Below, in pieces: positions 1 to 64,000 of a DNA stretch of 64,000 nt. This stretch comes from Natronorubrum sulfidifaciens JCM 14089. GTDB taxonomy: Archaea > Halobacteriota > Halobacteria > Halobacteriales > Natrialbaceae. The position numbers and the translations under genes were made by a program. Position 1 is the first letter of the stretch, and each line of letters opens with the position of its first letter. The notes below the pieces were generated by a model. It was not told where the DNA came from. It did not search any database and saw only the letters and a list, made by a program, of their open reading frames with translations. The stretch spans positions 249,163-313,162 of the forward strand of contig NZ_AOHX01000025.1 in NCBI RefSeq assembly GCF_000337735.1. The letters run 5' to 3'.

Positions 1-434
1 GCCTCGCGGAGCCCGGTGCCCTCGTGTTCGCAAAACCTCGCGCCGAGTAAGGTGCCGCCGACGCCGGCGAAGGGATCGAGAACGGTGTCGCCGGTCTTGC
101 TGAACCGACCGATCAGCTCCGCACAGAGCCGTGGCGGCTTCTGACCGCCGTGTTCGCTCCGAAGGTCGTGCTGGACGGCTGGGGGGTATCCCTCCGCAAG
201 CACCGACTTCGTTGCGTACTTCCACTCTTTGCCCGTCAGGTCGTTGACTCGATTTCGCTCGTCGTAGATGCCCCGGCCCTCGAGATAGCGCTGGTGGTCG
301 GCAAGCGCGTCGGTATCGACCAGTTCGCCGTCTTCGACCGGAAGCGACTCGTCGCGGGCGCGTTCGGCGTCGAACGCGCCGTCTTCGTCCGTTACCAGCC
401 GGCTCTGGCGGTGCCGATCCCCGTCAGCTGTCAT
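1..434 (-). CDS. DNA methyltransferase, N4/N6-adenine/cytosine type (3' end outside window)
   Basis: Partial gene; the N-terminal ~144 residues are visible, starting at the ATG on 432-434 (MTADGDRHRQ). It reads through a GGQKPPRLCAELIGRFSK segment into DTVLDPFAGVGGTLLGA. That is the AdoMet-binding 'DPFxGxG' motif of the N6_N4_Mtase family, preceded by the usual QKP step. The catalytic (D/N/S)PP(Y/F) motif is not in the visible part and should lie beyond the window edge. It may be an orphan or a restriction-modification methylase; no neighbouring endonuclease can be seen. Family call firm, specificity unknown. Confidence 0.8.
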   Translation of the reverse strand, partial: MTADGDRHRQSRLVTDEDGAFDAERARDESLPVEDGELVDTDALADHQRYLEGRGIYDERNRVNDLTGKEWKYATKSVLAEGYPPAVQHDLRSEHGGQKPPRLCAELIGRFSKTGDTVLDPFAGVGGTLLGARFCEHEGTGLRE

Positions 435-513
435 ATCTCGAGTGACTACCGCGGGGGCTTAAAGTCGTGGCTCTCGAGCGGCGCGACGGCGATCGAAAAA
501 CAGAGCAGGCCGG

Positions 514-789
514 CTAGCCAGTGTAGGAACTCTCGCCGACAACCGCGAGGAATTCGCCGCGTCCGGTCGCGTTCGTCTCGTCGAACTCGGTAACTCGGAC
601 GCGAACACGTTTCTCGACAGTGTCAGGCCCAGCATTCTCGATCAACAGATGCGTATCGCCAATGTAGGCGTGCCCGTCACCATCGCTGTTCGACTCTGCA
701 ACGAACACCTCGATCTCTTCGCCCACGTCGAACGATGGGGTCGTGGTGCGGAGCGTCCACCCTTTGAGATACTTTGTGAATAGGCTCAT
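514..789 (-). CDS. small TRAM/OB-fold-like protein
   Basis: 91 residues. The middle (residues ~20-85) has the alternating strand pattern of a TRAM domain: FDVGEEIEVFVAE, then a glycine-rich DGDGHAYIGDTHLLIE turn, then a basic strand KRVRVRVTEFD. TRAM domains are RNA-binding beta-barrels, and small single-TRAM proteins are common in haloarchaea, where an RNA-chaperone role has been suggested. Its ATG overlaps the stop codon of the NhaC gene by four bases (ATGA), so the two are probably translated from one message. The reason for pairing with an antiporter is not evident. The domain call rests on pattern only. Confidence 0.6.
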   Translation of the reverse strand: MSLFTKYLKGWTLRTTTPSFDVGEEIEVFVAESNSDGDGHAYIGDTHLLIENAGPDTVEKRVRVRVTEFDETNATGRGEFLAVVGESSYTG

Positions 790-2357
790 ATTCGTGCCAC
801 CTCCTCGGTTTCGCGGTCGGTAATATACTCACGGCCGAAGCCGGTAATCGCTGCGACGACGAAGACGGCAACCAACAGCCAGCCCTGGAAGACGAAGGGG
901 ACGACGTCGATCGGCGTCACGAGCATCCCGGAATCGAACCACTCGTACTCACCGGGCAGCTGTTGCATCGCCGAGTAGCCGGCGAGAACGCCGCCGGACC
1001 ACGGGAAGATGTAGCCAAGCGCTGCGGTCTGGCCGTCCAAGATGTTCGCGCGTCGGTAGCCGTTCAGATTGAACCGTTCGCCGATCTTCGAGATGTACGG
1101 CCCGATCGCGACCTCTGCGGCCGTGTTGATCGTGATGACGGCGTTAATCAGCGCCGAGGAGCCGACCATCGTGAGTTCGGCGTTGCGAACGTTCGTCGCA
1201 AGGTTGTCGATCGACCAGTCCAGAATCGCCTGGAACGCGCCGCCGCGGATCATGATCTGGGCTGCGGCGATGATCAACAGGACGAGAATCGCCAGTTCGA
1301 AAAAGCCCGATGCGCCAGTGATGAGGCTGCCGCCGACGCTGATTGCGTTCGGGTCCTCGACGATCGTCAGAATCGGCAGGAACTCGAGTGGTTCGGCAAG
1401 CGGTGCGTCCGGGGGTGCGTTGAACATGACGATGTCACCAAGCGAGATCAGGCCGAGTACGAGACTCGAGACAGCCGCCACGACGATCCCCCACGAGATC
1501 GCCTCGACGATGTGTCGCCCGGCGACTGCGGTGCCGATCACGACGCCCATCGAAATGAGGTGAACGAGGCCGATCGGTTCGCTTTCTGCGACGAGCAGTT
1601 CTCGCGCATCGCCGCCGATCGCGAGGCCGGACATGAACTGACCGGCGACGAGGTAGCCAGCGAACGCGATGATCGCGGCGATGATCACGTATTTGAATCG
1701 AGAGGCGACGACGCCACCGATATCCGAATCCTGCGTGACGGCGCTGACGATCGTGGTGTCGCTGACGGGCGCGAGGTTGTCACCGAAGATCGACCCCGAG
1801 AGGATCGCGCCGAACAGCAAAACGGGGTTCGCCCCGAGCAGGATACCGGCGGGGAAAAACAGGGTGACGAACGCGATTGCGGAGCCGTATCCCGTCCCGA
1901 TCCCGGTTGTAAACAGGGCCGCGAGGACGAACGTGATCGCCGGGAACAGCGTCGCGCCGATCCCGCCGACGTCGGCCAGCCAGACCAGTCCGTCGACGAA
2001 GCCGCCGTCCTGAAGCAACTGGGCGAACATGCCGGCCCAGATCCAGGCGACGATGGCGGTCACCGCGACGGGTTGGGTCATCCCCTCGAAGATCGTGTTC
2101 GCGTACGTCTTCCAGTCTCCGCGAACGAAGAACATCCCGAGGATCAGTCCGAGCAAAATACCGACGACCAACCCGCCTTCGTCGGATATCCGCCAGAACG
2201 CGGTCTGTACGATCGCCCAGACAATAAAAAAGGCGATCGGGAACGCGCTCATTCCCCTGCCGCCATAAAACGTTATTCGTGGCTCTCCATCACTGGTTCC
2301 CTGTACGAATGCCTCGGTCGAGTCACCATCGGTTGAATCATCGCTAGCACCACTCAT
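786..2357 (-). CDS. nhaC: NhaC-family Na+/H+ antiporter
   Basis: 523 residues with about a dozen hydrophobic segments after a short acidic cytoplasmic N-terminus (MSGASDDSTDGDSTEA). Typical NhaC features are a conserved GTGYGSAIAF stretch, the SGSIFGDNLAPVSDTTI segment with the ion-site D/N residues, and a C-terminal block with NTAAEVAIGPYI and FPWSGG. It exchanges cytoplasmic sodium for external protons and supports the salt-in lifestyle. Length fits the family. The downstream TRAM-like gene overlaps it by four bases. An equally long reading frame on the opposite strand is a GC-driven shadow. The family is also used for organic-acid-coupled antiport (MleN type), so the substrate is not certain. 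Confidence 0.9.
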   Translation of the reverse strand: MSGASDDSTDGDSTEAFVQGTSDGEPRITFYGGRGMSAFPIAFFIVWAIVQTAFWRISDEGGLVVGILLGLILGMFFVRGDWKTYANTIFEGMTQPVAVTAIVAWIWAGMFAQLLQDGGFVDGLVWLADVGGIGATLFPAITFVLAALFTTGIGTGYGSAIAFVTLFFPAGILLGANPVLLFGAILSGSIFGDNLAPVSDTTIVSAVTQDSDIGGVVASRFKYVIIAAIIAFAGYLVAGQFMSGLAIGGDARELLVAESEPIGLVHLISMGVVIGTAVAGRHIVEAISWGIVVAAVSSLVLGLISLGDIVMFNAPPDAPLAEPLEFLPILTIVEDPNAISVGGSLITGASGFFELAILVLLIIAAAQIMIRGGAFQAILDWSIDNLATNVRNAELTMVGSSALINAVITINTAAEVAIGPYISKIGERFNLNGYRRANILDGQTAALGYIFPWSGGVLAGYSAMQQLPGEYEWFDSGMLVTPIDVVPFVFQGWLLVAVFVVAAITGFGREYITDRETEEVARI

Positions 2358-2599
2358 CTAAAGACACGATACGAAATAATCAAACTCTCAGTGATAAGCT
2401 TTCTCAATGGATCAATCGCTCGCCGTGGTCAAGCGACGCTACTGGCCTGGACATCCCGGTATACGACTGCTTTCTGGGTCGAAATCACCACACTCGAGGG
2501 ACAGGAGCCGGGCGTGTCGGGTGCCCAGCCCGAACCCAACGCGTGCAGTGGCGCGCTCGGTCGTCGCCGCGGCTCACAGTCTGAACGCTTCGTTCCCCG

Positions 2600-2974
2600 T
2601 TACTCAGTAGCTGCCGCCTCGGTCTTCGACAGCGGTTCGATACGAAACAGGTAGTCTTCGAAGGCACTATCGAGATTCACGGGACTCTCTTCGGCGGTAT
2701 GCGCTCGACACAAGACAGCCTCTGCTTCGACGGCGCCGTGGCCGGTTTCTTCCTGGTACCGTTCGACGATCAGAAACGTCGCCGGCTCGGTACAGCCTCG
2801 ACGGTGACACTCACGAGGCGACTCGAGGGAGTCGGCCGCCTCGTCACCCTCGTCTTCGGCATCCGGTGGTTCGGCTTCGTCGGCACGGTCACGCGCTTCC
2901 GTGAGTTCTCGCTCCCGCTGGCGGTTATCTGCGTCACGAGCTTGCTTGTCCCGGCCTTTTTTGGTATCTGCCAT
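2600..2974 (-). CDS. haloarchaeal protein with a Cys/His zinc-finger-like motif
   Basis: 124 residues from the ATG at 2972-2974 (MADTKKGRDK). A longer frame upstream was rejected because its first 22 residues are not acidic and look non-coding. Residues 1-60 are a highly charged, probably helical or disordered segment rich in R, E and D. The second half contains ECHRRGCTEPATFLIVERYQ and later VLCRAHT, giving a C-x4-C...C-x2-H arrangement that could bind one zinc. No enzyme motif is seen. The 242-base stretch between this gene and nhaC (2358-2599) holds nothing I can identify. Confidence 0.65.
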   Translation of the reverse strand: MADTKKGRDKQARDADNRQRERELTEARDRADEAEPPDAEDEGDEAADSLESPRECHRRGCTEPATFLIVERYQEETGHGAVEAEAVLCRAHTAEESPVNLDSAFEDYLFRIEPLSKTEAAATE

Positions 2975-3119
2975 ACAGTGAGATACGAGCGTGAACGGGA
3001 TAAAACACGCTCCCGAAGCGACCTCGATGTGGGTGCCCACGACCCGTCGCCATCAGTCCGTTCTGTTCGACGGGTGGTAATATCAGCCCCATATCAGAAT
3101 CGATACTGCTCGATGCGGC

Positions 3120-3305
3120 TCACTCCGATTCGCCGTTTTTCTCCACTTCGGTAACGATGACGTCCCAGTCCGGGTGTTCGGTACCGTTTCGACATTCCCA
3201 TCCACCTTCGACGTTGATTCCCTTGGAGTGGGCCCGACGAAGGAGTGCTTTCAGTTCGGCATTTAATTCTGCTTCGGACGAGAGTGGTGTCTCTTCGGTA
3301 GTCAT
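3120..3305 (-). CDS. small conserved hypothetical protein
   Basis: 61 residues: an N-terminal acidic helix (SSEAELNAELKALLRRAHSK) followed by a short strand-rich part with GINVEGGWECRNG and a WDVIVTEVEK ending. One cysteine only, so zinc binding is unlikely. The start ATG overlaps the stop of the upstream HalOD1 gene by four bases, so it is the second gene of a two-gene operon and may act with it. I do not recognise the family with certainty. Confidence 0.6.
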   Translation of the reverse strand: MTTEETPLSSEAELNAELKALLRRAHSKGINVEGGWECRNGTEHPDWDVIVTEVEKNGESE

Positions 3306-3655
3306 TCGTTCGTGGCTCCTGTCTCCCGGACGCCTGTTCGTTCGTGGGCCGGTGGCGAGATTGCCATCACTCCGTCGCTGGACAGGGTTATCGCGTATCC
3401 TTCGAATGTAAATGAGATGTCGACTGCTCCGTTCGGCGTCCCCTGAACCTGTCCGAGTTTGTCGAGGGCATCTGTGTCGACCGCGTCGTAGAGCCGATCC
3501 AGTTCGAGCGGATCGGCGCCCAGAATGTCTGCCATCGCTGCGACGACGGCGATGCTTGCAGACGTCGAATCTTGGTCGTACTGGGCACGATACGCTTCTA
3601 ACTCTCGAGAGTACTCGAGCGACTCCAATTCGACACTGGCTAGGCTGGCTGTCAT
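3302..3655 (-). CDS. HalOD1 output-domain protein
   Basis: 117 residues matching the Halobacterial output domain 1 pattern: helix SASIAVVAAMADILGADPLE, then the LDRLYDAVDTDALDKL block typical of the family, then a strand pair ISFTFEGYAITLSSDGVMAI. HalOD1 domains occur alone or fused to response-regulator receivers in haloarchaea and are presumed signalling outputs; the molecular target is not established. It is first in an operon with the 61-residue protein (ATGA overlap). Family call good, function unknown. Confidence 0.75.
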   Translation of the reverse strand: MTASLASVELESLEYSRELEAYRAQYDQDSTSASIAVVAAMADILGADPLELDRLYDAVDTDALDKLGQVQGTPNGAVDISFTFEGYAITLSSDGVMAISPPAHERTGVRETGATNE

Positions 3656-3750
3656 GCTATTCTACATCCGTTTAGTAGCCCGAATCGGTTTAACACGACT
3701 ACTGATTATACAGGAGCTATTAATATACAGAGTAAGCCTTCCAGCAGGAC

Positions 3751-4392
3751 TTACTGACTGATGAGCGTCCCGGCAATGAGCCGTCGGTGCCCGCGTCTGA
3801 GTCGAGACGAAAGTGACTGTTGGGTAATTCCCAGTTCGTCGGCGATGTCCTCGAGCGACGCCTCGCGTGGCGAATCGAAGTAGCCGCGTTCGTAGGCCAA
3901 CACCAACGCCTCTCGCTGGGTGTCAGTGAGCTCGTAGCTGTCGCCCTGAATTGGGAGCAACGCGTGAACGGCGGTGATCTCGATCGGAATGTCGTGGTTC
4001 TGGCAGTTGGTCCGAAACTCGCTGATCGCCTCGCGACTCTCACCACGGACCTCGAACTCCCATCCGTCTTTCGTCCCGACCCCGGAGAGAACGGCGACGT
4101 TGGCCTGGGCAAGCGCGCTCAGGATGCCGAAATACGTTCCCTCCCACTCTGCACGCATCAGATACTCGTCTTCGACGCTGTCGATGAGGTCGATACTGAC
4201 CACGCCAACATGGGCTTCGAACGCGGCTTCGATGTCCTCGGCCTCTGCGCCGCGGACCCAGAAGTACGGGATTATCAGGGTCTGGTGAGGGATGAGTCGC
4301 TCGAGGTCGATCGTCACCCCCGGCAGGTTTTCGAAGACCGTTCCCAGTGGAAACTCGTCCGCCGGACTCGTAAACTCCATCACGGTAGCCAT
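3751..4392 (-). CDS. Bat-type (HTH_10) transcriptional regulator
   Basis: 213 residues. The chosen ATG (4390-4392) gives MATVMEFTSPADEFPLGTVF, the standard opening of this haloarchaeal family; an upstream in-frame ATG adds 18 atypical residues. The N-terminal ~150 residues are the Bat-associated sensory/dimer domain. The C-terminus carries the HTH_10 unit: LTDTQREALVLAYERGYFD, then ASLEDIADELGITQQSLSSR with the recognition helix. This is the DNA-binding part of bacterio-opsin activator relatives. It is divergently transcribed from a paralogue at 4588-5244 across a 195-base spacer holding inverted repeats, so mutual or auto-regulation is plausible (inference). Confidence 0.85.
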   Translation of the reverse strand: MATVMEFTSPADEFPLGTVFENLPGVTIDLERLIPHQTLIIPYFWVRGAEAEDIEAAFEAHVGVVSIDLIDSVEDEYLMRAEWEGTYFGILSALAQANVAVLSGVGTKDGWEFEVRGESREAISEFRTNCQNHDIPIEITAVHALLPIQGDSYELTDTQREALVLAYERGYFDSPREASLEDIADELGITQQSLSSRLRRGHRRLIAGTLISQ

Positions 4393-4525
4393 GTCGACCG
4401 ATTCGTCCCGAGAGCCGATAACCCACGTGGGTGGTGTATCAAGCATTAGTCACTGAGATCCAATACGATTGGTGATTGTACGTTGAGGGGCACGAGCGGG
4501 TGGTCCCCTGCCGGTTTCGGAACAA

Positions 4526-4539
4526 CATGGTACACCATG
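4526..4539. promoter_or_regulatory. inverted repeat between divergent Bat-type regulators
   Basis: CATGGT-AC-ACCATG is a perfect 6-bp inverted repeat with a two-base centre in the spacer between the two divergent HTH_10 genes. A second weaker pair, TGGTC...GACCA, follows at 4541-4566. Placement between divergent regulator genes suits an operator; no binding evidence exists. Confidence 0.35.
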
Positions 4540-4587
4540 CTGGTCCGTTTTGTACGGGCATGACCAACCAAGGTGGTAGAGCGATTC

Positions 4588-5244
4588 ATGAGCGTAATTG
4601 CAGCATTTCGGATTCCATCTACTGACTTCGAACTCGGCCGGATTCTTCGTATCGAGGGAGTCTCGTCGATCGAACTCGAAAACCTCGTCCCGATCGGTGA
4701 CGCTACCGTTCCACTCTTCTGGATCCATAACTCGACACGGGACTCGTTTGCCGCCTCCGTCCAACGCCATCCGACTGTCAACAGCGCATCGGAAGTGGAC
4801 GTGTTCGAAGACCGGGCACTCTTTACGCTCGATTGGGACGCGAACCACGATCATCTCTTCGAAGGGATCAGAAAGAGCAAGGGGCAGTTGTTGAGTGCCG
4901 TCGGAACACCCGATAAGTGGAACTTCGAGATTCGATTTCCCACTCGCGACGCCCTCAGCGAGTTCACGACACACTGTGAAGACGCGCAGGTCTCGCTTGA
5001 GGCAACCCGCGTCTATAACCCGACAGATCCGACTGCCGGCCCGTGGTATGGCTTGAGCGAACCCCAGCGCGAAGCGATTACGCTCGCCGTACGGAATGGG
5101 TACTACGATATCCCGAGAGGCTGTACGACCAAGGAGCTCGCGGACGAACTCGGGATTTCCGATCAGGCCGTGACGGAACGGCTTCGTCGTGCAATCGTGG
5201 CACTCACCACCCATGCACTCTTTCCCTCCGACTCAGAGACGTAA
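4588..5244 (+). CDS. Bat-type (HTH_10) transcriptional regulator
   Basis: 218 residues from the ATG at 4588 (MSVIAAFRIPSTDFELG); a GTG five codons upstream is also in frame but less typical. Same layout as its divergent neighbour: an N-terminal Bat-type domain with FEIRFPTRDALSEFTTHC near residue 140, and a C-terminal HTH with LSEPQREAITLAVRNGYYD then TTKELADELGISDQAVTER. The two proteins are clear paralogues by domain order but well diverged, so they are unlikely to come from a recent local duplication. Signal and targets unknown. Confidence 0.85.
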   Translation: MSVIAAFRIPSTDFELGRILRIEGVSSIELENLVPIGDATVPLFWIHNSTRDSFAASVQRHPTVNSASEVDVFEDRALFTLDWDANHDHLFEGIRKSKGQLLSAVGTPDKWNFEIRFPTRDALSEFTTHCEDAQVSLEATRVYNPTDPTAGPWYGLSEPQREAITLAVRNGYYDIPRGCTTKELADELGISDQAVTERLRRAIVALTTHALFPSDSET

Positions 5245-5307
5245 TCCGCTTGTTTCCCTTGTGAGTCATGCCAAAATGACACAACGCTAGCGATGTACTA
5301 GACGAGC

Positions 5308-5706
5308 ATGGATCCTTCCTCGAACATGGACCGACTGAACGCGAAAGAGTTTGTGACAACCGATTCATCCGAGCAAGGGCAATCGATCTCTCTCGATGAA
5401 ATTCTCTCGATGGTCGCTCACGAACAACGTCGGGTCGTCCTTCGAACACTGACACGTACCGACGAGGACGCGGTGGCGGTTTCCGCGCTCACAGAGCAGG
5501 TTGCCGAGCAGCTTCAAAATGGAGACCTCCCGGACGACGACCATCGACAGCGCGTTCGCACTGCACTCCATCATATCCATCTCCCAAAACTGGACGCCTG
5601 CGGGATGATCGTCTACGATACCGAAACGAACCTGGTTCGGGACGGTACCGGGAAACAGAGTCAGCAACTGCTTGCGACGCTCGAGTCGTCCCTCGCGAGT
5701 GAGTAG
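5308..5706 (+). CDS. DUF7344-type winged-helix protein
   Basis: 132 residues. Residues ~27-110 fit the haloarchaeal ArsR-like winged helix now called DUF7344: ISLDEILSMVAHEQRRVVLR, then VSALTEQVAEQL, then RQRVRTALHHIHLPKLDACG and a short wing VYDTETNLV. Such proteins often sit beside HTH_10 or HalOD1 genes, as here. A second in-frame ATG at residue 7 (MDRLNAK) is an alternative start. It probably binds DNA; no target can be inferred. Confidence 0.75.
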   Translation: MDPSSNMDRLNAKEFVTTDSSEQGQSISLDEILSMVAHEQRRVVLRTLTRTDEDAVAVSALTEQVAEQLQNGDLPDDDHRQRVRTALHHIHLPKLDACGMIVYDTETNLVRDGTGKQSQQLLATLESSLASE

Positions 5707-5847
5707 ATCCGTTCGTCGCGGTTATACTAATTTAATTGAAACAAGGTACGATCGCTCATCCGACGGTTCGGCTCCGTTTTGCTGACTCGGCAAGCGGTAA
5801 CACGAGTGTTAGCGAGACCATTTGTGTCCGACAGCCCTACACGCAGT

Positions 5848-6852
5848 ATGAACATGCTCGTCGACGGCGAGTGGCGAACCGATGCGTACGAGACGGCCGG
5901 CGACGACGGCTCGTTCGACCGCCAGGAGGCACCGTTTCGCGACCGGATTCGAGACGCTCCCGACGCCGAGTACCAGCCCGAAGCCGGCCGGTACCACCTC
6001 TACGTCTCCCTCGCCTGTCCGTGGGCCCACCGAACGCTCGTGACGCGGGCGCTGTTGGGCCTCGAGGACGCGATCTCCGTCTCAATCGTCGACCCGTATC
6101 GCGGCGACGATGGCTGGCAGTTTACCCCGGAGAAGGACGGCTGTACGCGCGACCACATCCGCGACGCCGACTATCTCCGGGAACTGTACGTCGAGGCGGA
6201 CCCGAACGCAACCTGTCGCGTGACGGTGCCGGTGCTGTGGGACACCGAACAGGAGACGATCGTCAACAACGAATCGAAAGAGATCATGCGGATGCTCACC
6301 ACCGAGTTCGGCGACCTCGCGACGCACGACGTCGATCTCTCCCCCGAAGGGTACCGAAACGAGATCGATCGGGCTCTCGAGGACATCTACGAGCCGATCA
6401 ACAACGGCGTCTATCGGGCCGGCTTCGCGACCGAGCAGGAACCCTACGACGCGGCTATCGACGACCTCTTTGGGGCACTGGACCACTGGGACGAGGTGCT
6501 GGCTGACCAGCGCTATCTCGCTGGTGACCGACTGACGGAGGCCGATATCGCGATGTTCACGACGCTCGTCAGATTCGATACTGTCTATCACACCCACTTC
6601 ATGTGTAACGTCCAGTACATCCGGGAGTACGACCACCTCTGGCCGTATCTTCGTGATTTGTATCAGACGCCCGGCGTCGCCGAGACGGTGAACATGGCCC
6701 ACATCAAAGAACACTACTACACGACCCATCCCGACGTGACCCCACACGGGATCATCGCTCGCGGTCCCGACCTCGCGTTCGATGCGCCACACGATCGCGA
6801 CGAACTGCCGGGAGCGCCGCCGTCGGCGTTAGTTGAAGCTAACGCAAACTAA
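5848..6852 (+). CDS. glutathionyl-hydroquinone reductase-like (GST superfamily, YqjG/ECM4 type)
   Basis: 334 residues from the ATG at 5848 (MNMLVDGEWRTDAYE). The thioredoxin-fold N-terminus has LACPWAHRTLVTRALLGL, with the Cys-Pro-Trp-Ala active-site motif of Xi-class GSTs. An EQETIVNNESKEIMRML segment binds the thiol cofactor in relatives. The C-terminal helical domain contains GDRLTEADIAMFTTLVRFD and the YHTHFMCN stretch typical of this class. The family reduces glutathionyl-hydroquinones. Haloarchaea generally lack glutathione and use gamma-glutamylcysteine, so the physiological thiol may differ (inference). The stop codon TAA is also the first triplet of a palindromic element. Confidence 0.85.
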   Translation: MNMLVDGEWRTDAYETAGDDGSFDRQEAPFRDRIRDAPDAEYQPEAGRYHLYVSLACPWAHRTLVTRALLGLEDAISVSIVDPYRGDDGWQFTPEKDGCTRDHIRDADYLRELYVEADPNATCRVTVPVLWDTEQETIVNNESKEIMRMLTTEFGDLATHDVDLSPEGYRNEIDRALEDIYEPINNGVYRAGFATEQEPYDAAIDDLFGALDHWDEVLADQRYLAGDRLTEADIAMFTTLVRFDTVYHTHFMCNVQYIREYDHLWPYLRDLYQTPGVAETVNMAHIKEHYYTTHPDVTPHGIIARGPDLAFDAPHDRDELPGAPPSALVEANAN

Positions 6853-6935
6853 TACGGTCTGCTATCCCGAGCTCCCGGTGCACCCGCAGGGCGGGTTGCG
6901 GGTGCACTGGAACTGACTGACCGCAGTCGGGATGA
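6850..6935 (+). repeat. stop-codon palindromic element, copy A
   Basis: 86 bp beginning with the stop codon (TAATACGGTCTGCTATCC). It has an inner 13-bp stem with one G.U pair, 6875-6887 against 6898-6910, followed by GGAACTGACTGACCGCAGTC and a GGGATGA tail. Aligned to copy B it shares the TRATACGG head, the CTGCTRTCC arm, the GGAACTGAC block and the ATGA tail, while the inner stem sequence differs but keeps pairing. Confidence 0.7.
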
Positions 6936-6962
6936 AAAGAAATCTGCGTCCGTTCCGTTTAC

Positions 6963-7169
6963 TTACCGACCCGATTCGCGCCGCCACATCTCGAAGCTGT
7001 GTTCGACCGGCTCCTCGGCGATGAACACGCGCCAGAGGACGTACGCAGGGATGAGCACCGGCAACAGCGGGAGCAGTAGAATCACCATTACGACCGCCAT
7101 AATGTAGCCGAACGCAGACATCTGGAAGTTCGGCGTGTAGCCCGTCGAGTCGGCTACTTTCGTGGACAT
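6963..7169 (-). CDS. small membrane protein
   Basis: 68 residues with one long hydrophobic helix (about residues 21-48: FGYIMAVVMVILLLPLLPVL and onward), followed by WRVFIAEEPVEHSFEMWRRE. The polar N-terminus and aromatic-basic C-terminus suggest a single-span or hairpin inner-membrane protein. It resembles a short haloarchaeal family that I cannot name with certainty. It stands alone between the GST-like gene's downstream repeat and the SDR at 7252-8022. Confidence 0.6.
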   Translation of the reverse strand: MSTKVADSTGYTPNFQMSAFGYIMAVVMVILLLPLLPVLIPAYVLWRVFIAEEPVEHSFEMWRRESGR

Positions 7170-7251
7170 ATGTTGCGATAGGGACCTGTCGGTATTCGGT
7201 CTTACGGTCCCAGGATCCGGATGCTGTGGGGCGCTCGACCAGCTCGGTGGC

Positions 7252-8022
7252 TTACAGCTCGCCGAGGGCGGCGGCTGAATCGTCCTGTGGCCGATATCCC
7301 AGCTCGAGCATCGTCTCCGACAGCGAGAGGAACCGCTCGGCGTTGGCCGAGATTCCGTGGGCGGTCGTCGGGGTCGACTCGAGCGTCGTCGTCACGGCAG
7401 CGTCGATCACCCGCCGGCAATCCTCGGGACTGAGCCACATCGCACGGGCGTATCGCTCGCCGGCGGCGTCGCGGTCGTTACACTCCGCTCTGAGTTCGTC
7501 GGGTGAGAGCAGCCAGCCGATTCGTAGATTGACAACGTCCAGTCCGTGCCGGATCGCGTAGTAGTGGCCCATCGCCTCGCCGAAGACCTTGGTGACGCCG
7601 TAGTAGGTGTCGGGGTCCATCGTCTCGTCCGGGCGAACGACGTCCGGCGTGCCGACCGTCGACTCCGGGCGGATCGGCGAGACCGTGTTTCCCATATTGA
7701 CTGCGTGGTTCGAACTCGCGAAGACGACGCGCTCGAGGTCGTTCTCGACAGCGGCCGCGTAGGCGTTGTAGACGCCCTCGATATTCGGCCCGGAAAGCGA
7801 ATCCCACTCGGCGCGCGGATTCGGGTTGGCCGCGAGGTGGAGCAACACGTCCTGTCCCTCGAGCGCGTCGACGAACGCCGCTCGATCCGCGATCTCGAGC
7901 GGTTCCGCGTCCAGATCCTCGGGTTCGCTGTGGGAAAAAAGCGTCAGGGTCGCGTCCGACAGCGCCTCGATAGCCTCGCTGCCGACGCGGCCAGTCGCCC
8001 CGGTGATGGCGATCTCGGTCAT
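7252..8022 (-). CDS. NAD-dependent extended SDR, Azf (glucose-6-phosphate dehydrogenase)-like
   Basis: 256 residues from the ATG at 8020-8022. Rossmann motif GATGRVGSEAIEAL at residues 6-19, VFASSNHAV (active-site Ser region) near 108, and YGVTK (catalytic Tyr/Lys) near 149. The blocks ASSNHAV, AMWLSPEDC and the GIS segment resemble, from memory, the haloarchaeal NAD-dependent glucose-6-phosphate dehydrogenase Azf and its uronate dehydrogenase relatives. So either sugar-phosphate or uronate oxidation is likely. A frame extension of 26 residues upstream looks non-coding. Neighbouring dehydrogenase genes fit a redox/sugar theme. Exact substrate uncertain. Confidence 0.75.
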   Translation of the reverse strand: MTEIAITGATGRVGSEAIEALSDATLTLFSHSEPEDLDAEPLEIADRAAFVDALEGQDVLLHLAANPNPRAEWDSLSGPNIEGVYNAYAAAVENDLERVVFASSNHAVNMGNTVSPIRPESTVGTPDVVRPDETMDPDTYYGVTKVFGEAMGHYYAIRHGLDVVNLRIGWLLSPDELRAECNDRDAAGERYARAMWLSPEDCRRVIDAAVTTTLESTPTTAHGISANAERFLSLSETMLELGYRPQDDSAAALGEL

Positions 8023-8272
8023 GGGCGGACGACATCGACGGAACGGAAATAGGTCGGGCCGGCGCGTTCCGGCTACTCGGTCGGTGCAGCGCGGAACCAC
8101 CAGTTTCGACGGCGTGGGACACGGACTGAGACGGGCTTCTGTCGGCCAGTGCCGGTGTACCCGCGACCGGCCAGCGAGTCAACCAGCCATCGGGATAGCG
8201 GGCCGTATGAAGGCCCCGCCCGGCGGCGGAACGGTCGGCTGGCAATACGCGTTTCCAATCGGGTGGGTGACG

Positions 8273-9286
8273 CTACGGTTCGACGACGAGTTTGCCGACG
8301 CTCTCCCGGTCCTGCATCGTCGCAAAGGCCTCGCCGGTTTCCTCGAGCGCGAACGTCCGCTCGATCACCGGCTCGAGGGCACCCGCCGCCGTCAGCTCGA
8401 CAAGTCGGCGCAGGTCGTCCTGGGTCCCCATCGTCGAGCCGACGACGCGCTTGTGGCCGAGAAAGAGGTCCGGCACGTCGACGGTCGACTCGGTCCCGGC
8501 CGTGCGGCCGCAGATCACCATCGTCCCGCCGCGGCGCATGACCGTCTGGCCGAGCCGCGTGTACTCGCCGCCGAGGTGGTTGATGACCGCGTCCGGGCGG
8601 CCGACGTCGTCGACCTGCGCCCGAATCTCGTCGGGATCGGTCGCGTGAACCGCGTGATCGAGGCCGAGGTCGCACACGCGCTCGAGTTTCCTAGCCGACG
8701 AGGACGTCCCGATGGTTCGAGCGCCGAGGATCGCCGCGAGTTGGACGGTGGCGACGCCGACGCCACCTGTCGCGCCCGGGACGAAGACGAGGTCGCCCGG
8801 GCCGACGTCGGCCCGCCGGAGCATGTGGAAGGCGGTCATGTACGCCGTCGGCAGCGCAGCCGCGGTCGTCGCGCTCACGTCGTCGGGTACCGAAAGGAGG
8901 CGATCCGCCCGAACGAGGGCCGTTTCGGCGAGCCCCCCGTGATACAGCGAGAACTGCTCGCAGGTGTTCTCCGGCCCCTCGCTGCAGAACCGACAGGTGC
9001 CACAGGTCTGGTTCGGACAGAGGACGACTCGGTCGCCCGGTTCGACGCCTCTGACGTCGTCGCCAACTGCCTCGACGACGCCGGCCACGTCCAATCCCGT
9101 GACAAACGGCAGGTCGCCCCCGTCGACCATCGCCGAATCCCCCTCGAGGATCCACAGGTCGTGGCGGTTGATTGCACAGGCCGAGACGTCGACGGTGGCC
9201 TCGTCGGGGCCGGGCTCTGGATCCGGCTGGTCGATCACGCTCACGCCGTCCGGGCCGATGAGGTCAGTGAAGGCAGCGGCTCTCAT
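8273..9286 (-). CDS. zinc-containing medium-chain alcohol dehydrogenase / quinone reductase family
   Basis: 337 residues. GroES-like catalytic domain with CAINRHDLWIL (first zinc Cys and the MDR-typical NxxD), then the structural-zinc lobe CPNQTCGTCRFCSEG with four cysteines. The Rossmann part has FVPGATGGVGVATVQLAA near residue 165. The C-terminus KLVVEP closes the fold as usual. It is an NAD(P)-dependent oxidoreductase of unknown alcohol or aldehyde substrate. Divergent to the SDR at 9368, with about 80 bases between start codons. Confidence 0.85.
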   Translation of the reverse strand: MRAAAFTDLIGPDGVSVIDQPDPEPGPDEATVDVSACAINRHDLWILEGDSAMVDGGDLPFVTGLDVAGVVEAVGDDVRGVEPGDRVVLCPNQTCGTCRFCSEGPENTCEQFSLYHGGLAETALVRADRLLSVPDDVSATTAAALPTAYMTAFHMLRRADVGPGDLVFVPGATGGVGVATVQLAAILGARTIGTSSSARKLERVCDLGLDHAVHATDPDEIRAQVDDVGRPDAVINHLGGEYTRLGQTVMRRGGTMVICGRTAGTESTVDVPDLFLGHKRVVGSTMGTQDDLRRLVELTAAGALEPVIERTFALEETGEAFATMQDRESVGKLVVEP

Positions 9287-9367
9287 CGGCTTGGGAGATG
9301 GTCTCTATGGTAAAGACCGTAGGGGCCAGCAGGAACGTTTTTAGTGATCTTCTTCGACGGTTTGGGT

Positions 9368-10135
9368 GTGCTTGACGATACCACAGCGTTCGTGACGGGA
9401 GCGAGTCAGGGACTCGGCCGCGAAATCGCCATCACCTTTGCCGAGGCAGGCGCGAACGTCGCGCTCGCGGCGCGAAGCGACGGAATCGACGAAACCGCGG
9501 AGCTGATCGACGCACCGGAGCGAACGCTCGCGGTCGAAACCGACGTGACCGATTCCGGGTCGGTCGCCGACGCCATCGACGCCACCGTCGACACGTTCGG
9601 CGGCCTTGACTGTCTGGTGAACAACGCCGGGATCGCCGGCCCGACCGCCCCCGTCGAACGAACGACCGACGAGGAGTGGCTCGAGACGCTCGACGTGAAC
9701 GTCGTCGGGATGGCGCGAACGGTCCGGGAAGCAGCGCCCCATCTTCGGGAGTCTGCCTGTGGCAGCATCATCAACATCTCCTCGATCGGTGGCAAGCGAC
9801 CGTACCCGAATCGGACGCCGTACGCCGCCTCGAAGATGGGTGTGATCGGGCTGACTCGAGCGCTGGCGTTCGAGTTCGGCGACGACGTCACCGCGAACGC
9901 GATCTGTCCGGGCCCGGTCGAGGGTGAGCGCATTCGGAACGTCTTCGAACGGCAAGCCGACGACCGCGGGGTCGACCCCGAAGACATCAAAGACGAACTG
10001 CTCGAGAGCTTCGCGATGACCGAGCTGGTGCCGCCAGAGGACGTGGCCGAACTGGCACTACAGCTCGCGGGGCCGGCGTCGCGACACGTGACGGGCCAAG
10101 ATATCAACGTCTCGTCGGGTGGCGCTTGGTACTGA
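9368..10135 (+). CDS. SDR family oxidoreductase (FabG-like)
   Basis: 255 residues from a GTG at 9368 (VLDDTTAFVTGASQGLGREI). This start is preferred because a TATA-like GTTTTTAG lies about 28 bases before it, which suits a leaderless transcript; a GTG at 9344 would add eight residues. Motifs: TGASQGLG cofactor loop, LVNNAGIAGPT near residue 85, IINISS (Ser), and YAASKMGVIGL (Tyr-x3-Lys) near residue 155. The ending GQDINVSSGGAWY is typical of classical SDRs. An acidic residue after strand 2 is lacking (AARSDG), which favours NADP(H). Substrate unknown. Confidence 0.85.
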   Translation: MLDDTTAFVTGASQGLGREIAITFAEAGANVALAARSDGIDETAELIDAPERTLAVETDVTDSGSVADAIDATVDTFGGLDCLVNNAGIAGPTAPVERTTDEEWLETLDVNVVGMARTVREAAPHLRESACGSIINISSIGGKRPYPNRTPYAASKMGVIGLTRALAFEFGDDVTANAICPGPVEGERIRNVFERQADDRGVDPEDIKDELLESFAMTELVPPEDVAELALQLAGPASRHVTGQDINVSSGGAWY

Positions 10136-10232
10136 CGCGACCCCGGAGAACGTCACAACGTCGTTCGCCGATCTCGAGGGAGCTACAGCAGGTGTTTCGC
10201 TCGAGCGAGCCCAGTGGCCACGATCGTCGCGA

Positions 10233-11465
10233 TCAGTCGACGAACTGATCGAGCGTCGTGTCCAGTCCGTCTCGCACCTCGCTGACCAGCGCGCCGTCGA
10301 TATCGAGGTCGAGGACATCGACGGCGGCCCGGCCGACTCGATCCCGATCCGATTCGGGCGAGTAGATTCCGAGTCGCCACTGGGAGTACTGGGCCGCCCG
10401 AAGCGCCTCGACCAGCGGCGACTGCTGACCGAGCTGGCGAACGTCGCCGTTGACCATCACCCGCGTCGTGGATTCTTTCATCGAGGGACGGGCCGGCACG
10501 TCGAGGATCACACACTCCGGATCAACGCCCGCATCGGCCGCGATCTCGCGTTCGAACGCCCGAATCGCCTCGTGATCGGCTTCGATAATCCCCCCAGGAA
10601 CGTCGTCGATTTCGGCCCACACCGCCCGCTTGAACAGCTCGCGATGATCCAGTCGCCGCGTAAACTCACTCGTCGACGGACATCCCCGCAGGGCGGCGAT
10701 CAGATCGTGATCGTCCATCCGCTGGAGGCGGCCGGCATCGAGGTCGGTGTGTGGTGACTCGAGCAGTCGTTCGGCTGCGCGGCGAAGCATCGCCTTGCTG
10801 ATCCGGGCGACGCTGTGGCTGTAGACGGTGGGGTTCATCAACGCCCGCGCGACCAGGAGGCTCTCTGCGCTCTGGACGTTGCCCTCATCGAGCACGAGTT
10901 CGCCGCCGACGAAGGTCAGCTCGCGGATCAGCCGGCCGTGGTCGATCGTGCCGTAGGGAACGCCTGTGTGGTGGGCGTCCCGGACGAGGTAATCCATCCG
11001 ATCGACGTCGAGTTCGCCCGAGACGAGCTGTCCGAATCGGCCCTCGCCCGCGACGAGGTCGGCGATTGCGGCTGGCTCGAGATCGTGGTCTCGCAGGGCG
11101 TCTCCGACTGCGCCGTCGGTCAACAGCTCGTGGACGTCGTCGTGATAGCGGCCGGTCCGACGGTGGGTCAGCGACTCGAGGTTGTGGCTGAACGGACCGT
11201 GGCCGACGTCGTGGAGGAGCGCCGCGGCGTGGACCCGTTCGGCCTGTGTGCCGTCGATGCCGAGATACTCGAGGGCCTCACACGCGAGATGATAGACGCC
11301 GAGACTGTGCTCGAATCGGGTGTGGTTGGCCGAGGGATAGACTAGCGAGACGGTGCCCAGTTGGCGGATATTTCGGAGCCGCTGCATCTCGGGCGTATCG
11401 AGGAGGTCGCGGGCCACGCCGTCGATTCGAATGTGGTCGTGGACGCTGTCCTTGATGGTCGTCAT
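10233..11465 (-). CDS. HD-domain phosphohydrolase (dNTPase/SAMHD1-like)
   Basis: 410 residues from the ATG at 11463-11465 (MTTIKDSVHDHIRIDG). The N-terminus has TPEMQRLRNIRQLG and HTRFEHSLGVYHLA (first metal His), then LLHDVGHGPFSH with the HD pair. Next comes LDVDRMDYLVRDAHHTGVPY, which carries a further metal-binding Asp and the substrate-pocket residues of the dGTP triphosphohydrolase group. Full-length relative to archaeal YdhJ/HD proteins. Likely role: dNTP or related nucleotide hydrolysis in pool control. No partner gene; 97 bases separate its stop from the convergent SDR. Confidence 0.85.
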   Translation of the reverse strand: MTTIKDSVHDHIRIDGVARDLLDTPEMQRLRNIRQLGTVSLVYPSANHTRFEHSLGVYHLACEALEYLGIDGTQAERVHAAALLHDVGHGPFSHNLESLTHRRTGRYHDDVHELLTDGAVGDALRDHDLEPAAIADLVAGEGRFGQLVSGELDVDRMDYLVRDAHHTGVPYGTIDHGRLIRELTFVGGELVLDEGNVQSAESLLVARALMNPTVYSHSVARISKAMLRRAAERLLESPHTDLDAGRLQRMDDHDLIAALRGCPSTSEFTRRLDHRELFKRAVWAEIDDVPGGIIEADHEAIRAFEREIAADAGVDPECVILDVPARPSMKESTTRVMVNGDVRQLGQQSPLVEALRAAQYSQWRLGIYSPESDRDRVGRAAVDVLDLDIDGALVSEVRDGLDTTLDQFVD

Positions 11466-11613
11466 ACCACTCGGTTCGGCGCTCTCACGGAAAAACTGTC
11501 GTGCGAGAGGGTGTGCAGTGACGCTCAGTGGCAACTATGTCCGACGGCCTAAAAGCGCCCGGCCGCTGACGAGTCGGTGCTTACACCGCTTGCGCCCCTT
11601 CTCCGGACCGACG

Positions 11614-11862
11614 ATGACCGAACTCACTATCCCGCCGGACACCGACAAAAATCGCGCCGCGGAACTCGTCCGTCAACACGTGACGACGGGCGATACCGTC
11701 GAAATTTGGGACCGCGAACGGACCGACGGCGACGACCCGAACCATACCGGCACGGTGACCGATATCACACCGGGGTATCTGGAACTCGACGGCCACTCAC
11801 CCACCGACAGCAGCGTTCGATACGACGAGATCGATACGGTAATTCGCGTCGAGTCTAGCTGA
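11614..11862 (+). CDS. small conserved haloarchaeal hypothetical protein
   Basis: 82 residues beginning MTELTIPPDTDKNRAAEL. An N-terminal helix is followed by a beta-rich section (TGDTVEIWDRE, HTGTVTDITPGYLELDG, RYDEIDTVIRVE), suggestive of a small SH3-like or Sm-like barrel. No catalytic motif. The last eight bases overlap the 3' end of the convergent oxidoreductase gene. I do not recognise a named family. Confidence 0.6.
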   Translation: MTELTIPPDTDKNRAAELVRQHVTTGDTVEIWDRERTDGDDPNHTGTVTDITPGYLELDGHSPTDSSVRYDEIDTVIRVESS

Positions 11863-12976
11863 TCGAAACCCACTCACGTTTCTCGTCGCTCGCTTCGATC
11901 GCTGCGAGCACGCGCTGGGCGGCGAGACCATCCGCGAAGCTGGGTTCGAACGTATCGCCGCTTGCCACTGCGCTGAGGAACTCGTAGTTCTCGTGGACGA
12001 AGGTGTGCTCCCAGCCCAGCACGTGTCCCGGCGGCCACCAGTGGTCGACGTACGGATCGTCCTCGTCGGTGACCAGCACCGTCTCGTAGCCGCGATTCTC
12101 GTCGGCCCGCATGACCTCGAGTTCGTTCAGTCGCTCGAGGGAGAATCGCAGGCTGCCCTTCGAGCCGTGGATCTCGATCGTGTGGTCGTTTTTATGCCCC
12201 GTCGCGAACCGGGAGGCCTCGAGAGTCCCCATCGCGCCGTGTTCGAACTCGACCTGCGCGGAGTAGGCGTCGTCGACGGTCACGGATCGCATCTCATCAC
12301 TTCCGTCCACAGGTCGCTCGTCGACGAACGTCTGGAGGTGGCCGCTGACGCGTTCCATCTCGCCGGCGAGGTCGTCGTCGCCGACGAGAAAGCGAAGCAG
12401 ATCGACCGTGTGCGCGCCGAGGTCGCCCAGGGCACCCGACCCTGCCATCTCCGCGTCGTTTCGCCACGACCACGGGGCCTCGGGATCGACCAGCCAGTCC
12501 TGGAGGTATCGCCCGCGGACGTGGTGAATCTCGCCAAGTTCGCCGGCCTCGAGCAGCCCCTTTGCGTGCTGGATCGCGGGGACGAAGCGGTAGTTGAACG
12601 CGGTACCGTTGGGAACGCCAGCCTCGGCGGCGGCGTCGGCCATTCGTTCGGCCTCGGCAAGCGTCGGCGCGAGGGGTTTCTCACAGAAGACCGGCGTTCC
12701 GGCCTCGAGGGCAGCGATCGAGGGCTCTGCGTGGACGTGGTTCGGCCCGAGATTGTAGAAGACGTCGACGTCGTCGACGACGGCTTCCCAGTCGGTCGCG
12801 ATCGACTCGAATCCGAGCTGGTCCGCTGCGTCCGAAAGGGCGTCTTCGTCGCGGCCGACGAGCACGCTGCGCTCGACCTCCGGTGCGTCCGGGAAGAACA
12901 TCGAGAGCCGCGACAGGGCGTTTGCGTGGGCTTTCCCCATAAACCGATAGCCGAGTACACCGACTTCGAGCGTCAT
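11855..12976 (-). CDS. Gfo/Idh/MocA family sugar oxidoreductase
   Basis: 373 residues from the ATG at 12974-12976 (MTLEVGVLGYRFMGKAHANA); a GTG two codons upstream is possible. N-terminal Rossmann fold, then FCEKPLAPTLAEAERM with the conserved Lys, then AGSGALGDLGAHTVDLLRF with the catalytic Asp and His. The YLQDWLVDPEAPWSWR and SFADGLAAQRVL blocks remind me of the subfamily that includes levoglucosan dehydrogenase, so the substrate may be an anhydro- or keto-sugar. This is from memory and unproven. It has its own upstream region carrying a motif shared with the ABC transporter operon (12988-13005). Confidence 0.85.
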   Translation of the reverse strand: MTLEVGVLGYRFMGKAHANALSRLSMFFPDAPEVERSVLVGRDEDALSDAADQLGFESIATDWEAVVDDVDVFYNLGPNHVHAEPSIAALEAGTPVFCEKPLAPTLAEAERMADAAAEAGVPNGTAFNYRFVPAIQHAKGLLEAGELGEIHHVRGRYLQDWLVDPEAPWSWRNDAEMAGSGALGDLGAHTVDLLRFLVGDDDLAGEMERVSGHLQTFVDERPVDGSDEMRSVTVDDAYSAQVEFEHGAMGTLEASRFATGHKNDHTIEIHGSKGSLRFSLERLNELEVMRADENRGYETVLVTDEDDPYVDHWWPPGHVLGWEHTFVHENYEFLSAVASGDTFEPSFADGLAAQRVLAAIEASDEKREWVSIS

Positions 12977-12987
12977 ACACACTCATT

Positions 12988-13005
12988 CACAATAGGTGTA
13001 GTTAG
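12988..13005 (-). promoter_or_regulatory. candidate regulatory motif shared with the ABC transporter promoter
   Basis: Read on the minus strand, CTAACTACACCTATTGTG lies 12-29 bases before the start of the Gfo/Idh gene. A 14-of-18 match, TTAACTACACCTGTTGTA, lies upstream of the sugar-binding protein gene (20263-20280). The invariant core is TAACTACACCTRTTGT. Both belong to the same sugar island. Confidence 0.45.
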
Positions 13006-13079
13006 TGCTTTTCGTCACGAGTGACAGTCTCACGATCCGTGATGAATCGACTCGAGAGACGGTCGGGGTAGCGACGCGG

Positions 13080-14042
13080 CTACTCGGCCCAGTACGCCTC
13101 GCCGGGCTGTTCGCGGAAAACCGCACGCTCGAGGAGGTTGACTGCCTTCTCGAGGCCTTCCCGCGAACTCGTCAGCGAGTCCTCGTGTTCGATGCTCAGG
13201 GCACCGTCGTAGCCGACCATTCGCAGCGTCGAGACGACGTCTTTCCAGTGGTCTTCGCCGTGGCCGTAGCCGACCGAGCGGAACAGCCACGACCGGTTGG
13301 GCTCGTCGTCGTAGTCAGTCGTGTCGAGAACGCCTTTCTCCCGGGCCTGCTCCTCGTAGATCCGCGTGTCCTTGGCGTGGAAGTGGTGGATCGCGTCGTC
13401 GAGATAGCGGATCGCGTCGGTGATCGAAATCCCCTGCCAGTACAGGTGTGAGGGGTCGAAGTTCGCACCGACGCGTTCGTTCGTCGCCTCGCGCAGGCGA
13501 GCCATCCCGTGGGGTTCATAGACGAGCATGTTGGGGTGCATCTCGAGCGCGAGGTCGACGCCGTGGTCGTCGGCGAACGCCGCGAGGTCGGCCCAGTACT
13601 CGATCGCAACGTCCCACTGGTACTCGTGGGCGTCGGCGTGTTCGCTCGGCCACGGCGCGGTGATCCAGTTCGGCACCTCGTCGTCGGGACCACCGGCTGG
13701 CAGGCCCGAAAAGCAGGTGACGGTGTCGACGCCGAGCTGGTCGGCGAGACGGATCGCTTCGCGCAGTTCGGTATCCGCGGTTTCGGCCTGCTCGTCGTCC
13801 GGGTGGAGTGGATTGTTGTGCGTTGCGAGTGCGCTGACGCGCATGTCGTACTCCGCGAGCAGGTCGTGTAATTCGGCCTGTGCGTCCTCGTCGTCGAGGT
13901 AGTCTCGGCGGACGAGGTGGGCGTCGCCAGGGTAGCCGCCGACGCCGGGTTCGATTGCGTCGACGCCGATCTCAGAAAGGTATTCGAGGGCTCCCTCGAG
14001 CGATTCGTCTGCCAGTGGCGGGGTGTGAACGCCGATATCCAT
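13080..14042 (-). CDS. sugar phosphate isomerase/epimerase-like TIM barrel
   Basis: 320 residues of the xylose-isomerase-like TIM barrel family (AP endonuclease 2 superfamily, as in IolE/IolH). Metal-ligand positions are visible in the usual order: VDLALEMHPN (Glu), GANFDPSHLYWQG (Asp, His), HFHAKDTRIY (His) and ALSIEHED (Glu at the C-terminal strand). Such enzymes isomerise, epimerise or dehydrate keto-sugars and cyclitols. Placed between two Gfo/Idh genes, it probably acts on a keto-sugar made by one of them (inference). It has its own TATA box at 14069-14076. Confidence 0.85.
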   Translation of the reverse strand: MDIGVHTPPLADESLEGALEYLSEIGVDAIEPGVGGYPGDAHLVRRDYLDDEDAQAELHDLLAEYDMRVSALATHNNPLHPDDEQAETADTELREAIRLADQLGVDTVTCFSGLPAGGPDDEVPNWITAPWPSEHADAHEYQWDVAIEYWADLAAFADDHGVDLALEMHPNMLVYEPHGMARLREATNERVGANFDPSHLYWQGISITDAIRYLDDAIHHFHAKDTRIYEEQAREKGVLDTTDYDDEPNRSWLFRSVGYGHGEDHWKDVVSTLRMVGYDGALSIEHEDSLTSSREGLEKAVNLLERAVFREQPGEAYWAE

Positions 14043-14068
14043 ACGTTGAACTCGAGGACTTCGACCAG

Positions 14069-14076
14069 TATAAATT
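14069..14076 (-). promoter_or_regulatory. TATA box for the TIM-barrel gene
   Basis: Minus-strand AATTTATA ends about 27 bases before the start codon at 14042, the spacing expected for a leaderless haloarchaeal transcript. Confidence 0.5.
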
Positions 14077-14191
14077 CATCGGATATATGGCTGTAATTTA
14101 ATCATAGAGGCGTCACTACGTGCCGATTTCTGTCTCGCACAGGGGTGTCCACTGACTCGAGTCGAATCGACCGAACGCGTGGCCGGTCCGG

Positions 14192-15274
14192 TTAGTGAGC
14201 CCGTGGGGGCTCGTTCACCGCGACCGTCTGCCCGTCCTCGCTCGAGCGATAGATGGCGTCGACGATCTGCTGTACGGTCAGTGCTTGCTCGACGCCGCCA
14301 CCGACGGTTCGCCCGGCGTCGATTGCCTCGAAGAACGCCCGCTGTTCGTCCGCGTGTGGATCGTTCTCCGCCGGTTCGATCGTCGTATCGACGAAGTGAT
14401 CAGCGCCGTCAGAACTCGCCGAATGAATCGTGAGCTCGTTCTCGAGCAGGTCGAATCGGGCCGCGGCCTCCGTTCCTCGGACGACGAAGTCGTGGGTCGG
14501 CGGCCGATTCGTGGCCCACGCGACCTCGAGTGAGATCGTTCGGTTGTCCGCACAGCGGATGAAGCCGCTGGCAGAGTCGTCGACGTCGAACGCGTCGGGG
14601 CCGCTGTCGTCGCCCCACATCTCGAGATACGTATACTCCTCGCGGGAGCCGAACTCCGATCGGGTGACACCCGAGACCTCCTCAACGGTCGGTTCACCGA
14701 GCAGGTGCAGCGCGAGGTCGATGGCGTGGACGCCGAGGTCGATGAGCGCGCCGCCGCCGGAAACCTCGCGCCGGGTGAACCACGAGCCGCGGCCGGGGAT
14801 GCCACGCCGGCGGACGTAGTTGGCCTCGACGTGGGTGATCTCGCCGAGTTGGCCGCTGTCGATTCGCTCTTTGAGGAGTCGGACTGTGTTTCGAAACCGG
14901 TTGTTGAAGCCGATCATGCACGTTCCGTCAGTCGTTTCAGCCGCCGCGACGATCCGTTCGGCGCTCTCGACCGAGTGTGCCAGTGGCTTCTCGAGGAGCG
15001 TATGGAGGTCGCGCTCGAAGGCGTCGACGGCGTACGCCTCGTGGAACCTGTTCGGGGTCGTGATCACGACGGCGTCGGCGACGTCGTAGAGATCGTGATG
15101 ATCGTCGTAGACATCGACGCCGTAGCGCTCGGCGAACCGGTCGCGAGCCTCGGCCGAGACGTCCATCCCGCCGACGATCGGAACACCGAGTTCCTCGAGG
15201 CGATCGGCGTGATACTGGCCGATGTTGCCGAGACCGACGATACCGGTTCGGACGGCTGGTGGCTCCGCCGTCAT
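14192..15274 (-). CDS. Gfo/Idh/MocA family oxidoreductase
   Basis: 360 residues. Rossmann motif GIVGLGNIGQYHADRL at residues 11-26, LLEKPLAHSVESAER with the conserved Lys near 96, and GGGALIDLGVHAIDLALHLL with catalytic Asp/His near 180. It differs clearly from the gene at 11855-12976, so two substrates or two steps are likely. It lies 60 bases behind the small membrane protein that ends the ABC transporter gene run, on the same strand, and is probably transcribed with the importer. Coupling of uptake and oxidation is the inferred role; relatives include inositol and glucoside 3-dehydrogenases. Confidence 0.85.
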   Translation of the reverse strand: MTAEPPAVRTGIVGLGNIGQYHADRLEELGVPIVGGMDVSAEARDRFAERYGVDVYDDHHDLYDVADAVVITTPNRFHEAYAVDAFERDLHTLLEKPLAHSVESAERIVAAAETTDGTCMIGFNNRFRNTVRLLKERIDSGQLGEITHVEANYVRRRGIPGRGSWFTRREVSGGGALIDLGVHAIDLALHLLGEPTVEEVSGVTRSEFGSREEYTYLEMWGDDSGPDAFDVDDSASGFIRCADNRTISLEVAWATNRPPTHDFVVRGTEAAARFDLLENELTIHSASSDGADHFVDTTIEPAENDPHADEQRAFFEAIDAGRTVGGGVEQALTVQQIVDAIYRSSEDGQTVAVNEPPRAH

Positions 15275-15334
15275 CGCTCCTCCACTGGGTGGGTCGCGTC
15301 GGAACCTCGCTGCGACTTGGCGTCGTCGGTGCGA

Positions 15335-15538
15335 TCAGTACAACTGCTCTTCTCGGTCCTGTCTCTCATTGTCGTGTTCCTCTTGTCGGCTGCGTTGGGT
15401 TCTCGCGCGTCGATACTGTCGAACTGTGGGGATGAGCTTGTTTTTCACGTCGAGTGCGAACGAGACGATCCCGTAGATCCAGAAGAAAAACAGGACCGTC
15501 AGGCCACCGTAGTAGACGACGGCGACGAGTTCACTCAT
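15335..15538 (-). CDS. small membrane protein at the end of the ABC transporter operon
   Basis: 67 residues from the ATG at 15536-15538 ([12 protein letters not shown]). One transmembrane helix (VVYYGGLTVLFFFWIYGIVS) is followed by a basic then acidic/Gln-rich tail (YRRARTQRSRQEEHDNERQD). Its start overlaps the end of the ATPase gene by eight bases, so it is translationally coupled to the transporter. Not part of standard CUT1 importers; a small accessory subunit is possible. Confidence 0.6.
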   Translation of the reverse strand: MSELVAVVYYGGLTVLFFFWIYGIVSFALDVKNKLIPTVRQYRRARTQRSRQEEHDNERQDREEQLY

Positions 15539-16733
15539 GTTGGCCTCCCGAGTCGGCCTCCGGAGCCACGCTCGCCGTCGACATTCCGTCCGAGAGGGCA
15601 GCGATTCCGTGGGCGATCGCCTCACCCGAAGCCGTCTCGAACAGGTGAATCTTCGACCGGTCGAGAACGATCGACACGGATTCGTTCGCGTCGATCTCCG
15701 TGTCCGGATCGACGCTCATCAGCAGCTGGTTCGACGCGGCCGATGCCTCGTCGCTGGTCATCAGTTCGCTGCTCGCGCCGTCGAGTGAGAGATAGACGAA
15801 GATCTCATCACCCATCGGCTCGAGGACGTCCGTTCGCGCCTCGACCGTCTCGGACGCGCTCGTCGTCGAGTCGGCTTCGTGCTCGAGGTAGATGTCTTCC
15901 GGGCGAACGCCCATCGTGATGTCGTCGGCGACCGTCTCGAGGGCGTCGGAATCGAACTCGAGGTCGAAATGGTCGGTCGTGAGTCCGTCACCGGTCAGGT
16001 CGCCTTCGACGAAGTTCATCGACGGGGAGCCGATGAAGCCGGCAACGAACCGGTTTGCGGGCTCGTTGTAACAGACCAGCGGTGGATCGATCTGCTGGAG
16101 TTCGCCGGCGTTGATGACCGCGATCCGGTCGGACATCGTCATCGCCTCGGCCTGGTCGTGGGTGACGTAGATGATCGTCGTATCCAGCTGTTTGTGGAGT
16201 CGCTGGAGTTCGGTGCGCATGTGAACGCGCAGCTTCGCGTCCAGATTGGCGAGCGGTTCGTCCATCAGGAAGACGTCGGGTTTGCGGACGATCGCGCGTG
16301 CGATCGCAACACGCTGTTGTTGGCCGCCCGAAAGCTCGTTTGGCTCCCGGTCGAGCATCCCCTCGAGCTGGACGACATCGGAGGCCTCCTGGACGCGACG
16401 ATCGATCTCGTCTTTGTCGAACTTCCGTAGTCGGAGGCCAAAGGAGATGTTGTCGTAGACGTCCATGTGGGGAAACAGGGCGATGTTCTGGAAGACCATC
16501 GAGACCCCACGGTCTTTCGGCGGCAGATCGGTGACGTCTGTCTCACCGATCGTCACCGTTCCCTCCGTCGGTTTCGTCAGCCCGGCGATGGTCTCCATCG
16601 TCGTCGACTTGCCACAGCCGGAGGGGCCGACGAGACAGACGAACTCGCCGTCCCGAATCTCGAGGTTCATCTCGTTGACGGCGATGATATCTTCGTAGCG
16701 TTTCGTTACGTCGTCTAAGTGTACTCGTGCCAT
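15531..16733 (-). CDS. carbohydrate ABC transporter ATP-binding protein (MalK/UgpC type)
   Basis: 400 residues. Walker [10 protein letters not shown] near residue 36, Q-loop [12 protein letters not shown], signature [14 protein letters not shown] near 135, Walker [16 protein letters not shown], and H-loop [10 protein letters not shown]. The region after ~240 is the TOBE regulatory domain ([17 protein letters not shown], then GVRPEDI). CUT1 ATPases of this type power import of mono- or oligosaccharides. The gene follows permease 2 with a two-base gap. The C-terminal ~40 residues are Ser/Ala-rich and longer than usual. Confidence 0.93.
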
Positions 16734-16735
16734 GA

Positions 16736-17734
16736 TTACTCTTTGAGTGCGCCCTCGGTCAGTCCGCTCACGATCTTTTCCTGTGCGACCACGACGATGA
16801 TCAGCATGGGCAACACGCCGACGATACTGGCGGCTGCCATCAGGTTGAAGTCAGTCGTGTACTGGGTCTGGTAGCTCAAGATCCCGCCCACCAATGGCGA
16901 CCACTGCTCGGGCTGGTTGTTCAGCGCCATAATCGAGCTGAAGAAGTACTCGTTGTAGACGGCGATGAACGTCAACACGGCTGCCGTGGCGACACCGGGT
17001 GCCGAAAGCGGCATGATCACGCGAAACAGCGCGCCCAGTCTGGTCGTTCCTTCGACGCGTGCCGCATCTTCGAGTCCGTCCGGAATCTGTGCGTAGAACG
17101 TGGTGAGGATGAAAATCGACAGCGGGAGGAACAACGCGCTGAAGGGCATGATCATCGAGCCCGGCGTGTTGACGAGCCGCGGCGGCTCGAATAGTTCGAT
17201 CCCGAGGAAGGGAACGACGACTGCGTTCCCGAGGAACGCATCGAACAGCGGGATCAGGAACGCCGCCGGCGGGAAGTACGACACCGCCAGAATGGCGAGC
17301 ATCATCAGGCCGCGGCCGGGGAACTCGAGGCGGCCGAAGACGTAGCCTGCGAGGCTCGCAAGCAACAGGACGATGATCGTCGTCGTCGTCGCGAGCACGA
17401 AGCTGTTGAACACGTAGAGGTGGAACGGCACCTGTTGGAACACCTCGACGAACGCGTGGACGTTGAACCCCTGTGGCGTCGGGAACGGAACCTCGCCAAG
17501 CAGCGGGATGGAGACGTTCCAATCTGCCTGTCGAACGCTGGGTGTCAGTGCCAACACCAACAGCCAGTAGAACGGGAACAGTGTCGTGACGAGGAAAAAC
17601 GCCGCTGCAACGTAGAACAGCGCCTTGTACAGTCGGTTGCGCTTTTCCTGATCGTTGACGACGCCGTGAGTCCATCGCTCGAGTGGTCCCATTTCGTCGT
17701 CAGCTGTCTGAGCGGGGTCGGGTTCGGTCCCCAT
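16736..17734 (-). CDS. carbohydrate ABC transporter permease (MalG-like)
   Basis: 332 residues with six predicted transmembrane helices after a cytoplasmic N-terminus of about 50 residues. The EAA-type coupling loop reads DGLEDAARVEGTTRLGALFR near residue 230, and a FSALFLPLSIFILTTF helix precedes it. Typical MalG-class second permease of a CUT1 importer. Separated by one base from the first permease and by two bases from the ATPase, so tightly coupled. Confidence 0.92.
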   Translation of the reverse strand: MGTEPDPAQTADDEMGPLERWTHGVVNDQEKRNRLYKALFYVAAAFFLVTTLFPFYWLLVLALTPSVRQADWNVSIPLLGEVPFPTPQGFNVHAFVEVFQQVPFHLYVFNSFVLATTTTIIVLLLASLAGYVFGRLEFPGRGLMMLAILAVSYFPPAAFLIPLFDAFLGNAVVVPFLGIELFEPPRLVNTPGSMIMPFSALFLPLSIFILTTFYAQIPDGLEDAARVEGTTRLGALFRVIMPLSAPGVATAAVLTFIAVYNEYFFSSIMALNNQPEQWSPLVGGILSYQTQYTTDFNLMAAASIVGVLPMLIIVVVAQEKIVSGLTEGALKE

Positions 17735-17735
17735 C

Positions 17736-18749
17736 TCAGAACCCCTCCTTGTACTGCTGGTAGATGACGCCCATTACGGCGATCGCGATGAGGCCGGCCG
17801 TGACGAACGCGACGGCGGCCGCGAGGCCACGGTTCGTGTTGAACGTCTCGACGACCATACACGACAGCGACGGGACGGTCGTACAGCCCGACACCGAGTC
17901 GATGAGGCCGTAGATCCGCATTGCGTCGATAGTTCGGAACAACACCGCGATCCCGAGGGCGGGCAACACCAGCGGGAACGTAATCAGCTTGAACTGTTGC
18001 CATTTGGTCGCGCCAGCGACTTTCGCCACGTCGTAGAGGCTCCGATCGATGCTCTGGAGCCCGGCGAGGATGAGCAACGCCATGAACGCCGTCGTCTTCC
18101 AGATGTCCGCGACCGTGATGATCAACAGCGAGCTGAACGGATCGTTGAGCGTATTCGTCGACGCGATGATCCCCAAGTTCGAAAGTGGTCCCGTCAGGAA
18201 GCCGGCGCTCGGGTGGAACATCAGGTAGAAGATCATTCCCTGAATGACGATCGGAATCGCCCACGGGATGATGATCGCGGCGCGGACCCAGCGTCGGCCA
18301 CGGAAGTCCTGGTCGAGGACCAGCGCCTGTCCGAAGCCGATGATCGTTTCGAAGAAGACACTCACGACGGTGAAAATCAGCGTCACCGCGAGTGCGCTTC
18401 GGAGCAGTCCCTCGACGTGGACGAACGGGAAGCTCCCGCTCGTGCTCACGCCGGGTAAGAACGTCGTCGAGCCGGGGAGCCGCGCGCTCGCACCGCCGGT
18501 GAACAGCTGGACGTAGTTCTCGAGGCCGACGAACTCCGGGTCAGAGAGCACGTTCTGATACAGCGACAGCTCGAACGTCCGCAAGAGCGGATACAGCGCG
18601 ATTGCGCTCAACAGGAGCATGACCGGCGTCAACAGCAGGTAGGCGAACCCTGTTTCGCCGAGGTTCTCCATCCAGCGCGTGATCGCGACGACCGGCCCCG
18701 ACCGATTCGATTGCCGGGTGGGTCCCGTCGTCCGGTCTTCTGTGCTCAT
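17736..18749 (-). CDS. carbohydrate ABC transporter permease (MalF-like)
   Basis: 337 residues, six or seven hydrophobic helices, first at about residues 36-58. The EAA loop is SLYDVAKVAGATKWQQFKLI near residue 235. A periplasmic-side insert between helices 1 and 2 (VQLFTGGASARLPGSTTFLP) is longer than average, and DSVSGCTTVPSLSCMVVETF places three cysteines outside the last helices. It follows the binding-protein gene after a two-base gap. Confidence 0.92.
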   Translation of the reverse strand: MSTEDRTTGPTRQSNRSGPVVAITRWMENLGETGFAYLLLTPVMLLLSAIALYPLLRTFELSLYQNVLSDPEFVGLENYVQLFTGGASARLPGSTTFLPGVSTSGSFPFVHVEGLLRSALAVTLIFTVVSVFFETIIGFGQALVLDQDFRGRRWVRAAIIIPWAIPIVIQGMIFYLMFHPSAGFLTGPLSNLGIIASTNTLNDPFSSLLIITVADIWKTTAFMALLILAGLQSIDRSLYDVAKVAGATKWQQFKLITFPLVLPALGIAVLFRTIDAMRIYGLIDSVSGCTTVPSLSCMVVETFNTNRGLAAAVAFVTAGLIAIAVMGVIYQQYKEGF

Positions 18750-18751
18750 CC

Positions 18752-20215
18752 TTACTCTTCCGTGGCTTCGAGTCCGTCCTGCAGATCCGCCGCTGCATCT
18801 TCAGGACTTTTGTCTCCGGCAACGGCGAGGTTGACTTCCTCGGCGATGAGACTGGATTGGTCCGGCCAGACCGTCGTCACGGGTCGAGGCATTGCGTTCT
18901 CCCCGGCGACACGAAGCGTGTCCATGTAGTGTCCCATCGGCTCGACCGATTCGGCGTCCTCGGTGTCGAACAGGGCCGGCTTCGGTGGAATCCATCCGTA
19001 GAGATCGAACATGCCGAGATTGAACTCGTCGGTCATCGCCGCACGGAGAACCTCGAGCGCCTCCTCTTTGTTCTGTGAGTTAGGGTTCAACACGATGTGC
19101 CAGCCACCGAGGGCGGACGTCGAGCCGCCGGTTCCGGGCTGGGCGGCCTCGTCTTCGGTCACGGCGTAGGGCATCGGCATCGCACCGTAGTCGTCGACTG
19201 TGAGGTCGTGATCCTCGCTTCCGAGATTTTCGTTGATCGTGTACGGCCAGTTGCGCTGCATGACCGCATCCCCGTCGAGGATCGCCTCACGGGCGTCTTC
19301 TTCCGTCCAAGAGGTGATATCCGAGGTGGCGAGGCCGAGCGGGTACTCGTCCTCGAGGGTGTGTTCGTCTGCCTCCTCGGCGACGAACGTCCGCATCATC
19401 TGCAGGCCCTCGATAAACTCGGGTTCGTCGACAGTCACGTCGCGCTCGCCGATCGGGCCGAAGAGGTTGTCGAAGCCGCCGAAGTACGCACCACCGAACG
19501 AGGACATGACCTCGTTCCACGTACAGCAAGCGGTTCCCTCGTACTGGTCCCACTGGGTTGCGAGGCCGTACTCCGCGTCGGAGGCCTCGACGATCTCTTC
19601 GGTGACCTCGGCCCACTCCTGCCACGTCATCGGCTCGGTGGCCCACTCCTCGAAGTCGTCGTCGTCGTAGCCGGCCTCCCGGGCGTAGTCCTTGCGGTAC
19701 TGCATCGTCGGGTAGTCCGGGAAGATCGGAACGCCGTAGAGGTCGCCCGTCTCCGGATCGCGGGCCGTCTCGGTAAAGGACTCGAAATACTCGTCTTCGA
19801 CGAGCGAGAGATCCTCGTCGTCGAGTTCCTCGCTCAGGTTGGCGATGTGGCCGCGCTGGATGAAGACGTTTACCCAGCCGTTGTCCATCAAGAACAGATC
19901 CGGTTGAGTCTCCTCAGCCTGCAGCAGGTTCGTGTACGAGTCCCGTCGATCGTCCGTGTCCTCGTCGCCGGGTTGCAACTGGATGTCGATCCCGTCGGCC
20001 CCGTTCTCCTCGAGGAGGTCGATGATCTCGTCACCGACTGCGTCCTCTGCGTTCGGGTCGAATCCCCATACGACGGCGTCCTCTGACGCCGAGTCGCCGT
20101 AGATACAGCCTGCGAGGCCGACTGCGGCCCCGCCTGCGCCCGCTGCCTTGACGAACGTCCGCCGTGAGACGCTCGAGTCGATCTGTTCGTTCCCCTGTGA
20201 GTATCTCTCACTCAT
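18752..20215 (-). CDS. carbohydrate ABC transporter substrate-binding lipoprotein
   Basis: 487 residues. A Tat-type signal (SRRTFVKAAGAGGAAVG) runs into the lipobox LAGC, so the mature protein is a lipid-anchored extracellular binding protein. The mature part is very acidic and has the SBP_bac_1 fold (VWGFDPNAEDAV at the start; ALGGWHIVLNPNSQNKEEAL late). It captures the sugar for the permease pair encoded immediately downstream. First gene of the operon; promoter with TATA at 20243-20252. Ligand cannot be read from the sequence. Confidence 0.92.
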   Translation of the reverse strand: MSERYSQGNEQIDSSVSRRTFVKAAGAGGAAVGLAGCIYGDSASEDAVVWGFDPNAEDAVGDEIIDLLEENGADGIDIQLQPGDEDTDDRRDSYTNLLQAEETQPDLFLMDNGWVNVFIQRGHIANLSEELDDEDLSLVEDEYFESFTETARDPETGDLYGVPIFPDYPTMQYRKDYAREAGYDDDDFEEWATEPMTWQEWAEVTEEIVEASDAEYGLATQWDQYEGTACCTWNEVMSSFGGAYFGGFDNLFGPIGERDVTVDEPEFIEGLQMMRTFVAEEADEHTLEDEYPLGLATSDITSWTEEDAREAILDGDAVMQRNWPYTINENLGSEDHDLTVDDYGAMPMPYAVTEDEAAQPGTGGSTSALGGWHIVLNPNSQNKEEALEVLRAAMTDEFNLGMFDLYGWIPPKPALFDTEDAESVEPMGHYMDTLRVAGENAMPRPVTTVWPDQSSLIAEEVNLAVAGDKSPEDAAADLQDGLEATEE

Positions 20216-20242
20216 AGGAAAGAATATGACAGTCTCTGCTAT

Positions 20243-20280
20243 TTATAATTACTGGTGAGGTACAACAGGTGTAGTTAACA
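20243..20280 (-). promoter_or_regulatory. promoter and candidate operator of the sugar ABC operon
   Basis: On the minus strand a TATA box, TTATAAATAG, lies at 20243-20252, about 28 bases before the start codon, implying a leaderless mRNA. Immediately upstream (20263-20280) is TTAACTACACCTGTTGTA, an imperfect 7-2-7 inverted repeat that recurs upstream of the Gfo/Idh gene at 12976. Position just upstream of BRE/TATA suits an activator site, perhaps for the neighbouring TrmB protein. Confidence 0.55.
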
Positions 20281-20394
20281 AGCTCAGTCCGCGAAAACCG
20301 AGAGCATGTGCTGTTCCAGAATCAGCCATGCACTGTCTCTACCGGTTGTTCACCGTCGAGACGATCTCGGTACAGCGATCGGAACGAGAAGTAG

Positions 20395-20475
20395 TCATAC
20401 TGTCGGACCGCAGTCCGTGAGACGTCGGCCGCGAATCCGCGACCGACCGTCGAATCGTGCTGGCCGGAAGTATCA
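20395..20475 (-). repeat. stop-codon palindromic element, copy E (diverged)
   Basis: 81 bp starting on the TrmB stop codon (TGATACTTCCGG) and ending ACAGTATGA. Outer arms ATACTTCCGG/CCGACAGTAT pair at 8 of 10 positions. The inner hairpin is 20424-20433 against 20438-20447 with one mismatch and a four-base loop. Same length, start and ending as copies A-C but with diverged arms, so membership is less certain. Confidence 0.5.
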
Positions 20476-21549
20476 GTCGATCGACTCGAGCGTGATCCGT
20501 GTCGCTTCGAAATCCTCGATCATCGCACCCCAGCCGCCGACGGTGTACGTTCCGTCGTCGGTCGAAATCGTCAGCGAGGCTTCGCCCGCCAGCTGTGTAA
20601 GCGGCGTCTCACGATCGTCACTCGTCGAGACTCCAGCGTAGGTGCTGTCGGTGATCGTCCCGTGTTGGATCACTTCGTGTCCTGTATCCGTCTCGAAGCC
20701 GTGGATCGTCGCATCGACCTGCCGACCGTCCTCGAGCAGCGGGACGATATCCCGGAGACACTGCCGGAGATCGACGTAGGTGATCGGCAACTCGTCGTCG
20801 CGTGCCGAGTAGATCGTCTCGTGGACCTCCCAGAGACAGGTCTGGAAGTACCAGTTGAAGACGTATGCGTGGGTTCGATCATCGACGATGACGCCGTACT
20901 CGTTTGTCGACCCACCGTGCGGTGAGAAACACGTCCACGACCGGTCGATCAACGCCAGAAACGGCGACGGAATGTCTCGGTAGCGGGCCTCCGTACACGC
21001 CCGGGAAAGCTCGTCGGTCGACGGGAGCTCCGGCTCGGCCCCCGTCTGTGGGAACAGACAGACCTTCACGTCGACGCCGTTTTCGGTCGCGGTCTCGAGC
21101 GCATCCGAGAGGTCACGAAACTGCGACGGTGTCAGGCCGATCTGAACCTGATTCGTCGCCGCCCGAATCAGCTCGTCGGCCTGCGCCAAGACGGTATCGA
21201 GTCGTTTGACAATACTGACTTTGTGGTCCTCGAGATCCGGGCGACTCCAGCGGTCTTCGATCTCCTCGGCTGCAGTCTCGAACCGATTGGCACGCGAGCG
21301 CAGATCCGCGAGCACGTCCGCCGGATCGTGCGCTCGAGCGTGTAAGCTGTCCTGTTCGTACGTCTCGATGTAGCCGGCGTCCTCGAGATCTCGCAGGACG
21401 TCGTAAATTCGCGGGTCGGGAACCGAACTGGCCTGTGCAATGTCGGTCGCCGAGGCCGAGCCGAGGCCGAGCAGCGTCACGAACGCGTCGGCCTGATACG
21501 GCGAGAGGCCCGCGTCCTCGAGTATCTCGGTGAGTTCGTCACTGTCCAT
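20473..21549 (-). CDS. TrmB-family sugar-responsive transcriptional regulator
   Basis: 358 residues. The N-terminal TrmB winged helix is clear: EILEDAGLSPYQADAFVTLL, then SASATDIAQASSVPDPRIYD, then VLRDLEDAGYIETYEQDS. A helical linker (residues ~75-110) leads to the C-terminal sugar-binding domain, with SPFLALIDRSWTCFSPHG and NEYGVIVDDRTHAYVFNWYF. TrmB proteins regulate sugar ABC importers and central carbon genes, binding sugars as effectors. Lying upstream of the importer on the same strand, with its own downstream hairpin and the importer's own promoter between them, it is the probable local regulator (inference). Confidence 0.9.
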   Translation of the reverse strand: MDSDELTEILEDAGLSPYQADAFVTLLGLGSASATDIAQASSVPDPRIYDVLRDLEDAGYIETYEQDSLHARAHDPADVLADLRSRANRFETAAEEIEDRWSRPDLEDHKVSIVKRLDTVLAQADELIRAATNQVQIGLTPSQFRDLSDALETATENGVDVKVCLFPQTGAEPELPSTDELSRACTEARYRDIPSPFLALIDRSWTCFSPHGGSTNEYGVIVDDRTHAYVFNWYFQTCLWEVHETIYSARDDELPITYVDLRQCLRDIVPLLEDGRQVDATIHGFETDTGHEVIQHGTITDSTYAGVSTSDDRETPLTQLAGEASLTISTDDGTYTVGGWGAMIEDFEATRITLESID

Positions 21550-21749
21550 GGGAAACTCTCATTTGCAGTGGCGCTTGGAGACCGCTCGGCCGGCAAGAGC
21601 CTGATGAGTGACGCTGCTGGCGGCCACTCAGCGTTGATCGTCGGGTCACTATCACACGCGTGTCCATCACTGGCTGAACCTTAGACCTGTTACAAAAAAA
21701 GGTATTGCTGGCGCTACACTCAAGACAGTGCACTCGGAACGCATGGTCC

Positions 21750-22592
21750 ATGATCGACCCTCTCGAGCGGATTCGACGGCGCGAGTACACCGGCGAGAAC
21801 CGATGTTGGCCGTGTACAATTACCAACAGCGTCCTGCTGGCCGCTCTTGTCGGCACGCTCACCCTCTTGGGACGGCGGACCATCGCCGGGGCAGTTGCCG
21901 TCGTCGGCACGGCAGCGATCGCTCTTCGTGGCTACGTCGTGCCGTACACGCCGCGGTTCGCGCCCGCACTCGTCGCCGCGTTGCCGATCGACCCATTCGA
22001 TCACGGACAGCCAGCCGCTGCCAGCGGCTCGCTGTCGGACTCGAGTACCACAGCCGACGGGACGCCCAGTGCAGCCGAGCCAACCGGCAAAGACGTTCTC
22101 AGGACACTCCTCGAGGCCGGAGTTCTCGTCCCCGAGGGAGACGATATCCAGCTTACAGACGACGTTCGCGACGACTGGCGACGCGAGATGCGAACGCTTC
22201 GGGAGGCCGAGTTGGCCACGCTCGCACGGATCGCCGACGAACAAACCGAGTCGTCGATCGACGCCCGCGCGGGCCGTAACTGGAGCCGGCCGATGCTCGT
22301 CCTCGAGCGCGATGGCGGCACCCCCGTCACGCTTCGGCGGAGCGTCGCCATCGCCGAACTCGCCGCCGTGTGCGCCCTCGAGTCCCACGTCGATGCCGCC
22401 CCGGTTCGTCGCGCCGCCGGCCGACCGATGCGCTCGCTGCTCGAGACGTGTCCACTCTGTGAGACCGAGTTGACCATCACGCAGTCGAGTTGCTGTGGTG
22501 AAACGACGCCAGTCGGGCAGACGCCGTCGGAAAAGCTGGTCTGTCCCGCCTGTGACGAGCGAGTGTTCACGTTCGACGACGCGGGACGCTGA
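21750..22592 (+). CDS. haloarchaeal membrane protein with C-terminal zinc ribbon
   Basis: 280 residues from the ATG at 21750 (MIDPLERIRRREYTGENRC). N-terminal RCWPCT motif, then two hydrophobic helices (SVLLAALVGTLTLLG and TIAGAVAVVGTAAIAL), a Ser/Thr/Ala-rich linker, a soluble domain, and a C-terminal zinc ribbon with CPLCE, SCCGE and CPACDE cysteines. The opening 'DPLERIR..EYTGENRCWPCT' looks like a conserved haloarchaeal membrane family, but I have no function for it. Transcribed away from trmB; a poly-A tract lies at 21693-21699 upstream. Confidence 0.7.
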   Translation: MIDPLERIRRREYTGENRCWPCTITNSVLLAALVGTLTLLGRRTIAGAVAVVGTAAIALRGYVVPYTPRFAPALVAALPIDPFDHGQPAAASGSLSDSSTTADGTPSAAEPTGKDVLRTLLEAGVLVPEGDDIQLTDDVRDDWRREMRTLREAELATLARIADEQTESSIDARAGRNWSRPMLVLERDGGTPVTLRRSVAIAELAAVCALESHVDAAPVRRAAGRPMRSLLETCPLCETELTITQSSCCGETTPVGQTPSEKLVCPACDERVFTFDDAGR

Positions 22593-22598
22593 GCGTGT

Positions 22599-23546
22599 TC
22601 AGTCTTCGAACGACGTCACAGCCGCTCGAGTCGGGAGTGCCGCCATCGCCCCGGCAGCCGTCGTCGCGGCGGCACCGACGGCGTTGGCGAAGGCGAGCGT
22701 CTCAGCCAGATCACGATCCTCTCGTAACCCTGCAATCGCGCCGGCGACGAAAGCGTCCCCCGCACCAGTCGTATCGACGACGTCGGGTTCGTAGCCGGGA
22801 TGGGAAGCTGTGCCCGCCCACGGCGTCCCGTCGTCGGCGACGGCGATCGCCCCTTCACTGCCGCGCGTGACGAAGACGACCGACGGACCGGCCGTCATCG
22901 CGTCTCGAGCGATCGCCTCGGTGCTGTCGCCCTCGAAACCGAGGCGCTCGAGTTCGCCCGCGGTGGCTTTCAGCACGTCGACGCTCGCGAGTGCGTCGCG
23001 GACGACGCGCCGGTAGGTGTCGTCATCTGGCCACAGCTCCGGGCGCTCGTTGGGGTCGAACGAGACCGTACAGTCCCGTTCGGTGGCTCGCTCGAGCAAC
23101 TCGAGGGTCGCCTCCCGGGAACGCCCGCTCGAGAGCGCCACGCCGCCGGCGTGGACCCACTCGTGGTCGGCGAGAACGTCGTCGTCGATTCGTCCCGGCT
23201 CGAGGCGCGTGTCGGCGGTGTCGTCGCGATAAAACGAGAACTCACGGTCCCCGGTTTCGTCGTGGGTCACGAAGGCGAGTGAGGTCTTCGCGTCGGGGTC
23301 CAGTTCGACGTACCGGTCGGCGATGCCGTACTCGCGGAGGGTTTCACGGAGGTACCGACCGAAGGGATCGTCGCCGACGCGGGTCCAGAACGCCGGCGTG
23401 TGCTCGAGTCGAGCGAGGGCGACGGCGACGTTCGCGGGCGCGCCGCCGGGTCGTCGTTCGAACCCCTCGACCGCCTCGATCGGGCCTGAAGCAGTCGGGA
23501 GAAAGTCGATCAGCGTTTCGCCGGCGATCAGTACGTCGTGGGACAC
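22599..23546 (-). CDS. PfkB-family carbohydrate kinase (fructokinase-like)
   Basis: 315 residues from a GTG at 23544-23546 (VSHDVLIAGETLIDFLP). A long upstream frame extension is basic and Ser/Arg-rich, unlike real proteins here, and was discarded. Both PfkB signatures are visible: GGAPANVAVALARLEH near residue 40, and DTTGAGDAFVAGAIAGL near 260 with the catalytic Asp. The substrate is probably fructose or 2-keto-3-deoxygluconate. Proximity to the sugar importer suggests it phosphorylates a product of that pathway, though it lies beyond trmB on the same strand. Confidence 0.88.
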   Translation of the reverse strand: MSHDVLIAGETLIDFLPTASGPIEAVEGFERRPGGAPANVAVALARLEHTPAFWTRVGDDPFGRYLRETLREYGIADRYVELDPDAKTSLAFVTHDETGDREFSFYRDDTADTRLEPGRIDDDVLADHEWVHAGGVALSSGRSREATLELLERATERDCTVSFDPNERPELWPDDDTYRRVVRDALASVDVLKATAGELERLGFEGDSTEAIARDAMTAGPSVVFVTRGSEGAIAVADDGTPWAGTASHPGYEPDVVDTTGAGDAFVAGAIAGLREDRDLAETLAFANAVGAAATTAAGAMAALPTRAAVTSFED

Positions 23547-23616
23547 GCCGCTTCGTTCGCCGTCCCTCGGATAATGTGTTCCGAATACATACGAGCGACG
23601 AACGGACGCGAGCGCG

Positions 23617-24231
23617 TTACTCGAAACGGCCCTGGAAGACGATCTCCGACAGGGGCTTGCGGTCGCTTGGCTGTTCGCGCTCTTGTAGCTCCTCGGGCAG
23701 CGTTTCTGGCGGCGCGCGCTCGCCGACGGCGAACATCGCTTCGACCGCGAACTCCTCGGGGACGTCGAGTTCCTCGGCAGCGCGCTCGTAGTCGAAGCCA
23801 GCCATCCCGTGGACGGCGAGGCCGCGACGGGCACCCTCGAGCGCAAGGTTCTCCCACGCCGCACCGGTGTCGAAGGAGTGGACCGGGGCTGGCTCGCCGT
23901 TGTGGTCGAAGGTCGTCTTCGAGAGAATTACGGCGAGGACGCCGGCATCGGCTGCCCACGCGTTCCCCTCGCTCAGGAGGTCGACGAACGTCTCCCACTC
24001 GTCGTCCTCGCGTGTCGCATAGACGAACCGCCAGTGCTGGTTGTTAAATGCCGATGGAGCCCAGCGTGCGGCTTCGAACAGCGGGAGAAATTCGGCTTCC
24101 TCGAGCGGTTCGCCGGTCATCGCGCGCGGCGACCAGCGGTTGACGAACAGCGGGTCGATGTCGTGGTCGGGGCTGCGGTGGTCGGCGACGTCCTCGTCGA
24201 GTTCACGCTGCTGTGGTGGGACTTGCGTCAT
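23617..24231 (-). CDS. nitroreductase family protein
   Basis: 204 residues. FMN-binding signatures: FVNRWSPRAMTGEPL (the RxSxR-like entry), FEAARWAPSAFNNQHWRFVY near residue 55, and SFDTGAAWENLALEGARRGL near 115. The C-terminus LPEELQEREQPSDRKPLSEI is typical of the HBN-type nitroreductases. It would reduce quinones or nitro compounds with NAD(P)H and FMN. A striking 9-bp inverted repeat lies 22-49 bases upstream of its start, overlapping the expected promoter, so a dedicated regulator is likely. Confidence 0.88.
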   Translation of the reverse strand: MTQVPPQQRELDEDVADHRSPDHDIDPLFVNRWSPRAMTGEPLEEAEFLPLFEAARWAPSAFNNQHWRFVYATREDDEWETFVDLLSEGNAWAADAGVLAVILSKTTFDHNGEPAPVHSFDTGAAWENLALEGARRGLAVHGMAGFDYERAAEELDVPEEFAVEAMFAVGERAPPETLPEELQEREQPSDRKPLSEIVFQGRFE

Positions 24232-24252
24232 TACGCACTCGTATGGCCGCGC

Positions 24253-24280
24253 CCCATATGTATCCTTTTGGACATATGGG
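24253..24280 (-). promoter_or_regulatory. operator-like 9-bp inverted repeat upstream of nitroreductase
   Basis: CCCATATGT (24253-24261) and ACATATGGG (24272-24280) are perfect inverted repeats separated by ten bases, centred about 36 bases upstream of the nitroreductase ATG. This overlaps where BRE/TATA should be, so a repressor binding here would block initiation. Half-site spacing corresponds to about two helix turns. Confidence 0.55.
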
Positions 24281-24485
24281 TTACCAGGTGACAGCGATGT
24301 CGTCGGAACGTGTCGACAGGAGCCATGAAACGGCCACTCTAGCCCTCAGATTACATGTCGCAGCAGGAATAACTACTGGTGTTTTCGAGCCGTGACGGTG
24401 ACAACGGTACAAAAACGAAGACGACAACCCGGCGTCGCTGTGTCGCGAGCGACAGCCCGGTGGTTCGAGGTGGGTTGCGAGTCGC

Positions 24486-25562
24486 TTAGTCGTCTGCGGG
24501 TGCAGCCGTGTCGCGTTCGATGTCGATGGTGCCCTCGTCGAGGTCGGCCTCGACGTTACGGGCCGCTTCGACCATGTTCGCCATCTTGCCGTAGGCGACT
24601 TCGCGTGGCAACAGCTTCACGCCACAGTCCGGCGAGACGACGAGCTGTTCCGGGGGAACGACCTCGAGGCCTTTCTTGATGTTCTCCTCGATCTGCTCGA
24701 CGGACTCGACCTCAGCGACGTGGACGTCGGTGACGCCGAGTGCGAGATCCGCGGTGAACTCGGGGTCTTTGAAGACGTCGAGCTGGTCGTAGTCGCCGTT
24801 GGCGAGTTCGAGGTCGAACTCGTCGACGGGGAACTCCAGAATTTCGGGGTAGATCCGGGAGTAGTCACCGTAACAGACGTGGAGGCCGATGCGGACCTCG
24901 TCGGGAATGTCGGCGACGATCTGCTCGAGCGCTTCGCCGACGATGGCGTGGTCGTCCGGGGTCGTCGCGAGGGCGGGCTCGTCGATCTGGATGTAGCGTG
25001 CGCCGGCGTCGACGAGCTTTTCGATCTCCTCGTTGACGAGGTCGGCCAGTGCGAGCGTGAGTTCGTCGTCGTCCTCGTAGGCCTCGTTGAACGACCAGTT
25101 GGCGAGCGTGTAGGGGCCCGTGATCGGGACCTTCACCGGACGGTCGGTCGCCTCAGCGGTGAACTCGTACTCGTCGACGAGCCACGAGTCGGTGTACTCG
25201 ACCTCGCTCACGACGCTTGGCTTGTCGAAGTAGTTGTGTCCCCACACCTTGACGGGGCCGTTGAACTCGTATCCCTCGATACGGTGGGCGAAGAACTCGA
25301 CCATCTCGTTGCGGCGCATCTCGCCGTCGACGACGACGTCGAGCCCTGCGCGTTCGTGTTCGTTCGTGATAAGGCGGGCGGCGTCGTCTTTCGCTTCCTG
25401 ATAGTCGTCCTCGTCGAAGCCGTGGTCCGGGTCCTGATACAGCTCTTTGGCGCGGTTGAGCCATTTGGGCTTCGGGTAGGAGCCGACGACGGTCGTCAGC
25501 AGGAAGTGGTCGTTTTCGTGGTCCTCCGGTCGGAACTGGTCTTTGTTCTCGTTTGTGCTCAT
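24486..25562 (-). CDS. metE: methionine synthase, cobalamin-independent catalytic-domain type (MetE C-terminal-like)
   Basis: 358 residues equivalent to the C-terminal catalytic TIM barrel of MetE. It begins with TTVVGSYPKPKWLNRAKEL and contains VVDGEMRRNEMVEFF. The zinc ligands are in place: GLHVCYGDY (His-x-Cys) near residue 227 and SPDCGVKLLPR (Cys) near 312. It transfers a methyl group to homocysteine; in archaeal 'core' MetE proteins the donor may be a methyl-corrinoid rather than methyl-folate (from the literature, not visible here). Its start overlaps the stop of the partner gene by four bases. Confidence 0.9.
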   Translation of the reverse strand: MSTNENKDQFRPEDHENDHFLLTTVVGSYPKPKWLNRAKELYQDPDHGFDEDDYQEAKDDAARLITNEHERAGLDVVVDGEMRRNEMVEFFAHRIEGYEFNGPVKVWGHNYFDKPSVVSEVEYTDSWLVDEYEFTAEATDRPVKVPITGPYTLANWSFNEAYEDDDELTLALADLVNEEIEKLVDAGARYIQIDEPALATTPDDHAIVGEALEQIVADIPDEVRIGLHVCYGDYSRIYPEILEFPVDEFDLELANGDYDQLDVFKDPEFTADLALGVTDVHVAEVESVEQIEENIKKGLEVVPPEQLVVSPDCGVKLLPREVAYGKMANMVEAARNVEADLDEGTIDIERDTAAPADD

Positions 25563-26557
25563 GCGACGGTCACCTCGGCGAGGTCTGCGGCCTCAGCAAG
25601 GACGGCGAGTTTCTCCTCGTACTTGGCGTATGGCAGATAGAACGTCTCCGTGTTCGTCGTCAGGTAGACGGTCTCGAACTCGGCGACTGGTAGCTGTCCT
25701 TCGACCCAGTCGACCCGGTCGCGGATCGCTTCGGGGTCTTCGACCAGCGTGTTCTGGCCGTCGGCGAGACCGAGCGAGATGTCCGCCGGCGCGCCGTACT
25801 CCTGAATGTTGTAGAGGTTGTCGTCCTGATTTGCGACGAAGTCAAAGCCGACCGCGTCGATGTCGGCATCGAGCAGGTGGGCGTAGACCTTCTCCTCGAG
25901 TGCGCCCCAGTAGGGCTGGACGACGACGTCGGCGTCCGTCGCGGAAGCGACCTGATCGATCGCCTCGCTTGCGCGTTCGTCTGTGCCGTCTTCGGGTGCG
26001 TTCTCGACGAGCGAGGGCTCGAGCAGGAACAGGGTTTCGACATCCGGGAAGGCGTCGACTTCGCCGGCGAGGAAGTCGGCAATCGCGCCGAGGAACTCGG
26101 CCTCGTCGCCGTACTGTTCGTCGGTGGCGAGGTCAGCCAGCGAGTACGGGCCGGGGAGGACCGCCTGCAGGTCGTCGGTCAGCTCCGACGCGGCTTCGAG
26201 TTCGCCTGCAACGTCGCCCGAGAACTCGAGGTCGCCGCTGACGACGGGCTCTCGATAGAAGTTGTTGTTGTCATAGTAGCGGACGATGCCGCGGGTTTCG
26301 ACGTTGTCGTGGACGGCCAGCGGGTGGGCGAGCATGTCGTCCCAGCGAAGCTGTCCTTCGACAACGCGGTCGAGGCCGGCGTCTTGCTGGCCCTCGATTA
26401 CTTCGGCGCGTGCTTGCTCGTATACCGAAGCAATCTCCTCACCTTCGTCGCCGCCGATGAGGTCGTGTTTCTGGTGGCCCTTCAGGTCCGAGAGGTCGTC
26501 TTTCGCCCAGTCCGGGAGCGGAAACAGCCCCGGCGTGGTCGAAACGTACTCAGTCAT
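25559..26557 (-). CDS. MetE-like TIM-barrel partner lacking zinc ligands
   Basis: 332 residues from the ATG at 26555-26557 (MTEYVSTTPGLFPLPDWAK). It is homologous in layout to its downstream neighbour (VVEGQLRWDDMLAHPL matches the DGEMRRNEMVEFF block; LPGPYSLADLA matches the ITGPYTLANWS block). The zinc His-x-Cys is replaced by QPYWG, the terminal Cys by TNTETFYLPY, and the protein contains no cysteine at all. In classical MetE the N-terminal barrel is likewise zinc-less and helps bind folate. It is therefore best read as the N-terminal half of a split MetE. First gene of the operon, with a palindrome upstream. Confidence 0.8.
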   Translation of the reverse strand: MTEYVSTTPGLFPLPDWAKDDLSDLKGHQKHDLIGGDEGEEIASVYEQARAEVIEGQQDAGLDRVVEGQLRWDDMLAHPLAVHDNVETRGIVRYYDNNNFYREPVVSGDLEFSGDVAGELEAASELTDDLQAVLPGPYSLADLATDEQYGDEAEFLGAIADFLAGEVDAFPDVETLFLLEPSLVENAPEDGTDERASEAIDQVASATDADVVVQPYWGALEEKVYAHLLDADIDAVGFDFVANQDDNLYNIQEYGAPADISLGLADGQNTLVEDPEAIRDRVDWVEGQLPVAEFETVYLTTNTETFYLPYAKYEEKLAVLAEAADLAEVTVA

Positions 26558-26585
26558 CGTGGGAGCGGCTAGGCTATACCGACGC

Positions 26586-26616
26586 TTAATATTTTCCATC
26601 CATAGTAATGCATTAC
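26586..26616 (-). promoter_or_regulatory. promoter and palindromic operator candidate of the metE operon
   Basis: Minus-strand TATA-like AATATTAAG at about 26586-26594, roughly 30 bases before the start codon at 26557. About 10 bases further upstream is GTAATGCATTAC (26605-26616), a perfect 12-bp palindrome. Position directly upstream of BRE suits an activator or a repressor. Confidence 0.5.
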
Positions 26617-26689
26617 AGTAATTTTTGCAGGTTTCTTCGCGTTTGGCGACGAATTCGCGATTCCTGTGAACACAGGACAGAGGGGGACT

Positions 26690-27901
26690 CTACTCGAGGG
26701 CGACGAGCGCGTACTCGCCGTCTTCGACTTCGGCGACGACGTAGAGCACGCCGTTGTCGAGCACCGGCCCGGGGCCGACCCGGCCCTCGAACTCGCGTTG
26801 GAATCGGACTGCAGGGCCGTCCTCGAGAACGCCGTCCGGAGTCGGATCAAGTGCGTAGAGGGCGTCGCCGCCGATAAACACGGTCTCGCGGCCATACGTT
26901 GGCGCGGTGTGTTGCCAGCCGCCGACATCGTGACTCCAGTAGCGGGTTCCGTCGTCGGTACCGAGCGCGTGGAGCGTTCCGGTGCCCCGGAGGAAAACCC
27001 GACCGTTCGCGACACAGATACCACGTTCCGTCCAGCCGGTGTCGGCCGACCAGTACGCCTCGTCCGCGTAACCGTCCTCGTCGGTCAGCGCGTACGTCGT
27101 CCCGTCCCGACAGCTGACGTAGATCGTGTCCGTGTCCGCGCTCGGTGGTGCCATCGGGACGGCCGGGAGTTGCCATCGCCGTCCCCCCATCCCACTACCC
27201 TCACTGAGCAGGTAGACCATCCCCGCCTCGGTGGCGACGACAACCCAGTAGCCCATAACGAACGCGGCGTGGTCGAGCACCTGTCCGAAGACGTCGCGTC
27301 GCCACTCCTCCTCGCCGGTCTCGGCCTCGAGTGCGACGACGGTTTCGCCCGCGCCACAGATCAGTCGATCCCCGGCGTAGGTCGCCGGGCCGGTCACTCG
27401 CCCCGGCACCTCGAACTCTCGTTCCCACAGGGGATCGCCGGTGTCTGCCTCGAGTGCCTGGACGGTATCGGTCGACGAGACGTAGACGACTCCGCCCCGA
27501 ACCAGCGGCACCGCTCTCGTGTCCTCGAGCGTCCACAGTTCGTCGCCGCTGTCGGCGTCCAGCGCGCGGAGACGCGACTGGGCCTCAAGCAGGTAGACGG
27601 TCCCGTCGGCGACGACGGGTTCGTGGTAGGTCGTCTGTGCGGTCTCGACGCGCCAGCGTTCGGATACCTCTTCGACTGGCGCCTCGCCGTCCGCGACTTC
27701 ACGAGTGTTGGCGGCGTTACAACCGAAACTCGACCACCTCCCGTTCGCGCCGAGGATGTGTCGCCCGGGATCGGGCAGGTCATCGACGCCGGCCGGCGGC
27801 GGGTCATCAGGAGACGGAGCACTGCCCAGTCTTGAGCAGCCGGCGAGTGCGGCGCTCCCGCAAGCGATTGCCGAGAGAAACGTTCGTCTATCGGAGGGCA
27901 T
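26690..27901 (-). CDS. PQQ-like beta-propeller lipoprotein
   Basis: 403 residues. Tat-like N-terminus (MPSDRRTFLSAIACGSAALA) with lipobox AGC at about residue 22. The mature part repeats the seven-to-eight-bladed propeller signature 'xAL(D/E)AxTG(D/E)xxW': ALDADSGDELWTLED, ALEADTGDPLWEREF, ALEAETGEEEWRRDV and HALGTDDGTRYWSHDV. These resemble PQQ enzyme repeats and BamB, but no PQQ-binding catalytic residues can be assigned. Likely an exported, membrane-anchored binding or scaffold protein. The upstream gap holds an AT-rich promoter area. Confidence 0.85.
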   Translation of the reverse strand: MPSDRRTFLSAIACGSAALAGCSRLGSAPSPDDPPPAGVDDLPDPGRHILGANGRWSSFGCNAANTREVADGEAPVEEVSERWRVETAQTTYHEPVVADGTVYLLEAQSRLRALDADSGDELWTLEDTRAVPLVRGGVVYVSSTDTVQALEADTGDPLWEREFEVPGRVTGPATYAGDRLICGAGETVVALEAETGEEEWRRDVFGQVLDHAAFVMGYWVVVATEAGMVYLLSEGSGMGGRRWQLPAVPMAPPSADTDTIYVSCRDGTTYALTDEDGYADEAYWSADTGWTERGICVANGRVFLRGTGTLHALGTDDGTRYWSHDVGGWQHTAPTYGRETVFIGGDALYALDPTPDGVLEDGPAVRFQREFEGRVGPGPVLDNGVLYVVAEVEDGEYALVALE

Positions 27902-27987
27902 TATGTCGCTCTACTCTAGTCAGATTACAAATTGCTTTGGGAACTGAGTTGTACCCACCTTGATCGGTGACCGTGGTATCTAGCTCC

Positions 27988-28566
27988 TCACCGGAAGAGT
28001 TTGAGCACCGTCAGCGTCTCGAAGGGAAACGACTCGTCGGCGACGGCAACGGCGCTAAACCCTTCCTCACCGGCCCGTTCGACGACCTCGTCGACCCCCG
28101 TCAGACTGCTGACGAGCAGGTAGACGACGCCGTCGGGAGCGAGCACGCGACCGACGCGAGAGAGGAACGGATCGATGACAGCCCGGCCGTCCTCGCCGCC
28201 CGAGAGCGCGTGTTCCATCCAGTCGTCCCACTCGTTTTCGGGATCGGTCGGGAGATACGGCGGGTTGAACGCGACCGCGTCGAACGCGCCGTCGGCAAAC
28301 GGCGCGACCAGATCGGCACGAACCGTCTCGACGCCCTCGCCGCGAGCCTGCCGGACCGCGTGCGGGTTCAGATCCGAGGCGATCACGCGCGCCGGCGTCT
28401 CCTCAGCGATCCGGCCCGCAACGTAGCCCGACCCTGTGCCGACCTCGAGGACGAGTTGGTCGTCGTCAGCGGGCAGTCGTTCACAGACTGCCTCGGCGAG
28501 TAGCTGTGAGTCCTCCGCTGGCTGATACACATCCGTCTCGATTTCTCGCTGCTCTCTGAGTGTCAT
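27988..28566 (-). CDS. HemK2/Mtq2-family protein methyltransferase (release factor glutamine methylation)
   Basis: 192 residues. Starts with VYQPAEDSQLLAEAV, the substrate-loop motif of HemK2/PrmC-type enzymes. Then AdoMet motif LEVGTGSGYVAGRI, acidic loop IASDLNPHAVRQAR and catalytic AFNPPYLPTDP (NPPY). In archaea HemK2 works with Trm112 to methylate the GGQ glutamine of aRF1; no Trm112 gene is visible here. One-base stop/start overlap with the MscS gene upstream (TAATG). Placement behind the ksgA cluster fits a translation role. Confidence 0.88.
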   Translation of the reverse strand: MTLREQREIETDVYQPAEDSQLLAEAVCERLPADDDQLVLEVGTGSGYVAGRIAEETPARVIASDLNPHAVRQARGEGVETVRADLVAPFADGAFDAVAFNPPYLPTDPENEWDDWMEHALSGGEDGRAVIDPFLSRVGRVLAPDGVVYLLVSSLTGVDEVVERAGEEGFSAVAVADESFPFETLTVLKLFR

Positions 28567-29741
28567 TAGTCGTCCTCCGGAGTCATCTCGTGGTGTGGCT
28601 CTCGGCTCTTCTCGTGGTCGTCGGGCGAACGCTCGCCCGTCGCTCGCGCCCCGTCATCGGCGACCTGAAAGCCACCGGTTTCGGCCCGCCCGGACAGTTC
28701 ACGCTGTGGGTAGGGGATCTTGATCCCTTCGTCGTCAAACGCCGTCTTGATGGCGTGAATCGCGGCCGTCCGCGCCTGTGCCTGTCGTCTGGCGCTTGGG
28801 TTGTCGATCCAGAATCGGACGCCAAGCACGACCGCCGAATCGGCGAACTCCTTGGTGACGACCTGTGGCGACGGGCCGTTCAGCGACTCCTCGAGGGCGG
28901 AGACCTCCGCGTTCGCGATTTCGGCGGCTCGTTCGACGTCGGCCGTGTAGTCGACGCCGACGTCGATCTCGACCCGGAGTCGGCCCCGTTTCGAGCGGTT
29001 CATCACCATACTCGAGGAGATGAGGTCGTTGGGGATCATGATGTACTCGCCGTCGAACGACTGCACGCGCGTGTTGACGATCGAAATGTCGGTGACGATC
29101 CCCTCGTGGTCTTCGACCTCGATCCAATCGCCGATCTCGAACGGCCGATCGAACATCAACACGAAGCCGGCGATCACCGTGCCAAGAGTCTGGCGCGCGG
29201 CCATACCGACGACGATACCGAGAAACCCGGCCCCGACGAGCAGGCCACCGAGATCTTCGACCCAGACACCGAGGATGACGACGAGCGCCACCGACCAGAT
29301 GATGACCTGTGAGATCCGATGGGTGACTTCGCGCTGGTGGGCCGTGACGGCCGACGCGGAGCCGAGGAACTCATTCAACACTCGTTTGACAAACCGCGTG
29401 ATGATGAACGTCCCAATGAGGAGGATAAACGTCACGACCGCCTGAACGATAATCCCCTCACCGAGCCCGAGTTCTTCCGAGTAGATCGTATAAATATCGC
29501 CGGTCAGATCCCACACCCCGAGCACGACGGCGAGTGTCCCGGCACAGGCTCCGATGAGAACCGCTGTCGACAGGATATCGCTGTACAGCGGCTTGGTCCG
29601 CTCGTTAAGCCAGTCCTGCAGTTGCCGATAGGAAAGCAACACGAGCAACAACACGCCGACCGCTGCGAGCGTCACCGCGATCCGGAGATTCGGCCCGAAC
29701 GCGTCCGCCAGTCGGTCGAGTGCAGTCAGTATCACGGACAT
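28566..29741 (-). CDS. MscS-family mechanosensitive ion channel
   Basis: 391 residues. Four or so hydrophobic helices (residues 15-35, 45-70, 85-110, 150-185), then the MscS core with pore helix GAGFLGIVVGMAARQTLGTV and the beta domain FDRPFEIGDWIEVEDHEGIV, DISIVNTRVQSFDGEYIMIP. The C-terminal ~40 residues are charged and disordered-looking. It releases solutes on hypo-osmotic shock. One-base overlap with hemK2. A long hairpin (29842-29924) separates it from ksgA, so it may have its own promoter. Confidence 0.9.
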   Translation of the reverse strand: MSVILTALDRLADAFGPNLRIAVTLAAVGVLLLVLLSYRQLQDWLNERTKPLYSDILSTAVLIGACAGTLAVVLGVWDLTGDIYTIYSEELGLGEGIIVQAVVTFILLIGTFIITRFVKRVLNEFLGSASAVTAHQREVTHRISQVIIWSVALVVILGVWVEDLGGLLVGAGFLGIVVGMAARQTLGTVIAGFVLMFDRPFEIGDWIEVEDHEGIVTDISIVNTRVQSFDGEYIMIPNDLISSSMVMNRSKRGRLRVEIDVGVDYTADVERAAEIANAEVSALEESLNGPSPQVVTKEFADSAVVLGVRFWIDNPSARRQAQARTAAIHAIKTAFDDEGIKIPYPQRELSGRAETGGFQVADDGARATGERSPDDHEKSREPHHEMTPEDD

Positions 29742-29841
29742 CAGTTTGTGTTCGTCTCTCGAGCGAATGAGCCGTGCAGCTACGAGTATCCGTCGGTCGG
29801 ATGCGACGCTGCGAACGGTTCACAATCGATCGTTCGAACGA

Positions 29842-29924
29842 CTCATACGGGCTGCTGTCCGTCAGTTCCGGCGCGACTGTTGCTCCTGCAGTCGCGCCGG
29901 GAAACAGGACAGCAGCCCGTATCA
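29842..29924 (-). repeat. stop-codon palindromic element, copy B (long double hairpin)
   Basis: 83 bp whose first triplet is the ksgA stop codon (TGATACGGGCTGCTGTCC). Outer arms 29845-29860 and 29907-29922 pair perfectly for 16 bp. Inner arms 29868-29879 and 29889-29900 pair perfectly for 12 bp around a nine-base loop. There are 7- and 6-base internal loops between the two stems. It ends CCCGTATGAG. Best preserved member of the family; it could act as a transcript end or mRNA stabiliser for ksgA. Confidence 0.8.
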
Positions 29925-30764
29925 CTGCCCGTCGCCGATCTCGCTCACGTCGGCGGCGAGTTGGGCCAATGCCGCAAACTCAGCGGGAGCCATCGCGCCG
30001 GCCCGCTTTCGAAGGACGTCTTCACTGGCTGCTTCGACGACTGCGTCGGGCTCCTCGAGCCCCGAAATGTGTGCCGTGTTTCGAATCGCGTTGCGGATCG
30101 TCTTCCGGCGCTGGGTGAACAACGCCTTGACGAATCGCAGGAAAAAGTCCTCGTCATCAACCTCGTACTCGGGTTCGCGAGGCTCGAGTCGAACGACGGC
30201 GCTTTGGACCGCCGGCGGCGGCGAAAACGCCTCCTTGGGGATCGACTCGACGAGTTCGGCGTCCGCGTAGTGTTGGGTCGACACCGAGAGGCGGCCGTAT
30301 TCGGCGGTGCCGGGCTCGGCGACCATCCGCTCGGCGAACTCCTGTTGGAACATCAAGACGAGTGGCCGCCCTTCGGGGAGCAGCCGGAACGTGATCTCAC
30401 TCGAGACGCCGTAGGGGAGGTTCGACACCGACGCGGTAAAGTCGGGTAACTCGACCTCGAGGGCGTCACCTTCGATCACGGTCAGTTCGCCAGCGGCGAC
30501 CTCGTCGGCGAACTCCTCGGTGAGAAACGCGGCGAGTTCGCGGTCACGCTCGACGACGGTCACTTCGTCAGCGATCTCGAGCAGTCGGTCGGTCAACACG
30601 CCCGTCCCGCCACCGATCTCGAGGAGGTGGCTCGTGTCGGCGTCGAGGGCCGTGAGATAGGTCGGCAGTCGATCGAGCACGCGATCGTCGACGAGAAAGT
30701 GCTGGTCACGGTCCGGATCGCCACGGACGCCCGCCCGGGCGATCAGTGCGTCTGGATCTCTCAT
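29922..30764 (-). CDS. ksgA: ribosomal RNA adenine dimethyltransferase (16S A1518/A1519-type)
   Basis: 280 residues. RAGVRGDPDRDQHFLVDDRV at the N-terminus, AdoMet motif LLEIGGGTGVLTDRLLE near residue 48, EGDALEVELP, catalytic VSNLPYGVSS (NLPY) near 115, and FSPPPAVQSAVVRLEP. The C-terminal helical domain has KALFTQRRKTIRNAI. It dimethylates two adjacent adenines in the 3' hairpin of 16S rRNA. Standard archaeal neighbourhood behind DUF655, 57 bases apart. Confidence 0.95.
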   Translation of the reverse strand: MRDPDALIARAGVRGDPDRDQHFLVDDRVLDRLPTYLTALDADTSHLLEIGGGTGVLTDRLLEIADEVTVVERDRELAAFLTEEFADEVAAGELTVIEGDALEVELPDFTASVSNLPYGVSSEITFRLLPEGRPLVLMFQQEFAERMVAEPGTAEYGRLSVSTQHYADAELVESIPKEAFSPPPAVQSAVVRLEPREPEYEVDDEDFFLRFVKALFTQRRKTIRNAIRNTAHISGLEEPDAVVEAASEDVLRKRAGAMAPAEFAALAQLAADVSEIGDGQ

Positions 30765-30821
30765 TGCCGTCGCTATGGTTGGGGACGGTGTAAACGCACT
30801 GTCTTGGCCGCGAGAACCCGA

Positions 30822-31418
30822 CTACTGATTCTGTTCTTGCTCGCGCCGGCCGACGAACGTCCGATACTTGAGATCGTCCTCGCGCAGTTCCTCGAGGATG
30901 CGTTCGACCAGGATTTCGTCTGGATCGTGCAGTCCCGAAACGCGTTCGGCGAGTTCGTCGAAGCTCTCGAACGGCTTGCGTTTGCGCTCATCGAGGATGC
31001 CGTTGCGGAGTTTCTTTCCGATCCCCGGCAGCAGATTCAGCTGGTGGAGTCGCAACGTGATCGGCTGGGCGTCGTTGTAGAAGTCGACGAAGCGCTCCTC
31101 GTACTCCGCGACTAAGTCCGCGACGACGTACTCGAGTTCCGACTGGGCACCCGAGGAGAGGGCATCGTACCCGACGCGATGGCATTCAGTGACGACATCG
31201 CGCTCGGCGGCCGGTTCGACGACGACCTCGCTCCCGATGGTCAATCGCTCGTTCTCGTCGAACGCGACCTGATAGAGCTGGAAGTCCTCGATACCGACAG
31301 CGTACCCTGCCGGTGACTTCGCGTACTGCGGTCGGCCGTCGTCAGACAGCCCGTGTGCGAGGTAATCCAACACAACCGCGCGCCGAACATCCGTCTCGTC
31401 ACCATCGGCTTCGCTCAT
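30822..31418 (-). CDS. DUF655 family protein (helix-hairpin-helix, translation cluster)
   Basis: 198 residues. The N-terminal part is an OB-like/beta domain (RRAVVLDYLAHGLSDDGRPQ, LTIGSEVVVEP). The C-terminus has an HhH-type motif QLNLLPGIGKKLRNGILDER and RKPFESFDELAERVSGLHDP. DUF655 proteins are universal in archaea, lie between rpb4 and ksgA, and are presumed nucleic-acid-binding; the role is unknown. Own promoter at about 31442-31449, preceded by a 14-bp palindrome. Confidence 0.88.
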   Translation of the reverse strand: MSEADGDETDVRRAVVLDYLAHGLSDDGRPQYAKSPAGYAVGIEDFQLYQVAFDENERLTIGSEVVVEPAAERDVVTECHRVGYDALSSGAQSELEYVVADLVAEYEERFVDFYNDAQPITLRLHQLNLLPGIGKKLRNGILDERKRKPFESFDELAERVSGLHDPDEILVERILEELREDDLKYRTFVGRREQEQNQ

Positions 31419-31441
31419 TGGCTCACGCTACGGCCACGGCA

Positions 31442-31463
31442 TACTTAAAGAGTCGGCCGACTC
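31442..31463 (-). promoter_or_regulatory. promoter with 14-bp palindrome upstream of DUF655-ksgA
   Basis: Minus-strand TTTAAGTA (31442-31449) lies 24-31 bases before the DUF655 start codon, as for a leaderless mRNA. Directly upstream, in the BRE position, is GAGTCGGCCGACTC (31450-31463), a perfect palindrome. It may be an operator controlling the DUF655-ksgA message separately from L21e-rpb4. Confidence 0.45.
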
Positions 31464-31614
31464 GCAACGGATACGACAGCCTCGAGGCCGATGCGTGGCT
31501 ACTGACGAGCGCCGTCAACACTCGACGATGGACGGACACGAATACGAGGCCACCGATCGAGACGACCCACAGTATCGTCGGTCGCTGACATCCGTGGCAC
31601 CGAAACCGACGGTC

Positions 31615-31971
31615 TCACGCGTACTTCGCGATGACGTTGAGAATCTCGTCGAGTTCGTCCCCCGACAGCGAGTACCGTTGCTGTGCGTACACCGATCGGA
31701 GCTCGTCTCGATTGCGCGGCAGGAGGTTGGTGATCTTGTACGCCGTCGCTTCGTCGACTTTCTCGAGGTCCTGTAGGTCGTCGACGAGCGCTTGGGCGTC
31801 CTCGGGTTCGAGGACGGTAAAGCGGTTGACGTGTTCGATCGCTCGGGCGAGTTCGTAGCGGAGCTCGCGGTCCTCGTCCAACGCGCGTTCGGCTTCGATG
31901 TCGGCGAGCAGTTCCTTCGTTTCCGAGACCGTCAGGAACTCCTCGTCGACGATCTCTTTGAAGATCGTCAT
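31615..31971 (-). CDS. rpoF: DNA-directed RNA polymerase subunit Rpb4 (RpoF)
   Basis: 118 residues: MTIFKEIVDEEFLTVSETKE at the start, RALDEDRELRYELARAIEHV in the middle, and VDEATAYKITNLLPRNRDEL, the HRDC-like C-terminal half, with the ending GDELDEILNVIAKYA. It forms the stalk of archaeal RNA polymerase with Rpb7. Six bases downstream of the L21e gene in the conserved archaeal order. After its stop, a GTCGGT...ACCGAC hairpin in 31567-31615 may end the transcript. Confidence 0.93.
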   Translation of the reverse strand: MTIFKEIVDEEFLTVSETKELLADIEAERALDEDRELRYELARAIEHVNRFTVLEPEDAQALVDDLQDLEKVDEATAYKITNLLPRNRDELRSVYAQQRYSLSGDELDEILNVIAKYA

Positions 31972-31977
31972 CCTGTC

Positions 31978-32286
31978 TCAGATCCGGCTCTTTTCTTGGT
32001 TCTGGGCGCGCAGGTGGGCTGCAGTGACGATCAGCGTCTTCTCTTTGCCGCGGTCGTTGATCTGGACCTTGAAGGCGTCGCCCTGTTTGCCGACGACTTC
32101 GCCGGTGCGGCCGTCGAAACGTGGGTGGTAGCGTCCGTCAGGAACGCTTGGGTCGATCTTCAGGTGGACTTTCTCTCCAGCTTCGTACTCCTGAATCGCT
32201 CGCTGTGGCGGCGACGAGCCGCGGTCTCGAGGTTTGTTCGCGAGCTTTCGTCGGGATCCCTGACGAGGGCCATTAGAGTTCGGCAT
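31978..32286 (-). CDS. rpl21e: 50S ribosomal protein L21e
   Basis: 102 residues. [20 protein letters not shown] basic start, then [20 protein letters not shown] and [20 protein letters not shown], the SH3-like barrel of L21e/eL21. First gene of the L21e-rpb4 message, with a clear promoter. Length is normal for archaea. Confidence 0.95.
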
Positions 32287-32316
32287 AGTCGTACGCCCCT
32301 CTTACTTGGTGATGGT

Positions 32317-32324
32317 TATAAAAC
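32317..32324 (-). promoter_or_regulatory. TATA box of the L21e-rpb4 operon
   Basis: Minus-strand TTTTATAA, 31-38 bases before the L21e start codon. Transcription would begin roughly 9-12 bases upstream of the ATG, giving a very short leader. Confidence 0.65.
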
Positions 32325-32442
32325 GCACGTCTTGTCTTTCCTCATAGTGTCGTTCACCCTGAGCAGTTGGTACACAGCCGCCAGTGGCGGCCCACGGCGG
32401 CGGACGAATACCCATTTGAGCGTGGCGCTCGTCGCCTCGAGC

Positions 32443-33129
32443 ATGCACTCCGACCACGAACGCGGCGCGGGCGTCCACACGCTCCCGATGACGATCGAGT
32501 ACGGCCGCACGATGACGATCACGCCCACGGCCGTCGAGACCGACCGCGGCCTCGTCCTGATCGACGTCGGGCCAGCGGGTGCCGTCGACGGCATTCGAAC
32601 CCACCTCCGGTCGCTCGGCTACGACCTCGAGGACATCTGGCTCGTCGTTGTGACTCACCACGACGGCGACCACGCGGGCGGTCTCAGCGACTTGCTCGAG
32701 GCCGTCGACGCGGTCGTCGCGACCCATCGTGAGGAAGCCCCGTTCGTGACGGGCGAGCGTGACCCGATCAAGAGCGACGGCGACCGGTACCCGCCAGTCG
32801 AGGTCGATCTGGAACTGGCCGACGGCGTTCGCATTCCGACGCTCGCGGGACCGATGGAAGTTATCGAGACGCCCGGCCACACGCCGGGCCACTGCTCGCT
32901 GTATTTCTCCGAAGGGAACCTGCTGCTCGCGGGCGATGCACTCGTCGCGGACGGCGACGAGCCGCTTGCCGGCCCGAAACCCGAGTTCACACCCGACATG
33001 GACCGCGCACTCGAGTCAGTCGCCGACCTCGCGGCCCTCGAGATCGACCACGTCGTCTGCCATCACGGCGGCTACGTCGATCGGGGCAGTGAGACGATCC
33101 GAGAAATTTCCGAGCAACGGCGCGACTGA
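32443..33129 (+). CDS. MBL-fold metallo-hydrolase
   Basis: 228 residues from the ATG at 32443 (MHSDHERGAGVHTLPMTIEY); a far longer open frame upstream overlaps L21e and rpb4 and is spurious. Metal motif VVTHHDGDHAGGLSDL (HxDxDH variant), then ETPGHTPGHCSLYFSEGNLL (His), LLAGDALVADGDEP (Asp) and VVCHHGGYVD (last His). It resembles the glyoxalase II/MBL group; substrate unknown. Its stop codon begins a truncated copy of the palindromic element. Confidence 0.85.
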   Translation: MHSDHERGAGVHTLPMTIEYGRTMTITPTAVETDRGLVLIDVGPAGAVDGIRTHLRSLGYDLEDIWLVVVTHHDGDHAGGLSDLLEAVDAVVATHREEAPFVTGERDPIKSDGDRYPPVEVDLELADGVRIPTLAGPMEVIETPGHTPGHCSLYFSEGNLLLAGDALVADGDEPLAGPKPEFTPDMDRALESVADLAALEIDHVVCHHGGYVDRGSETIREISEQRRD

Positions 33130-33146
33130 GACGGACAGCAGTCGTC
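33127..33146 (+). repeat. truncated stop-codon element, copy G
   Basis: TGAGACGGACAGCAGTCGTC begins on the stop codon of the MBL gene and matches the 5' arm of the palindromic element family. The rest is missing because the convergent RNA ligase gene ends nine bases further on. Confidence 0.4.
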
Positions 33147-33154
33147 GTGCCAGC

Positions 33155-34285
33155 TCACTCTTTGACGATATGCCCGTCGAGGTAGTTTCGCGTCTTGTCG
33201 ATGGTCGATCGAGTCACCTTGAGGAACGTACAGACGCGGTCGCCGTCCTCCCGGCGGTCGTCTTCAATCTCGATCGTGAGTCCCTGCCCCTCGAGGTGCT
33301 CGAGCAAGATGTCGACGGTCTCGTGGCTGGCGCGGACGGTGTGGCGCTCGCCGACGGGTTCGCCCGCGTCGACGGTGTCGATGGTCTCGCGCATCGACAG
33401 TAAGATGGCCTCGCCGAGTTCGTGGGCGCGCTCGCGGGCGACGGCGTCGGATTCGTCCCACTCGATGCTCTGGAACCCTTCCCGAATGAGTCGCCGGAAC
33501 ATGAACGGCTGGCCGTAATCGAACGGCAGCGAGAACGCGTAGGCGAGATCGCCCTGATTCGCGGCCGACGTCGTATACTTCAACTGTGCCGTGCCGTCCG
33601 GCGATTTCATGATGACGCCCTCGCGGTCCTCGGCGTCCAGTTCCTCGATGATGCGACGGATCTCGGCCGCCGCCGCGTCGACCTCGAACTGGCCAAACAG
33701 TCGCGTCTGCGGAACGTCGAACGTGTCGTAGCGCTCGCGCCGGGTCTCGACGGGCAGCGGCTCGCCAGACTCGCGGTCGCGCCAGTCGAACGCTCGAAAC
33801 GCGATCGAGTCGACATCCGGGTAGTCGTGGGCCGTGTAGGGGTTTTCGGGGCCGATCATCTCGCCACAGACCATCGCCTCGGGATACTGCTCGAACAGGG
33901 CCTCGAGGTCGACCAGTCGCTCGAGGATGCGGGTCGTAAACGGGCAGATCATCCCGCTTCGCGAGAACGCGAGGCGCTCGCCATCGAGGCGGACGACGCG
34001 GACGTTGTAGCCGTTTAATTTCTCTTCGACGGCGATTCGATCGCCGGGCTGGTCGGCAAAGCGCTCCGGGACCCCCTCCGAGAGGACGAGCGTTCGTGGC
34101 ACCTTCGGGAAGCCACGGACGACCGTGCCGTCGATCAGGCTGGTGCCGCGCTCGACGCCGCGACGGTAGTCCGGGACGTGGCAGTACGTCCGTCCATCGT
34201 CGGTTCGTTCGACGAGGTGGGACTCGAGGTCCGCGAACGCGTCCCGGCTCATGCCGAGCAATCTGTGGTACTCGGTGTCTGTCAT
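33155..34285 (-). CDS. ATP-dependent RNA ligase, Rnl3 family
   Basis: 376 residues from the ATG at 34283-34285 (MTDTEYHRLLGMSRDAF); 16 upstream in-frame residues look non-coding. Nucleotidyltransferase motifs in order: VEEKLNGYNVRVVR (motif I, adenylated Lys in KLNG) near residue 96, FSRSGMICPFTTR (Ia/III region), MVCGEMIGPENPY, EGVIMKSPDGT (motif IV) and LKYTT (motif V). It fits the archaeal dimeric Rnl3 ligases, which join or circularise RNA. It is divergent to a 148-residue gene and the RNA ligase partner HARP, an association known across archaea. Confidence 0.9.
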   Translation of the reverse strand: MTDTEYHRLLGMSRDAFADLESHLVERTDDGRTYCHVPDYRRGVERGTSLIDGTVVRGFPKVPRTLVLSEGVPERFADQPGDRIAVEEKLNGYNVRVVRLDGERLAFSRSGMICPFTTRILERLVDLEALFEQYPEAMVCGEMIGPENPYTAHDYPDVDSIAFRAFDWRDRESGEPLPVETRRERYDTFDVPQTRLFGQFEVDAAAAEIRRIIEELDAEDREGVIMKSPDGTAQLKYTTSAANQGDLAYAFSLPFDYGQPFMFRRLIREGFQSIEWDESDAVARERAHELGEAILLSMRETIDTVDAGEPVGERHTVRASHETVDILLEHLEGQGLTIEIEDDRREDGDRVCTFLKVTRSTIDKTRNYLDGHIVKE

Positions 34286-34396
34286 CGCCGATATTACGCC
34301 GCGTGGCGGGAAGAAACACAGTCCAACCGTCACACGAACTGATCGAAACGGCTCGAAGCGGAATTCTCATCGGTGTCCGGTCACAAGCTGTCCCGT

Positions 34397-34843
34397 ATGC
34401 GACTCGAACTTCGCGTCTGTCAGCACTGTCTCGAGGGCGACGACGGCCACGGCGGCGAGCAGAAATCGCTCCTCTTGCAGGACATGGTCAACTGCGCCGA
34501 AAAGATCCAAGAGCACAAAGACGTCCTCGACCTCGATGCCGTCCACATCCGACGCGTCCGGGACGACGAGCAGGGGAAACCCGAGGCGCTGCCGGTCGTC
34601 GCGGCGACGATCCAGAACAATCAGATCGTCTTGAACGACACCCAACTCGTCGCGGAGGGCCAAGACGGGAACATGTTGCTGTATGCGAACCCGGACGACA
34701 TCCTGACCGTGCTTGCGGGCAACGTCGACGAGATCAGCAAAGCCGTCCACGAAGACGTCACGGTCGACCTCTCGCCGACTGGAGCGGAGATCATCTCCGA
34801 CGCCGGGCTCGGTGCCGACCCCGAACGCCAACCTTCGAACTGA
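34397..34843 (+). CDS. hypothetical protein between RNA ligase and HARP
   Basis: 148 residues from the ATG at 34397 ([20 protein letters not shown]). N-terminal CQHC pair could bind a metal or be redox-active. The remainder is an alpha/beta mix ([55 protein letters not shown]) without a known catalytic motif. Divergent from the RNA ligase gene and co-oriented with HARP 55 bases downstream, so it may belong to the same RNA-processing module. Family not recognised. Confidence 0.65.
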
Positions 34844-34898
34844 AACGGCTCTCTCAGCACACTCCACTTATTTGTCCGCTCGAGTCGAACACACTGGT

Positions 34899-35573
34899 AT
34901 GTCCACCGAGGCGTTCAAACAGCGGTTCGTCCTCGACACGTCGCTTTTTCTCACCGAGGACATTCGCCAGCCAGACGAGTCACTGCAAGCGGCCGTCTGT
35001 CGATTGCTCGAGTTGATCGCCAACGCACGCCTCAACCTCGGCATCTCCTGTTATATGCCGCCGACGATCCACGACGAACTCACGACGATGCTCGAGGCCC
35101 GCGACGTCGACGACGAGGTGTACTCGAAGCTGAACACGTGGGTGATCCGCAAACATCCCGACCGGTATGCAGTGTCGATCCCCGCAAACGTCGTCTACAG
35201 CTTCGTCGACGAGATGAGCAACCGCGTCGACCGCGGCCTGCGCGTCTCCGAGCAGGCCGTCCGGAAGGCAGAACAGACCGAAGGCGACCCGCTCGAAGAA
35301 CACGAGCATATGACCGACGTCGACGCCGTCATCTCGAACCTGCGCGATAAGTACCGCTCGGCGATGCGAACCGGCGTGCTCGACTCCCGCGAGGATTTCG
35401 ATCTCTTGATCCTCGCGCGCGAACTCGAGGCCGGCGTCGTCACTGAGGACAAAGGCATCATCGGTTGGACCGAGGACTTCGGCCTGCGCTATATTCGTGG
35501 CCGGGAGTTTCCAGACCTCCTCGAGCAGTATCTCACTGCTGTCGAACCCGACTCCAAGCGGACGATCGACTGA
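34899..35573 (+). CDS. HARP / RNA ligase partner protein (protein-only RNase P homologue)
   Basis: 224 residues from the ATG at 34899. PIN-like metallonuclease of the HARP family: [10 protein letters not shown] (first Asp), a helical insert (residues ~85-150, [20 protein letters not shown]) and the acidic cluster [40 protein letters not shown]. In Aquifex this family is the whole RNase P. In haloarchaea an RNA-based RNase P exists and HARP's role is unclear. It has a TATA-like CTTATTTG about 29 bases before the start, so it can be transcribed alone. Family annotation 'RNA ligase partner' matches the neighbour. Confidence 0.9.
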
Positions 35574-35586
35574 TCGGCGGGCCGTG

Positions 35587-35605
35587 TCGACCGCAGTCCG
35601 TCTTA
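35587..35605 (-). repeat. truncated stop-codon element, copy F
   Basis: TAAGACGGACTGCGGTCGA begins on the MFS gene's stop codon and matches the head of the palindromic family (TRAKACGGNCTGCKGTC). The gene-end gap is only 29 bases, leaving no room for the distal arm. Confidence 0.4.
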
Positions 35606-36898
35606 CAGACGCGGTGGCGAGGCCCCGTTTCGGTCGCGTCTGACGAGCCAGTACGAACAGAGGAAACCGATGGCGACGGTGCCGGCGAGAATGCCGAAGG
35701 CGATCCGATAGCCGAACTCGGTGTAGGCGACGGTGCCACCGACGGTCTCGCCAGTTCGATAGGCGTCGAGGGCCACCCCCATCACCGTCGGCAGAATCGT
35801 CCCACCGATAAAGCCCGCTGTGTTCACGGTCGCCGTCGCAATGCCGCTTGCGCTGGGGGGATACCGTTCTTTGACGACCGACAGCGAGAGCATCGCCGCG
35901 CCGAACAGAAAGCCACAGGCCAGATAGGCGACAGCGATGACCGCAAGCGGCGGCTGCCCGAAGACCGGAATCGTCGCGAGTGCGACCGCGAACAGCCCGA
36001 TACCGACCGTCATCGGCACCAGCCGCCGCTCGAGTCGGTCCGAGAGCCACCCGATCGTCGGCGGCCCGAGCAAGACCCCAACCGACGCGAGCAGCGTGAA
36101 GTACGACGCCGTCGTCACGTCGAGTTCGTAGACCACGACGATGTAGGGCACGCCCCACATCCCCACGAGCGTCAACATCGCGCCGTTGCCCGCGAAGAAG
36201 ACGATCGACAACAGCCACTGATCGAGATCGCGCGCGAGCGCCCGCAATTGTTCGCCCAGTTCCGCAAGCGTCACCGAGGGCTGTTCGGGAACGCCCGCGA
36301 TCGGCTCGAGGCCCGCAGCGGCCGGTGACTGGCGCGCGAGGACGAAGACCGAGGCAGCGGCGACGAGCCCGACGAGTCCCAGTCCGAAGATCGTCGTCCG
36401 CCAGCCGATCTGCTCGACAGTGACCGCCAGCGGCGTCGTCGCAAGGATCGCACCGAGGCCGGCGACGCTCCCAGTCAGCCCGGTCATCGTCGCGAACTCG
36501 TCGGCGCGATACCAGTTGGCACAAAAGCGTAGGATCGAGACGAAGATGACGCCGCTGCCGAGGCCGATGAGCGCCCGTGCGGCGAACGCAGTGAGATAGC
36601 TGTCGCTCATCGCGAAGCCGACGGCACCGAGGCTCAACACGATGCCGCCGATCGAGCCGACGTAGCGCGGTCCGACCCGATCGGCGAGCACGCCTGTCGG
36701 GATCTGGATCGCGGCATAGATGAGGAAAAACGAGGCATGGAGCGTGCCGAGCTGTGCCGCCGTCGTCCCGAAATCGGTGGTCAGCCGTTCCGACAAGACC
36801 GCCGTCGAGAGCCGATGGAGATTGACGAGCAAGAAGACGGTCACTAACGCACCCCACGCGAGCCACCGTCGTTTAGTGGGATCCGACAGAACGTTCAC
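35603..36898 (-). CDS. MFS transporter
   Basis: 431 residues, twelve hydrophobic segments. The loop 2-3 motif ADRVGPRYVGSIGGIV and its C-half relative WLSDRLERRLVPMTVGIG identify the major facilitator superfamily. A central loop at about residues 200-230 (GLEPIAGVPEQPSVTLAELG) separates the halves. Most like the oxalate/nitrate or anion:cation symporter branches, but the substrate is not readable. Convergent with HARP. Confidence 0.88.
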   Translation of the reverse strand: MNVLSDPTKRRWLAWGALVTVFLLVNLHRLSTAVLSERLTTDFGTTAAQLGTLHASFFLIYAAIQIPTGVLADRVGPRYVGSIGGIVLSLGAVGFAMSDSYLTAFAARALIGLGSGVIFVSILRFCANWYRADEFATMTGLTGSVAGLGAILATTPLAVTVEQIGWRTTIFGLGLVGLVAAASVFVLARQSPAAAGLEPIAGVPEQPSVTLAELGEQLRALARDLDQWLLSIVFFAGNGAMLTLVGMWGVPYIVVVYELDVTTASYFTLLASVGVLLGPPTIGWLSDRLERRLVPMTVGIGLFAVALATIPVFGQPPLAVIAVAYLACGFLFGAAMLSLSVVKERYPPSASGIATATVNTAGFIGGTILPTVMGVALDAYRTGETVGGTVAYTEFGYRIAFGILAGTVAIGFLCSYWLVRRDRNGASPPRL

Positions 36899-37126
36899 GT
36901 GAAGTGTCTTTCACGAGGGACGTGGTAAGCGTTCGGAGACGGGCAAAACGGTCACGGGAATGTGAGTCGGCCGCAGAGACTCGAGGCCGACGGCCCAGTC
37001 TCGGAATCATCGACAGTCAGTATACGGCACATCGCACGACGGTCATGCGATGTGTGGACACGCCGGTTCAGTTGCCACTGTCCAACGCGGTTTCGGGATG
37101 AAAAACGGCCGACACTCGGTCCGGCT

Positions 37127-37393
37127 TCAGATACGGCCGACGTTCTCGACGCCGACGCTTTCGACACCGTCGACGTCTGCGAAGTTCTCTTCGACGGTCT
37201 CCGTCCCACCCGAGCCGTCAGGGACGATTACGGTTGGGTAGAGGGCGATGAGGCCGAACGCAACGTTTTCGCGCTCGACACCGTTGATTTTGGCGCCCTC
37301 TGGAAGTGCGCTCTCGAGGCGCTCCTGAAGCGCATCCAGATCGATCTCGGGGCTGTCCGGCATGACCTTGATTTTGGCAGCGACTTTTCCCAT
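37127..37393 (-). CDS. ef1b: translation elongation factor 1-beta (aEF1B)
   Basis: 88 residues from the ATG at 37391-37393 ([20 protein letters not shown]). Contains the [20 protein letters not shown] core of the nucleotide-exchange domain and the [19 protein letters not shown] ending typical of archaeal EF1-beta. It exchanges GDP for GTP on aEF1A. Follows the zinc protein gene by 12 bases, the order also known from Haloferax. Confidence 0.93.
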
Positions 37394-37405
37394 GTTCAAT
37401 CCTCC

Positions 37406-37585
37406 TTATGGTCCGGTGAAACCGCAGTCGTTGCACTCATAGAGGTTGCTCTGCTTGCGGCATTTGGCACAGCGGTAAATCTGTGCGCCACAGTCGGGAC
37501 ACTTGAACGCAGCAGCGTTCGTGCCTGCGATGTTGATCCCACAGGAGACGCAGGATCGCGTGTTTCGATCGTCCGTCGTACTCAT
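37406..37585 (-). CDS. HVO_2753-type two-zinc-finger micro-protein
   Basis: 59 residues with four CPxCG-like knuckles: CVSCG, CPDCG, CAKC and CNDCG, enough for two zinc ions. This is the small protein family represented by HVO_2753 in Haloferax volcanii, where structure and a role in swarming and biofilm formation have been reported. It lies directly upstream of EF1-beta as in Haloferax. Start ATG at 37583-37585; TATA GGTTAAAAAC at 37607-37616 gives a short leader. Confidence 0.9.
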
Positions 37586-37606
37586 ACCCATCCTTTCCCG
37601 CCCGCC

Positions 37607-37616
37607 GTTTTTAACC
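37607..37616 (-). promoter_or_regulatory. TATA box of the zinc protein-EF1-beta operon
   Basis: Minus-strand GGTTAAAAAC, 22-31 bases before the start codon of the zinc micro-protein. A purine run GGAAAGGA lies in the short leader. Confidence 0.55.
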
Positions 37617-37797
37617 GTTGTCTTTTGTGGGACTCGGGGCGTGTTTTCACAGACAGAGAACGCGCGTCTATATACATGAGGGTGCACGCGGAAGAGGTGT
37701 ACAGAGGTTCGGTGGCGTACCGCCGTTCGAACCTCTGCCTCTGACATTCTGGCTCGGACTGTAACATTCAAACGGCGAGCGGTACTACTGCGAGTGA

Positions 37798-39099
37798 ATG
37801 CGCCTCGACGACTACATCGAGGATCTCGAGCCCGACGAGGAAGCCGAGCGACGGCGCCTCGCAAAGGAAAAATCCTACGCGATCACGGACCACATCGAGA
37901 CGTTCGAACAGCGGTTCGACGACGCGCTCAGTGGCGATACCCTCGTGGGCTCGACGGCACCGTCGATCTTCGTTGGGCGGTCGAACTACCCCGATATTCC
38001 CGTCGGGCTGCTTTCGCCTGTCGGCGACGAGGACGCCGCCGAGGAGTACGTCACTGACGGCGACTGGTACCAGCAGGGCCACGGGATCACCGACGTCCTC
38101 CAGCGTCGGACAGGACTGTTGAACTCGAGCAAGCACGCAAACGTCGACTCGCCGTCGATTGCGAGCCGGCTGGCACCGTCGGTCCACGACACCTGGGACG
38201 GCTTCGTCGGCATCCAGCGCGAGGTCGCCATCGCCGGTCGGCCGGTCGATCTCGAGATCGGGCTCGACGGCAAACCCGACCTCGGCCTCGATGCCGGCAC
38301 GGATGTCGCGACACCTCGTGGTCCCCGTGCCAACGCCCGAAACGCCGAGTTGCGAGAGAACCCCTACGTCCCCAAACCCGTCAAGAAGACACTCGAGGAC
38401 GACGACTGGCAGGCCCAGGGCGCGATGACCTACCTCTATCGCCGCGGCTTCGACGTGTATGAGATCAACACGATCCTCTCGGCGGGCGCACTCGGGGAGA
38501 CGAAACAGCGCCGACTCGTGCCGACGCGGTGGTCGATCACCGCCGTCGACGACACGGTCGGCCAGTTCCTGCGCGGGCGCATCCGCAACGCGTCGAGCAT
38601 CGACGAGGTGCAAGTCTGGGCCAACGAGTACATGGGCAATCGCTACTGGGTCATCCTCGCACCCGGCAACTGGGAGTTCGAACTGGTCGAGATGAAAGCC
38701 CCCGGCAGCATCTGGAACCCGAATCCCCACGACGACGTCTGGCTCCAGAGCGCCAGCGAGGGGTACGAAGGGCGCTCGAGCTACGTCGAGGAGACGGCGG
38801 GGGCCTACTACGCGGCCCGACTGGGCGTGTTGGAGTACCTCGAGTCGATCGGCCGACAGGCCAAATGTCTCGTCTTGCGCGAAGTCTCGGACGACTACTG
38901 GGCCCCCGTCGGCGTCTGGCAGGTCCGTGAAAGCGTCCGCAACGCCTTCGAAGGCCAGTACGGCGAAGCCGAGACGTTCCACGACGCAGTCAGCGAGGTC
39001 GCGACACAGCTCCCGATCACGTACGCGCGTCTCCAGCGCAAATCGGAGCTTGCAGCCGGTCTCCAGTCGAATCTGAGTGCCTTCTCGAGGTCAACGTAA
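37798..39099 (+). CDS. nreA: DNA repair protein NreA
   Basis: 433 residues, full length for archaeal NreA. Seen: [20 protein letters not shown] near residue 50, a [19 protein letters not shown] segment, and [20 protein letters not shown]. The C-terminus [11 protein letters not shown] contains a PIP-box-like Q-x2-L-x2-F, which in Haloferax NreA is linked to PCNA binding and mitomycin C resistance. Divergent from the zinc protein operon. It contributes to repair of bulky or crosslink damage. Confidence 0.92.
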
Positions 39100-39172
39100 C
39101 AGTTGGGGCGTCGAACCCACGGCGGCGACTACTGTCCGACAGTATAAGCCGTCCGAACGCGTTTGGGGTCGT

Positions 39173-39352
39173 ATGTCCCTCGCGCTCGTCAGCGCTGAAT
39201 TTCTCACCGCGATCGCGATGATTCTCTTGCTCATCGGCGTCCCGCTGTTCGTCATCGCCATCATCGCCGTCGTCACGGGCTATCTCCAATACGACGCCGA
39301 GCAGTATCTCGAGGACCTCGAGACCGACGCCCCGACACGGGACGACAAGTAG
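39173..39352 (+). CDS. small membrane protein
   Basis: 59 residues: MSLALVSAEFLTAIAMILLL opens a 40-residue hydrophobic stretch able to form one or two membrane helices, followed by an acidic tail (YDAEQYLEDLETDAPTRDDK). A TATA-like AGTATAAGC at 39141-39149 lies about 28 bases before the start. Function unknown; convergent with the AI-2E-type transporter. Confidence 0.65.
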   Translation: MSLALVSAEFLTAIAMILLLIGVPLFVIAIIAVVTGYLQYDAEQYLEDLETDAPTRDDK

Positions 39353-39361
39353 CTCGCACAG

Positions 39362-40477
39362 TCAATCTGCCCGGTCGGACTCCGGGAGTCGTTGCTCGGA
39401 CGCAGGAGTGACGGTCGATGCCGCCGCCGATTGGGGCTCAGAACTGGGGTCGTCCTCGTCGTCCTCGAGCGAGACTCGATTGAAGACGTTGAGGCCGGCT
39501 TTGAATACCGCGAGCAAGACAGGACCGAGGAACAGCCCCATGATCCCGAGCAGGTAGATCCCGCCGATGACGCCGACGATGACGACCGCCGGGTGGAGCC
39601 CGGAGCCGCGGTCGACGAAGATCGCTCGCAGGTAGTTGTCGACCACCGAAAGCACGGCAACCCCATACAACAAGAGCAACGCGGCACTGAACGGATCGTT
39701 TGCGATCACGAGATACCCCACAGCGGGCCCCCAGACGAGCCAAACACCGATCGCCGGAAGGAAGGAGACGACGATCATGATGACCGTCCAGAAAGCAACG
39801 TTCGGCAGCCCGAGCAGGTAGAATCCGAGTCCGCCGAGCACGCCTTCGACGACGGCAACGAGGACGTGGCTGTTGATGACGGCCCACGTGACGACGCTCA
39901 CCTCTTCGAACAGTTCATCCCGGATAGTCGAGTCGATCGGGGCGACCTCGCCGAGCCACTCGACGAACGTCCGGCCATCGATGAGCAGATAGTACAATAG
40001 GAAGAGGAAGACGATCAGCCCGAGCCCCATCTCGACGCTGGTGTTGACCAGCCCGATTACCTCGAGCACGGCGAGTTCGACGGCACCCGACAGCGACGAT
40101 TCGATCTCCGCGAGGACGGCCGTCTCGAGGGCATCGAGTTGATCCGGCTCGAGGCCGAACTCGTCTCTGGCGATGTCGCGAACGGTCTCGACGGCGATCG
40201 TCTCATCGGCGGTATTCAGAAAGGAGAGCAGCGTTTGCAGAATAATGATCGAGAGAACGAGCAAGGGGACGAGAACGGCAGCGATGGCAAACCCCGTCAA
40301 TAGCAGCGCTGCAGGGCGCGGCCCAAGTCGAGGACGCAACCGTTCATAAGCAGGGTACAGTACGAACGCAAGGAGGGCAGCAGCCATCACGTACTGCAAC
40401 AGCGGGGCGATCATCAGGGTCGCGATCACGCCGAGAGCGACGAGGAGGAGGGCGAAAAACGCGGTTCGGACGTCCAT
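39362..40477 (-). CDS. AI-2E family transporter (UPF0118/PerM)
   Basis: 371 residues. Hydrophobic segments cluster as in this family: two at the N-terminus (residues 5-30, 55-80), a soluble cytoplasmic-type domain (90-150), then VFLFLLYYLLIDGRTFVEWL and the conserved GLGFYLLGLPNVAFWTVIMI, FLPAIGVWLVWGPA, and GSGLHPAVVIVGVIGGIYLL (the family's GxxLHP-type motif). Members include AI-2 exporters and Na+/H+ antiporters, so the substrate is open. Confidence 0.88.
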   Translation of the reverse strand: MDVRTAFFALLLVALGVIATLMIAPLLQYVMAAALLAFVLYPAYERLRPRLGPRPAALLLTGFAIAAVLVPLLVLSIIILQTLLSFLNTADETIAVETVRDIARDEFGLEPDQLDALETAVLAEIESSLSGAVELAVLEVIGLVNTSVEMGLGLIVFLFLLYYLLIDGRTFVEWLGEVAPIDSTIRDELFEEVSVVTWAVINSHVLVAVVEGVLGGLGFYLLGLPNVAFWTVIMIVVSFLPAIGVWLVWGPAVGYLVIANDPFSAALLLLYGVAVLSVVDNYLRAIFVDRGSGLHPAVVIVGVIGGIYLLGIMGLFLGPVLLAVFKAGLNVFNRVSLEDDEDDPSSEPQSAAASTVTPASEQRLPESDRAD

Positions 40478-40535
40478 ACGAGACGGTGCGCCGTATCGTA
40501 CGTAAATCTTGACATCTCGACGTTTGGCACAGTCC

Positions 40536-40555
40536 GACGACAGGAAACCGTATCA
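40536..40555 (-). repeat. truncated stop-codon element, copy D
   Basis: TGATACGGTTTCCTGTCGTC begins on the stop codon of the DUF302 gene and matches the head of copy C at 19 of 20 positions. No distal arm is recognised in the rest of the 75-base gap. Confidence 0.5.
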
Positions 40556-41017
40556 GTCCGTTTGTGCAGCCTCGGTCGCCTCGAGTTCCGCGAAGGTCTG
40601 TTCGGTGAGTTCGCCGGTTTCCTCGAGGATGTCGTCCCAGGCGTCGTTGTCCGGGGCCATCCCGAGCAGGCGGGCGATCCGCATGATCGAGACGTGATAG
40701 ACGCGCTGGCGGCCGGGGGCTTCTTCCCAGATGACTATGTTGCAGGGGAAGAGCCCGCCGATCTGTAACGACTGCTCGAGCGCCTTGTTCGCAACGGCGG
40801 GGTTGCAAGCGCCGAGGACGTAGTAGGGGTCGCGGTCGGCGTCGACTTTCTCGTTCAACAGCTCCGATGGGGAGAACTCGACGGGGATGCCGAAGCCGGC
40901 GTCCGTACAGACCTCACGGACGTGTTCGATGGCGTCCTCGTGGTCCATCTCGAGGACGACCTCTTTCTCGCCGTACTCGTCCGGATCGATCGTGGCAGGG
41001 TCAATTGGGAGTGTCAC
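40553..41017 (-). CDS. DUF302 domain protein
   Basis: 154 residues. The DUF302 alpha/beta core shows as AIEHVREVCTDAGFGIPVEF, YYVLGACNPAVANKALEQSL and GGLFPCNIVIWEEAPGRQRV, followed by VSIMRIARLLGMA. Such proteins are small, possibly ligand- or metal-binding, and functionally unassigned. The conserved GACNP and PCN cysteines could be a site. Located 53 bases downstream of the CPBP gene on the same strand. Confidence 0.85.
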   Translation of the reverse strand: MTLPIDPATIDPDEYGEKEVVLEMDHEDAIEHVREVCTDAGFGIPVEFSPSELLNEKVDADRDPYYVLGACNPAVANKALEQSLQIGGLFPCNIVIWEEAPGRQRVYHVSIMRIARLLGMAPDNDAWDDILEETGELTEQTFAELEATEAAQTD

Positions 41018-41070
41018 AGTCGAATCAACGCCCGGACCTTACTAAAATACCGCTCACCCGGACATGGGGG

Positions 41071-41769
41071 CTACAGTGGGATCGGCAGCCACTCGAGTCG
41101 ACTCAGTACTGGCTGCGGATCGAACAGTGGGTCGTGTAACACGAGCCAATCGAGCAAGACGAGTCCGGCCCCGTGGGCGACCACGGAGGGGAGAATCGAG
41201 TTCGACTGGTAGTCGACGGCACCGAACAGGATATCCGTCGGCCCCGACAGCAGGAACTCGATCGGCGGTTTGCCGGCGTGGTGAAACATGTAGACGACGG
41301 GGCTGATGAGCACCGCCTTGAACCCGATCTCTTTGACGCCGACACAGAGCAGGCCGCGGTAGTACGTCTCAGCAGCCACGGCGAGCAAGAACAGCTGGAC
41401 TGCGTGTGGGAGAAACGTTGCGAGCGCACTCGAGGTCGGCCAGATCGGATAGTACGCACGGATCGTCGGCAGCGTCGATCCGATGAGGTAAATCGGCAGG
41501 ACGAACAGGGAGAGTAAGACGGTGTTTCGAACGGCGACGCGGTTGATGTTCCAGCCGATGTGGTTGCCGTGGGTCAGCCCCAGTGCGAGCGGCCCCCCGA
41601 TCAACACTAGCCCGTCGAACACGGCCCGGCGCTCGAGGTCAGGTGGGACGTACTGCATCCACACGAGCGTCAGCACGGCACCGGTGAGTAGCGACTTCTG
41701 GAACCACGACAGGCGATCGAACTGATCACGAACCCAACCGCCGGCGCTGCGTGCTCCCTCTGTCGCCAC
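41071..41769 (-). CDS. CPBP-family intramembrane metalloprotease-like protein
   Basis: 232 residues with six or seven hydrophobic helices. ABI/CPBP motifs are recognisable: VAAETYYRGLLCVG (motif 1, normally EExxxR, here with Ala for the first Glu), VVYMFHHAGKPP (motif 2, FxxxH) and SVVAHGAGLVL (motif 3). The family includes Rce1-type CAAX proteases and bacteriocin-immunity proteins. Loss of the first Glu leaves the second, usually more important, Glu intact. Downstream of the 94-residue gene by six bases, so one operon. Confidence 0.78.
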   Translation of the reverse strand: MATEGARSAGGWVRDQFDRLSWFQKSLLTGAVLTLVWMQYVPPDLERRAVFDGLVLIGGPLALGLTHGNHIGWNINRVAVRNTVLLSLFVLPIYLIGSTLPTIRAYYPIWPTSSALATFLPHAVQLFLLAVAAETYYRGLLCVGVKEIGFKAVLISPVVYMFHHAGKPPIEFLLSGPTDILFGAVDYQSNSILPSVVAHGAGLVLLDWLVLHDPLFDPQPVLSRLEWLPIPL

Positions 41770-41775
41770 GGCTCG

Positions 41776-42060
41776 TTACTCGTCTGCGGTCGGAACTGGT
41801 CCAGTGGCGATGACGTCCCGGACGTGGGTTTCGAACTCCTGATGGCGCTGGAAGTACGTCTCGCCGATCTCCTCGAGGATGCTCGACAGCGACTGTGGCC
41901 CGTCGGGCGTCCGAATCTCGCTGTCGCCCTCAAGGCGGTCGACTTCGCTCTTTTCTTTTGGCCACGTCAACCGCGACGTGACGCGGGCGAGGGGGGCACC
42001 CTCGACGGGGGTCTGGTCTCCGAGCGTCACAGCCGGCTCCTCGTCGTCCTCGTCGCTCAT
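41776..42060 (-). CDS. small acidic haloarchaeal protein (DUF5789-like)
   Basis: 94 residues from the ATG at 42058-42060 (MSDEDDEEPAVTLGDQTPVE). Pattern: TPVEGAPLARVTSRLTWPKE, a GD-containing TPDGPQSLSSILEEIGETYF stretch and a helical HQEFETHVRDVIATG ending. This reminds me of DUF5789-type proteins, but I am not certain. First in a two-gene unit with the CPBP protein; divergent from the gene at 42180. Confidence 0.6.
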   Translation of the reverse strand: MSDEDDEEPAVTLGDQTPVEGAPLARVTSRLTWPKEKSEVDRLEGDSEIRTPDGPQSLSSILEEIGETYFQRHQEFETHVRDVIATGPVPTADE

Positions 42061-42179
42061 ATGCCTTCGTTTGCGAGCGCGTCGATTCAAGCTTTCGTTT
42101 CCGGGGGTCGTCGATACCTCTCTATCCTTCGAAATGTGTCTGACGTACCGTTTTGTGACGGGACGTACAATCACCGTGC

Positions 42180-43169
42180 ATGACAAGCCTGACCGAGGCC
42201 TACGACGGAAGCGCACGGGAGGTGGCGAGCCCCAGGCGACTGTATACGGGGACGGCACTCGTCTTGTTCGGTGCGATTCTGGCCGTCGTCGCCGTGCTCG
42301 TGGCGACGACCGACCTCTTGGGCGAGTACGCGATCGCGCTCTCGGAGGGGATGGCACCCCAGTTCGCGACCGTCCGCGCTGCGGGCGTGCTCGCCGGGCT
42401 TAGCGTCCCCATCGTTCTCGTCGGCGTCTTCGTCGTCTTGCCCGCCAGCCGCCGCGTACAGGCCACCGCCGCGATCAGTGCGAGCCTCTGTCTGCTCGGT
42501 GTCGCCCTGTTCTGGCATGCCTACCCCGAACACTGGCGCTACGGCGGCGACCAACTCACCCTCGAGGTCTCGGTGATCTACCTGCTCGGACTCATCACCG
42601 CGATCTGGTGTCTGTTCGCCGCCGTCGCGACGTTCAAGCGGCGAAACGATCCGGGTGGCATGCTCGAGATGAACGTCACGCGCCACAACACGACCGTCGT
42701 CAAAGCCGACGAGTCAGACGACGACTCGAGCGGTCTCGGCGGCATTGGCTTCCTCGGTGGGACGCCGGACGGCGAGGTCGAGACTCAGACCAACGCAACT
42801 GACGCCGACGGGACCACGCTTTCGTACGACGATGCGTCAGTCCAGTCGACACCGACGTCGGGGTCAAACGCTGGAACTGGGGCCGACACTGGCCGCACTC
42901 GAGGGCGGGCCGCCGGCGTGGCGACCAGCGACGGCGGCACGGCCGCCTCGGATCTCTCCTCGCCGCTCGACGCAGGTGACGGCTACGACGCAGAGATCGT
43001 CGACGCACCGACGGACGAACCGGCTGAACCCACGGACCGCTACTGTGGTAACTGCAGCCACTTCGAGTACGTCCGCTCCTCGGATGGAATGGTTCCCTAC
43101 TGTGGCCACCACGAGACGGCGATGGACGATATGGACGCTTGCGAGGAGTGGACGCCGAACAACCAGTAA
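42180..43169 (+). CDS. haloarchaeal four-helix membrane protein with C-terminal zinc finger
   Basis: 329 residues. Four transmembrane helices in the first ~160 residues (GTALVLFGAILAVVAVLVAT; LAGLSVPIVLVGVFVVLPAS; AAISASLCLLGVALFWHA; SVIYLLGLITAIWCLFAAV). A long Ser/Thr/Gly/Asp-rich cytoplasmic linker (~170-280) follows, then a zinc finger DRYCGNCSHFEYV...PYCGHHETAMDDMDACEEW with C-x2-C and C-x2-H pairs. The layout is conserved in haloarchaea as far as I recall; function unknown. A 7-bp hairpin follows the stop. Confidence 0.75.
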   Translation: MTSLTEAYDGSAREVASPRRLYTGTALVLFGAILAVVAVLVATTDLLGEYAIALSEGMAPQFATVRAAGVLAGLSVPIVLVGVFVVLPASRRVQATAAISASLCLLGVALFWHAYPEHWRYGGDQLTLEVSVIYLLGLITAIWCLFAAVATFKRRNDPGGMLEMNVTRHNTTVVKADESDDDSSGLGGIGFLGGTPDGEVETQTNATDADGTTLSYDDASVQSTPTSGSNAGTGADTGRTRGRAAGVATSDGGTAASDLSSPLDAGDGYDAEIVDAPTDEPAEPTDRYCGNCSHFEYVRSSDGMVPYCGHHETAMDDMDACEEWTPNNQ

Positions 43170-43170
43170 C

Positions 43171-43189
43171 GCGGTCGAAAAGCGACCGC
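43171..43189 (+). terminator. hairpin directly after the gene at 42180-43169
   Basis: GCGGTCG-AAAAG-CGACCGC, a perfect 7-bp stem with a five-base loop beginning two bases after the stop codon. No U tract follows, so it may stabilise the 3' end rather than terminate. Confidence 0.4.
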
Positions 43190-43265
43190 ACAGCCGTCGA
43201 TCGCGTTCTATTCTCGTTCTCGATTCGGCAGTTCTCGAGTCGTCACAGCCCCCTGTGACGCCGAT

Positions 43266-43751
43266 CTAGAAGCCGGCTGCCTGTCGCCCCATCTCGAAGC
43301 CCCACTGAGGGACCTCGTAGACGATTAACGCGACGAGCAGCAACTCGAGGACGGTGATAATCACCGTCACCAGATCCGCGCGATTGCTGCTGACGGTGAC
43401 GCCTGTCGGGAGCCCGTACTCCGTTTTCGTGAGTGGGTAAAACAGCGCGATACCGCGCCTGCTGCCCGCCATGTCGAGGACGTAATGGGTCAACACGCCG
43501 ATCCAGACGTATTCGAGGTTGCCGAAGACGTACGGGAAGGCAAGAAAGGCGGCCAAAAGCGGCAGATTGTGCAACGTCTTGCGGTGTTTCCCGAACGCGG
43601 TGTCGATGTCGGGCACCATCGCGCCGAGCGTGACCGGCACCCCGATCGCGACGATCGTCCGAAACGTCTCGAAGTCACCAGCCGGCTCGAGTAAATACCC
43701 CAACCCCAGACTCAAAAGCACAGCGTTGAGAACGTGTCCCTTCTTGTTCAT
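43266..43751 (-). CDS. YdjM/DUF457-type membrane-bound metal-dependent hydrolase
   Basis: 161 residues. MNKKGHVLNAVLLSLGLGYL start with the first His; GAMVPDIDTAFGKHRKTLHN (PDID plus HR...H metal motif) near residue 45; and GVLTHYVLDMAGSRRGIALF with the THyvlD pair. Four hydrophobic helices. This is the LexA-binding, inner-membrane hydrolase-like family; substrate unknown. Convergent with the previous gene. Confidence 0.88.
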   Translation of the reverse strand: MNKKGHVLNAVLLSLGLGYLLEPAGDFETFRTIVAIGVPVTLGAMVPDIDTAFGKHRKTLHNLPLLAAFLAFPYVFGNLEYVWIGVLTHYVLDMAGSRRGIALFYPLTKTEYGLPTGVTVSSNRADLVTVIITVLELLLVALIVYEVPQWGFEMGRQAAGF

Positions 43752-43830
43752 CTACCCGCCACTGGCGGTGCGAGCCTCGAATAGTTTTCTTTCGGGGACT
43801 GTCGTCACGACGAACCGGTCGACGGTCGGA

Positions 43831-44364
43831 TCAGTGCTGGTCGCTGCGTTCTGCCCGTGCGTCGATCGCTTCGAGCAGGTCCTCGAGTGCCTGTTCGACG
43901 GTCTGTGCGCGGACGGCGGCGCGGTCGCCGTCGAAAACGTAGCGGGAGACGGATGCGAACGACGACTCGCTGCCCCACGGGCCGGCGTAGGCGACGCCGA
44001 TGTAGACGGTTCCGACCGGGTCGTCCTCGGTCCCGCCGGTCGGGCCGGCGATTCCTGTCGTCGCGACGCCCCAGGTAACGTCGGTGACATCCCGAACACC
44101 TTGGGCCATCTGGCGGGCGACGGGTTCGGAGACCGCGCCGTGTTCGTCGAGTGCTTCACGACTGACGCCGAGGTGGCGGCGCTTGGCGTCGTAGGCGTAG
44201 GTCGTCAGCCCCGCGTCGAAGTAGTCGCTTGCGCCCGGCACGGCCGTAATCGCCGCGCCGATCAGGCCACCAGTACAGGATTCGGCGACGGCAACGGTCT
44301 CCTCACGGTCTCGGAGTGCGTCGCCGACCGCCATCGGACGGTCGCGGTCGATGTCGTCGGTCAT
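43831..44364 (-). CDS. CinA C-terminal domain (nicotinamide-nucleotide amidohydrolase)
   Basis: 177 residues from the ATG at 44362-44364 (MTDDIDRDRPMAVGDAL). Contains VAVAESCTGGLIGAAITAVP (the ESCTGG signature with catalytic Ser), YFDAGLTTYAYDAKRRHLGV (Tyr) and GVATTGIAGPTGGTEDDPVG. Stand-alone CinA-C (PncC) deamidates NMN to nicotinate mononucleotide, recycling pyridine nucleotides. Standard length. Divergent from the aminotransferase, start codons 109 bases apart. Confidence 0.93.
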   Translation of the reverse strand: MTDDIDRDRPMAVGDALRDREETVAVAESCTGGLIGAAITAVPGASDYFDAGLTTYAYDAKRRHLGVSREALDEHGAVSEPVARQMAQGVRDVTDVTWGVATTGIAGPTGGTEDDPVGTVYIGVAYAGPWGSESSFASVSRYVFDGDRAAVRAQTVEQALEDLLEAIDARAERSDQH

Positions 44365-44473
44365 GTTCGTATGCGAATCGACGCGGTGTGGGGACGTGAA
44401 AGCGAGGGTCGACGCCGCCAGCCATCGGTGCAAAACGGAAAGAACGACGGTCCATCCCCTCCGTGCTTCCGAT

Positions 44474-45574
44474 ATGGAGTACGAGACGCCGCTGTTCTTT
44501 CACGTGATGGAGTATGCGGGCCGGGCGGACCGCGACGTAATCGATATGGTCAGCGGAAATCCGGACTGGGAGCCGCCGCAAGCGCTCCGCGATGGCCTCC
44601 ACGAGTACGCCGACCTCGAGCCGGAGCAGTTCCAGTATCCGCCGAGTCACGGGTTGAGCGAGTTGCGCGAGGAGATCGCTGCCCGCCGGGGCGTCGACAC
44701 CGAGCAGGTCGTCGTCACGAACGGGGCCGGCGAGGCGAACTACCTCGCGATGGCGCGCGCACTCGAGCGCGACCGCGGCGACGAGATCATCCTGACGGAC
44801 CCGGTCTACCCCTACTACCCCGGCAAGACGACGATGCTCGGCGGACAACAGCGGTTCGTCCCGACGGCCGAGACGGGCCAACTCGACCCCGCCGACGTCC
44901 GCGCTGCTGCGAGCGAGGAGACGGCGGCGATCGTTGTCAACTCGCCGAACAACCCGACGGGCGCGGTCTACCCCAAAGAGACGATCGAGGCGCTGGTCGA
45001 AATCGCCGAAACGTACGACGCGATCCTCGTCAGCGACGAGGTGTACGACCACTACGACCTCTCGGGGACGTTCTCGAGTGCGCTGGGCGTCGACTCGGAG
45101 CACCGAATCGTCACGAACGCGTTCTCGAAGTCGCTGGCGATCACGGGCTTTCGTGTCGGGTATGCGATCTTCCCGTTACACCTCGTCGAGAACGCCAAGA
45201 GCCGACACATGCTGGTCAACGTCGCCGGTAGCCGGCCCAGCCAGTACGCCGTGTTGCAGGCGCTACGCGAGACGGGACCGGACTACTACGAACAAAATCG
45301 CCAACTCCTCCGCGAGCGCGTCGAGACGTTCACCGACGCGCTGGACGCGGCGGGTGCAGAATACACGACACCGCAGGGGGCGTTCTACGTGCTGGCGCGG
45401 TTCGACGGCTATCCGGGCACCCTCGAGAACGTCGAGCGCCTGATCGACGAGGCTGGTGTCGCCGGGATGCCCGGTGAGGCCTTCGGCAACTCGCGCCGGG
45501 AGTGGCTTCGGTTCGCGCTCGTCACACCGCGCGTTGAGGCGGCTGCCGAGCGACTGGCTGCGTACTTCGGCTGA
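44474..45574 (+). CDS. PLP-dependent aminotransferase, class I/II
   Basis: 366 residues from the ATG at 44474 (MEYETPLFFHVMEYAGRADR); a longer frame upstream lacks acidic composition. Fold-type I motifs: VTNGAGEANYLAMARALERD, VVNSPNNPTGAVYPKETIEA (NNPTG), LVSDEVYDHYDLSG (Asp/Tyr for PLP), NAFSKSLAITGFRVGYAIF (Schiff-base Lys) and the C-terminal R in EWLRFALVTPR. Probably an amino-acid transaminase of the AspC/AlaT-like group; substrate not fixed. Confidence 0.9.
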   Translation: MEYETPLFFHVMEYAGRADRDVIDMVSGNPDWEPPQALRDGLHEYADLEPEQFQYPPSHGLSELREEIAARRGVDTEQVVVTNGAGEANYLAMARALERDRGDEIILTDPVYPYYPGKTTMLGGQQRFVPTAETGQLDPADVRAAASEETAAIVVNSPNNPTGAVYPKETIEALVEIAETYDAILVSDEVYDHYDLSGTFSSALGVDSEHRIVTNAFSKSLAITGFRVGYAIFPLHLVENAKSRHMLVNVAGSRPSQYAVLQALRETGPDYYEQNRQLLRERVETFTDALDAAGAEYTTPQGAFYVLARFDGYPGTLENVERLIDEAGVAGMPGEAFGNSRREWLRFALVTPRVEAAAERLAAYFG

Positions 45575-45586
45575 CTGATCGGCGAG

Positions 45587-45844
45587 CTATCGCAGCGTGC
45601 CTTCCCACGAGCAGTCGGTACACGCGAACAGGCCAGCGCCGTTGGTCGTCTCGCTGTCACAGGCCGGACACTCGAGCGAGCCGGCAGTACCGATCGCGCC
45701 AGACGCCTCGGTCGGCCGGAGGACGCCTCGAGCGGTGGGTGTTGGGAGCGAGAAGCCGGCTCGCTCGCCTTCGTACGGGAACTGTTCGTTGTCTGTGCGG
45801 TCGGTCGTCGAGTCAGCGGCGGTCTGAATGAGCTGGGATGTCAT
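45587..45844 (-). CDS. small protein with C-terminal zinc ribbon
   Basis: 85 residues from the ATG at 45842-45844 (MTSQLIQTAADSTTDRTDNE); in-frame ATGs at 45869-45871 and 45887-45889 are alternatives. A disordered N-terminal half with SLPTPTARGVLRPTEASGAI leads to a zinc ribbon CPACDSETTNGAGLFACTDC. The ribbon suits a protein or nucleic-acid contact. Choice of start matters because a perfect 19-base palindrome (45858-45876) would be operator for the short form but coding for the longer ones. Confidence 0.6.
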   Translation of the reverse strand: MTSQLIQTAADSTTDRTDNEQFPYEGERAGFSLPTPTARGVLRPTEASGAIGTAGSLECPACDSETTNGAGLFACTDCSWEGTLR

Positions 45845-45857
45845 GGGGTCGGTAAAA

Positions 45858-45876
45858 CGGTGATGATTCATCACCG
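45858..45876. promoter_or_regulatory. perfect 19-base palindrome before the zinc ribbon gene
   Basis: CGGTGATGA-T-TCATCACCG: 9-bp arms with a single central base, 14 bases before the preferred start codon. It could be an operator or, if translation starts further upstream, part of the coding sequence reading MNHHR. Confidence 0.4.
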
Positions 45877-45905
45877 CTGTCGTCTGCATGGAGAGCCAAC
45901 GTTCT

Positions 45906-45976
45906 CCTAATTAATGTTAGGGCTAAAACAATTATGATGATGGGAGGAACAGCAGTATGTCCTAGTACATATTAGG
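45906..45976. promoter_or_regulatory. paired CCTARTWMATRTTAGG sites in the zinc ribbon/ArsA divergent region
   Basis: CCTAATTAATGTTAGG (45906-45921) and CCTAGTACATATTAGG (45961-45976) are both 16 bases, agree at 12 positions, and each has short inverted ends CCTA/TAGG. They lie 55 bases apart (about five helix turns) in an unusually AT-rich divergent intergenic region. Candidate tandem operators. Confidence 0.45.
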
Positions 45977-46086
45977 TCGATATTATATGCCATGATTGGA
46001 ACAGGGTAGCACACCGAGCCTCTCGCGTGTGGCCACAATCGGCTGAGACCGACGACTACTCGTGTGGGGGCGGGAAAACAGCTGGT

Positions 46087-47265
46087 ATGAGTGGAATCGA
46101 CGTCGAACCGGTCGACGAGAAAGGAGAAGCCGCACGGACGGACGACAATGCACACACGATCGAGGTGACACCAACCGACTCCGTCGCGGACGACACGCGG
46201 GAGGCGATCGACGTGGAGCCGTCCGACGAGCCGTTCGACGGCCCCGATTACGTGCTCTACGGGGGAAAAGGCGGTGTCGGGAAGACGACGATGGCCGCCG
46301 CGACGGCCCTCGAGAGCGCTCGTGGCGGGACCAGTACGCTCGTCGTCTCGACGGACCCGGCACACTCGCTGTCGGACACCTTCGAGACCGACGTTCCTGC
46401 CGAACCCGGTCGCATTCGTGACGACATCCCGCTTTATGGGGCCGAGATCGATCCGGAACGGGCCATGGAAAACGGGCAGGCAGCCTTCCTCGGCAGCGAG
46501 GATGGCTTCGGTGGCGGCGATGGCGGTGGCGGAAGCCCGATGGGCGGACTCGGCGGACTGGGCGACATGCTCGGCGGCGAGGAGTCGCCGATGGACGCCC
46601 TCTTCGGCGGCGCGATGCCCGGTGCCGACGAGGCCGCCGCGATGCAGTTGCTGCTCGAATATCTGGACGACCCGCGATTCGAGCGCGTGGTCATCGACAC
46701 CGCCCCCACGGGCCACACCCTCAGGCTGCTCCAACTGCCCGAACTGATGGACTCGATGATGGGGCGCATCCTCAAATTCCGCCAGCGAATCAGCGGGATG
46801 TTCGAGGGGATGAAAGGGATGTTCGGCGGACAGGAGCCGCCGGAAGAAGAACCAGACCTCGAGGACCTCGAGGTACTTCGCGAGCGGATCGAACGCCTCC
46901 GAGCGGCCCTTCGTGATCCCGCACGGACGGATTTCCGTATCGTAATGGTGCCCGAAGAGATGAGCGTCGTCGAATCCAAACGCCTGCGCCAGCAACTCGA
47001 CGAGTTCGGTATCCCGGTCGGTACCGTCGTCGTCAACCGCGTCATGGAACCGCTCTCGGACGTGACCGACGACGTCCACGGCGAGTTCCTCCAGCCGAAT
47101 CTGGACGACTGTGCGTTCTGCCAACAGCGCTGGGACGTTCAACAGTCCGCGCTCGCGGAGGCACAGGACCTCTTTCGTGGAACCGACGTTCGACGCGTTC
47201 CGCTGTTCGCTGATGAGGTTCGCGGCGAGAAGATGCTCGAGGTCGTCGCGGCCTGTCTGCGCTGA
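46087..47265 (+). CDS. ArsA/Get3-family ATPase
   Basis: 392 residues from the ATG at 46087 (MSGIDVEPVDEKGEAARTDD). About 55 acidic residues precede the deviant P-loop YGGKGGVGKTTMAAATALES. Then VSTDPAHSLSDTFETD (switch I), VIDTAPTGHTLRLLQLP (switch II), the Met-rich helical segment MDSMMGRILKFRQRISGMFE with GMKGMFGG, and a zinc-type DDCAFCQQRW (CxxC). The Met-rich insert resembles the hydrophobic client-binding part of Get3/TRC40 rather than arsenite pumps. A Gly-rich GGGDGGGGSPMGGLGGLGDM lies between them. Tail-anchored protein targeting is a reasonable guess. Confidence 0.88.
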   Translation: MSGIDVEPVDEKGEAARTDDNAHTIEVTPTDSVADDTREAIDVEPSDEPFDGPDYVLYGGKGGVGKTTMAAATALESARGGTSTLVVSTDPAHSLSDTFETDVPAEPGRIRDDIPLYGAEIDPERAMENGQAAFLGSEDGFGGGDGGGGSPMGGLGGLGDMLGGEESPMDALFGGAMPGADEAAAMQLLLEYLDDPRFERVVIDTAPTGHTLRLLQLPELMDSMMGRILKFRQRISGMFEGMKGMFGGQEPPEEEPDLEDLEVLRERIERLRAALRDPARTDFRIVMVPEEMSVVESKRLRQQLDEFGIPVGTVVVNRVMEPLSDVTDDVHGEFLQPNLDDCAFCQQRWDVQQSALAEAQDLFRGTDVRRVPLFADEVRGEKMLEVVAACLR

Positions 47266-47310
47266 GCGAGACGGCCGGTCGCGACGAGCGGCGAACCCGT
47301 GGTCCGGGCC

Positions 47311-47772
47311 CTATTCGTCGTCGACTGGAACAACGGTGACCGGTCGGTCACACTCGAGGACGACGTCCTGCGTGACGCTGCCGAAGAGCATTTTCCCGAC
47401 CGGCGACTGGTCGCCGCTGCCGAGGACGACCACGTTACTGTCCCGTTCCGTCGCGGCCTCGAGGATCGCCTCGGCGGGTTCGCCGGCCGTCTCGTGGACC
47501 GCGTACTCGATGTCGGCTGCCTCGAGACCGTCGACAACGGCCTCAACCGACGCTGGAATGCGATTGCTCTCTCTAACGTTCGTTGCCATCGTTTCCGTAT
47601 AGGTCTCGGAAAAACCGCCAGCCGCCCACTCGGCGTCCGGCGTCGTTTCGTCGTGGACGTGGACCACATCGACGAGCACGTCCTCGGCAGCGGCGGGGAG
47701 TTCGAGGACCGCATCGACCTGCGCACGCGCTCGCGATTCGTTCGTATCGACCGGTAGCAAGATCCGATACAT
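47311..47772 (-). CDS. UspA-family universal stress protein
   Basis: 153 residues from the ATG at 47770-47772 (MYRILLPVDTNESRARAQVD). HUP-domain features: ILLPVDTNES start and the ATP-loop VVLGSGDQSPVGKMLFGSVT (G-x2-G-x9-G-S type) near residue 118, ending VLECDRPVTVVPVDDE. Likely an ATP-binding stress protein. Convergent with the ArsA-like gene; 89 bases downstream of the tautomerase gene on the same strand. Confidence 0.9.
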   Translation of the reverse strand: MYRILLPVDTNESRARAQVDAVLELPAAAEDVLVDVVHVHDETTPDAEWAAGGFSETYTETMATNVRESNRIPASVEAVVDGLEAADIEYAVHETAGEPAEAILEAATERDSNVVVLGSGDQSPVGKMLFGSVTQDVVLECDRPVTVVPVDDE

Positions 47773-47861
47773 GTGTCGTCGTTCCGTCTCCGGCCCTAAA
47801 AGGGGCTCTTTCTCGACGGCGATCCCGTTGCAGTCGTTCGGTCTCTCAGTTCTCGTGACGG

Positions 47862-48248
47862 TCAGTGACTCTTCTCCTCGCCGTCCCACTCGCCGCCGAT
47901 GCGGTCGACGCCCATCATCGCCTCGCCGGGGTGTTCGGTGAAGACGACCTTCAGATTTTCGTCGGGAACGTCGAACGTCTCGCAGAGGTACGTCATGGTG
48001 GCGAGGGCGAACGCGCGCTTGCGGTCGAACGATCGGCCCTGCCTGATCTCGGCGTCGAGAAACACCAGCGGGCCCTCGACGGCACGCCCGAGATGGAGGG
48101 CGGCCGCGTCGTGTTCGCGTATCGTCACCGCGACGTGACCCGCCGTCGTCGCCATCTCTGTCGTGTACAGGTCCGTCACTCGATCCGCGAGCGCCGTCTT
48201 CTCGTCGGCCGACAGCGACAGCGTCGTATCGAACTGTAACAGGGGCAT
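47862..48248 (-). CDS. tautomerase superfamily protein
   Basis: 128 residues. Begins MPLLQFDTTLSLSADEKTAL with Pro at position 2, the catalytic base of 4-oxalocrotonate tautomerase and MIF-type enzymes once Met is removed. Further features: YTTEMATTAGHVAVTIREHD, the AEIRQGRSFDRKRAFALATM helix and VVFTEHPGEAMMGVDRIGGE. Length suits a MIF/CHMI-like member. Substrate unknown. Confidence 0.82.
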   Translation of the reverse strand: MPLLQFDTTLSLSADEKTALADRVTDLYTTEMATTAGHVAVTIREHDAAALHLGRAVEGPLVFLDAEIRQGRSFDRKRAFALATMTYLCETFDVPDENLKVVFTEHPGEAMMGVDRIGGEWDGEEKSH

Positions 48249-48430
48249 ACCTCGAGTTCACGAGCCGCCGGTTTGTGGGTTCCGACGATCGGTCGTCGCT
48301 CGAGCAACGATTCGTGTCGTTCGTGGTCGGACCGAGACCCTCATGCTAGAATCAAACTAGAGTATTGTTTACTCGGTATCTTTCCTCATACCCGAACAAT
48401 GGTGATAGTTACTCGCGCAGATCGACAGAA

Positions 48431-48437
48431 TTTATAC
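48431..48437 (+). promoter_or_regulatory. TATA box of the SLC13 transporter gene
   Basis: TTTATAC, 26-32 bases before the ATG at 48463, in a locally AT-rich stretch (48350-48480). It implies a leaderless or near-leaderless mRNA. Confidence 0.55.
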
Positions 48438-48462
48438 GATCTATTCGGAACAAACGGGAAAA

Positions 48463-50259
48463 ATGGTGTACGATAATTCGAAAACACTTCAAAAGTTCAT
48501 TCAGAACATCTGGTGCTATCTGTGGCAGCTCAACGCCCAGACGAAGGCGTATCTCTCGCTCGATGGACCGGCCATGGTCAAAGACATGGACGGCGTCTCC
48601 GAAGAGGAACAACGTCTCGCGGAGAAAGCGTTCAGCGATGGTGGCCAACCGCCGAATGGCACCCACGAGTCTGGTGCAAACGGGGGTAACGGTGGCGGAC
48701 AAAACGGCGATGACGGCTCGCCGTTCGACGTCGACGGCTCGTACGGGCTGCGCCAGAAGCTCGGCTTCGTGCTCGGCCCGATCCTGTTCGCGCTGATCTT
48801 CCTCGCACCGACACCAGCCGGCCTCGAGCCCGCAGGGCAGGCCGTCGCGGCCGTCACCGCGTGGGTTGCCGTCTGGTGGATGTCGGAAGCGATCCCGATC
48901 CCTGCGACGTCGCTGCTGCCGATCGTCCTGTTCCCGTTGACCGGCGCGCTCCCGGTTGCAGAGACGACACCCTCGTACGGCCATCCGCTGATCTTCCTCT
49001 TTATGGGTGGCTTTTTCCTCGCCATGGCGATGCAACGGTGGGGGCTCCACAAGCGTATCGCACTGCGGATGATCAAGATCGTCGGCACGAAGCCCTCGCG
49101 ACTTATTCTCGGCTTCATGATCGCCACGGCGTTTCTCTCGATGTGGGTCTCGAACAGTGCAACCGTGATGATGATGGTTCCCATCGCGCTGGCGGTCATC
49201 TACCAGACCGCGGATCTGGTCGACGAGACCGGCCTCGAGATCGACACCAGCGAAGGCAACTTCTCGTTCGGGATCGCACTCATGCTCTGTATCGCCTACG
49301 GCGCATCCGTCGGTGGCGTCGCGACGCTCATCGGCACGCCGCCGAACATCCTCTTTGCCGGTCAGGCAGGCGAACTCTTCGGGACAACCATCGGTTTCGC
49401 CGAGTGGATGCTCTACGGCGTTCCGATCTCGATCGTCGGCCTCGTAACCGTCTATTTCTACGTCACCCGGATTGCGATGTCACCCCAGTTCGACCAGTTG
49501 CCGATGGGTGCCGGCACGATCGACCGCGAACTCGCCGCGCTCGGCTCGATGAGTTCGCCGGAACGACGGGTGCTCGTCGTCTTCATCGGCATGGCCGTCG
49601 CCTGGATCGGCGCGAGCCTGCTCGAGCCGCTGGCCGGAATTACTCCACCTGACGACGTCGACACCATCGTCGCCATCGGCGGCGCGTTAGTCCTCTTTAC
49701 CCTGCCGACGAAGACCGAGGACGGCGACCACACGTTCCTGCTCGACTGGTCGAACGCGGTCGACATCCCGTGGGGTGTCATCCTCCTGTTCGGTGGCGGT
49801 CTCGCGATCGCCGCCGGCTTCAGCGAGACCGGCCTCGCAGTCTGGATCGGTGAACAGCTCCAACTGCTCGAGGGCGTCTCGATGGTCCTCATCCTGCTGG
49901 CCGTCGTGATGATGACGATCTTCCTGACCGAAGTCACCTCGAACACGGCGACGACAGCGATGTTGATGCCGATCCTCGCCGGGGTCGCAGTCGGGATCAG
50001 CGTCCACCCATACGGGCTGATGATCGCCGGCGCAACCGCAGCCTCGTTCGCGTTCATGCTGCCGGTTGCGACGCCGCCGAACGCGATCGTCTTCGGCAGC
50101 GGCTACATTTCGCTGCCGCAGATGGCCCGCGTCGGGGCCGGCCTCAACGTCATCGGGATCATCCTGATCACGCTCGTCGCGGTCGTCTGGCTGCCACTCG
50201 CCTGGGGGATCGACATCACTGCCATCCCAGCCGAGTTCCTCGAGCAGTGGGACTCGTAA
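48463..50259 (+). CDS. SLC13/DASS-family sodium-coupled anion (dicarboxylate/sulfate) transporter
   Basis: 598 residues. A hydrophilic N-terminus of ~90 residues with a Gly/Asn-rich stretch (NGGNGGGQNGDDGS) precedes about twelve membrane segments. DASS hallmarks: AIPIPATSLLPIVLFPLTGA, SNSATVMMMVPIALAV (SNT motif, ion/substrate site), YGASVGGVATLIGTPPNILF (first GTPPN), and the second half's LTEVTSNTATTAMLMPILAG (SNT) with MLPVATPPNAIVFGSGYI. Both SNT motifs are intact, so it should be active. Likely substrates are di/tricarboxylates; phosphate or sulfate is possible. Confidence 0.92.
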   Translation: MVYDNSKTLQKFIQNIWCYLWQLNAQTKAYLSLDGPAMVKDMDGVSEEEQRLAEKAFSDGGQPPNGTHESGANGGNGGGQNGDDGSPFDVDGSYGLRQKLGFVLGPILFALIFLAPTPAGLEPAGQAVAAVTAWVAVWWMSEAIPIPATSLLPIVLFPLTGALPVAETTPSYGHPLIFLFMGGFFLAMAMQRWGLHKRIALRMIKIVGTKPSRLILGFMIATAFLSMWVSNSATVMMMVPIALAVIYQTADLVDETGLEIDTSEGNFSFGIALMLCIAYGASVGGVATLIGTPPNILFAGQAGELFGTTIGFAEWMLYGVPISIVGLVTVYFYVTRIAMSPQFDQLPMGAGTIDRELAALGSMSSPERRVLVVFIGMAVAWIGASLLEPLAGITPPDDVDTIVAIGGALVLFTLPTKTEDGDHTFLLDWSNAVDIPWGVILLFGGGLAIAAGFSETGLAVWIGEQLQLLEGVSMVLILLAVVMMTIFLTEVTSNTATTAMLMPILAGVAVGISVHPYGLMIAGATAASFAFMLPVATPPNAIVFGSGYISLPQMARVGAGLNVIGIILITLVAVVWLPLAWGIDITAIPAEFLEQWDS

Positions 50260-50549
50260 CGACTGCGTCCTGACTCTGCGGCCCACTGTTTTCGATTCGA
50301 CCGCAGAGACCTGCGAAATCGCAATCTCTCAGCTTGAGCCAGCTTCGAGTCCGGGTGTTGCGGTGTGTCGACTCCGCCGAGTGCGTCGGGACGGCACCGA
50401 ATGCGGTGGTGTGACTGCCAACTGCACACTACAGCAGCGTTGGTCTGCTGTCGCCGCCACAAAATAACCAACGGTAACGGGATTCCGACCGGCTGAGAAC
50501 TGGCGTCGAGGTTGATACCCCTGTTGGAACATGGCACAAACGAGACGGA

Positions 50550-50786
50550 ATGCCAGACTCGGACACCCCAGCACAGCACCAAACAGACGCAATTCTCGAG
50601 GAACTCGCCGACTCGAGTCCGGCGACGACCGTCGAACTGGCAACCACGCTCGAGACCCATCCGATGACTATCGAACGCCACTGTCAGACACTGCAGCGAG
50701 ACGGCCGCATTCGTCGCTGTACGGGCGGGATGTACACGCTCGTCGAAACCGGGACGGAGCGACTGCCGACGCGACTCGCGGACTGA
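50550..50786 (+). CDS. small winged-helix DNA-binding protein
   Basis: 78 residues. A single HTH: QTDAILEELADSSPATTVEL, then ATTLETHPMTIERHCQTLQR as helix-turn-recognition helix, then the wing DGRIRRCTGGMYTLVETG. No second domain. It looks like a MarR/Lrp-style minimal regulator of the haloarchaea. The 290-base gap before it (50260-50549) has no clear feature. Confidence 0.75.
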   Translation: MPDSDTPAQHQTDAILEELADSSPATTVELATTLETHPMTIERHCQTLQRDGRIRRCTGGMYTLVETGTERLPTRLAD

Positions 50787-50810
50787 CTGATTTGTCGGCG
50801 CACTCAGACC

Positions 50811-51362
50811 CTACTGTCGCTCGAGGGATGGCTCGCTCTTGCTTGTCTCGTACTCGTTGGCTGTCCCGACAGCGGACGGCGACGGCTCGCCGCCCCGAAG
50901 TTCGGCCGTTGCACACTCGAGACAGTAGTGATTGTAGCCCACGGAACGCGTGTAGACGGGAACGCCCGCAACGGCGTACTCCTCGCGGTAGCGCCGAACC
51001 ATCCCCTGCTCGATTCGTGAGCCACAGGCGACACAGCGTTCGGAACACCGTTCGTCGGGCCGGATCACCCGCTGGTCGACGCTTCGGACCCACCCGAACT
51101 TCGAGGGCGCGTGACGCCGCTCGAGTCGTCGACGAAACCGTGGGTTGACGAAGAGACCGAACGCCGTCGTGACGAACGCGAGGCCGAACAGGATGGTCGC
51201 GCCGACTGCGGCCGAGGTCGTGAGCCCGAACTCGAGCAGGACGCGCCCGCCAGTCACGGCGAGCATGAGCCCGAGCACAACCAGCGACCAGCCAGCGATC
51301 CCGTACAGGAGGTCGGAGACGGAATCGGCGAGCGCGACGACGCCAGACGTTGAATCGGACAT
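50811..51362 (-). CDS. membrane protein with treble-clef-like zinc finger
   Basis: 183 residues. Two transmembrane helices in residues 15-75 (YGIAGWSLVVLGLMLAVTGG; AAVGATILFGLAFVTTAFGL), a basic loop, then a cytoplasmic zinc-binding part with CSERCVACGSRIEQG and later GYNHYCLECATAELRGG (C-x3-C-x2-C ... C-x2-C). Tail is Ser/Glu-rich. Function unknown; convergent with the winged-helix gene. Confidence 0.7.
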   Translation of the reverse strand: MSDSTSGVVALADSVSDLLYGIAGWSLVVLGLMLAVTGGRVLLEFGLTTSAAVGATILFGLAFVTTAFGLFVNPRFRRRLERRHAPSKFGWVRSVDQRVIRPDERCSERCVACGSRIEQGMVRRYREEYAVAGVPVYTRSVGYNHYCLECATAELRGGEPSPSAVGTANEYETSKSEPSLERQ

Positions 51363-51452
51363 TTCGAATCAGCTAGCGATTGTTGAGGATCAGACATGAA
51401 CGTTCCGCTAGCTCTCGCGGTCGGCGTCCTCGAGACGGAAACCGGATCGCGC

Positions 51453-52379
51453 TCAGACGAGCTTCCGCAGCAGCCGATAGCCCGCATCGCGAAGCGTGTC
51501 GGGCAGGAACCGGGCGTAGACACCGTACTGGGCGATTGCGCCGACCGGATACCGAGCCGGCGGTTCGGAGACGGTACTCGCCTCGAGAATCGCGTCCGCG
51601 ACGTCCTCGGGCGAGGAGGCGAAGGGGCCGCCGTTGCCGCCGCCGATTAGCTGCATCTCGTCGTACAGTTCGTACAGCGTCTCGTAGGCCGGCGTTCGCT
51701 GGTCGCCGGGTAACTCCTCGTCGACGCGCTCGGTGAAGTTCGTCTCGACCGGCCCGGGTTCGATCACGGTGACATCGATGCCGAACTCCTCGACTTCCGC
51801 GCGTAACGCGTCGCTCATCGCCTCGAGGGCGTGTTTCGAGCCCGCGTACGCGCCCGAACCGGGGAACGAGATCCGGCCAATGACACTCGAGACGTTGATG
51901 ATCTGACCCTCGCCTTGGGCACGCATATGCGGGAGTGCAGCCCGAACGAGTCGGTGAGGGCCGTAGACGTTGACGTCGAACTGTCGGTGGAGGTCGACCG
52001 TCGAGACATCCTCCATCGGTCCCATCTGGGCGTAGCCGGCGTTGTTGACCAGACAGTCGATCGAGCCGCCGAGTTCGACGGTTCGTTCGACGACCCGCGC
52101 GACCTGCTCGGGGTCGGTAACGTCGAGTGCGAGCGTCGTACAGCCCGCCTCCTCGAGTGCCTCGATATGGTCGGTGTTTCGTGCCGTTGCGAACACCTGC
52201 CAGTCGTTCTCGAGAAACGCCGTCGCGGTCGCCCGGCCAATGCCCGACGAACAGCCGGTGATCAGCACGCATTTCTTGCGGGTGTAGCGGTCGTCTCTCT
52301 GGTCTGCTTCGTGATCGTCCTCGACGACGGTGCCAGCCGGCCCGTCGTCGGTTTCCTCGACGTCCTCAGCGGTGGCCAT
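51453..52379 (-). CDS. SDR family oxidoreductase (classical, long N-terminus)
   Basis: 308 residues from the ATG at 52377-52379 (MATAEDVEETDDGPAGTVVE). An acidic ~35-residue extension precedes the cofactor motif LITGCSSGIGRATATAFLEN. Further: LVNNAGYAQMGPMEDVSTVD, INVSSVIGRISFPGSGAYAG with catalytic Ser, and YAGSKHALEAMSDALRAE (Tyr-x3-Lys). It resembles 17-beta-HSD/retinol-dehydrogenase-like SDRs. Substrate unknown. ATARNTD after strand 2 favours NADP(H). Confidence 0.88.
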   Translation of the reverse strand: MATAEDVEETDDGPAGTVVEDDHEADQRDDRYTRKKCVLITGCSSGIGRATATAFLENDWQVFATARNTDHIEALEEAGCTTLALDVTDPEQVARVVERTVELGGSIDCLVNNAGYAQMGPMEDVSTVDLHRQFDVNVYGPHRLVRAALPHMRAQGEGQIINVSSVIGRISFPGSGAYAGSKHALEAMSDALRAEVEEFGIDVTVIEPGPVETNFTERVDEELPGDQRTPAYETLYELYDEMQLIGGGNGGPFASSPEDVADAILEASTVSEPPARYPVGAIAQYGVYARFLPDTLRDAGYRLLRKLV

Positions 52380-52479
52380 ACATGACTGGTTCGAGAGACG
52401 ATACCTAAGTATCGACGGTTTGTCGCGCTCATCGGACGGTCCAATTGGCGTGAGTCTCGTTTCCCGAGAAAGCCTTGAG

Positions 52480-52640
52480 CCAGTGTTGGGACGACCAGCC
52501 CGAAAGCCCCCGAGCCAGTCGGCTCGCGCGCCTCGCTGCGCGCTCACTCCGTTCGCGTGCTTGCGTCGTCGTGCGTCGCCGACTGGCCCGGCCCCTTTCA
52601 CTCCCACCCCCGCGGGCGGTTGGTTGGGTCACTGTTGCAC
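52480..52640. repeat. GC-rich palindromic intergenic repeat
   Basis: About 160 bases between the SDR start and the endonuclease V stop. GCCAGTCGG (52514-52522) and CCGACTGGC (52579-52587) are perfect inverted arms enclosing a TCGCGCGCCTCGCTGCGCGC-type core with several CGC/GCG palindromes. A pyrimidine-rich CCCCTTTCACTCCCACCCCC stretch follows. Composition is unlike neighbouring intergenic DNA and resembles, from memory, a repeat scattered in related haloarchaeal genomes. Confidence 0.5.
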
Positions 52641-52651
52641 ACGGCTGATCA

Positions 52652-53443
52652 TCACTCCTCGAGGCCGCGTTTCGCCTCGCCGGCGTAGCTGTCAGCCAGC
52701 CGGACGGGTTCGGGGAGCTTGTATGAGTCAGAAAGGGCGAGGACGATGTCGGCCGCGGTGTCCGGCCCGACGCGATGGCCGGGGCTGACGTACAGTGGGT
52801 TGATGTACCGATTCGACGACTCGTACTGGCGCGTCTGGACGGCATATCCAAGGAGGGTGCCATCGGGCGCATCGACCCGCGCGTTAGCCTCGATTGGCAC
52901 GCGAGTCCCCGCTTCGAGGTTCTCGAGGTCGTCCTGTGGCGACCCACAGAGCAAGCTCTTGGCGACGCCGATAGCGGGCACGTCGCGGACGACACCGATG
53001 TGCGTCGCGATACCGGCCTGTCGGAAGTGGATGCGCCCGCTGCCGTCGAAGAGAAACAGATCGGGCTCGACGGAGAGGGCCTCGAGCGCCTCGAGGATCG
53101 GCCCACCCTCGCGGAACGCGAGCAGGCCCGGAATGTAGGGAATCTCGAGTGGCGTCACGGCGTGGACACGTTCGAGCACCTCGCCGCCTTGCATGGCGAC
53201 GACGGCGGAAAGCGCGCGGTCCTGCTCGCCGTCGGTGTTCGTGAGAAACGACTGATCGACGCCAGCGACGATCGGGGTCTCGTCGGGACTCGAGGCCGCC
53301 GCGAGCGGATCGCCGAGCGTCGACGGATCGAACCGGAACTCGTCTTCGAAGACGGCGGCGTCCGCGATTTCACGCTGGAGGGCTTCCATCTCCGCGCGCT
53401 CGAGTCCGGAGTCGGGTGCGAGGTCGGGCCGGGGTGGGGCCAT
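52652..53443 (-). CDS. nfi: endonuclease V
   Basis: 263 residues. Hallmarks: TPIVAGVDQSF (first catalytic Asp), EIPYIPGLLAFREGGPILEA (the PYIPG...FRE motif for lesion recognition), EPDLFLFDGSGRIHFRQAGI (second Asp; the family's DGxGxxHPR is here GSGRIHFRQAG), IGVAKSLLCG, and VSPGHRVGPDTAADIVLALS. It cleaves DNA one base 3' of inosine and other deaminated bases. Slightly longer than bacterial Nfi because of an acidic N-terminus. Confidence 0.93.
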   Translation of the reverse strand: MAPPRPDLAPDSGLERAEMEALQREIADAAVFEDEFRFDPSTLGDPLAAASSPDETPIVAGVDQSFLTNTDGEQDRALSAVVAMQGGEVLERVHAVTPLEIPYIPGLLAFREGGPILEALEALSVEPDLFLFDGSGRIHFRQAGIATHIGVVRDVPAIGVAKSLLCGSPQDDLENLEAGTRVPIEANARVDAPDGTLLGYAVQTRQYESSNRYINPLYVSPGHRVGPDTAADIVLALSDSYKLPEPVRLADSYAGEAKRGLEE

Positions 53444-53499
53444 AGCTGCTCGAGGATTGACGGCGGGCGAAAATCAGTGTCGGGGTTCCAAACGAGGAC

Positions 53500-54438
53500 T
53501 TAGAATCGACGGCGACCGCCCGGGCCACCGGGACCGCCAGGTCCGCCGGGCCCACCCGGACCGCCGCCGAGTTGGAACTGACTCGGCGCGCGGACGTTCT
53601 GGGTCCGTTTGACGTACTCACCGTAGCTGAGTCCGATCACCAGCCCGACAAGGTGGGCCATGTGGGCGATGTCGCCACCGCCGCCGGTGCCGATGAAGAC
53701 GACGCTGATGAGCGCTGTTCCCGCCGTCAGCACCCAGATCGGCACGGGGAGGACGAAGTAGAGATAAACCGTCAGGCTCGGGTTCAAAACCGTGATCACA
53801 CCCATAATCGCGAGTGCAGCGCCACTCGCCCCGACGACGCCTCCCATCCCCGGAGGAACGCCCTGATACATCTGAATCCCGATCTGGCTGAGACCAGCGA
53901 CCACACCGCTGACGATGAACAACACCGCGAACTTCTTCGAGCCGACGTAGCGCTCGACGAGCGGGCCGAAGAAGAAGATCACGATGCTGTTAAAGACGAT
54001 GTGCAGAAAGCCGCCGTGGGCGAAGATTGACGTGACCCATGTCCAGACGTACTCCGGATTCTGTGGCGTCAGGACGAACAGCGACCGCATTGCCATGGCG
54101 CCGAAAACAGCCTGCACGACCAGCTGTAACAGGAACGTGATCCACATCAACGCGAGGAACGTGTAGGTCATGTTCCCGCGGAAGTACGCCAGCGGGCCGC
54201 CCGGTCCGGTATCGATCGGGAGTTTGTCCATCAGACTCGAGGACTGCGCCGTGCTGCCACTGTTCCCGACGCTGTCGTCGAACCCGCTATCGAACACCCC
54301 CTGCGGATCGTTCCAGTTCTGCAGCCCCGTACAGCTGTGGTTTTCGGGGAGCCGGTGTTCCGAACAGTAGGTCCCCCCGCAGTGCCGACAGTTGTAGGGC
54401 ATGCTTTCTTCCTTCCCACAGACGTCGCACGTGGCCAT
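53500..54438 (-). CDS. rhomboid-family intramembrane protease with N-terminal AN1-like zinc finger
   Basis: 312 residues. Residues 1-40 are an AN1-type finger: CDVCGKEESMPYNCRHCGGTYCSEHRLPENHSC spans positions 4-36, with C-x2-C, C-x2-C and the terminal H/C ligands. Six helices follow. Rhomboid motifs: FAHGGFLHIVFNSIVIFFFG (the HxxxN region), VGASGAALAIMGVI (GASG with nucleophile Ser) and IAHMAHLVGLVIGLSYGEY (catalytic His). The C-terminus is a GGPGGPGG repeat ending RRRF. It is expected to cut transmembrane substrates; the finger may recruit them. Confidence 0.9.
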   Translation of the reverse strand: MATCDVCGKEESMPYNCRHCGGTYCSEHRLPENHSCTGLQNWNDPQGVFDSGFDDSVGNSGSTAQSSSLMDKLPIDTGPGGPLAYFRGNMTYTFLALMWITFLLQLVVQAVFGAMAMRSLFVLTPQNPEYVWTWVTSIFAHGGFLHIVFNSIVIFFFGPLVERYVGSKKFAVLFIVSGVVAGLSQIGIQMYQGVPPGMGGVVGASGAALAIMGVITVLNPSLTVYLYFVLPVPIWVLTAGTALISVVFIGTGGGGDIAHMAHLVGLVIGLSYGEYVKRTQNVRAPSQFQLGGGPGGPGGPGGPGGPGGRRRF

Positions 54439-54566
54439 TGACCGGGGGTATGTGTGGCACCGCTAAGGGATTTGGGGTTCAGGCCGTCTCGTGAGTGTGC
54501 GCTCGCGACGACAGCCTCGAGTCGCCGGACTGTACATTTTTGCCCACCCAACCCGGATATCGGGAC

Positions 54567-55007
54567 GTGCAAGCATACGAGCGCAAGCAGCTGCTCGAGC
54601 GGGTCGAACGCGAGAGTGCGACCGTCGGCGCGGACATTCCCGAGACGATCACCGTTCAGGGCGAAGATATCGATCTCCGAACGTTCGTCTTCGAGATCAA
54701 ACGCCGCGAGACGGTGCCAGCCGGCGAACGCGACCGCGTCGAGCAGGCCAAACGGAACTTGCGACGCGAGCGAAACGACCGCATCGAACTGATCGAAGAC
54801 GGCGATATCACCCGCGAAGAAGGCGAGGAACTCGCCGGCAGCATCATCGGGATCGATCGGGCACTGAACGCCTTAGAGAGCCTCGGTCCGACGAATCTCG
54901 AGCGCGAGCAGAAAGCCCAGCAGGCCGCCGATACGAAACGCTGGATGTCGTTCCTACAGCAAGCACTCGGTCGCGAGGACGACGGCGCATCACGGAGGGG
55001 GCGCTGA
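54567..55007 (+). CDS. DUF5788-type protein
   Basis: 146 residues from a GTG at 54567 (VQAYERKQLLERVERESATV); upstream in-frame codons look non-coding. Mostly charged helices with a short beta part (PETITVQGEDIDLRTFVFEI). The body resembles, by memory, haloarchaeal DUF5788. Its stop and the polX start overlap (TGATG), giving translational coupling to a repair polymerase. No motif for catalysis. Confidence 0.7.
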   Translation: MQAYERKQLLERVERESATVGADIPETITVQGEDIDLRTFVFEIKRRETVPAGERDRVEQAKRNLRRERNDRIELIEDGDITREEGEELAGSIIGIDRALNALESLGPTNLEREQKAQQAADTKRWMSFLQQALGREDDGASRRGR

Positions 55008-56758
55008 TGGCGACCAACGCCGAGATCGCCGGCCGATTCGAGGAGTTCGCCGACTTGCTCGAGGCCGATGACGTCGAGTACAAACCCCGCGCCTACCGCC
55101 GGGCAGCCGAGAACATCCGCGCCCACCCCGTCCCGATCGCCGATCCCGTTGCGAGCGGCAACGAGGCCGTCCTCGAGGAGATCGACGGCGTCGGCGACGC
55201 CATCTCGGCCAAAATCGTCGAGTACGTCGAGACCGGGACGATCGAGGAACTCGAGGAGCTGCGCGCCGAATTGCCGATCGACATCGCCGACATCACCCGC
55301 ATCGAAGGCGTCGGCCCCAAAACCGCGGGCAAACTGTATCGCGAGTTGGGTGTCGAGAGCTTAGACGACCTCGAGGCAGCCGCCGAGGCCGGCGACGTTC
55401 AGGAGATCAAGGGCTTCGGCCCGAAGACCGAACAGAACATCCGGGACAACCTCGAGTTCGCCCGCCAGATCGGCCAGCGCTACCTGCTTGGCGAAGGGCG
55501 ACCCCTCGCAGACGACGTGCTGGCGTTTCTGGAGGGGCTCGAGGCCGTCGAACGCTGTGAGGTCGCGGGCTCGATCCGCCGGTGGCGCGAGACGATCGGC
55601 GACGTGGACGTGCTCGCGGCGACGGATGCGGGTGAGGACGTCGTCGAGGCGTTCGTCGACTGGGAGTCGGTCGACGGCGAGATCGAATCCGGTCCCGAGA
55701 AGGCGAGCGTCCGAATCGGCGAGATTCGCGTCGACTTGCGGGTCGTCGTCCCCGAGGAGTTCGGCTCTGCGCTGCAGTACTTTACGGGGAGCAAGGACCA
55801 CAACGTCCGGCTTCGCAACTACGCGATCGATCGTGGGATGAAGCTCAACGAGTACGGCGCGTTCGACGTCAGTGAGATCGACGACCCCGATGCCGGGCTA
55901 CGCGTCGGCGACCGCGTCGCGGGCGACACGGAAGCGGGGATGTACGAGGCGCTCGGTCTGCCGTGGATTCCGCCGGAGTTGCGCGAGGATCGCGGGGAGA
56001 TCGCCGCCGCCGAGAACGACGCGTTGCCCGATCTGCTCACGCGAACGGACATCCGTGGTGACCTCCACACCCACACCGAGTGGTCCGACGGCAACACCTC
56101 TCTCGAGGCGATGGTCGAGGGGGCCGCAGACATGGGCTATGAGTACTACGGCGTCGCCGACCACGCCGAGGGCCCCGGCATCGTCGGCGGGATGGGGCTC
56201 TCGAACGCCGAGATTCTGGAACAGGTCGAAATCGTCCGTGAAGTCGACGCCGACAGCGAGATTGCCGTCTTCGCGGGTATCGAGGCCAACGTCGACGCCG
56301 ACGGCGAGATCGGACTTTCCGACGAGGTAATCGACGCGCTGGACGTCGTCGTCGCCTCGCCACACAGCGGCCTCGATCAGGACGCCAAGACGGCGACCGA
56401 GCGCCTCGTCCGCGCCATCGAAAACCCGGCGGTCGACGTGCTGGGCCACCCGAGCGGGCGACTGCTCAACGAACGCTCGGGCCTCGAGTTCGACGCAACT
56501 GCCCTCGGAGAAGCTGCCGCTGCCAACGACACCGCCCTCGAGATCAACGCCAATCCACGGCGGCTCGATCTCTGGGGGAGCGCTGTTCAGGCGGCTCTGG
56601 AGAAGGGGGCACCGATCGCGGTCAACACCGACGCCCACCAGCCATCGACCCTCGAGTACATGCGCTGGGGCGTCCACACCGCGCGTCGCGGCTGGGCCGA
56701 ACCCGATGACGTGATCAACACGTGGGCGCTCGAGGACCTGCGCGCGTTCTTGCACTGA
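55007..56758 (+). CDS. polX: DNA polymerase X with PHP domain (PolX)
   Basis: 583 residues. Order: 8-kDa-type helical domain (residues 1-90, YKPRAYRRAAENIRAHPVPI; HhH EEIDGVGDAISAKIVEYVET), second HhH (ITRIEGVGPKTAGKLYRELG), polymerase palm with GSIRRWRETIGDVDVL (two Asp) and RIGEIRVDLRVVV (third Asp), then from ~345 the PHP domain RGDLHTHTEWSDGNTSLEAM, GVADHAEGP, VVASPHSG, VLGHPSGR and VNTDAHQP. All PHP ligands are present, so polymerase plus 3'-5' exonuclease or AP-endonuclease activity is expected. Repair of short gaps. Confidence 0.95.
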   Translation: MATNAEIAGRFEEFADLLEADDVEYKPRAYRRAAENIRAHPVPIADPVASGNEAVLEEIDGVGDAISAKIVEYVETGTIEELEELRAELPIDIADITRIEGVGPKTAGKLYRELGVESLDDLEAAAEAGDVQEIKGFGPKTEQNIRDNLEFARQIGQRYLLGEGRPLADDVLAFLEGLEAVERCEVAGSIRRWRETIGDVDVLAATDAGEDVVEAFVDWESVDGEIESGPEKASVRIGEIRVDLRVVVPEEFGSALQYFTGSKDHNVRLRNYAIDRGMKLNEYGAFDVSEIDDPDAGLRVGDRVAGDTEAGMYEALGLPWIPPELREDRGEIAAAENDALPDLLTRTDIRGDLHTHTEWSDGNTSLEAMVEGAADMGYEYYGVADHAEGPGIVGGMGLSNAEILEQVEIVREVDADSEIAVFAGIEANVDADGEIGLSDEVIDALDVVVASPHSGLDQDAKTATERLVRAIENPAVDVLGHPSGRLLNERSGLEFDATALGEAAAANDTALEINANPRRLDLWGSAVQAALEKGAPIAVNTDAHQPSTLEYMRWGVHTARRGWAEPDDVINTWALEDLRAFLH

Positions 56759-56764
56759 GCCCCA

Positions 56765-57211
56765 ATGCAGCTCCTGCTCGACGTCATGTGTGGCGGCGTG
56801 GTCTCGTATCTGCGGATGTGCAACCACGACACCGTCTACGCCGGCGACCGCGACCTCGAGGCCGATGGCGACCTCCTCGAGGTGGCTCGAGCCGAGGATC
56901 GAACGCTGATCACGAGAGACGTCCAACTCGCCTCTCGTGCCGATGAGTCGATCCTGCTCGAGTCACGCGACGTCAAGGACCAACTCGCCGAACTCGCGTC
57001 CGCGGGCGTGGAGCTGACGCTCGCAGCCGAGCCAGCGTTCTGTGGTCGGTGTAACGGCCCGCTCGAGGACGTCGATCGAACGGCGTCGACGCCCGCGTAT
57101 GCACCTACCCCCGCCGAGGTCGATATCCGGCGCTGTCGGGACTGTGGCCAGTACTTCTGGCGTGGCAGCCACTGGGATCGGGTCGCAGAGACGCTCGCGA
57201 CGCTCGAGTAA
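56765..57211 (+). CDS. Mut7-C RNAse-like PIN-fold protein
   Basis: 148 residues. The Mut7-C domain (PIN-like) shows as QLLLDVMCGGVVSYLRMCNH, VARAEDRTLITRDVQLASRA and LLESRDVKDQLAELA, with conserved acidic residues. The C-terminal zinc ribbon has FCGRCNGPLE and RRCRDCGQYFWRGSHWDRVA (C-x2-C twice), as in the family. Six bases behind polX on the same strand, so probably the third gene of the operon. Exact substrate unknown; RNA or DNA cleavage proposed for the family. Confidence 0.88.
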   Translation: MQLLLDVMCGGVVSYLRMCNHDTVYAGDRDLEADGDLLEVARAEDRTLITRDVQLASRADESILLESRDVKDQLAELASAGVELTLAAEPAFCGRCNGPLEDVDRTASTPAYAPTPAEVDIRRCRDCGQYFWRGSHWDRVAETLATLE

Positions 57212-57275
57212 CCGTGCCAACAGCCCGTGTACATCGACCCGAACGGTTTCATCGATCGCCGATGAAGGGCATCGT

Positions 57276-57470
57276 ATGCCAGACGCCAACAACAGCCTCG
57301 ATCGGGCAGGCAGACAGGCAGCGTACATCGCCAACGAGTGGAGTAACGATCCAGCGATCATGCAGACGCAGGCGCTCTGTTACGTTGGAATCCAACTCGA
57401 GCGAATCGCGGACGCACTCGAGGCGGAACACGCGAGCCAACACAGCGGTGAGAACGACGCGGATCAGTAG
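57276..57470 (+). CDS. small haloarchaeal protein
   Basis: 64 residues from the ATG at 57276 (MPDANNSLDRAGRQAAYIAN). Predicted two helices (RQAAYIANEWSNDPAIMQTQ; CYVGIQLERIADALEAEHAS). No motif; helical, one cysteine. Its end overlaps the 3' end of the convergent PHP gene by seven bases. Function unknown. Confidence 0.6.
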   Translation: MPDANNSLDRAGRQAAYIANEWSNDPAIMQTQALCYVGIQLERIADALEAEHASQHSGENDADQ

Positions 57471-58234
57471 ACGGAGACGTCGTCGAACCGACCGTCGTAG
57501 GCGATATGGTCCGGATGTGTCGGCTCGGTGCCCGACAGGAAGAGTCGGTCGACTTTCTCCCAAGTGTTCTCATAACAGAGGTGGGCGAGTTCGCAGGCCG
57601 TCGTTCGCCACCGACTGGCGCCGTTGTTGTAGACGATTCGGCGAGCAATGCCGTCCTCGAGGGCCGTAACGAGGTCGCCTTCGGTCTCAATTGCCCGCTC
57701 GAGGACAGTATGGGCGACCCCGACGGAACGCGGGAGATGGGCGTACGACGAGGTAAATGGTGGGTACGCCAGTTCGGCGGCGAGTTCGCGGGCCCGGCGA
57801 TTGTGCGACGGGAAGTGTTTCGGATTGAAGATTTCGATGGCGTCGATGACGTTCATATACTGTCGCAAATCACCCTCATCAAGACTGACGGTGGCGAATT
57901 CGGGATGGGGCGCGAGCACCGCAGCACCCTGTCGTTCGAACTCGTCCATCGCCGCCTCGAGCGGAATGAAATCCGGCACCGGCTCCTCGAGGCCGACCGC
58001 GAGGACGTGTTTGCGGTTTCGCCACGAGCCGGTGAACACCTCCCGGGCGGGAACGACCAGCAAGTCATCGGTCGAATAGCTGGCTGCTTCCCGTCGGATC
58101 TCCGGGAGTCGAGTGAAATGTGGTGCGTAGATGATGATGTCGAGTCCGATCGCACGGGCTCGCTCGACGACCGCATCGTTGAGCACCTTCACGTGACAGT
58201 CGACTCGGGTCTCCGCTGCTATACCGTCGCTCAC
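57464..58234 (-). CDS. PHP-like metal-dependent hydrolase family protein (altered first motif)
   Basis: 256 residues from a GTG at 58232-58234. Reads TRVDCHVKVLNDAVVERARA where a PHP domain has DxHxHS, so the second His is replaced by Lys. Other metal-site blocks are kept: IIIYAPHFTRLPEI, LVVPAREVFTGS, AVLAPHPEFATVS, IEIFNPKHFPSHNRRARELA and SSYAHLPRSVGVAHTV. It resembles the PHP/histidinol-phosphatase-like or PHP-associated group found in haloarchaea. Activity with one or two metals instead of three is possible. Substrate unknown. Confidence 0.75.
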   Translation of the reverse strand: MSDGIAAETRVDCHVKVLNDAVVERARAIGLDIIIYAPHFTRLPEIRREAASYSTDDLLVVPAREVFTGSWRNRKHVLAVGLEEPVPDFIPLEAAMDEFERQGAAVLAPHPEFATVSLDEGDLRQYMNVIDAIEIFNPKHFPSHNRRARELAAELAYPPFTSSYAHLPRSVGVAHTVLERAIETEGDLVTALEDGIARRIVYNNGASRWRTTACELAHLCYENTWEKVDRLFLSGTEPTHPDHIAYDGRFDDVSVY

Positions 58235-58305
58235 GGGTGCCCCTTTTCGGACAGTTGAGTTATGAATTCTGATTCTCGGTCACGCATGCAACATGTCGGT
58301 GGGCG

Positions 58306-58390
58306 CTCATACGGATTGCTGTCACTATGTCCCGCCGATCGCCTGCACGGGTCGGGGATCGCCGGTCAGTGACGACAGGAAACCGTCTCA
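58306..58390 (-). repeat. stop-codon palindromic element, copy C
   Basis: 85 bp starting on the enoyl-CoA hydratase stop codon (TGAGACGGTTTCCTGTCGTC) and ending GACAGCAATCCGTATGAG. Outer arms ACGGTTTCCTGTC and GACAGCAATCCGT pair at 11 of 13. The inner stem CCGGCGATC/GATCGGCGG has one mismatch. The distal 20 bases match copy B at 16 or more positions. Confidence 0.7.
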
Positions 58391-59200
58391 CTCGCCGGGC
58401 CACTCGTCGGCCTCGAGTGGCTCACCCGCGAGAAACGCCTCGATTCCATCGCGTGCAGCCGCCGTCGTACAGAGCGCCCCGAAGCGTTCGTTGGAGTACT
58501 CGAGGGCGTCGTCGTACTCTCGGTCGAACATCTCATAAACCGCTCGTTTACCCATCTGAACCGCCGTTGGGCTCTTGCGTGCGATCGTCTCGGCGAGTTC
58601 GAGGGCGGCCACACGGTGCTCGCCGTCCGGGGCGACACGATTGAGCAGCCCCCACTCGAGGGCCGTCTCGGCGTCGATCAGTTCGCCGGTCAGGACCAAC
58701 TCGAGCGTTCGCTTTCTGGTGAGGGCGTTCATCAGTGGGACAGCTGGACCCATACAGAACAGGCCGACCTTGGGCGCTGTCGCCCCGAACTGGGTCCCCT
58801 CGGCGGCCACGGCCAGATCACAGGCGGCGACCAGCCCGATCCCGTTGGCGGCCGCATGGCCGTGAGCCGCGGCGATCACCGGCGTTCCGATCTCGGTTAC
58901 GGTCTGGAACGGTGCTTCCATCACGGTGACCCACTCCTCGTACTCCGCTTCGGTCTCGTGGTCGCCGTGCTCGGAAAGGTCGATCCCAGCCGAGAACGTC
59001 TTCCCGGCCCCATCGATGACGATCGCCCGAACCTCGGAATCCGCCTCGAATGCGTGTAACGCGTCGTCGAGGTCCCGTGCGAGCCTCGTGCTGAACGTGT
59101 TCATCGCCTCGGGCCGATCGAGGGTGATCTGTCCGACGTAGCCGTCGCGGCTGACTGTCACTGACTCGAACTGCTCGGTGGTCGCTGGATCACTCGACAT
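58388..59200 (-). CDS. enoyl-CoA hydratase/isomerase family protein
   Basis: 270 residues. Crotonase features: ITLDRPEAMNTFSTRLARDL, VIDGAGKTFSAGIDLSEHGD (first oxyanion block), IAAAHGHAAANGIGLVAACD (second oxyanion hole) and KVGLFCMGPAVPLMNALTRK with the active-site loop. C-terminal FDREYDDALEYSNERFGALC and AFLAGEPLEADEW trimer helix. It acts on acyl-CoA in fatty-acid or branched-chain degradation; the exact reaction among hydratase/isomerase types is open. Confidence 0.9.
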   Translation of the reverse strand: MSSDPATTEQFESVTVSRDGYVGQITLDRPEAMNTFSTRLARDLDDALHAFEADSEVRAIVIDGAGKTFSAGIDLSEHGDHETEAEYEEWVTVMEAPFQTVTEIGTPVIAAAHGHAAANGIGLVAACDLAVAAEGTQFGATAPKVGLFCMGPAVPLMNALTRKRTLELVLTGELIDAETALEWGLLNRVAPDGEHRVAALELAETIARKSPTAVQMGKRAVYEMFDREYDDALEYSNERFGALCTTAAARDGIEAFLAGEPLEADEWPGE

Positions 59201-59414
59201 GATAGTTCACGTAGTTATGTGTGATGACAACACGCACTATGAATCGATCGGTCGGCCGCTGGCGCTGTGTTCGACACGAGTGGCCGAACCACGTCGATTT
59301 GGGGCGCTCGAGTCCCAGCAGCGCGCCAGCCCGACACGACGACCACGACGGCACAAGACGAATGGCTGCGAAAGGATCATTAGGCACGCCACTCGAACAG
59401 TTCAGTGAGAGTGA

Positions 59415-59702
59415 ATGGCCTGGGAATGCGGAATCGACGGCTGTGGAGCGGTGTTCGAAGACGCCGAGTCGACGATCGTCCATCAAGCGACGGAACACAC
59501 CCGACAGGAGTGTCAAGTCTGTGGCACGGTCGTTCCTGACGGGTATCTCGCGATTCGACACGCGTTCACCGAGCATAGCCGCGCCGAATACGTTCGTGCC
59601 TACGGCGCGAGCTCCGAAGAAGTCCGCAACCGGGAAGAGCTGTTAGAGGCGATCGACGACGTCGCGGATATGGAAGCGATCGCCACCGAACTGAAGCGAT
59701 AG
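59415..59702 (+). CDS. small C2H2-like zinc finger protein (DUF7565-type)
   Basis: 95 residues. MAWECGIDGCGAVFEDAEST gives C-x4-C, followed by HQATEH, then QECQVCGTVVPDGYLAIRHA and HAFTEH, so two C2H2/C4-like fingers. The C-terminal helix (EEVRNREELLEAIDDVADME) is acidic. Haloarchaeal family that I recall as DUF7565, function unknown. Convergent with nusG across a repeat-rich gap. Confidence 0.7.
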   Translation: MAWECGIDGCGAVFEDAESTIVHQATEHTRQECQVCGTVVPDGYLAIRHAFTEHSRAEYVRAYGASSEEVRNREELLEAIDDVADMEAIATELKR

Positions 59703-59764
59703 GGACGCTCGCGACGGCGCACCCACTCTACACGGCAGTTGCGTCACCCCTCAAACGGGGGCTG

Positions 59765-59793
59765 AAAAAGGCTCGACGAACGACCGTTCGTCG
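59765..59793 (-). terminator. intrinsic-type terminator downstream of nusG
   Basis: On the minus strand CGACGAACGGTCGTTCGTCG (59774-59793) folds as a 7-9 bp hairpin and is followed after four bases by a TTTTT run (59765-59769). This is the clearest hairpin-plus-T-tract in the window and would end the secE-nusG message. Confidence 0.6.
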
Positions 59794-59912
59794 CTGTATT
59801 CACCGTGGCAGAGCCGCGCTGACTGCTTGCCGAGCGCGTTAGCGCTCGTCACTGTCTGCTTACGGGCGTGTTGCGCCCGTTCGCATGGTCCGACGAACTA
59901 CCGTTCGTCGCT
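59774..59912 (-). repeat. duplicated hairpin and intervening hairpins at the nusG 3' end
   Basis: The 22-mer at 59774-59795 recurs at 59891-59912 with one difference (G/T on the plus strand), 117 bases apart. The second copy spans the nusG stop codon. Between them are two more perfect 7-bp hairpins: CGAGCGC-GTTA-GCGCTCG (59831-59848) and ACGGGCG-TGTTG-CGCCCGT (59862-59880). The block looks like an insertion or tandem duplication with terminal direct repeats. Confidence 0.65.
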
Positions 59913-60335
59913 ATCGAGCACGCGAATCTGGTCCCCACGAACCGTCACGGGAATCGGAACCGTTGCCTCGTACAGTTCGACAGTCACCTGATCTTTGCCT
60001 TCGTCGATGCGCTGGACCTGGGCTTTCTCGCCTTTGAACGGACCAGCGATGAGTTCGACGATGTCCCCTTCGGCGATTCCCTCGACGTCCGGCTTCGGCG
60101 AGAGAAAGTGCTCGACCTCCGAGATGTCGGAGGTGCCGGGCACGATACTCCGGGCGTGGGGAATGTCCTCGAGGACACGGTTTAAAACCGCGTTGTCCTC
60201 CGCTTCGACCATCACATAGGAGGTCAGCGAATCGGGTGCGAGCGCGGCGTGAATCTCCGGCTCTTCGCGGTTGATGATCATGTCTGCGACGGTGCGCTCT
60301 TGGCTCGCCGTGGTCTTAACTGCGTAAATTCCCAT
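59898..60335 (-). CDS. nusG: transcription elongation factor Spt5 (archaeal NusG)
   Basis: 145 residues. NGN domain: [48 protein letters not shown] and VEHFLSPKP. Then a KOW domain, [20 protein letters not shown] and [14 protein letters not shown]. It binds RNA polymerase with Spt4 and promotes processivity. Its start shares one base with the secE stop (TGATG). The last codons lie inside a hairpin duplicated 117 bases downstream. Confidence 0.95.
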
Positions 60336-60508
60336 CAGAAACCACCAGTCAGGAAGACCATTACGACTCCGATAAGGAAGCCGATCAGCCCGATGAGCAG
60401 GATTCCTGCGCCGGCGATTTTTGACACCTGAAGGAACTCCTCAGTCGTGGGTGTCGTCGCCATCTTCAACACCCGAACGTACGAGGTCAGGTCGTACGGA
60501 ACGTCCAT
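60335..60508 (-). CDS. secE: protein translocase subunit SecE (Sec61 gamma)
   Basis: 57 residues from the ATG at 60506-60508, reading [20 protein letters not shown], then [20 protein letters not shown] and [17 protein letters not shown]. The amphipathic helix with P-T-x-E-E-F and the single C-terminal transmembrane helix are diagnostic of archaeal SecE. It clamps the SecY channel. Conserved pairing with nusG, one-base overlap. TATA GATAAAAGA lies 24-32 bases upstream of the start. Confidence 0.92.
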
Positions 60509-60531
60509 ATATGTCTAGTTACAGCGCTGCT

Positions 60532-60540
60532 TCTTTTATC
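60532..60540 (-). promoter_or_regulatory. TATA box of secE-nusG
   Basis: Minus-strand GATAAAAGA, 24-32 bases before the secE ATG; predicts a leaderless secE-nusG mRNA. Confidence 0.55.
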
Positions 60541-60615
60541 TGTCTTTCGTGTCTGCTGGCACTCGAGTGCGAGACTGCTTTCCCACCAGTATCGAGAGCC
60601 GGCCGTCCGGATCGA

Positions 60616-61731
60616 TCAGGGCAGATCGACATCCGGCCGGGGCTCGAGGGTGAGATCGACCGTCTGGCGCTCGCCGTCGCGAATAACCTCGATCGTGACG
60701 GTCTCGCCGGGAGCCGTTTCGAGGGCGAGCGTCGACGAGAGCTGGCTCTGGTTGGGAATCTCCCGATCACCGATCGCAACGATCACGTCGCCGTCGGTGG
60801 GGACGGCGTCACCGTCGACGGTAGTTATGCTGGCTGCCGGCTCGAGAACCCCGTCCGCGGGCGCGTTCGGCGCGATCTCGGTGACCAGCACGCCCCGTGG
60901 CTGCTCGAGGTCGTTGGCGTCGGCGATTAGCGGTCCGACGGGGAGGACGCTGACGCCCATGTAGGGATGGTCGTACGCGCCATCCTCGATCAGTGCGGGG
61001 ACGACGCGGTCGGCGAGTAACCCGGAGATCGCAAAGCCGATGGCCTGTCCCGCCCCGGCGAAGACGACGCCGACGACATCACCCTCGAGGTCGACGAGTG
61101 GGCCGCCGCTGTTGCCGGGGTTGACCGGCGCGTCGGTCTGGATCGCCGCCGGGATCGAGAACCCGGTCGGACTCGGGAGTGAGCGGTCGATGCCGCTGAT
61201 GATGCCCTGTGAAATCGACGCGTCGAGGCCGAGGGGGTTGCCAAGCGCGAGCACTTCCGCGCCGATTTCGGGCGCGCCGTCGGCAAACGCGAGGCCGCCA
61301 GGGCCGTCGGGCATGTCGTCGACGGCGAGCACGGCGAGGTCGCTGTGGATATCCGTCCCGACGACCGAAACCGTCCGCCACTGTTCGTCACGAAACTGGA
61401 GTTCGATTTCGCTTCCGCCGGCGACGACGTGGTGGTTGGTCACGACGTGCTCGTCGTCGATGACGAACCCGGAGCCGAGCCCGCCGGCCTGCTCCTCGTC
61501 GGTCCCGAAGACGTTCACGAGCACGACGTCGTCGATGGTCTCCTCGTAGACATCGACGTAGAGGCGTTCAGTGTCGGGTACACCGTCCTGAATCGCACCA
61601 CTCGAGTCACCCGTCGTCGCCCGGAGACGGGACTGCGCGGACGCGGAGCCACTGGCACCGAGCGCCGTGACGGTCCCGGCAGCCAAACGCAGCGCTCGCC
61701 GGCGAGTGATGGTCTCTTCAGTTGGAGACAT
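60616..61731 (-). CDS. HtrA/DegP-type serine protease with PDZ domain, Tat-exported
   Basis: 371 residues from the ATG at 61729-61731. Tat signal TRRRALRLAAGTVTALGASG followed by an AxA-like ASAQ cleavage site. S1C protease domain: VVTNHHVVAGGS (His), IHSDLAVLAVDDMP (Asp) and APVNPGNSGGPLVDLEG (Ser in GNSGG), with a complete triad. A single PDZ follows (residues ~270-365: YMGVSVLPVG, GVLVTEIAPNAPADGVL, GDVIVAIGDREIPNQSQL). It probably removes damaged exported proteins. Same strand as secE but with its own stop 75 bases before that promoter. Confidence 0.92.
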   Translation of the reverse strand: MSPTEETITRRRALRLAAGTVTALGASGSASAQSRLRATTGDSSGAIQDGVPDTERLYVDVYEETIDDVVLVNVFGTDEEQAGGLGSGFVIDDEHVVTNHHVVAGGSEIELQFRDEQWRTVSVVGTDIHSDLAVLAVDDMPDGPGGLAFADGAPEIGAEVLALGNPLGLDASISQGIISGIDRSLPSPTGFSIPAAIQTDAPVNPGNSGGPLVDLEGDVVGVVFAGAGQAIGFAISGLLADRVVPALIEDGAYDHPYMGVSVLPVGPLIADANDLEQPRGVLVTEIAPNAPADGVLEPAASITTVDGDAVPTDGDVIVAIGDREIPNQSQLSSTLALETAPGETVTIEVIRDGERQTVDLTLEPRPDVDLP

Positions 61732-61900
61732 GCCCGTTGCCACCTCGAGGAGCCCAATAAATCATTCACCAGCACGCCCACCTCACTCGGCCGGTCGGAC
61801 CGACCCCCGGCCGCTGCCGGCCGACGCTTATTGACGCTGGCGAGCGAGAGTGACGTATCCGAACCGCTCGCTGACCGTCTCCCTACAGCACTACCCTCAG

Positions 61901-63847
61901 ATGGAGTACCCACCACTTCGTGACTACGGAATCATCGGCAACGACGACCGCTGTGCACTCATCAGCCGTCAGGGGTCAATCGACTGGTGTTGTTTTCCAC
62001 ATCTCGAGTCGCCGAGCGTCTTCGCTCGGATTCTCGACGCCGATCAGGGCGGTCAGTTCGCCGTGTACCCGACCGCCGACCACGAGTCGAATCACTGCTA
62101 TGCCGATCGAACGAACGTTCTCGAGACGACGTTCGAAACCGAGCGCGGACAGGCGACCGTAACCGACTTCATGCCGATTCGAGCCGGTGGAATGCCAAGC
62201 GATGAGCGCTTTCAGCAGGCGATCTACCGTCGTCTCGAGTGCGATCGGGGATCGATCGAATTACGACTCGAGTTCGAACCGCGGTTCGACTACGCCCGCA
62301 GAGAGGCGACGCTGGAGCCGACGGCCGACGGTGTCCGCGCCACGAGCAGTGATGAGCCAGCGGGCGACGACAGGGCCGAAGCCACGGACAGGGAGGCCGA
62401 TACTGGCAGCGAGCAGCTTCACTTGATCGGTGACCTCGAGTTCGCAATCGATGAGACGGAATCGTCGGCGACGGGAACGGTGTCGCTCACGGCGGGCGAG
62501 CGGTGCTGGGTTGGTGTCCAGTACGGTGGCCGAGAGCCAATGGCGTCGGTTGATCGACAAGCCACGCTCGACGAGACGAAACGATACTGGCGCGAGTGGC
62601 TCGGCTCCCGTGATGAGGTCCCAGCGCCGATGCCCGAGCGCTGGCACGAGATGGTCGTCCGCTCGGAGCTGCTGTTGAAACTGCTGATCCACCACGAGAC
62701 GGGAGCGATTCCAGCCGCCGCGACGACCTCGATCCCCGAAGCGATCGGCGAGCCACGGACCTGGGACTACCGATACAACTGGATTCGTGACGCGAAGTTC
62801 ACCGTACAGGCGTTACACGATACGGGTCACCGACAGGAGGCCCGCGACTACTTCAACTGGTTTGCGGACATCGCTCGACGCGATCCAGCGGAGATTCAGC
62901 CGCTGTACGGTCTCCACGGCGAGACAGCCATCGAGGAGCACACGCTTGAGCATCTCTCGGGCTATCGCGATACGGGACCCGTCCGGATCGGAAACGGAGC
63001 CGCCCCACAGCGGCAACTCGACGCATACGGGACGATCGTGCAGGCGATCTACGAGACGATCCAGTTCGACGAAGACATTCCACTCGACAGCGACGACTGG
63101 AATGCGATCTGTGACATCGTCAGCTACGTCTGTCGACACTGGGACGAGCGTGATGCCGGTATCTGGGAGTTTCGAGACGAACGGCGGCACTTCCTTCACT
63201 CGAAACTGTTGTGCTGGGTCGCACTCGATCGGGGAATCGCACTCGCAACCGAAAACGACTTCGAGGCACCTCTCGAGGAGTGGCGCGAGAACCGTACCGC
63301 CCTCCGCGAGGCCATCGAGGACCGCGGATTCAGCGAGAACGCAAACAGCTTCGTCCAGCACTTCGAGACCGACACGACGATCGACGCGACGGCCCTCTTG
63401 ATACCGATCTACGAGTTCCTCCCGCCCGAAGACGACCGCGTACAGGCGACGATCGACACCGTTCTCGAGCAGTTGACGACCGACGACGGACTCGTCGTTC
63501 GCTTCGTCGACAGCGATATCCGCCGGGACGAAAAGAAGGCGTTTTTCCTGTGTTCGTTCTGGCTGATCGACGCGCTCGTCCTCTCGAACCGTCTGGATCG
63601 CGCCCGGGAGTACTTCGAGCATCTGCTCGAGTACGCGACACCGCTCGGCCTGTACTCCGAAAAGGTCGATCCCGAAACCGGCCAGTTGCTGGGGAACTTC
63701 CCACAGGCGTTCTCCCACCTCGGAGTGATAAACAGTGCCACGTACCTGACGCGTGCGCTCGAGTGCGATGGCGAGGTCACGCCGGCGGATTTCAATCCCG
63801 CAAACGTCGAAACGCTGTTTCGCCGCGGCGATTCACCGGAGCCGTAA
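61901..63847 (+). CDS. glycoside hydrolase family 15 protein (glucoamylase/trehalase-like)
   Basis: 648 residues from the ATG at 61901 (MEYPPLRDYGIIGNDDRCAL). The N-terminal beta-sandwich includes LISRQGSIDWCCFPHLESPS. The (alpha/alpha)6 catalytic domain starts near residue 250 and shows EPRTWDYRYNWIRDAKFTVQ, with WDYRYxWxRD as the GH15 signature, and HDWDERDAGIWEFRD-type text (WDERDAGIWEFRDERRHFLH), in which the Glu of GIWE is a catalytic candidate. Archaeal relatives act as glucoamylases or trehalases; trehalose use would suit an osmolyte economy. Divergent from the HtrA gene. Confidence 0.9.
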   Translation: MEYPPLRDYGIIGNDDRCALISRQGSIDWCCFPHLESPSVFARILDADQGGQFAVYPTADHESNHCYADRTNVLETTFETERGQATVTDFMPIRAGGMPSDERFQQAIYRRLECDRGSIELRLEFEPRFDYARREATLEPTADGVRATSSDEPAGDDRAEATDREADTGSEQLHLIGDLEFAIDETESSATGTVSLTAGERCWVGVQYGGREPMASVDRQATLDETKRYWREWLGSRDEVPAPMPERWHEMVVRSELLLKLLIHHETGAIPAAATTSIPEAIGEPRTWDYRYNWIRDAKFTVQALHDTGHRQEARDYFNWFADIARRDPAEIQPLYGLHGETAIEEHTLEHLSGYRDTGPVRIGNGAAPQRQLDAYGTIVQAIYETIQFDEDIPLDSDDWNAICDIVSYVCRHWDERDAGIWEFRDERRHFLHSKLLCWVALDRGIALATENDFEAPLEEWRENRTALREAIEDRGFSENANSFVQHFETDTTIDATALLIPIYEFLPPEDDRVQATIDTVLEQLTTDDGLVVRFVDSDIRRDEKKAFFLCSFWLIDALVLSNRLDRAREYFEHLLEYATPLGLYSEKVDPETGQLLGNFPQAFSHLGVINSATYLTRALECDGEVTPADFNPANVETLFRRGDSPEP

Positions 63848-63875
63848 CCGACGGCCGGGACCCAAGCTACGCTTC

Positions 63876-63933
63876 GTCGAACAGCGCAAATCGAAGATTT
63901 GCTGGCTTGACTTCGCTTCGCTCAGTCAAACAG
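63876..63933 (-). repeat. short palindromic insert flanked by direct repeats in a dehydratase 3' end
   Basis: GTCGAACAG (63876-63884) and GTCAAACAG (63925-63933) are 9-base direct repeats (8 of 9) 49 bases apart. Between them are GCAAATC-GAA-GATTTGC (63886-63902), a perfect 7-bp hairpin, and TTGACT...AGTCAA (63907-63912 / 63924-63929). Removing one 49-base unit restores a minus-strand reading EELFDEA-stop, so the insert appears to have supplied a new earlier stop codon. Confidence 0.55.
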
Positions 63934-64000
63934 CTCCTCGCCGTCGATCATGTGTTCTTCGACAGCGTCCATGTCGAGGGAGACACCCAGCCCCGGTTTC
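63922..64000 (-). CDS. C-terminus of an enolase-superfamily sugar acid dehydratase (5' end outside window)
   Basis: The last 25 codons read KPGLGVSLDMDAVEEHMIDG followed by EELFD and stop. The 'PGLGVxLDxDAVxEH' ending is typical of the mandelate racemase/muconate lactonizing group, for example D-gluconate or D-galactonate dehydratase. The stop codon belongs to a small palindromic insert; a further LFDEA-stop occurs 49 bases downstream. Only the tail is visible, so the substrate class is a guess. Confidence 0.55.
   Translation of the reverse strand, partial: KPGLGVSLDMDAVEEHMIDGEELFD

Follow-up and report, generated by a model that had tools for sequence, protein, structure and literature searches.

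The window, a stretch of 64,000 nucleotides from Natronorubrum sulfidifaciens JCM 14089, carries two overlapping genes on its minus strand (24486-26557) that encode barrels of the MetE type. Two overlapping MetE-like genes had already been recognised in a sequence-only reading, and both the ATGA junction and the Pfam matches confirm them:

24486..25562, minus strand: C-type catalytic barrel of split MetE, with the zinc and homocysteine site (358 aa; Pfam, NCBIfam, conserved residues)
25559..26557, minus strand: N-type barrel of split MetE, the predicted methyl-pterin half, without zinc cysteines (332 aa; Pfam, profile comparison, orthologues)
25559..25562, minus strand: ATGA stop/start overlap of the N-half and C-half genes, four bases (read from the sequence)

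The longest upstream frame obtained by ORF calling spans 25559-26599 (minus strand, 346 aa), but the start at 26557 (MTEYV...) appears preferable to that at 26599, because the orthologues align from the Met at 26557. The ATGA overlap suggests that the two genes are translationally coupled. Further downstream (22602-24231, minus strand) lie genes for a nitroreductase-family protein and a PfkB sugar kinase, which have no obvious link to methionine.

In Pfam the N-half is matched better by Meth_synt_1 (55.1 bits, gathering cut-off 27) than by Meth_synt_2 (37.8 bits), and the C-half better by Meth_synt_2 (202.4 bits, cut-off 21) than by Meth_synt_1 (51.9 bits). The NCBIfam model NF003317 ("methionine synthase") gives 548.3 bits for the C-half, above its cut-off of 406, and 98.3 bits, below it, for the N-half. 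Unlike one-chain MetE, the pair consists of two chains: no single chain of at least 676 aa corresponds to TIGR01371, for which the two frames score 193.0 and 47.7 bits against a cut-off of 929.95. The components (358 and 332 aa) are adjacent and overlapping, and each keeps within the 400 aa allowed for a component of split MetE. The pair accounts for all PF01717 matches in its own genome (G000; 3.46 Mb, 63 contigs, 97.85% complete), whose acid-rich proteins and genes agree with a haloarchaeon of the class Halobacteria. A domain search of the same genome gave no match to PF02607 (B12-binding_2), and a MetH of the usual kind is therefore absent as far as PF02607 can tell.

Split MetE has been published for Halobacteria: the sections of Price, Deutschbauer and Arkin (2021, PMC7857596) that deal with it name Haloferax and Natronomonas and count 73 Halobacteria genomes. 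According to the same sections, MetE in Haloquadratum is the one further kind of methionine synthase that was identified in the Halobacteria. The window shares with that system the two adjacent genes, each of less than 400 aa, one N-type and one C-type, the lack of other PF01717 matches in the genome and membership of a group named there. Set against those sections nothing essential differs, and what is added here is evidence from residues, synteny and co-occurrence. The pair is thus the already known split MetE, and a lone haloarchaeal lineage, described below, is an interesting by-product. The methyl donor of split MetE had previously been a prediction from domain content, the relevant part of PMC7857596 predicting methyl pterins.

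Zinc, homocysteine and predicted pterin sites

The catalytic residues of the C-half were located by alignment with E. coli MetE, including the following two codons:

24879..24881, minus strand: codon of His228, zinc ligand, equivalent to E. coli H641, with partners Cys230, Glu252 and Cys313
24624..24626, minus strand: codon of Cys313, zinc ligand, equivalent to E. coli C726

The motifs GLHVC and SPDCG had been proposed to hold the zinc, and indeed they supply three of its ligands (H228, C230 and C313), the fourth being E252. In the alignment of all 142 haloarchaeal paired C-halves the zinc positions H641, C643, E665 and C726 read H, C, E, C, and the homocysteine residues S433, E484 and D599 are likewise conserved in 142/142. 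Both sets of residues are stated for MetE in the portion of PMC7857596 used here.

Profile alignment also bears out that QPYWG and TNTETF stand at the zinc places of the N-half, where Tyr216 and Thr303 occupy the positions of the two zinc cysteines. Across 142 sequences, site 216 is Tyr in 122 (the rest F, S, H or V) and site 303 is Thr in 140 and Ala in 2. At the first ligand place 73/142 have His and 61/142 have Gln, so that the description of the N-half as zinc-free rests on the cysteines: both cysteine ligands are gone, but a His often persists at the first place. The sequence-only reading had pointed to the lack of any cysteine in the N-half. This is true of the protein in the window but does not define the family, since 118/142 N-halves have none, 19 have one and 5 have two; by crude ORF calls the window has 23 ORFs with a length of 280 aa or more, and 3 of these, the N-half included, are free of cysteine. 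The absence of cysteine was consequently rejected as a meaningful feature and is incidental.

For the pterin site, W561 of E. coli MetE is by database annotation a pterin-binding residue and H694 the proton donor; R515, E605 and the N-domain residues R17 and K20 are pterin contacts and K117 a folate contact. The letters of the E. coli sequence at these positions fit. The equivalents in the window that persist are:

25095..25097, minus strand: codon of Trp156 of the C-half, equivalent to E. coli W561 (alignment; W in 142/142 pairs, F in 5/5 lone proteins)
24720..24722, minus strand: codon of His281 of the C-half, equivalent to E. coli H694 (alignment; H in 142/142 pairs, Q in 4/4 readable lone proteins)
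26279..26281, minus strand: Arg93 codon of the N-half, aligned with K117 of E. coli MetE (R in 142/142)

Equivalents of W561 and H694 are found in E. coli MetE, in 26/26 other fused MetE proteins, in 142/142 haloarchaeal pairs, in 4/4 pairs from outside the class (L219-L222) and in 2/2 deep-branching pairs; every examined enzyme with an N-barrel keeps both. The pair thus resembles E. coli MetE (L003) in its zinc H/C/E/C, its homocysteine S/E/D, W561, H694 and a related N-barrel, and differs from one-chain MetE in R515 (Asn in 142/142 C-halves), E605 (Thr in 103/106, a figure from a smaller alignment of 106, the column being gapped in all 142 of the larger one as an alignment effect), R17 (Lys in 139/142), K20 (Leu in 141/142) and K117 (Arg). 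The only MetE pterin contacts to persist are W561, H694 and, in the form of Arg, K117. Because R515, E605, R17 and K20 are replaced, the pterin site, as judged from aligned residues, departs from that of MetE: the catalytic core is intact and the pterin site appears partly retained.

The loss of the R17/K20 signature (K in 139/142, L in 141/142) would fit an N-half that is a structural partner only, stabilising or closing a C-half that takes up the methyl donor on its own, as would the fact that the pterin contacts of MetE lie mostly in the C-domain. This reading, which we hold to be unlikely, has to contend with the conservation of the segments K26-Q29, V92-Y95 and N97-R102, at least 98% across the 142 N-halves, and with their fate in G018 as well as the distribution of the lone synthases, described below.

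The N-type identity of the upstream barrel is best seen from profiles. With hhalign its profile scores 107 (E 1.9e-14) against the MetE N-domain and 39 (E 1.7e-4) against the MetE C-domain, which supports the earlier proposal of an N-type barrel without zinc cysteines coupled to a catalytic C-type barrel; its best match overall is the haloarchaeal C-half (131). AlphaFold models, built from alignments with the MetE domains, have a mean pLDDT of 82.6 and 82.7 for the two halves. That of the N-half is poor at 28-34 and 82-104, regions that include or adjoin the conserved motifs, with a pLDDT below 50 at 82-104, where R93 lies. In comparison with the PDB the C-half model retrieves MetE C-barrels with Z values reaching 39.4 (327 residues aligned at rmsd 1.9), and the N-half model is tied between MesD, at Z 30.9 (305 residues, rmsd 2.6), and MetE N-barrels, at Z 30.4 (308 residues, rmsd 2.8). 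Structure was therefore rejected as proof of N-type identity, some MetE chains moreover being aligned on their C-barrel.

The C-half alone shares its fold and zinc site with the folate-independent core synthases MesA-MesD, a comparison for which residues were taken from 12 MesA/MesC-like proteins and MesD served as a fold match only. In contrast to these 12, which have Gln at position 484, the pair has Glu there (142/142), an N-barrel partner and W561/H694. The 12 proteins (L224-L235, same phylum) carry A, G or S at W561 and N, S or A at H694 (12/12); the label MesA/MesC-like is our own, given for the Gln at 484, and no N-type ORF was matched in L224-L235.

Conservation of the pair and co-occurrence with a Mer-type reductase

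The class sample comprised 145 genomes from 58 genera. PF01717 is present in 144, and the stretch around the best match was taken for all of these, giving 146 loci with two extra copies. The N-half adjoins the C-half on the same strand in 142/145 genomes, and the genes overlap in 131/142, by 4 bases in 99 and by 1 base in 32, as counted with script-chosen starts (the Met nearest the aligned start). The genomes without a pair are G001 and G007, with a C-type gene alone, and G018, without a PF01717 match. The extra loci are a further C copy in G057 that has no N-half next to it (L049) and, in G014 besides its split pair, a one-chain MetE-type match (L004; 508 bits, 768 aa frame).

The second copy in G057, and the lone C-type proteins of five haloarchaeal genomes, could be taken to mean that the two genes encode independent enzymes, the C-half working by itself as a core methionine synthase and the barrel encoded upstream having another role. 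Against this stand the overlap of 4 bases or 1 base in 131/142 pairs, the complex formed by the Pyrococcus homologues PF1268 and PF1269, as cited in the section of PMC7857596 on split MetE, and the lone proteins themselves, which have other residues at W561 and H694 and group in a clade of their own. Independence of the two proteins is thus very improbable.

A Mer-type reductase accompanies the pair. TIGR03555 (Mer-type, putative methylene-THF reductase), which we take to be the methanopterin enzyme family, is matched with E 2.0e-79 or better in the 142 paired genomes; in the unpaired genomes G001 and G007 it has no match, and in G018 one of 9.7e-39. The coincidence of the pair with a strong Mer match (142/145) has a Fisher p of 2e-6 with kinship ignored, the line between strong and weak matches being ours, as the curated cut-off of TIGR03555 is reached in 0/145 genomes. 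In PMC8305020 the Mer homologue of Haloferax (HVO_1937) is proposed as a methylene-THF reductase, a prediction without experiment.

The N-half profile and Mer were also searched in 69 relatives of G001, and the C-half profile in 17 of these. N-half and strong Mer are both present in 57 and both absent in 6, namely the five genomes with a lone C-type gene and G170 (71% complete, also without C). A strong Mer without N-half occurs once (G164, 59% complete, also without C), and an N-half with weak Mer five times: in G018, G156 (87% complete), G157 (92%), G160 (81%) and G174, whose Mer match is split into two pieces. Among the 17 relatives, two have an N-half but no C-half (G018 and G158, the latter incomplete), and in G175 the N-half is accompanied by a C fragment only.

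The case of G018 is instructive for the role of the N-half. This genome, perhaps a methionine auxotroph, has neither a PF01717 match nor a strong Mer match, and its remaining N-half (L172:4040-4981, minus strand) is decayed: inspection by eye did not reveal the motifs KGHQ (26-29) and VRYY.NNNFYR (92-102). That the conserved segments are lost where the C-half and strong Mer are missing argues against a partner-only role.

Taken together, the pair is very probably a two-gene cobalamin-independent methionine synthase, in which the N-half closes a methyl-THF site on the zinc-bearing C-half and a Mer-like reductase acts as supplier. The C-half would hold zinc by His228, Cys230, Glu252 and Cys313, bind homocysteine and form its thiolate. 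The N-half would pack face to face on the C-half, as does the N-domain in one-chain MetE, and the 5-methyl-tetrahydrofolate site would be closed between the two barrels. The zinc-bound thiolate would then take the methyl group straight from the pterin, the methyl-THF being supplied by the F420-type (Mer-like) reductase. In this mechanism the association of the two halves, the use of methyl-THF, the way the barrels are arranged and the role of Mer are inferred.

C-type barrels without an N-half

A C-type gene without an N-half was found in five genomes: G001, G007 and G145 of genus g17, and G163 and G169 of family f16; G145, G163 and G169 are incomplete (72-78%). A strong Mer match is absent in 5/5. 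A profile of the lone proteins, run over 40 relatives of G163 (G145 lying outside this set), gave four strong matches (673-691 bits), the others scoring at most 404, and no further member was found among the 40. NF003317 scores 300-325 bits, below its cut-off of 406, on three lone proteins.

At the zinc and homocysteine sites the lone proteins are unchanged, except that one of the five is truncated by a contig end and is without the site of the last cysteine. They carry Phe at W561 in 5/5 and Gln at H694 in 4/4 readable cases. A maximum likelihood tree was computed from 57 C-type proteins: 14 of the 27 MetE, 21 of the 142 haloarchaeal pairs, 6 other pairs, 12 MesA/MesC-like and 4 lone proteins. 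The truncated lone protein and L223, a barrel without the zinc residues, were excluded. In this tree the four lone proteins form one clade (100/100), joined with 20 haloarchaeal paired proteins (100/99). The MesA/MesC-like clade (100/98) stands apart from both. Since the tree sets the lone proteins within split MetE, beside the haloarchaeal pairs and apart from the MesA/MesC-like proteins, a split MetE is their most likely ancestor.

Corrinoid carriers and putative methyl-folate genes of the lone-C genomes

PF02607 is matched in 5/5 lone-C genomes and in 0/10 others; in the class sample it occurs in 2/145 genomes, both of them lone-C. In family f16 the carriers lie close to the synthase. G163 (L191:4239-10325) has an MttB-family gene (484 bits), the lone C gene, RACo, DUF1638 and a corrinoid protein, and G169 (L192:2485-10039) has the lone C gene, RACo, DUF1638, FolD and a corrinoid protein, and its contig carries an MttB gene as well, away from the cluster (L278). 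The lone synthase gene of genus g17, as seen in G001 (L193:3921-7111), directly follows an atpB-like gene in what was named by eye as an ATP synthase operon. Two corrinoid proteins of g17 lie in the L205 stretch with URO-D-family proteins, RACo and DUF1638, and one (L204) lies beside an aldehyde:ferredoxin oxidoreductase-like gene; in L193, L204 and L205 no gene neighbourhood links the g17 synthase to a corrinoid protein.

This distribution bears on the methyl donor of the pair as well. That the N-half docks a methyl-corrinoid protein, the pair using methyl-cobalamin, might be entertained, as haloarchaea make cobalamin (PMC8305020) and related core enzymes use methylcobalamin in vitro (PMC7857596). 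We attach hardly any probability to it: PF02607 is missing from the window's own genome and from 143/145 genomes of the class, and the C-half keeps W561 and H694, which are absent from the core enzymes examined. A partner-only N-half is also at odds with the finding that the lone C lineage was met only in genomes with corrinoid carriers (5/5). Because the N-half occurs together with the Mer-type reductase and is not found in genomes where corrinoid carriers appear, the evidence leans to its being the methyl-folate half rather than a corrinoid-docking or partner-only protein, as far as gene content can indicate; the loss events are few (g17, f16 and G018) and related, so that no more than two or three count as independent.

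Putative methyl-folate genes are not entirely missing from the lone-C genomes. The proposition that these have no methylene-THF reductase at all was rejected, as PF02219 (MetF-like) gives weak matches (45-59 bits, cut-off 24) in 5/5. Within the 17 genomes searched it is also matched in G157 and G014 but in none of the other 10, and it has no match in G000, the window's own genome. The protein in G014 (L281) is MetF-like and of the same kind as in the lone-C genomes. In f16 the matches lie near thymidylate synthase and DHFR-like genes (named by eye), and in g17 near FolD, MtrH and RACo genes; in G001 (L276:1003-5852) FolD, the weak MetF-like protein, an MtrH-like methyltransferase and RACo stand side by side. 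A methyl-THF pool may exist in the lone-C genomes, because of the weak MetF-like proteins (5/5) and the MtrH-like protein (g17); the g17 set possibly serves the oxidation of corrinoid-bound methyl groups through folate.

It is rather likely, though less so than the reading of the pair as a methyl-THF-dependent synthase, that in the g17/f16 lineage (5 genomes) a split MetE has become a further folate-independent synthase family, in which the N-barrel is absent, a methyl-corrinoid protein is the donor, and W561 and H694 are replaced by Phe and Gln. The N-half would then be the part that is lost when the donor becomes a corrinoid protein. A literature search by title found no published lone haloarchaeal methionine synthase. 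The lineage is a specific candidate for a central enzyme that has changed its donor, and the haloarchaea offer a natural comparison, with the same catalytic barrel accompanied either by an N-barrel and a Mer-type reductase or by a corrinoid carrier. W561 and H694 make a simple two-residue signature for testing the donor use of MetE-like proteins.

Two further loci were met in the searches. L223 (G216), near a contig end, encodes a MetE-like barrel without zinc residues; its seven sites for homocysteine and zinc read N, Q, N, Y, Y, D and A. On a contig labelled "uncultured bacterium" (L146:2064-4054), N-type and C-type MetE-like ORFs are adjacent, the C-type one reaching the contig end.
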